24,631 nucleotides of DNA from a virus, in IMG/VR virus record IMGVR_UViG_3300005338_000031, positions 1 through 24,631 of that record; one strand, given 5' to 3'. Made by a program: the position numbers and the translations under genes. Positions 1 through 24,631 of the stretch are shown piece by piece. Each line of letters starts with the position of its first letter. Within the stretch, counting starts at the first letter, position 1. The notes under the pieces are model-generated. The model made no database searches and had not been told where the DNA came from. It worked only from the letters and a program-made list of their open reading frames with translations.

Positions 1-477
1 TAGCTCGATGTAGCGAACACTCTGTTGAGCGTTCAGCATGCGCAACAACACGTTACGGCCGTCATTGCCTCGTGCCTTGAGAAATGTGTCCAACGCAGCG
101 ATGGTCATCTTGCCGATACCGCCGTCTACTGTCAGATCCGGAAAGAGGGTGGCTCTCTTGTTCAGCACGTTGAGCGCACGCTGCAAGAACTTGCCTGCTG
201 TCGCTGGCCCCATGTTGACTCCGGTGTCCAGCAGCTCTTCGGCGATGGCAGCGTTGACCATGCTCACCTTGTCAAGCTGCGGCTGGAGCCAGTACCGTTC
301 GCGGTAGATCTGCATGGCGGTCTCTCGCGTCATGAGCGCCATGGAGCCGGTGTAACCGAAGGCACGAGCCACCGCAACGGTGATACCCCACATGGTTTCG
401 CCACCCTTATCAGCCGGGTTGTTGCTGTACTTGCCTTCGCGGCCAATCAGCATGGTGAGTGTGTCTTGCAGGTTCAT
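1..477 (-). CDS. Endolysin, GH108-type N-acetylmuramidase (3' end outside window)
   Basis: Predicted peptidoglycan-degrading lysis enzyme. The first 159 codons are open to the window edge with no stop, so the C-terminus is missing. The N-terminus has the glycoside hydrolase 108 signature: a GREGKYSNNPADKGGET block with Glu14 in the place of the catalytic acid, then MWGIT and a later IYRERYW. A second block near residues 125-140 (DLTVDGGIGKMTIAAL) resembles the peptidoglycan-binding domain that follows GH108 in this family. There is no signal peptide, so release would depend on a holin. The ATG at 477 overlaps the stop of the upstream holin-like gene as ATGA, which indicates coupled translation. 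Family assignment is by recognised motifs. The C-terminal domain is inferred from the part that is visible. Confidence 0.85.
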   Translation of the reverse strand, partial: MNLQDTLTMLIGREGKYSNNPADKGGETMWGITVAVARAFGYTGSMALMTRETAMQIYRERYWLQPQLDKVSMVNAAIAEELLDTGVNMGPATAGKFLQRALNVLNKRATLFPDLTVDGGIGKMTIAALDTFLKARGNDGRNVLLRMLNAQQSVRYIEL

Positions 478-728
478 GGCTTGTCAACCTTACTGTCCAG
501 CTTGTCTTCAATTCTATCAAGCTTGGCGAAGATGGCATTGGACAACCGATCGAAAGAATCGCGGCTGACGTACTGCCCGGCCACCAAGACTTTCAGGTTG
601 CCGACCTCAGTTGCCAACTTGTCATCAGACTGCTTGAGGTCTTTCAGTGCATCCCACATGGCCTTCATCCACCAGCCACCTAGCGCACCGGACACCCCGA
701 TGGTAATGTTGAAAATGTCTTGGTTCAT
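474..728 (-). CDS. Small holin-like or lysis-cassette protein (84 aa)
   Basis: An 84-residue protein with an N-terminal, moderately hydrophobic Gly/Trp-rich segment (about residues 5-25, with GALGGWW) followed by a charged, probably coiled-coil tail. The short VSRDSFDRLSNAIFAKLD region resembles small phage proteins commonly found next to endolysins. Its position directly before the GH108 endolysin, with ATGA overlap, suggests a lysis role. The hydrophobic segment is short and contains Lys, so a classical holin is not certain. A clear Shine-Dalgarno sequence (AGGAG) lies 8 bases before the ATG. Alternatives are a tail-associated or unknown membrane-anchored protein. The gene is well supported; the function is inferred from position. 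Confidence 0.75.
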   Translation of the reverse strand: MNQDIFNITIGVSGALGGWWMKAMWDALKDLKQSDDKLATEVGNLKVLVAGQYVSRDSFDRLSNAIFAKLDRIEDKLDSKVDKP

Positions 729-731
729 CTT

Positions 732-2582
732 TCAAACTCCTCTTACAACAGTGTACGTGATATCGAATGCACCGGGGTTGATACCAGCACCAGTACCGTT
801 GCGTACAACGAACTTGACCGTGTTGGCAGCGGTCACAAGACCATCGATCGAGATGCCGCCTGGGAGTGGGAACGCACCACCCGGCCAGCCGATCAGAACT
901 TTGTCCCCAACCACAGCGTCGCTGACCGTGAAGCCAGCTGACAGGAACGAACTGCCCGCAGCAATGAGTCCAGCGTTGATCGCGCCACCAGTGGTAGTGA
1001 TCTTCTCTGATACGCTTGGAACTGCGAAACCAATGAACGTGTTGTTGGCGATGACGCCCGTGGTGTTGGCACATACCAGCGCTCTGGCCGCGCCACCAGT
1101 GTTGACGAACGTGTTGCCACTGATGTTGGCTCCAACCACGGTAGCGCCAGCGTCGTTGTAGAAATTCTTGGTGTCGTAGCTGCCGGAGATGTTGTTGCCT
1201 GTGATGTTCACGTTTGTGCAGGCCCCAGTCAGCTCGATAGCTGAAGTTGTTGCGCCTGCACCAGAACCACACAAGACCGCCTGATTGTTGCAGAAGTTCA
1301 AACCCTTCACAGCCGTCAAGGCCAGCAACGTATTCACATTTGTCAGCCGGTTGTTGGCAACCGTGATGTTCTTGAGCTGATACGGCAGCGTGTTGTACCC
1401 ATCGATGAAGTACGTCAGTCGGTTGGCAGGGGTACTCGGGTAAACAAGGTTGTCGTTGACAAGTAACCCATCTACGTTGAACAAGTTGAGGTGCCGAGTG
1501 TTGACCGAGAAGAACGTGTTCCCAGACACGATGACATTGCCAGCCACATCTGCTGGAGTCGTGGTGCCAAGTGCGATGGCGTTGTTTGCAGAAGAATCAA
1601 ACAGATTGTTCTGGATCTTGATGTCGTCACCAGCTTCGATATTTAGTGAATACCGTTGTGGTGTACCGAACACACACCCCAAGTAGCGTTGAGAGTTGCA
1701 CGCGGTGCCAGCTGATCTGGAAATGTGGACGAGATCGCCGTTGCCGCCGATGTTGGACAACAGAGTCAGCTTCTCAAACGACACGGACATGCCTTGCGGG
1801 ATTGGCGTGATAGTGAACAAATCCTTGTTGGTCACAGTCTGGATGATGCGTGAACCGCTGGAGAACTCAGCTTGCCCATCACCTTCAAATGCCACCTTTT
1901 TCGTCACCAGCAAGGCGTTCGTGTTCTTCGAGTAACCGGGCGGGAAGAACAGACGGCAGCTCCCATTGGCAGGTGAATTCGACCCGTAGACTGCGGGGTC
2001 GTAGGTGCTCATCACGTAAGTGATCGCTTTCTGGTTAGCTACGGTATCATCCGTTACTCCGTCTCCGGTCCAACCGAAGTCTGCAGCGCTGACTCCCTCA
2101 CGAAGCTTGGCTTGCAATGTGCGCAGCACTGGGCCGACACCAGCTTGCAAGAAGCCGATGAACGTAGACCCCACTGACGTGGCCAGATCTTTCAACCAAC
2201 GACCGATAGTCCCAACACCATACGCCATCGCGTAATTGAACCCCATCATCCCTGCACCGTCCGTTGGGCTGGCGAGGTTCAGCAGGCGCAGCGCGAAGTT
2301 GCTGACTTCCACATCTGCACCAGACACGCCATCCACAGTCCAGATGGTGTTGTCCAGAGAGTCCTTGAGGATGACCTTGTATGAGCCGCTCCAGAAGACA
2401 GTAGCTTCACCTCTGGCATCCATGATCACCGGGTTGGTGTTAGGCACTCCCGCAGCAGCGTCTTGATATGTGGCGCGTGGGTTGTTGGTGCCCGCGTCAT
2501 ACGTGTACAGCTTGCCGCCCACCAATGGCACGCCTGCGCTATTCGTGAAGCTTTGCTTACCCTCGGGCAGTAGCGTTGCCAT
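732..2582 (-). CDS. Tailspike protein with pectate-lyase-type beta-helix (616 aa)
   Basis: Predicted receptor-binding tailspike, probably a trimer that binds or cleaves surface polysaccharide. Residues 1-90 form a virion-attachment-type domain seen in many podovirus spikes (FTNSAGVPLVGGKLYTYDAG, then NTNPVIMDARGEA). Residues 165-180 (SAADFGWTGDGVTDDT) are the typical entry to a Pectate_lyase_3 right-handed beta-helix. Residues 250-510 are rich in NN/GN turns such as NNISG and GNTF, as expected for helix rungs. The last ~90 residues (LPGGISIDGLVTAANTVKF region) look like the C-terminal beta domain of other phage spikes. No catalytic residues could be assigned. The length, 616 aa, is close to the 667 aa of P22 gp9, and the gene follows the ejection proteins as in P22. 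AGGAG precedes the ATG. Confidence 0.9.
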   Translation of the reverse strand: MATLLPEGKQSFTNSAGVPLVGGKLYTYDAGTNNPRATYQDAAAGVPNTNPVIMDARGEATVFWSGSYKVILKDSLDNTIWTVDGVSGADVEVSNFALRLLNLASPTDGAGMMGFNYAMAYGVGTIGRWLKDLATSVGSTFIGFLQAGVGPVLRTLQAKLREGVSAADFGWTGDGVTDDTVANQKAITYVMSTYDPAVYGSNSPANGSCRLFFPPGYSKNTNALLVTKKVAFEGDGQAEFSSGSRIIQTVTNKDLFTITPIPQGMSVSFEKLTLLSNIGGNGDLVHISRSAGTACNSQRYLGCVFGTPQRYSLNIEAGDDIKIQNNLFDSSANNAIALGTTTPADVAGNVIVSGNTFFSVNTRHLNLFNVDGLLVNDNLVYPSTPANRLTYFIDGYNTLPYQLKNITVANNRLTNVNTLLALTAVKGLNFCNNQAVLCGSGAGATTSAIELTGACTNVNITGNNISGSYDTKNFYNDAGATVVGANISGNTFVNTGGAARALVCANTTGVIANNTFIGFAVPSVSEKITTTGGAINAGLIAAGSSFLSAGFTVSDAVVGDKVLIGWPGGAFPLPGGISIDGLVTAANTVKFVVRNGTGAGINPGAFDITYTVVRGV

Positions 2583-2608
2583 AATGTACTCTCCTATAAG
2601 GTGTCCGA

Positions 2609-2770
2609 ATGAGTCTGTTACTGTCTATCTTCTTGAAACCGTTTATTGCCGTGCTGGTGCTTGTACCCGTGCGTCTGTTGGTGTGGTGGATAGGTGCTAG
2701 GATGCCAGACAGCAAGCTCAAACGCCTGCTATTCTCACCGTTGCCCGGCCAGAGCCGCCGCAGGTACTGA
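2609..2770 (+). CDS. Antisense micro-gene: single-span membrane protein (53 aa)
   Basis: A 53-codon plus-strand ORF in the 152-bp gap between two minus-strand late genes; its last 36 bases overlap the 3' end of the gp16-like gene. The product starts MSLLLSIFLKPFIAVLVL, then VPVRLLVWWIG, giving one strong transmembrane helix at about residues 3-29. A basic tail follows with MPDSKLKRLLF and RRRY. A Shine-Dalgarno AAGG sits 7 bases before the ATG. The composition is that of a real small membrane protein, while the opposite strand in this gap reads as unlike protein. The MPDxKLKRLL style recalls small membrane proteins near podovirus ejection genes, but this is from memory and unverified. Possible roles are an accessory lysis or ejection-related protein. 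No promoter was identified. Confidence 0.55.
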   Translation: MSLLLSIFLKPFIAVLVLVPVRLLVWWIGARMPDSKLKRLLFSPLPGQSRRRY

Positions 2771-4681
2771 TTGCTTGAGCGCCTGCTCAAGATACGGCAG
2801 AGCCGCCTGCACTTCCTTGGGCAGACTCTGTGCCCCGCCAGATCTCGCCGCTTGCATGACTGCCTGCGCTTTCGCGGGGTTCATCACCAGATCAGCCAAC
2901 GTCGCTTGAATCTTTGGTTCGGCCACTCCGTTGTATGCGAACTGCACAGGCCGCATGACGGTATTGAGCAGCGTGCTTTCTGCCCATGATTCAGGCAAAC
3001 CAGTCGGGCCAAGAACTTGGCGCAGAACGTTCTGTGATGCCATGCGCTGAGCCGTTGCGCTGCCTGGACCATTCGCTGCGCGCCCCACGGCTGCGAGCTT
3101 GTCAGTCTCGCCCACCACACCGCGCAGCTTCGCAAGCTGGTCAGGGTCCAGCAAGTCAGCCAGCGTCTTCTGAGGCAAGTCACGACCAGTCGCTTGGCTG
3201 ATCAACTTGCCTTCATCCTTCACTGCACGACCCAGAGCATCAGGCATCAATCGTGTGGTGCCCGACAGATCAGCAGTGGCGCTGCTGCCCTTCTTCAGCA
3301 ACTCGCCTGCCACATCCATCTGATTGAGTGGCTCGCTCATGGCTGCGTGAGTGAGGCGTGCTTCTTTGTACGCAGGCGACATGCTCTCGAGCAGGTCAAC
3401 CAACTTGCTCTGGGCCGTCTTGATGGACATAGCCTTGTTCACTTGGCTGGCTGTGCCGTTGCTCAGCGCAGCGATCTGGTCGTCCATCGCCAGCTTCATC
3501 AGGTGCAAGCCTTCCACGCTACCCTCAGGGGACGCAATGTTCAGCCCCTTGTTCGCTGCGGTTTCCTTGGCAGCAGCGACAGCGTCTCGAACCGCTGGGG
3601 CCTGAAGCAACTTGGCGATCTGTGTCTGCTGAGCAGCGGTGGGGGTGAGCTGTGATCCGAACGCCTTGCCGTACAGCTCCTGCGACGTGGCGCTGCGTGC
3701 AGCACCCGCGAAGTCCCGGGCACCATCCTTGCCAGCCAGTTCAGTCAGCGTGCCCACCCGTGCGGCGTTGTTCTCCATCTCACGCGCTGCCAGCTTGGCT
3801 GCGATCTCTGGGTCCAACGTGCGCAGAGAGTCCTGCAAACGAGCTGCTGCCGCAGCACCCTCAGGCCGGGCAATCTGCTCTGCCATCGTCGTGCGGGCAC
3901 CCGTGACAGTGGGGTTGCTTGAGAGGCCAGCTACGTCACCCGCCTCTACGCCAAAACGCTGCAAGGTGCGCGCAGCAATGGCATCCCTACCACCAGCAGT
4001 AAACGGCTCTACCAACGATTTAACACCCTTGGCTCCGGCAGCAAGACCTCGGCCTGCCAGCGCACCAGCAGGCGCAGACAGGCCACCAATCACGGTATTC
4101 TTCAGACGTGACTCACCGTCTGCCACTGGTTCGATGAAACCTTGCCCAGCACCAACTGCGCCAGCGCCCAGAAGGGTCTGCGACCCAGGGATGGCCACCG
4201 TAGGCAGTGCGAGTGCAACCTTTCCACCGATGTTGCCCACAGTACCAGCCGTGGTGTTCACCAACGGCTTGTCCATCTTCCTGGACTCGTTGATATCTGC
4301 TTGCGTTGCTGCTGCGCTGTCGCGAGCAGTTGGCATGCCCAGCTTCTTGCTCAATGCGTCAGCACCAGGAACGACACTTTCCAACGCGACGGCTGGCTTG
4401 TCCAGGAGCTGTTTGATGCCACGACCTACATCAGCGAATGCCTTGCCAGCACCAGCACCGAACCGCTCACCAGTGCTCATGCCGCGAGTAGGATCATATT
4501 CGCCCATGTACTCGTCTGGTTTAGCCTTGTGGGTCATCTCTGATGCCAGCTTGTCACGACGCGCTTGGTTCGCTTGCTCCTGCTGCAAGATCTTGAGTCC
4601 AGGCGTAGACAGCTTGGTCAGGTCACCTGACTGCAACGCAGTCAGATCATCGGTACTGAACTGTTTCAGGTCGAGAGCCAT
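2735..4681 (-). CDS. Ejection (internal virion) protein, P22 gp16-like position (648 aa)
   Basis: A large Ala-rich protein, the third of a set of three that follows the P22 order gp7-gp20-gp16; P22 gp16 is 609 aa. Such proteins are packaged inside the capsid and are ejected to help DNA cross the cell envelope. Residues 1-40 contain DDLTALQSGDLTKLST, similar to N-terminal modules of other phage internal proteins. Residues 145-182 are Gly/Ala-rich and hydrophobic (KVALALPTVAIPG, then LLGAGAVGAG), a possible membrane-inserting stretch. The remainder is predicted mostly helical. No lysozyme or transglycosylase motif was seen. The start at 4681 lies 8 bases below the stop of the upstream ejection gene. 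Function rests mainly on order, size and composition. Confidence 0.75.
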   Translation of the reverse strand: MALDLKQFSTDDLTALQSGDLTKLSTPGLKILQQEQANQARRDKLASEMTHKAKPDEYMGEYDPTRGMSTGERFGAGAGKAFADVGRGIKQLLDKPAVALESVVPGADALSKKLGMPTARDSAAATQADINESRKMDKPLVNTTAGTVGNIGGKVALALPTVAIPGSQTLLGAGAVGAGQGFIEPVADGESRLKNTVIGGLSAPAGALAGRGLAAGAKGVKSLVEPFTAGGRDAIAARTLQRFGVEAGDVAGLSSNPTVTGARTTMAEQIARPEGAAAAARLQDSLRTLDPEIAAKLAAREMENNAARVGTLTELAGKDGARDFAGAARSATSQELYGKAFGSQLTPTAAQQTQIAKLLQAPAVRDAVAAAKETAANKGLNIASPEGSVEGLHLMKLAMDDQIAALSNGTASQVNKAMSIKTAQSKLVDLLESMSPAYKEARLTHAAMSEPLNQMDVAGELLKKGSSATADLSGTTRLMPDALGRAVKDEGKLISQATGRDLPQKTLADLLDPDQLAKLRGVVGETDKLAAVGRAANGPGSATAQRMASQNVLRQVLGPTGLPESWAESTLLNTVMRPVQFAYNGVAEPKIQATLADLVMNPAKAQAVMQAARSGGAQSLPKEVQAALPYLEQALKQSVPAAALAGQR

Positions 4682-4689
4682 TGTTCACC

Positions 4690-6075
4690 TCACTTCTGTT
4701 TACGACGAGCCAACTCTGCGTTGATGGTGTCCAGATCGAACCCGCCTTTGGGCGCTGGGGCACCGCCTGACACATCCATGCCGGGCTGCAATGAATTTCG
4801 TTGGTCTTGAGGCACAGCCAACAGCATGCCATTCATGGCCAACTGCCTGTTCTTCGCCTTCTGCGAGATCACAGCGTCGCTATCACCAGACTGGACGAAG
4901 TACTGTTTGCGAGCGCTATCAAACTCGGTCGGGGAGATAGACGCCCCAGACTCACGACGTAACACAGCGTTGATGAAGTCACGCTGGGCTTGGTCCACCT
5001 GCTGTTGCTGAGGCGTAGCCATCGCCGTTGCTGCTGAGCCAGTAATGCCCTGCCCGCCCGTGAGTTGTTGCGGCAGTGACAGAGACGAAACACCTTGACC
5101 AGCGAGCTCATTGATGATCTTGTCTGCTTCACGCATACGACTACCGAACAACAGCGCGTTGGACTGCTCTTGGTTCAGCGTCTTTTGCGGCTTGATCGGG
5201 TTGCCCTGCTGGTCAGTGACCGGGCGCACTTGGCCGGTAGCCTTGTTGCCCACGAACAGACCCACACCGTCTACGGGGACGAAGCTGTTCTGCCCTTGAG
5301 CTTGGTCGAAGGCCAGACGCTTGCTTGCGATGGCGTTGGAAGCAGACTCACCAGGAGTCATGGTCTTGCGAGCTACTGGTGCGCCAGCAGTAACCTCACC
5401 TGTTAGCTGGTTTGTCTGGAACGGTACCAACGCGCTGCCTGTGTCCTTGATGTCTGTCTTCGGAATCATCATCTCCATACGCTTGCTGGCGTCCATGGCC
5501 TGCAAACCGTGCTGGATCAAGAAAGTCCGAAGCGCAGCGGGATTGTCGGGCGGGGGCAGCGAGCGTGCAATCTGTGCGCCTTGTTCTTGTGGCATAATCC
5601 CTTGTTGTACGAGGTTGGTCAACGTGTTGATGACCATGTCGTTGTTCACCCCTGGGTTTGACAGCAACGAATTGATCGCACCGCTGGCAGTGTCCAGCTT
5701 GCTCTTCAACGTTTTGAACTTCTCTGCGTCTGTCTGAGCTTGCACGTGGCCCACATCGGCAGCTGCTTTGTCTGCATCTGCCCAGCCCTTTTGCAGCGCA
5801 GGAATCTTTGCACCAAGACCGCGCTGTGCAGCTTGAGTCGTGAGCTGGCTACGGTTCACAGAACCATCAGGGTTGACTGAAGACCTGTACAAGTCACTGA
5901 GAGTGCGTTGGTTATCAGCTTCTTCTGTAGCTTGCTGAATATTCAGTTGTTGTAACTGTTGCTGACCAAGCAAACTCTTCAACTGCATCTGCTTGGTCTG
6001 CGCCTCTAGGGGATCAGCCAGCTGAACAGCCGGACGGCCAACGTTCTGGTAGATGCTTGCGTCGATCTGTGCCAT
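4690..6075 (-). CDS. Ejection (internal virion) protein, P22 gp20-like position (461 aa)
   Basis: A Gln/Ala-rich helical protein, 461 aa against 471 aa for P22 gp20, located between the gp7-like and gp16-like genes. It probably sits in the virion and leaves with the DNA. Residues 20-60 are strongly Gln-rich (QMQLKSLLGQQQLQQLNI), which suggests a coiled coil. The region around residues 375-400 (QAQRDFINAVLRRESGASI) resembles a motif common in podovirus internal virion proteins. The reading frame extends upstream, but the ATG at 6075 was chosen because AAGGAG lies 8 bases before it and upstream residues overlap the previous gene. The gap to the upstream stop is 13 bases. Assignment is by context and sequence style. 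Confidence 0.75.
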   Translation of the reverse strand: MAQIDASIYQNVGRPAVQLADPLEAQTKQMQLKSLLGQQQLQQLNIQQATEEADNQRTLSDLYRSSVNPDGSVNRSQLTTQAAQRGLGAKIPALQKGWADADKAAADVGHVQAQTDAEKFKTLKSKLDTASGAINSLLSNPGVNNDMVINTLTNLVQQGIMPQEQGAQIARSLPPPDNPAALRTFLIQHGLQAMDASKRMEMMIPKTDIKDTGSALVPFQTNQLTGEVTAGAPVARKTMTPGESASNAIASKRLAFDQAQGQNSFVPVDGVGLFVGNKATGQVRPVTDQQGNPIKPQKTLNQEQSNALLFGSRMREADKIINELAGQGVSSLSLPQQLTGGQGITGSAATAMATPQQQQVDQAQRDFINAVLRRESGASISPTEFDSARKQYFVQSGDSDAVISQKAKNRQLAMNGMLLAVPQDQRNSLQPGMDVSGGAPAPKGGFDLDTINAELARRKQK

Positions 6076-6088
6076 GAGTGTGCTCCTT

Positions 6089-6853
6089 TCAGCCGTAGAT
6101 GGCGTCACCGCCACCGTACGAGTTGCCATCCCACATCGTGCCGCCGCCGCCACTCACCGGCTGAGTTGTGTTCGTCGGCTGAGTTGTGTTCGTCGGCTGA
6201 GGCTGCTGGTATCGGCTTTGCATATACCAGTTGCCCAGCGTATTCAGTCCGCTTTGAACGTTGTTGCCTTGTGCGATGCTGCCTGCTGCCTGCGCATTGC
6301 CCACACCGATCTGATTGCCCGCAATGCTGGACGCCGCCCATAACCCTTGGTTCGCCACGTCGCGAGTAGCGGTCTGCCCGATGCCAGCGATAGACGACAA
6401 ACGGTTGAACCGTTGTGTGCGGTCGGCGTTGAAACGATTGTATGCGTTCTGGTATTCGCCGCTTGCAAAGTTCTGTCCGTACCGTTCTGACCCCTTGATG
6501 GCGGCACCACTGAGCGCGCCCCCGCGTGCCGCTGCACTCGAGTCCACCGCACGCTGGCCTTCCTGCATACGAAAGTCGTAACCGGGGTCCTTGGTGAAGT
6601 CGTCCAACGTGAAATCACTATTGAACTCGCCTCCAGGTTGTGTGCCAGTCGTGAGTTGACCCAGCGCAGTTTCACCAGCGGCTCGCCACGGGGCTTGATC
6701 CACGCGAGTCTGGTTGAACTGATCTAGTTGCGTCTGATTGGCTTGATTTGCTGCATCTGTTTGAGCATTCGAAGCTTTACGAGCAGAATCCGCAGATACA
6801 GCAGTACCTACGGCTGCGACAGCTACGGCTGCGGCACCCCATCCTTCAAACAT
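6089..6853 (-). CDS. DNA transfer/ejection protein, P22 gp7-like position (254 aa)
   Basis: First of the three predicted ejection proteins; P22 gp7 is 229 aa. Residues 5-22 are a hydrophobic Ala/Val segment (AAAVAVAAVGTAVSA). Residues 86-160 carry a block recognisable from many podovirus DNA-transfer proteins: FTKDPGYDFRMQEG, AAARGGALSG, then NFASGEYQNAYNRF and LSSIAGIGQTA. The C-terminus is low complexity, with a perfectly duplicated PTNTTQ hexapeptide from an 18-bp tandem repeat, then Gly-rich sequence. The first 8 bases overlap the end of the oxygenase-like gene, and AAGGA precedes the ATG, so translation is probably coupled. Family recognition is fairly strong; the role inside the virion is inferred. 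Confidence 0.82.
   Translation of the reverse strand: MFEGWGAAAVAVAAVGTAVSADSARKASNAQTDAANQANQTQLDQFNQTRVDQAPWRAAGETALGQLTTGTQPGGEFNSDFTLDDFTKDPGYDFRMQEGQRAVDSSAAARGGALSGAAIKGSERYGQNFASGEYQNAYNRFNADRTQRFNRLSSIAGIGQTATRDVANQGLWAASSIAGNQIGVGNAQAAGSIAQGNNVQSGLNTLGNWYMQSRYQQPQPTNTTQPTNTTQPVSGGGGTMWDGNSYGGGDAIYG
6159..6201 (-). repeat. 18-bp tandem repeat inside the gp7-like gene
   Basis: Two exact copies of an 18-bp unit (6159-6176 and 6177-6194) are followed by 7 matching bases. On the coding strand each unit encodes PTNTTQ. Exact copies suggest recent slippage-type expansion in a linker before the Gly-rich C-terminus. Confidence 0.9.
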
Positions 6854-7463
6854 AATCGTGTCCTTCCATATAAAAGTGGCAACCCCAGATCATGCGGCCA
6901 TCTTCGACGCCGTGACCGAATCCGGTGTACGGATAGCGACAATGAAACACAGGTGATGGGAAGATCACGGCACGGTTGTACTTGCCTTCCACCATGTTGA
7001 TCTTCTCCCAGACCTCAGGATCACGATGGCTGCAATCAGCTTTCATTCGGGCAAAGTTCTCTTGATCCGCGTAGAACTTTGCCAGCGGAGGAAGAGCGTA
7101 GGTGTTCGTAGGTTTGTGTCGGTAGAACTCTGTGCCGTTGTTCTCGTGCTTGCTCATGTACAGGATGCACGTGAGGTCACCAGTGAATATGTCACTATGC
7201 ACCACGGCTTCTTCAGTGTCCTCAGTTGTGAGTCGGAAGAAGAACTTATTCGGGTATATGGGTCTGCGGAATTGCTTTGCCAGCGCCCGGACTCCAGTAC
7301 CGTGGTTGCCGTAGAAATTCACACCCTCGAACTGATCAGGCCCAATTGCGCCCTTGTTCGGCTTCCAGGTACCAAATCCTGAAGAAATGGCACTATGACG
7401 CATGACGTCAGGGTCTGCCAAGAAATCGTCGATGACCAGGATGTCGTACTTGCTACCAATCAT
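6846..7463 (-). CDS. DUF6445-like / 2-oxoglutarate-Fe(II) oxygenase-like protein (205 aa)
   Basis: A predicted enzyme inside the tail/ejection cassette. The pattern fits the double-stranded beta-helix Fe(II)/2OG dioxygenase fold, most like DUF6445. The start resembles that family (YDILVIDDFLADPDVMR). His89-x-Asp91 (VVHSD) gives two metal ligands, and NNGTEFYRH follows near residue 108. NRAVIFPSPVFH then brings the distal His174, and GRMIWGCHFY gives Arg190 as a candidate 2OG-binding residue. The substrate could be a virion protein, a host protein or a small molecule; nothing here decides it. The frame opens upstream at a TTG, but the ATG at 7463 was chosen because AAAGG sits 7 bases before it. 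The last 8 bases overlap the gp7-like gene. The assignment is by motif only. Confidence 0.7.
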   Translation of the reverse strand: MIGSKYDILVIDDFLADPDVMRHSAISSGFGTWKPNKGAIGPDQFEGVNFYGNHGTGVRALAKQFRRPIYPNKFFFRLTTEDTEEAVVHSDIFTGDLTCILYMSKHENNGTEFYRHKPTNTYALPPLAKFYADQENFARMKADCSHRDPEVWEKINMVEGKYNRAVIFPSPVFHCRYPYTGFGHGVEDGRMIWGCHFYMEGHDYV

Positions 7464-7474
7464 GTTGATGCCTT

Positions 7475-8026
7475 TTACCAAGCTGGAATGTACCGTGTGG
7501 TGCCATTATCGTTGACAGGGATCCATTTCGTGGGGTTGCCTGCTGTGGGCGCATTCAAAAGAGTTCCAGCTGCTGCCGCAGCACCATTCGTGAACGCTAC
7601 TGAGGTGCGAATCAATGTGTTGCTTGCAACGCTCAACGCACCAGCAACTTCTAACTTGTATGGGCCGGTAGGTGTGATACCAACGCCGATGTTGCCGCCG
7701 AAAGGTTGAAGAACCAAATCGCGTGCAGCCACAGTAGTGTCGAAACCTTGGATGACAGGCAAGTCAGCTGCAATGTAACCCACACCAAGCTTCACAGCAG
7801 GATTGGCAAGCTGCCAGACAAAGTTCGGGCGAGTACCAACAGCTGTTGTGTTGAAGTCAGCTACTGCGGCCACCACGCCACCGCCGTTGGATTGCAGCAA
7901 CGCGGAGGCACCAGTGAACGTGTCGCCAGCCTTGTTGGCTGGCGTGTAGCCCAGCGCCTGGATGATGTAGGCAGCGCCCTGAGCGATCAGATTCGCCAGA
8001 ATGCCACGTGCTTCGTCAATGTGCAT
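7475..8026 (-). CDS. Tail-fibre-like structural protein (183 aa)
   Basis: A short fibre-like protein. Residues 24-40 (ALGYTPANKAGDTFTGA) match the LGYTPxNKAGDxFTG element found in many phage tail-fibre shafts. The middle (GNIGVGITPTGPYKLEVAG, about residues 131-150) resembles the knob-like beta modules of fibre proteins. The C-terminus ends PTKWIPVNDNGTTRYIPAW, a closing motif of small phage structural proteins. There is no chaperone or peptidase domain. The start codon overlaps the upstream stop as TGATG, indicating coupled translation. It may form a side fibre or a spike-attachment part. The structural role is well supported in general, but the exact location in the virion is unknown. Confidence 0.75.
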   Translation of the reverse strand: MHIDEARGILANLIAQGAAYIIQALGYTPANKAGDTFTGASALLQSNGGGVVAAVADFNTTAVGTRPNFVWQLANPAVKLGVGYIAADLPVIQGFDTTVAARDLVLQPFGGNIGVGITPTGPYKLEVAGALSVASNTLIRTSVAFTNGAAAAAGTLLNAPTAGNPTKWIPVNDNGTTRYIPAW

Positions 8027-8361
8027 CAGGACACCTCACGACCGCTGGCGCGGATGGTGACTGCGTTGTTCACGCTGTCATTGGTGTTGATGAAATCGCC
8101 AGCGTTGAGCACATGGCCCACAATCTCCGGGAATGTGTACGACTCGCCAGCAGCCAGCGTCTTCTGCACAATCTGATTGGCAGCGCCAGCAGCGCCACCA
8201 CTGTTGACCAAGTTCACTGTGAGCGTGGCCGGAGCGCCCGTGGTGTTGGTGCCGGTGAATTTGTCAAGGATGGTACGAGTGGATGCAGGCGCGGTGTACT
8301 GCGTGGTGTTGGCGTTGACCGCCTGGATCGACGGGATGATTGCTTTTGCGGTGACAGCCAT
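8026..8361 (-). CDS. Conserved small virion-associated protein (111 aa)
   Basis: An Asn/Thr/Ala-rich beta-type protein without Cys. The segments STRTILDKFTGTNTTG and TFPEIVGHVLNAGDFI resemble a family of small phage proteins found near head-tail or tail genes. No catalytic motif or signal peptide was seen. GGAG sits 6 bases before the ATG. The stop overlaps the start of the fibre-like gene by one base, and the gap to the upstream gene is 10 bases. It is probably structural, for instance a tail or fibre accessory part. The gene is well supported, but its function is not recognised. Confidence 0.7.
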   Translation of the reverse strand: MAVTAKAIIPSIQAVNANTTQYTAPASTRTILDKFTGTNTTGAPATLTVNLVNSGGAAGAANQIVQKTLAAGESYTFPEIVGHVLNAGDFINTNDSVNNAVTIRASGREVS

Positions 8362-8371
8362 GATTCGCTCC

Positions 8372-8731
8372 TTAGATGACAGGCAATTGCTTGATGTCGT
8401 TGATGGTTTTCAGCAGTTCAGCAACGAGATCACGCTGCTCGTCCAGTTGGGCCTGAAGTGTGGCTTGTTGCTCGATCAGTTGCTGGACAACTGGGTTTTG
8501 CGCTACGTCCTGCTGCAAGCGGTACAGCGCAGCATTGGTTTCACTGGTGCCAGCATCTTCGAACAAACTGCCTTCGATGTCTGGCACGTCAGGTGCCACT
8601 GCACCACCTTGCCGTTGCCACACGGCTTGGAAGAACAGGAACCAAGGACGCGTGAAGACGGGGCTTTTCGTCTGCGGATCCAGATAGAAAACGTCCTGCC
8701 GAGCAGACGGGAATTTGATTGCTTCAGTCAT
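8372..8731 (-). CDS. Conserved phage protein with C-terminal coiled coil (119 aa)
   Basis: The N-terminal half (PVFTRPWFLFFQAVWQRQGG, residues 24-43) matches a pattern common in phage tail-region proteins, where a short aromatic helix precedes RxGG. Residues 72-112 form a Gln/Leu/Glu-rich likely coiled coil (VVQQLIEQQATLQAQLDEQ). The start overlaps the gp10-like stop as TAATG. It sits in the slot of P22 gp26, the trimeric tail needle. It is half the length (119 against 233 aa), so it could be a reduced needle or plug, or something unrelated. Function is unassigned. Confidence 0.7.
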   Translation of the reverse strand: MTEAIKFPSARQDVFYLDPQTKSPVFTRPWFLFFQAVWQRQGGAVAPDVPDIEGSLFEDAGTSETNAALYRLQQDVAQNPVVQQLIEQQATLQAQLDEQRDLVAELLKTINDIKQLPVI

Positions 8732-10197
8732 TACGAAGCTCCTACCGTTACGTCGTGTTGCGCGCCGACCAGTACGACTTTCACTGGCTCGGTGATAGTC
8801 ACCTCGTAGACCCGGTCACGGCCTGAGCCGAGCCTGCGCCACTTGACGCGAGCGAATGTTTCACCAATCTTGCCGATCTTAGCCTTCACCTCATTGCTCC
8901 ATGAGTAACCACCATCGTCTGACCAGCGCAACATCGCCTCTGGGTCACTGCCGTATCCTGTGCCGTTCAGCCCGACGCCTACTTGCATGTCGACTTGGAA
9001 TGAAGCGAAGAATTGCGTCTTCAGCCCCATCTGGATATGTGGGCCACGTCGCACTCGAGGGATGAGTGCTGTGGCGCTACCATCAGTGAATGTGTCCAGA
9101 TCCATGATATACAGCGCGCCTGTAGCGTAGTCCCCTACGATGGTCTTGCCTGCGAACTGCATCTGAGTCATCTGGCGCTGCCTGTCCAGCGCACCGTTCA
9201 CCGGGTTGCGGTACGCACGCTTGAACCACATGTCTGTAGTAGCGTCATACGCCCAAGTGCGGTTACCAGCCGGGAAGTTCAGAACGTACCATGAATGCCC
9301 TTCTTGCTGGTATGTGTATGCCACAGCATCGTCGATACGACTCAACTGAGCGATGTCGTACTCGACTGCGTGGGTGCTCACTCGCTGCGGTTGATAGCCC
9401 TGCGCCCGCTGCACAGTGCCCTTGCCTCGTTCGTCTGCTGCCAGCCAGTAAACGCTGTTGTCGGCGCGGGCTGGGCTGAACTTCGCTGCACAACCCTGCT
9501 CTATGAACGCGCCCTGTATACGCTCGAAGGGGAAGTCTGGGTTGCCGCTGTTGAAGTAAACCTCCGTGGTGGTCTCGCCGAATAGCCACAACTCACGGTG
9601 GTCGGCCAGCAGAGACAACAGCAAGTCCGGTGCCCCTTCAGCAGTAGCAAAGTCCAAGGAGTCGATATCGGTGTTGTATAAACCCGTGATCTGGAACTGT
9701 CCTGTACCTGTCTTGTTGAACACAAAGTAGCCATCGATGAACGTAACCGTGTCTGCACCAACGAATGCAGGGTTGGTGATCAGGGTTACGGTACCTAACG
9801 TAAGGTCGATGACGTAACCTTGAGGCCCGGTCACCAGCATCATCACGATGCCATTGCTCGCCATGCTGACCGGACTGGCCCCCTGAGTGATGGTGCCCAG
9901 CACAACAGAAGTCGGGTTGTTGCTTGCGTCCAGAGTGACCAAGTGGACTTGGTCGTTCACAACGACCACGGCTCTTGTACGATCGAAGATCTTGCATCCG
10001 CGTACACCCACCACGTTGTTGCTGCCAGCGAGTATGATCCATGGAATGAGTCCTGGCGTGCCAATCAATGCCGCCACACTCTTACTGGTCCCTGTAGCCG
10101 AAAGCTCAGCGTATAAGTTGATGCACTCTTGTGAATCAAACTTCAGGCTACGTGCCCTGTAGCTAGGACCGATGAACCCAAGATATGGAATAAGCAT
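8731..10197 (-). CDS. Packaged-DNA stabilisation / tail hub protein, P22 gp10-like (488 aa)
   Basis: Predicted tail-hub protein that binds below the adaptor ring and helps close the portal vertex after DNA packaging. It is 488 aa against 472 for P22 gp10. The N-terminus has the family's typical look: SYRARSLKFDSQECINLYAE around residues 12-31, then LIGTPGL at 44-50. The body has beta-propeller-like segments such as FIDGYFVFNKTGTGQF and ELWLFGETTTEVYFNSGN, which are characteristic of this family. The end is an Ig-like or wrapping beta region (VKWRRLGSGRDRVYEVTIT). It follows the gp4-like gene by 3 bases. A GAGG lies about 10 bases before the ATG, so the ribosome site is modest and coupling is likely. 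Confidence 0.88.
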   Translation of the reverse strand: MLIPYLGFIGPSYRARSLKFDSQECINLYAELSATGTSKSVAALIGTPGLIPWIILAGSNNVVGVRGCKIFDRTRAVVVVNDQVHLVTLDASNNPTSVVLGTITQGASPVSMASNGIVMMLVTGPQGYVIDLTLGTVTLITNPAFVGADTVTFIDGYFVFNKTGTGQFQITGLYNTDIDSLDFATAEGAPDLLLSLLADHRELWLFGETTTEVYFNSGNPDFPFERIQGAFIEQGCAAKFSPARADNSVYWLAADERGKGTVQRAQGYQPQRVSTHAVEYDIAQLSRIDDAVAYTYQQEGHSWYVLNFPAGNRTWAYDATTDMWFKRAYRNPVNGALDRQRQMTQMQFAGKTIVGDYATGALYIMDLDTFTDGSATALIPRVRRGPHIQMGLKTQFFASFQVDMQVGVGLNGTGYGSDPEAMLRWSDDGGYSWSNEVKAKIGKIGETFARVKWRRLGSGRDRVYEVTITEPVKVVLVGAQHDVTVGAS

Positions 10198-10200
10198 GAC

Positions 10201-10905
10201 TCAGTAACCTCGTTGGTACAGTGCCACAGGCGGATTCACCAGCGCGTCATCACATCGCATGGTTACTGGCTCGATGTTGGCGCGTTTGAAGTCTGCCTTA
10301 GCGTCAGCGGCCACCTGAAAGACAGTCGGAAGCACTTCGATGCCAAATTCGCTAGCGTATTCAATCGCCAAGCAGTATCGTAACGCTTTCAGGTAGCCGG
10401 GTGGCCCGCTCAGTGACGTTGCGAGAGCCACGGGGAACGTGAGCACACGTGACATGGACAGAGTCAACGGCCCGGCTTGGTTGGGCACGGGCCACAAGGT
10501 GAGTTGTCCAAGCGGGTACTCGTTCACGTACAGCATGCGCTCAACGATAGGCTGCTGCATGATCTTCAGGTTGATCAGGTTGTACTCTTCCTGAGTGATC
10601 AGCTGAATAGGAAAGTCAACACCACCGAATGTACTGTAAGCGGCCTCGATATTGACGGGCCGTGTGGTGTTGAAGTTGCCTGCTGGCCCGATTGTGTACG
10701 TGGCTTGACCCGGTACCATCGGAAATGACTGGTTTGCGGAGCCCCAGACGGTGAGGTTCTCCAGTGACCAGTTCTCGAGCATATCGTTGAGCACGGACAG
10801 ACCATCGTTGGCCTCAGGTGCCGTGGGGGTCTCCCCCGACGCCAGAGAGCCGTTTAGGCGCATGGCGGATGTGATTAGGTCCAGGGCTGGGATGGGGCTT
10901 GGCAT
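10201..10905 (-). CDS. Head-completion / tail adaptor protein, P22 gp4-like (234 aa)
   Basis: Predicted adaptor that binds the portal ring after packaging and receives the tail hub. Residues 28-50 (TAPEANDGLSVLNDMLENWS) are the recognisable family signature. They are followed by beta strands (MVPGQATYTIGPAG) and a C-terminal helix with AADAKADFKRAN. At 234 aa it is longer than P22 gp4 (166 aa) but usual for relatives. The open frame extends upstream to 11010. The ATG at 10905 was chosen because GGAGGT lies 5 bases before it and the upstream residues are Cys/Arg-rich and unlike protein. It precedes the gp10-like gene, as in P22. Confidence 0.85.
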   Translation of the reverse strand: MPSPIPALDLITSAMRLNGSLASGETPTAPEANDGLSVLNDMLENWSLENLTVWGSANQSFPMVPGQATYTIGPAGNFNTTRPVNIEAAYSTFGGVDFPIQLITQEEYNLINLKIMQQPIVERMLYVNEYPLGQLTLWPVPNQAGPLTLSMSRVLTFPVALATSLSGPPGYLKALRYCLAIEYASEFGIEVLPTVFQVAADAKADFKRANIEPVTMRCDDALVNPPVALYQRGY

Positions 10906-10975
10906 GGAGACCTCCAGGGGAAGGGCAAATCGGGCGCAGGCTACGCAAACGTGGACTGCTCTAGGGGTGGGTATA

Positions 10976-11003
10976 GGTTTGGGGCCACAAGTGCCCCAAA
11001 ACC
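10976..11003 (-). other. Stem-loop between the 66-aa gene and the gp4-like gene
   Basis: A GC-rich inverted repeat with arms 10976-10985 and 10993-11003 gives a 10-bp stem with one bulged base and a 7-base loop. On the minus-strand transcript it follows the 66-aa gene stop and precedes the gp4-like ribosome site. No U-tract follows, so a simple rho-independent terminator is unlikely. It may act as an mRNA stabiliser or processing site. Confidence 0.55.
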
Positions 11004-11012
11004 ATGCCAACC

Positions 11013-11027
11013 GATACCGACGGTATC
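11013..11027. other. Perfect 7-bp inverted repeat with one central base
   Basis: GATACCG and CGGTATC flank a single base, right after the stop codon of the 66-aa gene (11028). The loop is too short for a stable RNA hairpin with all pairs closed, so it may be a DNA-binding site or the base of a small stem. No function is known. Confidence 0.45.
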
Positions 11028-11228
11028 TTACTTCTTGGCGTTCTTCAGCACCAGCTCGGCTTCTGCCTTCGCGTCGGCTTCCGACTTGGCGACCGCTGCC
11101 GCAGCTGCCTTGGCGCCGGCTTCCACTTCAGCCTTCCAGTCAGACATCACCTGCTTCTCTTCGTCTTCCGACTGGCAGAGGACAGCACCGACGTGCGGTG
11201 CGCGTTGAACCCACTTGGGATAGGGCAT
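11028..11228 (-). CDS. Small conserved head-region protein (66 aa)
   Basis: A small acidic/Ala-rich protein. The start MPYPKWVQRAP and the following SEDEEKQVMSDWKAE resemble a short module seen in many phage head or tail-region proteins, where a YPKW element is followed by an acidic helix ending in W. The C-terminal half is a long Ala/Lys/Glu helix (AAAAAVAKSEADAKAEAELV). The frame opens at 11276, but the ATG at 11228 has AAGGAG in front and is the better start. It lies between the decoration-like and adaptor genes. It is probably a minor virion or assembly factor, but no specific function is assigned. Confidence 0.7.
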   Translation of the reverse strand: MPYPKWVQRAPHVGAVLCQSEDEEKQVMSDWKAEVEAGAKAAAAAVAKSEADAKAEAELVLKNAKK

Positions 11229-11256
11229 GTGTAACTCCTTGAACGTTGAGGGGAGG

Positions 11257-11278
11257 AGGTGGGCCTCACGACCCACCT
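11257..11278 (-). other. Stem-loop after the head-fibre-like gene
   Basis: A perfect 7-bp inverted repeat (arms 11257-11263 and 11272-11278) with an 8-base loop lies a few bases after the stop of the 130-aa gene on the minus strand. No U-run follows. It belongs to a set of stem-loops in the gaps after coat and its neighbours. Confidence 0.55.
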
Positions 11279-11284
11279 TGGGGA

Positions 11285-11677
11285 TCAGTTGGGTTGCAGT
11301 TCCCCGCTGACCAGCAGCAGCGCCCAGTCGATCGCGACGATGCCGGTCGAAGCCGCGTTCAGGGTGAACGTGACCGAGCCAGCAGCCGGCGTGATGCGGG
11401 TGATGACCGTTGCGGTGGCGTCAGCCGCAGCGTTCGATAAGAACGCAACGAACTTGGACTCCGTGTTGAAGCGGGGATTGGTCACCACCACGCTGGAGCC
11501 AGCAGCGGCGATGCCCACACGACCAGCCACTTCCGTGGTGGTCACCGCGCCAGCAGTCACCGGGCCAGCGGACACGGCTGCGAGGCCCTGCGCCACCAGC
11601 GCGGCTTCCGCCTGCGTGGAGAGTTGCACGATGGTCCCGGCAGCGTAGCCGGAGTAACCGCGAGACAAGAGGATCAT
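11285..11677 (-). CDS. Head-fibre or capsid-decoration-like protein (130 aa)
   Basis: A small Ala/Thr/Val-rich beta protein directly after coat, a common place for capsid decoration or head-fibre genes. The N-terminal part (YAAGTIVQLSTQAEAALVAQ, residues 11-30) resembles the short capsid-binding module of head-fibre proteins. The C-terminal part (NPRFNTESKFVAFLSNAA, then RITPAAGSVTFTL) resembles a beta-domain repeated in several phage surface proteins. There is no Cys and no enzyme motif. AAGGA precedes the ATG. It probably decorates the capsid surface; a role in head stability is inferred from position only. Confidence 0.65.
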   Translation of the reverse strand: MILLSRGYSGYAAGTIVQLSTQAEAALVAQGLAAVSAGPVTAGAVTTTEVAGRVGIAAAGSSVVVTNPRFNTESKFVAFLSNAAADATATVITRITPAAGSVTFTLNAASTGIVAIDWALLLVSGELQPN

Positions 11678-11706
11678 GATGTTTCCTTGAAGTTGGATTG
11701 CGGGTG

Positions 11707-11728
11707 GGAAAGGGCCGAAGCCCCTTCC
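11707..11728 (-). other. UUCG-capped stem-loop immediately after the coat gene
   Basis: On the minus-strand transcript a 9-bp stem (one G-U pair) closes a UUCG tetraloop with a C-G closing pair, an unusually stable RNA form. It begins one base after the coat stop codon (11730-11732). The downstream sequence is not U-rich, so partial termination is less likely than 3'-end protection or RNA processing. Confidence 0.7.
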
Positions 11729-11729
11729 A

Positions 11730-12941
11730 TCAGGTCGCGAATTTGACCGACAGCTCCGGGTACGTGGCCGCCCACCCGAACAACACGTCGAGACGCATGA
11801 TCGAGTTGTCGTTGACGCCGTCGTAGAACTCGGTCACCTTGACGGTGAAGCCCTTGTAGGTCTGCTGGGACACGTCGATGACACCCTTGCCACCCGGGGG
11901 AGCCCACATTGGCACCATTGCCAGCGTGAAGGCGTCCTTGTGGAAGCCCACGTTGGTGGCGTAGGAGCCGGAAGCGGTGCCGAAGATGACGAACGGAGCA
12001 CCAGAGGTCGGCGAGGCGGTGACGTTCTGGAACGCACCCGAGGTCACGATGGCCGGGCTGATGGGGATCACCGTTGCGGCAGCAGCCACGTCGGCGGTCA
12101 CCACGAACTGAGCCAGCACGCCGGTCGACACGCGCGACTGCGGGTTGACAGCAAACACACCGGGCAGCGTGATCACCGAGCCACGGGTGATCGTGCCGCC
12201 CAGACCCACCACAGTGACGCTGGAACCGGTCTGGTTCGCACCGTTGACGTTGGTACCGGCCACGGCTTGGGTGCCGTTGGTGTGGGTGTCCACGTTCTGG
12301 TCCATCGCGTAGGCGAGGCCCAGGCTGTCCACCATCATGCCGCTGCCGAACTGCTTCGAGATCTTGTCCTGGCTGTTGAACAGACCAGCGAAGCCTTGGA
12401 TGGCCGCACCGTTCAGCGCAGGGTTCATGATCATCGCACGACGCTTGTCACGCGGCGCAGCCATTTCGTCGAGCCGACGGTTGGTGTCGGTGATCGCCGC
12501 GATGGCCAGAGCTTGCGTGGTGGGCAACGTGCCGGGCGTGCCGAGCGTGTTGAACGTGTTGAAGTGAGCGAGCTGCAGACCCTGACGGTCGATCTCGTTC
12601 GCCACGGTTGCCAGAGCAGCCTGGAGCTTGTCTTCCAGCTTCTGCAGCGACAGCGTGCGCTCGATCGAGGTGAAGTTCAGGTCGCAACCGCCCTGCGACA
12701 GGGTCAGCGGAACCGTGGTTTCGATCGTTGCTTGGGGGTTGGCCACGCGACCAGCACGGTACTGGTAACGCGGGGGGCGCTTGATGTTGATGGTCTGGCC
12801 CGGCGAGTAGCCGCGCGACTGGTTCTGGGTGAATTCGTCTTCCCAGTCACGGTTGACCATGCCCGAGAACGACACCATGTTCTCCAGAATCGCCAGGGCT
12901 TCCTTGGCGACGATGGCACAGGTGACAAGTGTGTTGCTCAT
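11730..12941 (-). CDS. Major capsid protein, P22 coat-like (403 aa)
   Basis: Predicted HK97-fold coat protein of the P22 gp5 family (gp5 is 430 aa). The start (MSNTLVTCAIVAKEALAILE, then NRDWEDEF near residue 30) and the motif GQTINIKRPPRY at 48-59 are typical. RQGLQLAHFNTF lies near residues 119-130, DKRRAMIMNP at 165-174, and MVDSLGLAYAMDQNV at 203-217. Residues from about 222 to 335 are Gly/Thr/Val-rich beta sequence where P22 coat carries its inserted domain. The C-terminus (DVLFGWAATYPELSV) fits the family. It follows the scaffold gene by 30 bases with a good GAAGGA site, and a UUCG stem-loop follows its stop, consistent with high expression. Confidence 0.92.
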   Translation of the reverse strand: MSNTLVTCAIVAKEALAILENMVSFSGMVNRDWEDEFTQNQSRGYSPGQTINIKRPPRYQYRAGRVANPQATIETTVPLTLSQGGCDLNFTSIERTLSLQKLEDKLQAALATVANEIDRQGLQLAHFNTFNTLGTPGTLPTTQALAIAAITDTNRRLDEMAAPRDKRRAMIMNPALNGAAIQGFAGLFNSQDKISKQFGSGMMVDSLGLAYAMDQNVDTHTNGTQAVAGTNVNGANQTGSSVTVVGLGGTITRGSVITLPGVFAVNPQSRVSTGVLAQFVVTADVAAAATVIPISPAIVTSGAFQNVTASPTSGAPFVIFGTASGSYATNVGFHKDAFTLAMVPMWAPPGGKGVIDVSQQTYKGFTVKVTEFYDGVNDNSIMRLDVLFGWAATYPELSVKFAT

Positions 12942-12971
12942 GATTGACTTCCTTCAAGATGGGTTTGGTTT

Positions 12972-13859
12972 TCACCGAGCCCAGCGAGCCCCTTGCTTGG
13001 CGCGTGCCGCCTTGTAGTCGTCCATGCTCAGCGCACTGAGGTCAGGAGTCGTACTGCGACCCGCACCACTGCTGGTGTTCGCCGGAGTCGGTGCGTTCGT
13101 GATCTTCTTGGCCGGTGCCGCCTGAGCGGGGGCAGCACTGGCCGCAGGTTTGCCGAGCGAAGCCTCGATGCGGCCTATTTCCATGGCCGCAGAGCGCTCC
13201 GACATGTTGTTCAACCGTTGCAGCACGTCCGGGTTCTTGGCGAAGTGATACGCAAGGTCAGCACCCTTCTCGCTCTCCTGCAGGATTTCCCCCACATGAG
13301 ACGACAGTGGCACATCTGAAGCACCCACCACATCATCGAAGTCAGTGATGCGGGTACGTGCTTCGTTCAGGCGCTCGGTGAATGTCTGCACGCGGGTCTC
13401 AGCCACCTTGCGGGTGCTATTCTCCGCCTGCTGTTGTGCGAGCGTCTGTTGCGTGTTGAACTTCACCAGGGCTTTGACGTATTCCCCGTAGTCGTCGAAT
13501 TGATCAGGTGTCGGCTCTTTGGGTGCGGCTTCCGCCGAAGGTTGCGCCTTGCCTGACTCTGCGACCTGCTTCCAATAGGCAGCTTCACGTTCGGCTTCCC
13601 GACGTGCACGAGTGAGTTCGTCGATGCGAGGTTGGACACCCTCCTTCTTCTGGAAGCGTCCTTGCTCGTCCCGTTCTAGCTTCTGTGCCTCGGTCAGCTG
13701 ATCAGCGCCTTCCTTGGCTTCCGGTTGAACTTCCTGCTTTGCAGCGGGTTCCTGCTGCGTGGCGTCAACTGCTGGCAACGGGTGGACGTGAATCTCCCGT
13801 GGTCCTTCAGCTAGCGGTGCTGCTGGTGCTGCGATTGTACCTTCTTGCGCGTCGCTCAT
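12972..13859 (-). CDS. Scaffolding protein, P22 gp8-like position (295 aa)
   Basis: Predicted internal scaffold for procapsid assembly: 295 aa against 303 for P22 gp8, directly upstream of coat. It is highly charged and Ala/Gln/Glu-rich with long predicted helices (ELTRARREAEREAAYWKQVA; LAQQQAENSTRKVAETRVQT). It ends in a basic segment (DDYKAARAKQGARWAR), as coat-binding ends of scaffolds often do. A block around residues 195-225 (DFDDVVGASDVPLSSHVGEI, then SEKGADLAYHFAKNP) is common in phage scaffolds. The frame opens at 14210, but the ATG at 13859 was chosen because AGGAAT precedes it and the upstream residues are His/Arg/Cys-rich antisense-like sequence. Confidence 0.85.
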   Translation of the reverse strand: MSDAQEGTIAAPAAPLAEGPREIHVHPLPAVDATQQEPAAKQEVQPEAKEGADQLTEAQKLERDEQGRFQKKEGVQPRIDELTRARREAEREAAYWKQVAESGKAQPSAEAAPKEPTPDQFDDYGEYVKALVKFNTQQTLAQQQAENSTRKVAETRVQTFTERLNEARTRITDFDDVVGASDVPLSSHVGEILQESEKGADLAYHFAKNPDVLQRLNNMSERSAAMEIGRIEASLGKPAASAAPAQAAPAKKITNAPTPANTSSGAGRSTTPDLSALSMDDYKAARAKQGARWAR

Positions 13860-13954
13860 GACGATATTCCTGTGCCCGATGTACTGAAGCCCAACGGTAG
13901 GCTGTTCCCCTAGAGCGCCTTGACCACAGCCGGGGAGCTGCGAGGCGAGTTTCG

Positions 13955-14692
13955 TCAGCTTGCTGTCTGGTCGACAGCGGTTGTGATGGTGAACGTGCCC
14001 GCAGTGGGGCACAGGATGAAGTAGCGTCCGATGCCGAGCTTGACATCGAAGGGTGAGCCAGAAGCATTCGTGAGAAGCAGACCCAACGCATAGGTACTCG
14101 TCCAGGTATGCGTCACCGTGCCGTTGGAGCAGTTCAGTCCACTGGTGGTTCCGAAGCGTACCTGCATGGTGCAGGCGCTTGCGGCGAGCACGGTGGTGGC
14201 GTTGGTGCACTGCGGACTGACGGTAACGACTGCTGCCTTGCTGGGGTCGTTCGCTTGATACGCGGTGCTCACGCTCAACGTTCGGGTACTGGGGTCGCCG
14301 TAGTTGAAGAGCGTTGGCAGTGTTCCTAACGTACCATCACCCAAAACCACCTGCGACGTGGTGCCTGCTGGCGTGGTGAACTTGGCGTTCAGCGAGGTCT
14401 GCAGGTTGGTCACAGCGCTGATGGGGATGGACCCCAACGCCAACGTGCCGCCGCTGAAACTCAGTCCTGTTCCCAATGCACCCATGGCAGGCTGCGAGGT
14501 AGCCCCATCGTACATCAGGAAGTAGCTGGTGGTAGGTGAGGCAGGCACGAAGTACCGACCCCAGAAGAACGTGCCGCCTGCGTCCGCCTGCATCTGGTAT
14601 AGCCCGTACGGTGGCAATTGAGCCTGCGCTTTGGTTGCGCCGAGCAACGCGCCCGCCAACAACATCACGGAAAGGACGAGGTAACGCTTCAT
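13955..14692 (-). CDS. Secreted, signal-peptide-bearing protein of unknown function (245 aa)
   Basis: An unusual item for a packaging/head operon: the product begins with a textbook Sec signal peptide. MKRY is followed by a hydrophobic core (LVLSVMLLAGALLG, residues 5-18) and a probable cleavage site after AQA near residue 24. The mature part is Gly/Thr/Ser-rich and beta-like. Its C-terminal domain (STAYQANDPSKAAVVTVSP, and GRYFILCPTAGTFTI) resembles a beta domain I associate with phage surface or fibre proteins. Four Cys occur in the second half, which would allow disulfides outside the cytoplasm. It sits between portal and scaffold, with ATGA overlap to portal and AAGGAG before its ATG. It could be a periplasmic exclusion or envelope-modifying factor, or a virion protein with an odd N-terminus. 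Confidence 0.75.
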   Translation of the reverse strand: MKRYLVLSVMLLAGALLGATKAQAQLPPYGLYQMQADAGGTFFWGRYFVPASPTTSYFLMYDGATSQPAMGALGTGLSFSGGTLALGSIPISAVTNLQTSLNAKFTTPAGTTSQVVLGDGTLGTLPTLFNYGDPSTRTLSVSTAYQANDPSKAAVVTVSPQCTNATTVLAASACTMQVRFGTTSGLNCSNGTVTHTWTSTYALGLLLTNASGSPFDVKLGIGRYFILCPTAGTFTITTAVDQTAS

Positions 14693-16872
14693 ACTTGTTC
14701 TCCTTGTTCGCCACCTTCAGGCAGCATGGATTGTTGAGGCGCCTGCGGTTCCTCCACGCTCGGCTGAGTGTCATTCTCACCAGTCGTCAGAGCCTTTGCA
14801 GTGAGCACAGGCGGGGGCTGTAGCTTCTGGATCATCAGCTGAATCCACCCTTGCAGCTCGGCCACGTCTGCCTTGCTCACAGCGTTGATCTCGGCCACCT
14901 CCTTGCGGCTGGCTGCGTCGATCTTGGCCTTCTCGATGCCGTTGGTGGCTTCCTGCAGTTGCTGGCTGAGCTGCTGCATCTGCTGGTCCATCTGCTCGAG
15001 CATGGTGCCGACCTGCTCCTTGGGGATGGGTCCCTTAGGTGTCTGCACCATGTTGTCGTCGACCTCTTCGGCACCGTCTTCGCCCTTGCGCAACGCGGGG
15101 TCGATGGTCTTCTCGACACGGTCAGCAATCTGGTCGGCCATTGGCCAGTCCATGGAACGGATGACCTTGTCACCGGCGACATCCATGAGCTTGGGCCAGT
15201 TCTGCGCCGTCTGGAGCAGGCCTTCGACTGCCTCTTGGCGCAGCGTGTCGTAGCTTGGACCGACGCTGATGGTGACCGCGTAGTCACCCACGGTCATGTC
15301 ATTCATGACAGTCTCGACTGCCTCAGGGATGCCGCCTTCTTGCGGCACCTGCTTGACCTCAGGCTTGTTGATGTCGACTGAGCTGACCTTGCCGTCCTCG
15401 CCCATGATCTGCAGCGTGCGGGTGCCGTCGTACACCTTGGGCCACATATCAACGATGCAGCGCCCGGCATGGCGCAGCGTGGTGTTGAGGTTGTCCGTGT
15501 AGTGGAAGTTGGCGGTCTCACCTTGACGATCGCGTGCGTTGATGGCCTTACCGCTGGTCTCGTTGGAGCGCGCACCGAGTGACGCATCGAAGATGCCAGT
15601 GGTGGCCTTCAAGTCATCACTTGCGTGCGAAGCCATCGTGAGGTAGCCAGCAGGCACGTCGGCCGGAGCTTGGCGCTGCGGCGGAGGAGCCAGCTGTCCA
15701 CCGAGGCTCTTGAGCTTGTACTCGAGGTACGGGAAGTTACGCGCGTTGGCCACGTTCCACTTGGACTCGTGCCCTTCGAACTGGCCCTCAGCACCGATGT
15801 ACGGAGCCTTGGAGCGCAGGCCGATCTCTTCCGTGGCGCTGGTCACCCAGAAGTTGTACATGCGAGCAGGGTCCTTCGCGTTACGGATGAGCCCGCTACG
15901 GTACACCTTGCCATCCATGTCGATCTCGTCACCCAGCACGGGGAACACGGGAATCCATTGACACGGGATCTCAGCGCGCTCGAGCACCTGCACTGCGTTG
16001 AGCTTGAACCACTGCACGGTCTTGCGCTGGCTCTTGCGCTCCTTCACCACGGTCACGCCTTCAGGCAGCTCCAGCAGCTTGTCCTTCCAACCGCTCTCAC
16101 CGTTGCTGAGCAGCACCGCAGTGGCGTTCTCGTAGTGCATGCGGTAGTACTCAGCTGTGCGCAGCTCATCCTTCATGATCCACTCGTTGGTGCGGTCGCC
16201 CATGCCACGCACCACGTTCCAGTCGCAGGGGTCTGCGTCTGGGTACTGAAGGCGGAACTCGCTGCGCGGTTGCTTGGTGCTCAGGATGCACCACTGCTGG
16301 TCTGAACCATCCACCTCGATGATGGAGGGGTCCATGTACACGGTGAACGGGTTGCGGATGCGCTGGAACGCGATCTCCTGGTCGAAGGACGAGGGGCTGA
16401 CGTACTTCGTCACGAGGCGGAAGTACCCGATGCCAATGGCAGCCGCGCTGTTCACAGCGGTGTCATAGCACACGTCGGCCTTGGACTTGTACTCGATATG
16501 GCGAATGCCGCCCTGCACCACCTCGGCCACCTTCTGGTCTGCCCCTTCGCTGACCGGATGTACCTTGATGCTGGGCACGTTCTGACGCTGGCTGTTCGTG
16601 ACCTGATGCAGACTGACAGGCAGCTTGTTGATGGTGAGGCACGGACGACCATCCATCGTACGGGCCTGCTTGACCCGCTCATCCCACTGGTCACCCTTCA
16701 GGAAGGCAAGGTCGTCCAGAGCGTTGGTGCGGTTCTCGCTGTCCGCCGCCATGCTGATGGCCATGCGCTCGATGCACTCGGCAATGATGGCTGCGTCGTC
16801 ACTGGTCTTGGCCTGTTCGCCTTCCTCCAGCTTGTTGCCAGCCATCGCGGACTCAGGGGTAGTACTCGTCAT
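14689..16872 (-). CDS. Portal protein, P22 gp1-like (727 aa)
   Basis: Predicted dodecameric portal through which DNA is packaged and ejected. The length of 727 aa is nearly that of P22 gp1 (725). Typical N-terminal elements are FLKGDQW at 57-63, RPCLTINKLP at 76-85 and NSQRQNVPSIKV at 93-104. AAAIGIGYFRL and FQRIRNPFTVYMDPS follow. The central region has KATTGIFDASLGARSNETSG, a recognisable portal motif. Residues from about 615 to 685 are Gln-rich helix (LEQMDQQMQQLSQQLQEA), matching the barrel part of P22-type portals, followed by a disordered tail. Start and stop both overlap neighbours as ATGA. Confidence 0.93.
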   Translation of the reverse strand: MTSTTPESAMAGNKLEEGEQAKTSDDAAIIAECIERMAISMAADSENRTNALDDLAFLKGDQWDERVKQARTMDGRPCLTINKLPVSLHQVTNSQRQNVPSIKVHPVSEGADQKVAEVVQGGIRHIEYKSKADVCYDTAVNSAAAIGIGYFRLVTKYVSPSSFDQEIAFQRIRNPFTVYMDPSIIEVDGSDQQWCILSTKQPRSEFRLQYPDADPCDWNVVRGMGDRTNEWIMKDELRTAEYYRMHYENATAVLLSNGESGWKDKLLELPEGVTVVKERKSQRKTVQWFKLNAVQVLERAEIPCQWIPVFPVLGDEIDMDGKVYRSGLIRNAKDPARMYNFWVTSATEEIGLRSKAPYIGAEGQFEGHESKWNVANARNFPYLEYKLKSLGGQLAPPPQRQAPADVPAGYLTMASHASDDLKATTGIFDASLGARSNETSGKAINARDRQGETANFHYTDNLNTTLRHAGRCIVDMWPKVYDGTRTLQIMGEDGKVSSVDINKPEVKQVPQEGGIPEAVETVMNDMTVGDYAVTISVGPSYDTLRQEAVEGLLQTAQNWPKLMDVAGDKVIRSMDWPMADQIADRVEKTIDPALRKGEDGAEEVDDNMVQTPKGPIPKEQVGTMLEQMDQQMQQLSQQLQEATNGIEKAKIDAASRKEVAEINAVSKADVAELQGWIQLMIQKLQPPPVLTAKALTTGENDTQPSVEEPQAPQQSMLPEGGEQGEQV

Positions 16873-17258
16873 GTCTTGCTCCGTTGAAGGGCTTCGTTGA
16901 TTGGGTTGAGACTGAGCAGCCGTGGTGTTGCGCCCGGCATGCGCGCCATGAGATAGGGGTCAGGCTGAATGCACTGAAAGCCGAAGCGTTCTTGGTACCA
17001 CTCGATGAGCTGCGCAGTGCTGAGGCCAGCGCTCTCACCGAAGGCCATGGGCCAGAGCACCAGCACGATGTTCTCGTTGTCTGCCTCACGGCACACCTTG
17101 TGCATCAACGTGGTGGCGTAGCCCTTGTTCTGCTCCGCTGCTGGCACCAGCAAACTGGTCACTTCACGCACACGACCCCGCATGCGCTCGGGCACTGCGT
17201 TGGTTTGACGTACGCGCAGCTTGGCGGGTCCAACGATTCTGTAACCTGTTTCCATCAT
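16869..17258 (-). CDS. GNAT-family N-acetyltransferase-like protein (129 aa)
   Basis: A small putative acetyltransferase placed between terL and portal. The core motif A is visible: VTSLLVPAAEQNKGYATTLM at residues 33-52, with Q-N-K-G-Y-A (43-48) as the acetyl-CoA pyrophosphate-binding loop. A later WYQERFGF (87-94) matches the usual C-terminal GNAT helix and strand. The substrate is unknown. The frame opens at a TTG, but the ATG at 17258 overlaps the terL stop as ATGA and has GGGAG 9 bases upstream. A second ATG at 17255 is also possible. Its stop overlaps the portal start. A virion-protein-modifying or host-directed role is only inference. Confidence 0.75.
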   Translation of the reverse strand: MMETGYRIVGPAKLRVRQTNAVPERMRGRVREVTSLLVPAAEQNKGYATTLMHKVCREADNENIVLVLWPMAFGESAGLSTAQLIEWYQERFGFQCIQPDPYLMARMPGATPRLLSLNPINEALQRSKT

Positions 17259-18616
17259 GTCATCCAACTCCCAGAAGAGTGCCCGTACTGTAGGGTCTCA
17301 TTGTCCTCGGCTCTCTTCTTGATGGCTTGCTCTTCCAGGGCCACTATGCCAATGCGGAAACCATCTGCTGCGTGCGAAGCCCAGTCGTGCATGGGGCCGA
17401 GGCTCACACCACGCTTGTCATCCACCTTCTCATGGTACTGCTTGAGGGCGTCACGGCCCACCTCTGTCTTCGTGCGGTCGAACCAGCAGCGGTTGAGCAC
17501 CATGCGCACCGCGTCGATGCCATCCTTCACAGGGATGTTGGGAGCCACCTCGAAGTTGATGCCAAGGCTACCAGCAGTCTCGATGCGGCTGCGACCTGTA
17601 CCCAGCTCCCGAACCATGATGTCGTGAGGCCCGACGTGCTTCCCGTAGACGTAGCCCTTGTCCTGAAGCACCTGAGCGTAATGGTCGAGCCCGTAGCCTG
17701 CTGCCTCGTAGTAGTCGATGACCCGGATCTCACGGCCCACCAGCTGGATGAACCAGATGACCATGTTGTCGCTGATACCCAGATCCCACCACGTGTGCAC
17801 CTTCGCGCTCTTGTCGTATGGCACACCAGTGATGCGCCCATCGAACTCAGCGTTCTCCAGCTCCTTCGCGTAGTACGCGCCTGTGATAGCTGCGTCGAAG
17901 CTGCACTCGAACTCCTGCAGGTACTCGTTATCCGGCATATTGCGACGGAGACGGTCCAGCTCGGCCTGAGGAATGAGTCCTGTCTGGCTGGCCTTGAGCA
18001 TCTGAACGAACCACTCAGGCGCGAGCCCGAGCCGCTCCTGCACCTCGTTGTCCTTCAGAGCACGCTTGTACGACTGGCCCAGTAGGTTGCCCCAGCCCTT
18101 CGGCGTGCCGCTGAGATCGAGCCAGCCTTCGCGGTCAGCCAGAGCAGGCAGGATGACGCTCGTGAGCGCGCTCGGTGCGATGTCCTGTGCTTCGTCCGCT
18201 GCCAGACCATCGAAATACAGACCCCGCATACGCTCGATGTTCTCAGCACCGTATAGTCGGATGACCGCGTTGTTGTGCGGCATGCGGATGGACAGCTCGG
18301 ACTCGTTGGGCTTCTTGTTCGTCTGGAACGGCCCTTCCAGCTGGATGATCGGGCTGGAGTAGTGCTTTAGGTAGTTCCACGCGATGTCCTTGGCCTGCAC
18401 GAAGTACGGAGCGAGGTAGCCGAAGCGCGGGTCAGGCTTCTCGCACAGAGCCGCCTTACGGATCAGCTTGTTGATGCGCGCCACGGTCTTGCCTGCACGA
18501 CGGTGCGCCACGCTGATAGTGAAACGCTCCTGGGCCTTGTGGTACGGCAAGAACGCGCTGCGTGGCGTGTAAGGGATGGTCACCACACGCTCGCTTTGGG
18601 TCGCGGGCGTCTTCAT
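17255..18616 (-). CDS. terL: Terminase large subunit (453 aa)
   Basis: DNA-packaging motor with ATPase and nuclease parts. The ATPase has a Walker A-like loop AHRRAGKT at residues 37-44, as in P22-type terminases. Its Walker B is LAADEAQDI with Asp141-Glu142, and the coupling motif LSGTPKG is at 168-174. The C-terminal nuclease shows acidic residues in HTWWDLGISD, in VGPHDIM and in HDWASHAADGFR, matching the RNase H-like metal site. At 453 aa it is slightly shorter than P22 gp2 (499). The start overlaps the 46-aa gene stop as ATGA and the stop overlaps the GNAT gene. Identity is secure from the motifs. Confidence 0.95.
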   Translation of the reverse strand: MKTPATQSERVVTIPYTPRSAFLPYHKAQERFTISVAHRRAGKTVARINKLIRKAALCEKPDPRFGYLAPYFVQAKDIAWNYLKHYSSPIIQLEGPFQTNKKPNESELSIRMPHNNAVIRLYGAENIERMRGLYFDGLAADEAQDIAPSALTSVILPALADREGWLDLSGTPKGWGNLLGQSYKRALKDNEVQERLGLAPEWFVQMLKASQTGLIPQAELDRLRRNMPDNEYLQEFECSFDAAITGAYYAKELENAEFDGRITGVPYDKSAKVHTWWDLGISDNMVIWFIQLVGREIRVIDYYEAAGYGLDHYAQVLQDKGYVYGKHVGPHDIMVRELGTGRSRIETAGSLGINFEVAPNIPVKDGIDAVRMVLNRCWFDRTKTEVGRDALKQYHEKVDDKRGVSLGPMHDWASHAADGFRIGIVALEEQAIKKRAEDNETLQYGHSSGSWMT

Positions 18617-18753
18617 TGCGTCTTGGGTAGGGGTTGGGCGTAGGGTTGAGGATACCGAGCCTGCTGTGAGATACCGATGGTAGCCGTGTACAGCTGACGG
18701 ATGGTCCAGGCCCAGCGAAGTGCTGCTTCAGCAGCGGCAACGTGTTCGGTCAT
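18613..18753 (-). CDS. Micro-gene between the terminase subunit genes (46 aa)
   Basis: A 46-codon ORF that exactly fills the gap between the small and large terminase genes. Its ATG overlaps the upstream stop as ATGA, and its stop overlaps the terL start as ATGA. The product starts MTEHVAAAEAALRWAWTIR, an amphipathic helix, and ends in a Tyr/Pro/Gln-rich tail (YPQPYAQPLPK). Double coupling is strong evidence of translation. It may assist terminase assembly or simply keep ribosomes moving into terL. I do not recognise a family. Confidence 0.7.
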   Translation of the reverse strand: MTEHVAAAEAALRWAWTIRQLYTATIGISQQARYPQPYAQPLPKTQ

Positions 18754-19130
18754 GACTGCTCCTCGTTGGCCCAGCGGAACGCCAGAGCGAAGACCTCGCC
18801 CTTGGGGTTCTTCAGCTCCATCTGGGCGATGCGTGCGTGGATGTAGGGGGCCGCGTCACGAGCGTAAGGCTGAGCCGAGATGGCTCCACCCTTCTTGTAC
18901 GCAAGACGCATCGCCAAGATCATCACATCGAGCGGCGTTGCATCAGGGTGCAATGGGCCTTCTTCCTCGGCTAGGAGGATGCCCTTAGCGATGCGGTCAG
19001 CGACAGCCGTGCTGCGCTTCTTGGCTGCGGACGAGGGTCGTCCTGAATTCGGGCGCGGTCCGCCTCTACGCTCTACCTTCAGAGGTTGCGTAGCCGCTTT
19101 CTTCCCGAGGGGCTTCTTTGCTGCTGGCAT
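18750..19130 (-). CDS. Probable terminase small subunit (126 aa)
   Basis: First gene of the late minus-strand operon. The basic N-terminus (KKPLGKKAATQPLKVERR) leads into GGPRPNSGRPSS (23-34), a motif common at the start of terS-like phage proteins. Residues 64-103 (DATPLDVMILAMRLA, then RDAAPYIHARIAQ) match the helical repeat pattern of a small terminase-like family next to terL. P22 gp3 is 162 aa. The start is fixed by an in-frame stop 9 bases upstream, yet no Shine-Dalgarno is visible. The stop overlaps the next gene as ATGA. Role is inferred from position and family look. Confidence 0.7.
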   Translation of the reverse strand: MPAAKKPLGKKAATQPLKVERRGGPRPNSGRPSSAAKKRSTAVADRIAKGILLAEEEGPLHPDATPLDVMILAMRLAYKKGGAISAQPYARDAAPYIHARIAQMELKNPKGEVFALAFRWANEEQS

Positions 19131-19293
19131 GGTGATTGTTCAGACTGAAACCAAAGGTGAGCCAGTGTCGTGCGCCTCGTCGCGTCGTGCAGAGACCAAG
19201 AACGCAGACCGATGCAACCGAACAACCTGATGCTGTCCGTATGGATGAAGAACTCAACGAAAAACAGAGGTTATTCAGAGTAGTTACCGGGGT

Positions 19294-19357
19294 GAGTGGT
19301 TGGTGGTTTACCCTAAGCTAAAACGCTTAAGGGGTAACCACCACCACCCAACCACTC
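19294..19357. repeat. 64-bp imperfect palindrome
   Basis: The outer 10-bp arms (19294-19303 and 19348-19357) are perfectly complementary. Inner arms TGGTTTACCC and GGGTAACCA pair with one gap, and the apex TAAGC/GCTTA pairs around a 6-base AT-rich loop. The structure could form a cruciform, an RNA hairpin or a paired protein site. Confidence 0.7.
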
Positions 19358-19379
19358 GAGGCGCGTAACCAACCGTAAC

Positions 19380-19395
19380 TGGTTACCGTACCCAC
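19380..19395 (+). repeat. 16-bp dispersed repeat, copy 1
   Basis: TGGTTACCGTACCCAC, identical to 21955-21970. This copy is at the edge of the GTAACC array, upstream of the zinc-ribbon gene. It is probably a binding site for a phage regulator or replication protein. Confidence 0.6.
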
Positions 19396-19493
19396 CCGTA
19401 ACCACCTGCAGACTTCGTGCAAAACACCTCTTTCGGAAGGGTCTTGGGGCATGCGAACATTCGTCTACTGTCAACCAACTACCGGAGAGAACC

Positions 19494-19790
19494 ATGTCCA
19501 ACTTCCACAACGCACAACGTCGCGGCTTCGTTAAGGGTGGTGGCACCGCCTACACCTGCCGTTGCTGCAAGCGCGTCACCCGGCCCACAGGCACTGGAGA
19601 CAACGACGGTGTACGGCTCTGCGTTGAGTGCTACGATTTGGCCGGGGAAGAAAACCACCTGTCTGACAACGGTGAGTTCTACGACAGACCGAAGAACGTG
19701 CTGGCCATGATCGAAGCGATAACTGCCAAGGGCGGTGACGCCAGTTGCTGGGACCAGCTGAAGGCAGCAGCGCAGAAACTCACCTCTTGA
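19494..19790 (+). CDS. Small zinc-ribbon-like phage protein (98 aa)
   Basis: A lone rightward gene between two leftward genes. Cys22/Cys25 and Cys43/Cys46 form two C-x2-C knuckles separated by 17 residues, as in a zinc ribbon. The segment LCVECYDLAGEENHLSDNGE (42-61) matches a small phage protein family I recognise only as hypothetical. The second half is a plain helix. GGAG lies 9 bases before the ATG, followed by the AACC seen before other plus-strand genes here. Its stop overlaps the convergent primase-helicase gene by 11 bases. A nucleic-acid-binding or host-takeover role is a guess. Confidence 0.75.
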   Translation: MSNFHNAQRRGFVKGGGTAYTCRCCKRVTRPTGTGDNDGVRLCVECYDLAGEENHLSDNGEFYDRPKNVLAMIEAITAKGGDASCWDQLKAAAQKLTS

Positions 19791-21912
19791 ACGTCTTGAG
19801 GTAGTTGCGCCCGAGCTTTGTGATGCTGTGCAACCGACTCCGGTTGGGACCGTCTTCCACCTCCAGCCAGTCTTGCTGCTCGCAGTAGTCTACGATCTGC
19901 CTGAGCCTGCTCTTGACCGTTATGTTCAGCTCCATGGCTATCTGGTTGGTGGTGACCGGGCCATCGTGGTCCTCCAACACGGCCAGCGCTCTTGCTGCCC
20001 ACGCTTCTGCGCGGCGCGATGCTTCTGCAGTCTTGCTGTGTTCCCGCGCCTCTGCCAGCTCAGTAGCACCCATCTTCACCACGTCAGTGCGGGGCACCAG
20101 CAGTGGCCCTTTGCGCTCGTATATGAGCGTGCCCAAGGACGCGCTGTAGTTGTGCTTGACGTGCTTGAACACCGCGAACTTGTTGGCGTCATCGCCGTTG
20201 ATGCCGTACTGCTCTGCGTCCTTGCGTGGCAGGTTGACCACGACCCCCACAGAGCGCGCGTTGTCCGCGAAGGATGATGCGCCGCGCAAGCTGCTTTGGT
20301 TCACGTCATCTAGGGCGTTCCATCCAGCAGCCTTGTTCACGTGGTGCAAGACAACTACTGCGCACTGCGCTTGCTTGGCGACGTAGGTGAGCGTCTGCAT
20401 GTACTTGGCCATGTCAGCGATGTCGTTCTCTTCCAGTTGGTGGGTGTACACAGCTGGGTCGAGCACCAGCATCTTGATGGCTTTGGACTTCAGGTACCCA
20501 ATCAGCCACTCCACGCGGTCGGTACGTTCAGGCTGGCCGAAGCGGTCCGGCTTGGTGAGCAGCAACCACGCAGCGGCTTCGTCATCCGCAGCGAACAACC
20601 GCATGTTGGTGTTGATGCTGCCAGCTACATCGTAGAGCAGATCAAACGTGCCGGCATCCTGACCGCGGAGAGCCTCGGCAAGAGAGTGGATTCGCTTGTG
20701 GAGTTCTTGCGTGTCGTCTTCGTAAGACACATATAGGCTTCTGAGGGGGCCATCCACTTGGAAGCCTCCCCAATCTCGACCAAGACTCGCGTAGACGAGC
20801 ACATGCAGCATGAGCATTGACTTGCTGACGCCACCAGGGCCAGCAAGTACGGTGACCTTTCCGACGGGGGCAAAGCGGTCAATGGCCCACGCTCGAGCAG
20901 CAGGAGTACTGTCAAGCAGTCGGCCGATGCTGGCCTTGGTGTCGAAGGTATCGTAATCATCAAGGACTCCTGCTTCATCTTGTTGCTCCTGTGAGAGGTG
21001 GCCGTTGTCCTTGAGCCAGCGCACAAGGGTTTTGAATGTGAGGTGGTAGTGCCCATCGTGATCGGGGGCGGTGTCGAAACACTTGACTGCGGGGCGTGGG
21101 TTGCCATCGTAGTGGGCCTCGTAGTACACGGTCTGCGTTTCGTTCTCAGCCTCGTGCTCCTCGACGAAGGGGCACTGGATGAAGTGCATACCCTTGTGCT
21201 TGGGGTTCTCGTTGAGATACAGGCCCGCAGCCTTGATGGCTTGGAGGATATGGTCGGGCCGCTCGTCCGGGATGTCAGCGGGCTGGCCCTTCTCTTTCTT
21301 TGCGCCGTGCTTCACACCCCACGCTTTGCCCTCGGTGAGCGCGCTGAAGAACTTGCCGCCCTTCAGCTTGGCGGGCAGGTACATGGCCTGAGACAGCACG
21401 TAAGACTCTGGCGTACACCATTCACCCAGATCAAGCTTCTCAGCTGCGCTGATGGTGGTGGCCTTCAAGGTGAGTTGTGCTTGCTCCAGGTCGGTAACGT
21501 CAAGCGGCTTACCCAACGGCAGCACCACGCGGTAGCGTGGACTCTTGGGGGTGTGTGATAAGCTGGTGTACACCCATCCTTCAGCACCCAGCTCCGCGAG
21601 TTTTTCGGCCACGTCCTGTGGCTGTGGGGGTTCGGTGTCTTGCTTCTCGTGCCGCTCAATGTCCAGCGTGATGAGCGTGCGTGACTGCACGTTGTGGTCG
21701 TCGCGCTTGCCATCGATCACACCACCAACAAAGTAAGGAAGTTGCTTCTTGATGCTGGTGCGGGTCTTCTTGTCAGCGTTGTGGTACTCGATGCTGGTGA
21801 CATTCAGCTGCACGGGTTGTGTGCTGGCGAGCGTCGAGAGGTCTCCTTCATCCGCCACACGCACACGGGTGTTCGCTACACCACCTGTTGTCACGTAGCT
21901 ATATGGGGTCAT
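19780..21912 (-). CDS. Primase-helicase-like replication protein with RecA/RepA-type ATPase (710 aa)
   Basis: A large multi-domain replication protein. Residues 75-135 look like an archaeo-eukaryotic-type primase core: RTLITLDIERH with Asp84 and Glu86, then YTSLSHTPKSPRYRVVLPL. A Cys/His region at 247-290 (QCPFVEEHE, VKCFDTAPDHDGHYH) may bind zinc. Residues 340-560 form a RepA-like RecA-fold ATPase with Walker A AGPGGVSKS at 357-365, SYEDD at 396-400, Walker B-like MLVLDPAVY and VVVLHHVNKAAG. The last ~75 residues (TTNQIAMELNITVKSRLRQI) form a winged helix. No Shine-Dalgarno precedes the ATG at 21912. A TATAAC sits about 13 bases upstream, so translation could be nearly leaderless. The ATPase part is secure; the primase part is by motif. 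Confidence 0.85.
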   Translation of the reverse strand: MTPYSYVTTGGVANTRVRVADEGDLSTLASTQPVQLNVTSIEYHNADKKTRTSIKKQLPYFVGGVIDGKRDDHNVQSRTLITLDIERHEKQDTEPPQPQDVAEKLAELGAEGWVYTSLSHTPKSPRYRVVLPLGKPLDVTDLEQAQLTLKATTISAAEKLDLGEWCTPESYVLSQAMYLPAKLKGGKFFSALTEGKAWGVKHGAKKEKGQPADIPDERPDHILQAIKAAGLYLNENPKHKGMHFIQCPFVEEHEAENETQTVYYEAHYDGNPRPAVKCFDTAPDHDGHYHLTFKTLVRWLKDNGHLSQEQQDEAGVLDDYDTFDTKASIGRLLDSTPAARAWAIDRFAPVGKVTVLAGPGGVSKSMLMLHVLVYASLGRDWGGFQVDGPLRSLYVSYEDDTQELHKRIHSLAEALRGQDAGTFDLLYDVAGSINTNMRLFAADDEAAAWLLLTKPDRFGQPERTDRVEWLIGYLKSKAIKMLVLDPAVYTHQLEENDIADMAKYMQTLTYVAKQAQCAVVVLHHVNKAAGWNALDDVNQSSLRGASSFADNARSVGVVVNLPRKDAEQYGINGDDANKFAVFKHVKHNYSASLGTLIYERKGPLLVPRTDVVKMGATELAEAREHSKTAEASRRAEAWAARALAVLEDHDGPVTTNQIAMELNITVKSRLRQIVDYCEQQDWLEVEDGPNRSRLHSITKLGRNYLKTFKR

Positions 21913-21954
21913 AGTTATTCACAGAGTTATATCGGGGTAGCCATTGTCCGGCGG

Positions 21955-21970
21955 TGGTTACCGTACCCAC
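21955..21970 (+). repeat. 16-bp dispersed repeat, copy 2
   Basis: Identical to 19380-19395. It lies 24-39 bases upstream of the TATAAC before the primase-helicase start, a position suited to a regulator of that promoter. Confidence 0.6.
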
Positions 21971-22003
21971 TCGGTGAACCTGCTACCAGCGGTATCTGCA
22001 GGG

Positions 22004-22132
22004 CCGAGGCACACTGCATCCGTGCTGTTGGTTGTTCTGGTTCCTTTCGCTCAGCAGCACTGTCTCCTCCCTGGGGCCTCGTGCCTCCTTGATCGGCCCG
22101 GTTGTTCTCGCAAGGACACCGGGCCTCTTTTT
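22004..22132 (+). ncRNA. Candidate small structured RNA ending in an intrinsic terminator
   Basis: GAGGCAC (22004-22010) can pair with GTGCCTC (22081-22087). Inside, GTGCTGTTG pairs with CAGCAGCAC as a 9-bp stem with one G-U. The terminator follows directly. No plus-strand gene lies close upstream, so the terminator may belong to a short transcript. The 5' end and promoter were not found, and this is a hypothesis. Confidence 0.3.
22095..22132 (+). terminator. Rho-independent terminator
   Basis: An 8-bp perfect GC-rich stem (22095-22102 with 22118-22125), extended by a few internal pairs, is followed by TCTTTTT. This is a classic intrinsic terminator for rightward transcription. It may end a small RNA or stop antisense readthrough before the ParB-like gene. 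Confidence 0.75.
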
Positions 22133-22150
22133 CGTGCGTTCCCGCACGAA
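22131..22150. promoter_or_regulatory. Perfect 8-bp-arm palindrome, possible operator
   Basis: TTCGTGCG and CGCACGAA flank 4 bases, directly after the terminator T-run and just upstream of the candidate promoter at 22159. It may be an operator for the plus-strand genes, or a second RNA hairpin. Confidence 0.5.
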
Positions 22151-22158
22151 TAAATATC

Positions 22159-22186
22159 TGTACACGCACAGCGAACGTGCTACATT
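22159..22186 (+). promoter_or_regulatory. Candidate extended -10 promoter for the ParB-like gene
   Basis: TGTACA (22159-22164, four of six matches to -35) lies 16 bases before TACATT (22181-22186, four of six matches to -10). A TG one base before the -10 gives an extended -10. This places the start near 22193 and a leader of about 130 bases. Confidence 0.4.
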
Positions 22187-22260
22187 ACTTCTGCCCGCCA
22201 GAGAAACCCACAGAGGTTCTTTCCACAAGGGCAAACGGCGCTCCACGCGAACGGAACCAG

Positions 22261-22281
22261 AACCCCCGCTTCAAGGGGGTT
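22261..22281 (+). other. Leader stem-loop before the ParB-like gene
   Basis: A perfect 7-bp stem (AACCCCC with GGGGGTT) and a 7-base loop lie in the predicted leader. Downstream, CCTTTC can pair with GAAAGG that forms the ribosome site, so initiation may be controlled by folding. This is inference from complementarity. Confidence 0.45.
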
Positions 22282-22326
22282 GGGCCTCCTTTCGCCGGGC
22301 ATTTCAACCATGAAAGGAACCCCATC

Positions 22327-23235
22327 ATGACCGGCATCTACAAGCTCCCCGAGTACGACCAACACCCCATTGCGCAACAGCTCATGCCAGGAGGCATGGA
22401 CGACGCTGAGTTCAACGCCTTCTGTGAGGACGTGCAGGAGCGCGGCATCCTGTTCCCGGCCACGTTGTACGAAGGCAAGGTGCTGGACGGCTGGCATCGC
22501 TACCGCGCAGCCAAGCGCACGGGCAGCGAGCTGAAGTTCTTGGAGTACAAGGGGAAGGACCCCGCTGGCTACATTGCTTCATGCAACGTGATGCGCCGCA
22601 GGCTCAGCAGCCTGCAACGTGCACTGGTGGGCGCGCGCTTGCACCGCGACCACGGTATCACTCAGCGCGAGGCCTGCAAGAAGCTGGCCATCAGCAACGA
22701 GGTGATCACGTTGGTGCTGAAGCTCATCGACAGCAAGAACACCAAGCTGCTCAAGCGCATCGAGAACGAAAGTGACTTCACCCGTGGCATGCTCAAGGAA
22801 GAGCTGGAAGATGCGGGTCTGCTGCGTGCCAAGCCGAAGGAAGACGTGGCACTGCCCACCACGCCAGCCACTCCGTTCAGCGGGCTGATCAGCTCTGCTG
22901 CCGCTGCATCTGGCCTCGACTTCGGTAGCGATACCGATGGTACTGAAGATGATGACGTGGATGATCTGCTGGACACCGGCAAGGGTCTGAAGTCTGATCA
23001 GCGCGCCAGCAAGAAGCCCAAAGCCAGCGCAGCGCAGAACTTGCAGGAGCAGTACGAAGCGCTGATGGAAGATGAGAAGATCACCTTCCTGCAGATGATC
23101 TGGCCCACAGCTGGGAAGCTGGTGGAGAAGCACAAGATCGCAACGGCACATCAGGTCATCAAGAAGGCCAAGGAACTGACGCCTGAAAAGGCCCTTGCCG
23201 CTGCGGTGAAGAAGCCCGCACGCGCCAAGAAGTGA
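22327..23235 (+). CDS. ParB/sulfiredoxin-fold DNA-binding-like protein (302 aa)
   Basis: The N-terminal ParB-like domain shows PATLYEGKVLDGWHRYRAAK at residues 44-63, with the typical G-x-x-R-x-x-A core, then RRLSSLQRAL at 91-100. A helix-turn-helix-like stretch follows (ITQREACKKLAISNEVITLV, 111-130). The middle (about 175-225) is acidic and disordered, and the C-terminus (LQMIWPTAGKLVEKHK onward) is helical and ends in a basic Lys/Ala tail. Phages use such proteins as regulators or DNA-modification partners; no partition system is visible here. The frame extends upstream, but the ATG at 22327 is preferred because AGGAA precedes it. Its stop overlaps the next gene as GTGA. Confidence 0.8.
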   Translation: MTGIYKLPEYDQHPIAQQLMPGGMDDAEFNAFCEDVQERGILFPATLYEGKVLDGWHRYRAAKRTGSELKFLEYKGKDPAGYIASCNVMRRRLSSLQRALVGARLHRDHGITQREACKKLAISNEVITLVLKLIDSKNTKLLKRIENESDFTRGMLKEELEDAGLLRAKPKEDVALPTTPATPFSGLISSAAAASGLDFGSDTDGTEDDDVDDLLDTGKGLKSDQRASKKPKASAAQNLQEQYEALMEDEKITFLQMIWPTAGKLVEKHKIATAHQVIKKAKELTPEKALAAAVKKPARAKK

Positions 23236-24041
23236 ACCTTCAGCAAGTAGCACGGGCTCTGTACCACCACGAAGGTGAGCCCGGCTACCACCACTGTCAC
23301 CCCACCTGGGAGCAGCTAGGTGAAGTGACCCAAGGAGTGTGGGTGGCACACGCTAAACGAAAGTTGGCGGGTGACCCACACTGGTGGTCCATCATGAGCA
23401 CAGCGACGGCAGCACGCTTCTTTGCTGCCACCTCAACCCGTATAGGAAGAACCATGAGTGAACTGAACCTGAAGAAGCTGGCCGACCAGTTCGACGAGCT
23501 GGCCCAACAACTGACCGCCATCAGCGGCACCTTTCGAAATGCCTGTGGTGCTGGCAAGCCTGCAAGCGATGATGGAAAGGTTGCGAGCAAGCCCACTGCC
23601 CGAAAAGGAAAAGCTGCCGCAGTGGAAGCGGAAGACGATGGACTGAGCATCGACACCGTGCGTGAGAAGCTCAAGGAGCTGGTGGAAGCCAAGGGCAAGG
23701 ACAAGATGGTCGAAGCCCTTGAGTCCGTTGGTGCTGGCAAGTTGGCTGACGTGGATGAGTCGCAGTACCAAGAGCTGGTGGATGCAGCTCAGGGCATGAT
23801 CGACGAAGAAGACGAAGCCAATCCTGCTGCCAAGAAGACTGCGGCTAAGGGCAAGGCCAAGAAAGGCCCGACCCTCGACGAGGTCAAGGAAGCTGCGCAG
23901 GCGCTCATCGAAGCTGACAAGCCCGCGTACCTGAAACTGGCCAAGAAGCTGGGCAAGCCCACTGAGATGGACGAGAGCGACTACGCTGCCGCCATCGAAG
24001 CCTTCACGGAAGCCATGCCTGAAGGCGACGACCTGCTCTGA
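23232..24041 (+). CDS. Helical protein with internal duplication and two possible starts (269 or 195 aa)
   Basis: Starting at GTG 23232, which overlaps the ParB-like stop as GTGA, gives 269 aa. An ATG at 23454 in the same frame, with its own strong ribosome site, gives 195 aa. The extra N-terminus (residues 1-74) looks like real protein, with HHCHPTWEQL and GVWVAHAKRKLAGDPHWW. The rest has a coiled helix (LKKLADQFDELAQQLTA), a Lys/Ala linker and two related ~50-residue segments (139-188 and 214-261). Each has a D-x-V-[RK]-E helix and a later DESxY. The segments resemble a C-terminal domain in phage recombination or ssDNA-binding-associated proteins, but this is not verified. The unknown function may involve DNA. 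Confidence 0.7.
   Translation: MNLQQVARALYHHEGEPGYHHCHPTWEQLGEVTQGVWVAHAKRKLAGDPHWWSIMSTATAARFFAATSTRIGRTMSELNLKKLADQFDELAQQLTAISGTFRNACGAGKPASDDGKVASKPTARKGKAAAVEAEDDGLSIDTVREKLKELVEAKGKDKMVEALESVGAGKLADVDESQYQELVDAAQGMIDEEDEANPAAKKTAAKGKAKKGPTLDEVKEAAQALIEADKPAYLKLAKKLGKPTEMDESDYAAAIEAFTEAMPEGDDLL
23444..23456 (+). promoter_or_regulatory. Internal ribosome site and start codon
   Basis: AGGAAG with spacing AACC precedes the ATG at 23454, inside the open frame that begins at 23232. It matches the site style before 19494 and 24085, so translation very probably also starts here, whether or not the longer form is made. Confidence 0.65.
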
Positions 24042-24049
24042 TCAACCCT

Positions 24050-24067
24050 GAGGGTCACAGTGCCCTC
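24050..24067 (+). other. Small stem-loop between plus-strand genes
   Basis: GAGGG (24050-24054) pairs with CCCTC (24063-24067) just before the AAGGAG of the next gene. No T-run follows. It could modulate processing or translation. Confidence 0.4.
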
Positions 24068-24084
24068 TCATAAGGAGAACCATC

Positions 24085-24631
24085 GTGAGAGCTTACCACA
24101 ACGACTCGGCTGTGAAAGCCAAGTACGAGGCTCGGTTTGCGCAGCACCGTCAAGCTGACGCAGTGATTCAGGGGCAGGGCTACGAGAACGGCAAGGGTTG
24201 TTTCGTTGGCTGCACGCTGCAGAACTACAATCACTCCCGCTTCCCTGAGGAGCTTGGTTGGCCTGAATGGGTGGCGCGTCTGGCTGACACCATCTTTGAA
24301 GGGTTGCCCCAGAAGGACGCCCCGCAGTTCGGTACTGACCTGCTCGCTGCCGTGCCTGTTGGGGCGGACCTTGAAGCAGTGCGTGTGCCGTTCTTGGTGG
24401 CCGTACAGCAACGCAACCTTGCGCGACTGGTGAACAACACTGATCCGTATGTCGTGCAGTGCCGCGTTGCCATTCAAGGCGTCATCGACTCCTTGCTGGC
24501 TGGGGAAAGACCTTCTGACCGTGAGTCAGCGGCGGAGTCGGCGAGGTTGGCGGCGAGGTCGGCGGAGTCGGCGAGGTTGGCGGAGTCGGCGAGGTTGGCG
24601 AGGTTGGCGGAGTCGGCGAGGTTGGCGAGGT
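24085..24631 (+). CDS. Conserved phage protein with Ala-Glu-Ser-Ala-Arg-Leu repeats (3' end outside window)
   Basis: Starts at GTG 24085, with AAGGAG 7 bases upstream, and stays open to the window edge (182 codons). The N-terminal domain (RAYHNDSAVKAKYEARFAQH, then NGKGCFVGCTLQNYNHSRFP, with C39, C43 and H50) matches a family of phage hypothetical proteins I recognise by its start but not by function. IFEGLPQKDAPQF follows near residue 70. From about residue 148 the protein is a run of AESARL and ARL units, probably one long amphipathic helix. The Cys/His cluster might bind metal. Confidence 0.8.
   Translation, partial: MRAYHNDSAVKAKYEARFAQHRQADAVIQGQGYENGKGCFVGCTLQNYNHSRFPEELGWPEWVARLADTIFEGLPQKDAPQFGTDLLAAVPVGADLEAVRVPFLVAVQQRNLARLVNNTDPYVVQCRVAIQGVIDSLLAGERPSDRESAAESARLAARSAESARLAESARLARLAESARLAR
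24530..24631 (+). repeat. GC-rich tandem repeat at the window end
   Basis: Units of GCGGAGTCGGCGAGGTTG (18 bp) alternate with 9-bp partial units GCGAGGTTG and variants. The codons are almost identical between copies, so the array expanded recently by slippage or unequal exchange. It continues past the window. Confidence 0.9.

Follow-up and report, generated by a model that had tools for sequence, protein, structure and literature searches.

A predicted DUF6445 iron/2-oxoglutarate oxygenase and its pairing with an N-terminal Glu-x-Trp tag on a gp7-like ejection protein of podoviruses

The window and its P22-type block

The window, the whole stretch of DNA analysed here, covers the full length of an IMG/VR virus record, 24,631 bases. 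It contains a P22-type block on the minus strand, running from terL through a GNAT gene, portal, scaffold, coat, adaptor, Hc3 and small virion-type genes to the oxygenase gene, gp7-, gp20- and gp16-like genes, and the tail spike gene. The portal matched P22_portal (E=1.1e-177), which, together with the synteny with Rhodoferax phage P26218, confirmed the P22-type morphogenesis block proposed in the first-pass annotation. The close relatives are P26218 and the uncultured phage ctpVu19, whose coat proteins are 87-88% identical to that of the window. The GNAT acetyltransferase-like gene between portal and terL (16869-17267, minus strand; Acetyltransf_1, 23.7 bits with a cut-off of 20.7) is also kept in both relatives. 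The features around the oxygenase gene are listed below; numbers with the prefix L denote the loci compared.

7475-8026, minus: fibre-like gene upstream of the oxygenase gene, 183 aa; 60% identity to the fibre-like protein of L001 over the C-terminal 57 aa; position as P26218 gp30
6846-7463, minus: DUF6445 gene for a predicted Fe(II)/2-oxoglutarate (2OG) oxygenase, 205 aa, ATG at 7463 and stop ending at 6846; PF20043 match and predicted fold
7197-7199, minus: His89 codon, predicted Fe ligand (HxD); invariant in 72 relatives
7191-7193, minus: Asp91 codon, predicted Fe ligand (HxD); 99% of 72 relatives, 53/53 in the subclass
6942-6944, minus: His174 codon, predicted distal Fe ligand; invariant, opens model strand 174-177
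6894-6896, minus: Arg190 codon, predicted 2OG-binding residue; invariant, opens model strand 190-199
6846-6853, minus: 8-base overlap ATGTTTGA between the end of the oxygenase frame and the beginning of the gp7-like frame; recurs in many relatives, e.g. L091, L093, L095 and L098
6089-6853, minus: gp7-like ejection protein of 254 aa, proposed as partner or substrate of the oxygenase; phrog_598 'DNA ejection' (2.1e-44) and homology with P26218 and ctpVu19
6839-6853, minus: MFEGW, the E-x-W tag at the gp7 N-terminus; such a tag is present at 52/52 subclass loci with the enzyme and at 0/29 gp7 loci without it
4690-6075, minus: gp20-like ejection gene, taken to start at an internal ATG; 47-48% identity to the syntenic P26218 and ctpVu19 genes, named by gene order
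2735-4681, minus: gp16-like ejection gene; 60% identity to the syntenic P26218 and ctpVu19 genes, named by gene order

The ATG of the oxygenase gene is preceded, at a distance of 7 nt, by the plausible ribosome-binding site AAAAGG; an alternative in-frame TTG start at 7481 is possible. As had been read from the sequence earlier, the gene lies between fibre-like and gp7-like ejection genes and overlaps the latter by exactly 8 bases. The upstream gene is fibre-like by its position and C-terminal motif; its product matched no Pfam or NCBIfam family, and its place is occupied in P26218 by gp30, annotated as 'similar to putative tail fiber protein'. The oxygenase gene is missing from P26218, where gp7 is directly abutted by the fibre gene. 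The P26218 and ctpVu19 records were not among the DUF6445 matches in the phage collection, and since both lack the gene, it is accessory in the phage group of the window. The gene is under purifying selection, because its differences from the 80%-identical L001 gene are distributed 28/17/119 over the codon positions (dN 0.13, dS saturated).

Comparison of window positions 7475-8361 with L001:6855-7916 revealed a common fibre C-terminus (57 aa, 60% identity) and a common 111-aa protein (59%) in swapped order, despite portal and coat proteins that are just 25-30% identical between the two; a host-range module may travel with the oxygenase. A short direct repeat at about 6160-6205 encodes PTNTTQPTNTTQ close to the gp7 C-terminus.

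Family, active-site residues and predicted fold of the oxygenase

The assignment to DUF6445, made earlier from the residue pattern, was borne out by a Pfam profile match (PF20043; E=6.1e-14, 52.9 bits) above the curated cut-off of 24. PF20043 is a family of unknown function; the window protein is a member, keeps its HxD...H...R pattern and also falls under phrog_1644, 'minor coat protein'. The H-x-D, distal His and downstream Arg are H89, D91, H174 and R190 in the numbering from the ATG, as the first-pass annotation stated. In an alignment of 72 members of the family, conservation was 100% for H89, H174 and R190 and 99% for D91 (once N), and all four were intact in 53/53 members of the window's own subclass. 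The protein therefore has the residue set of the superfamily, an HxD...H iron triad followed by a 2OG-binding Arg.

An AlphaFold2 model computed from 50 aligned DUF6445 family members was confident (pLDDT 91.4, pTM 0.88). H174 and R190 open two late strands of the model (174-177 and 190-199), a placement of the distal His and Arg that is typical of the 2OG oxygenase fold. Rather than a fold without the double-stranded beta-helix, the model had 2OG oxygenases as its best matches among solved structures in the PDB (Foldseek E 7e-5). In the VIA structure rows, PHD2 led and other protein prolyl hydroxylases appeared at Z 12.3-13.3; small-molecule enzymes such as SnoN were level with them. The prolyl hydroxylases concerned (PHD2/EGLN1, the Pseudomonas putida P4H with EF-Tu, OGFOD1 and PBCV-1 vCPH) resemble the predicted fold over most of the chain and have the same kind of Fe/2OG residue set; however, they are 8-18% identical to the window protein in structural alignments, and they act on Pro, whereas the gp7 tag described below has no conserved Pro. 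A PDB sequence search with the single oxygenase protein gave a chance match only (lysozyme, E=0.69), a PDB profile search with the oxygenase profile gave no match, and an NCBIfam search of the protein gave no family. The gene is thus predicted to encode an iron/2-oxoglutarate oxygenase: the complete conserved residue set and the confident model argue for the Fe(II)/2OG type suggested earlier, and 'active' stays a prediction.

Cyanophage DUF6445 members share the predicted active-site residues of the window protein, and no E-x-W tag lay downstream in the cyanophage DUF6445 loci tested. Unlike other DUF6445 proteins, the podoviral subclass has its own conserved N-terminal segment, GFGTWxPN..., and is linked to gp7 with its tag. 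At L032, L043, L054 and L076, the DUF6445 protein is extended at its N-terminus by ~100 aa; the extension of L032 had no Pfam match.

Conserved position and pairing with a gp7 tag

Enzyme-driven searches of 2.9 million viral contigs found two podoviral sets, a subclass 38-80% identical to the window oxygenase and a second group at about 27-31%. Where the sequence downstream could be read, almost every podoviral contig had a gp7/gp14-like gene either next to the oxygenase gene on its downstream side or one gene further on; the exceptions were L116 and L113, the latter placed among replication-type genes. The genes upstream of the oxygenase were variable (fibre, holin-like, Hc3 and lysis genes). 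Because the upstream neighbour varies and the downstream gp7 is constant, fibre linkage was dropped as the main signal. The downstream neighbours matched phrog_598 'DNA ejection' in L091, L093, L099 and L102, and that of L101 gave a weak T7_gp14 match below the cut-off; several others were recognised as gp7-like solely by an Ala/Gly-rich N-terminus and gene order. Extra ORFs between the enzyme and gp7 in L238, L248, L256 and L262 have an HNH-like look; a Pfam scan of the L256 ORF gave no match, and these ORFs were not given a name. Genome contigs searched with the podoviral oxygenase alignment yielded no relatives, and tblastn with two subclass members against 50,697 cultured-phage records found just distant cyanophage or marine DUF6445 proteins.

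T7 (gp13, PF11090) and P22 (gp14, DUF2824) likewise have a small gene immediately ahead of a gp14 or gp7 ejection gene, and the GNAT protein ORF39 of Pseudomonas phage vB_PaeM-G11 is encoded in the corresponding slot (PMC10142737). These three belong to unrelated sequence families, and none is an oxygenase.

The subclass comprised 55 loci, 3 of which were truncated; each of the other 52 (52/52) had a gp7-like frame in which E-[I/V/G/A]-W stands at the start or close to it. The final tag filter sets E and W by construction, so that the meaningful comparison is between 52/52 and the controls under the same filter, which gave 0/29 at enzyme-less gp7 loci, 0/15 at second-group and related DUF6445 loci and 0/40 at other DUF6445 loci. 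E3 and W5 were present in all 43 non-redundant gp7 N-termini and are the sole invariant residues of the tag; the later positions vary. The tag has the shape x-E-[I/V/G/A]-W followed by a Gly/Ala/Val-rich stretch, as in the tagged peptides MFEGWGAAAVAVAA and AEIWGAAIVAGG; an untagged counterpart is MSGVATAIVG. Some subclass gp7 frames have an N-terminal extension or start at CTG, ATA or ATC, without ATG, GTG or TTG. In L248, L264, L266, L256, L238 and L244, the conserved gp7 N-terminus is reached solely from CTG, ATA or ATC, suggesting that non-canonical start codons may be used there.

Searches driven by the tag agreed with those driven by the enzyme. The DNA pattern for MAEIWGAA occurred in 18 viral contigs, one of them in an unrelated short ORF, and DUF6445 was upstream of 17/17 genuine viral MAEIWGAA gp7 genes, immediately so in 16; the 17th locus, L180, is truncated, and L278, taken from the same contig, supplies the missing part and also has DUF6445 upstream. 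The tag-driven and enzyme-driven contig sets overlap, and the two counts are not independent samples. Scanning about 85,000 genomes for MAEIWGAA gave 13 hits, 12 of which were rejected as unrelated reading frames; the one real gp7 belongs to a Luteimonas cucumeris prophage, with DUF6445 upstream. Conversely, among 28 relatives of the window gp7 (37-66% identity), DUF6445 was present in 0/28 fetched stretches, and the E-x-W tag was absent in 27/27 with a readable N-terminal region. This near-perfect pairing of oxygenase and gp7 tag is new here; no prior description was found in the portions of the open-licence PMC literature consulted.

The window gp7 combines a body of the enzyme-less type with an N-terminus of the enzyme-bearing type. 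Residues 26-254 are identical to P26218 at 130/222 positions (59%) and to the enzyme-bearing, distant L091 at 51/188, whereas the first 8 residues are identical to L091 at 8/8 and to P26218 at 3/7 positions. A gp7-body tree with the first ~25 residues removed, a quick tree with some long branches, placed the window inside the enzyme-less clade (SH-aLRT 92-94). Given an L091-like N-terminus on a P26218-like body, the oxygenase and the tag would most simply have come into the window phage together. On the gp7 tree, the enzyme-bearing gp7s were largely clustered (3 changes), and the loci are therefore not independent.

Possible action on the gp7 N-terminus and alternative explanations

Podoviral DNA passes into the cell through a conduit built of ejection proteins. 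We propose that the oxygenase is a non-haem Fe(II)/2OG enzyme that would be made with the late virion proteins and would serve exclusively the ejection protein of the next gene downstream. It would recognise the gp7 N-terminus, that is, the tag and the following, probably membrane-active, Gly/Ala/Val-rich stretch, and would oxidise a residue in or beside the tag ahead of gp7 packaging; the oxidation would change the hold of gp7 in the capsid or its insertion into the host envelope. Catalysis, the tag as its substrate, the atom oxidised and the effect on ejection are all parts that we infer. We give an even chance to the core of this proposal, that a phage enzyme modifies the gp7 N-terminus before packaging and so alters the phage's own ejection machinery. 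The 'virion or host component' named as the substrate in the first-pass annotation would then be narrowed, by inference from gene order and the tag, to the N-terminus of the adjacent gp7.

The gp7 N-terminus is a known and tolerant processing site, because in P22 the host protease OpdA removes the first 20 residues of gp7, and deleting these largely dispensable residues has little effect (PMC8402733). Proteins of the gp7/gp14 type have been proposed to form the outer-membrane part of this conduit (PMC8954989). Modification is also favoured by the protein-acting SET and GNAT enzymes that sometimes share the oxygenase slot: three unrelated kinds of modifying enzyme in one slot would be expected if the protein encoded there is modified. 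Several points argue against the tag as a substrate: the gp7 proteins of relatives work without the oxygenase, a second DUF6445 group occupies the same slot with the tag missing, P22 gp7 tolerates loss of its N-terminal 20 residues, the tree clustering makes the paired loci non-independent, and the protein-hydroxylase matches in the VIA comparison are tied with small-molecule enzymes. In addition, since the reading frames overlap, the linkage to gp7 and its tag could have been carried together by recombination.

A SET methyltransferase domain was found at three subclass loci, fused to the oxygenase in one (L098:5001-6035) and adjoining it in two (L094:4396-4758 and L272:2944-3320). In the second DUF6445 group, a GNAT acetyltransferase gene lies between the oxygenase gene and gp7, and the gp7-like proteins (L103, L104, L106, L107, L112 and L114, few loci) start with M[A/G]x[I/V]T, not E-x-W.

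More tentatively, an oxidised Glu3, Trp5 or neighbouring residue may be a new post-translational modification on an ejection protein, and oxygenase, SET and GNAT enzymes may be interchangeable next to podoviral ejection genes as a maturation step of the DNA-injection machine. DUF6445 was not mentioned in the open-licence PMC literature. In the parts of that literature consulted, keyword searches gave no description of phage virion-protein hydroxylation, and no report of enzymatic maturation of podoviral ejection proteins was found apart from the host-protease trimming of P22 gp7. A short peptide tag that accompanies an oxygenase across different phages offers a concrete prediction that is cheap to test; it could give a DUF family a function and bring to light a phage maturation step that requires oxygen.

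The main rival to the substrate model, which we consider unlikely, is that the tag binds the oxygenase without being its substrate, so that the enzyme is packaged with gp7 and ejected to act on a host protein or metabolite, or serves mainly as a gp7 chaperone. The pairing data suit binding, with or without packaging, as well as they suit catalysis on the tag, and we know of no 2OG enzyme that hydroxylates protein Glu or Trp. Moreover, gp7-like proteins are ejected (PMC8402733). However, a pure chaperone would not require invariant H89, D91, H174 and R190, and 'minor coat protein' is, for the oxygenase, a PHROG/RefSeq label only.

It is quite unlikely, in our assessment, that the oxygenase acts on another substrate (the fibre, or another virion or host protein) and that the 5' end of gp7 simply moves along with it through the gene overlap. 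In overlapping cases, the 8-bp overlap fixes GA as the first two bases of gp7 codon 3; the tag is clustered on the gp7 tree; and the fibre C-terminus and 111-aa protein are common to the window and L001, so a larger segment may have moved. Such co-transfer could account for the single event in the window. It explains less well that E3 and W5 are universal (43/43 non-redundant N-termini), although the next positions vary, on gp7 bodies too diverged for good alignment. Furthermore, W5 lies outside the 8-bp overlap, and the tag is kept where the genes are separated by gaps of 1 to 20 bp and even across an intervening gene or several hundred bases (L238, L244, L248, L255, L256, L262 and L272).

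It is highly improbable that the enzyme merely occupies a late accessory-gene slot and serves host takeover, DNA repair or 2OG metabolism as an auxiliary 2OG oxygenase, given that podoviral relatives repeatedly have it immediately ahead of gp7/gp14-like genes and that the tag pairing is exclusive, although L113 lies elsewhere and T4-like cyanophages encode several 2OG-Fe(II) oxygenases per genome, for which roles in DNA repair or 2OG metabolism have been proposed (PMC3037559). The cyanophage oxygenases are located in myoviral variable regions without a gp7 partner, some of them beside tail-fibre genes, as in Synechococcus phage ACG-2014j. In that phage, the 'minor coat protein' (L005:8007-8756) is a DUF6445 protein and the 'DNA endonuclease V' (L005:5898-6473) has a weak resemblance to 2OG oxygenases, below the Pfam cut-off; the RefSeq/PHROG names of these genes therefore look wrong, and we rejected both functions as inherited labels.
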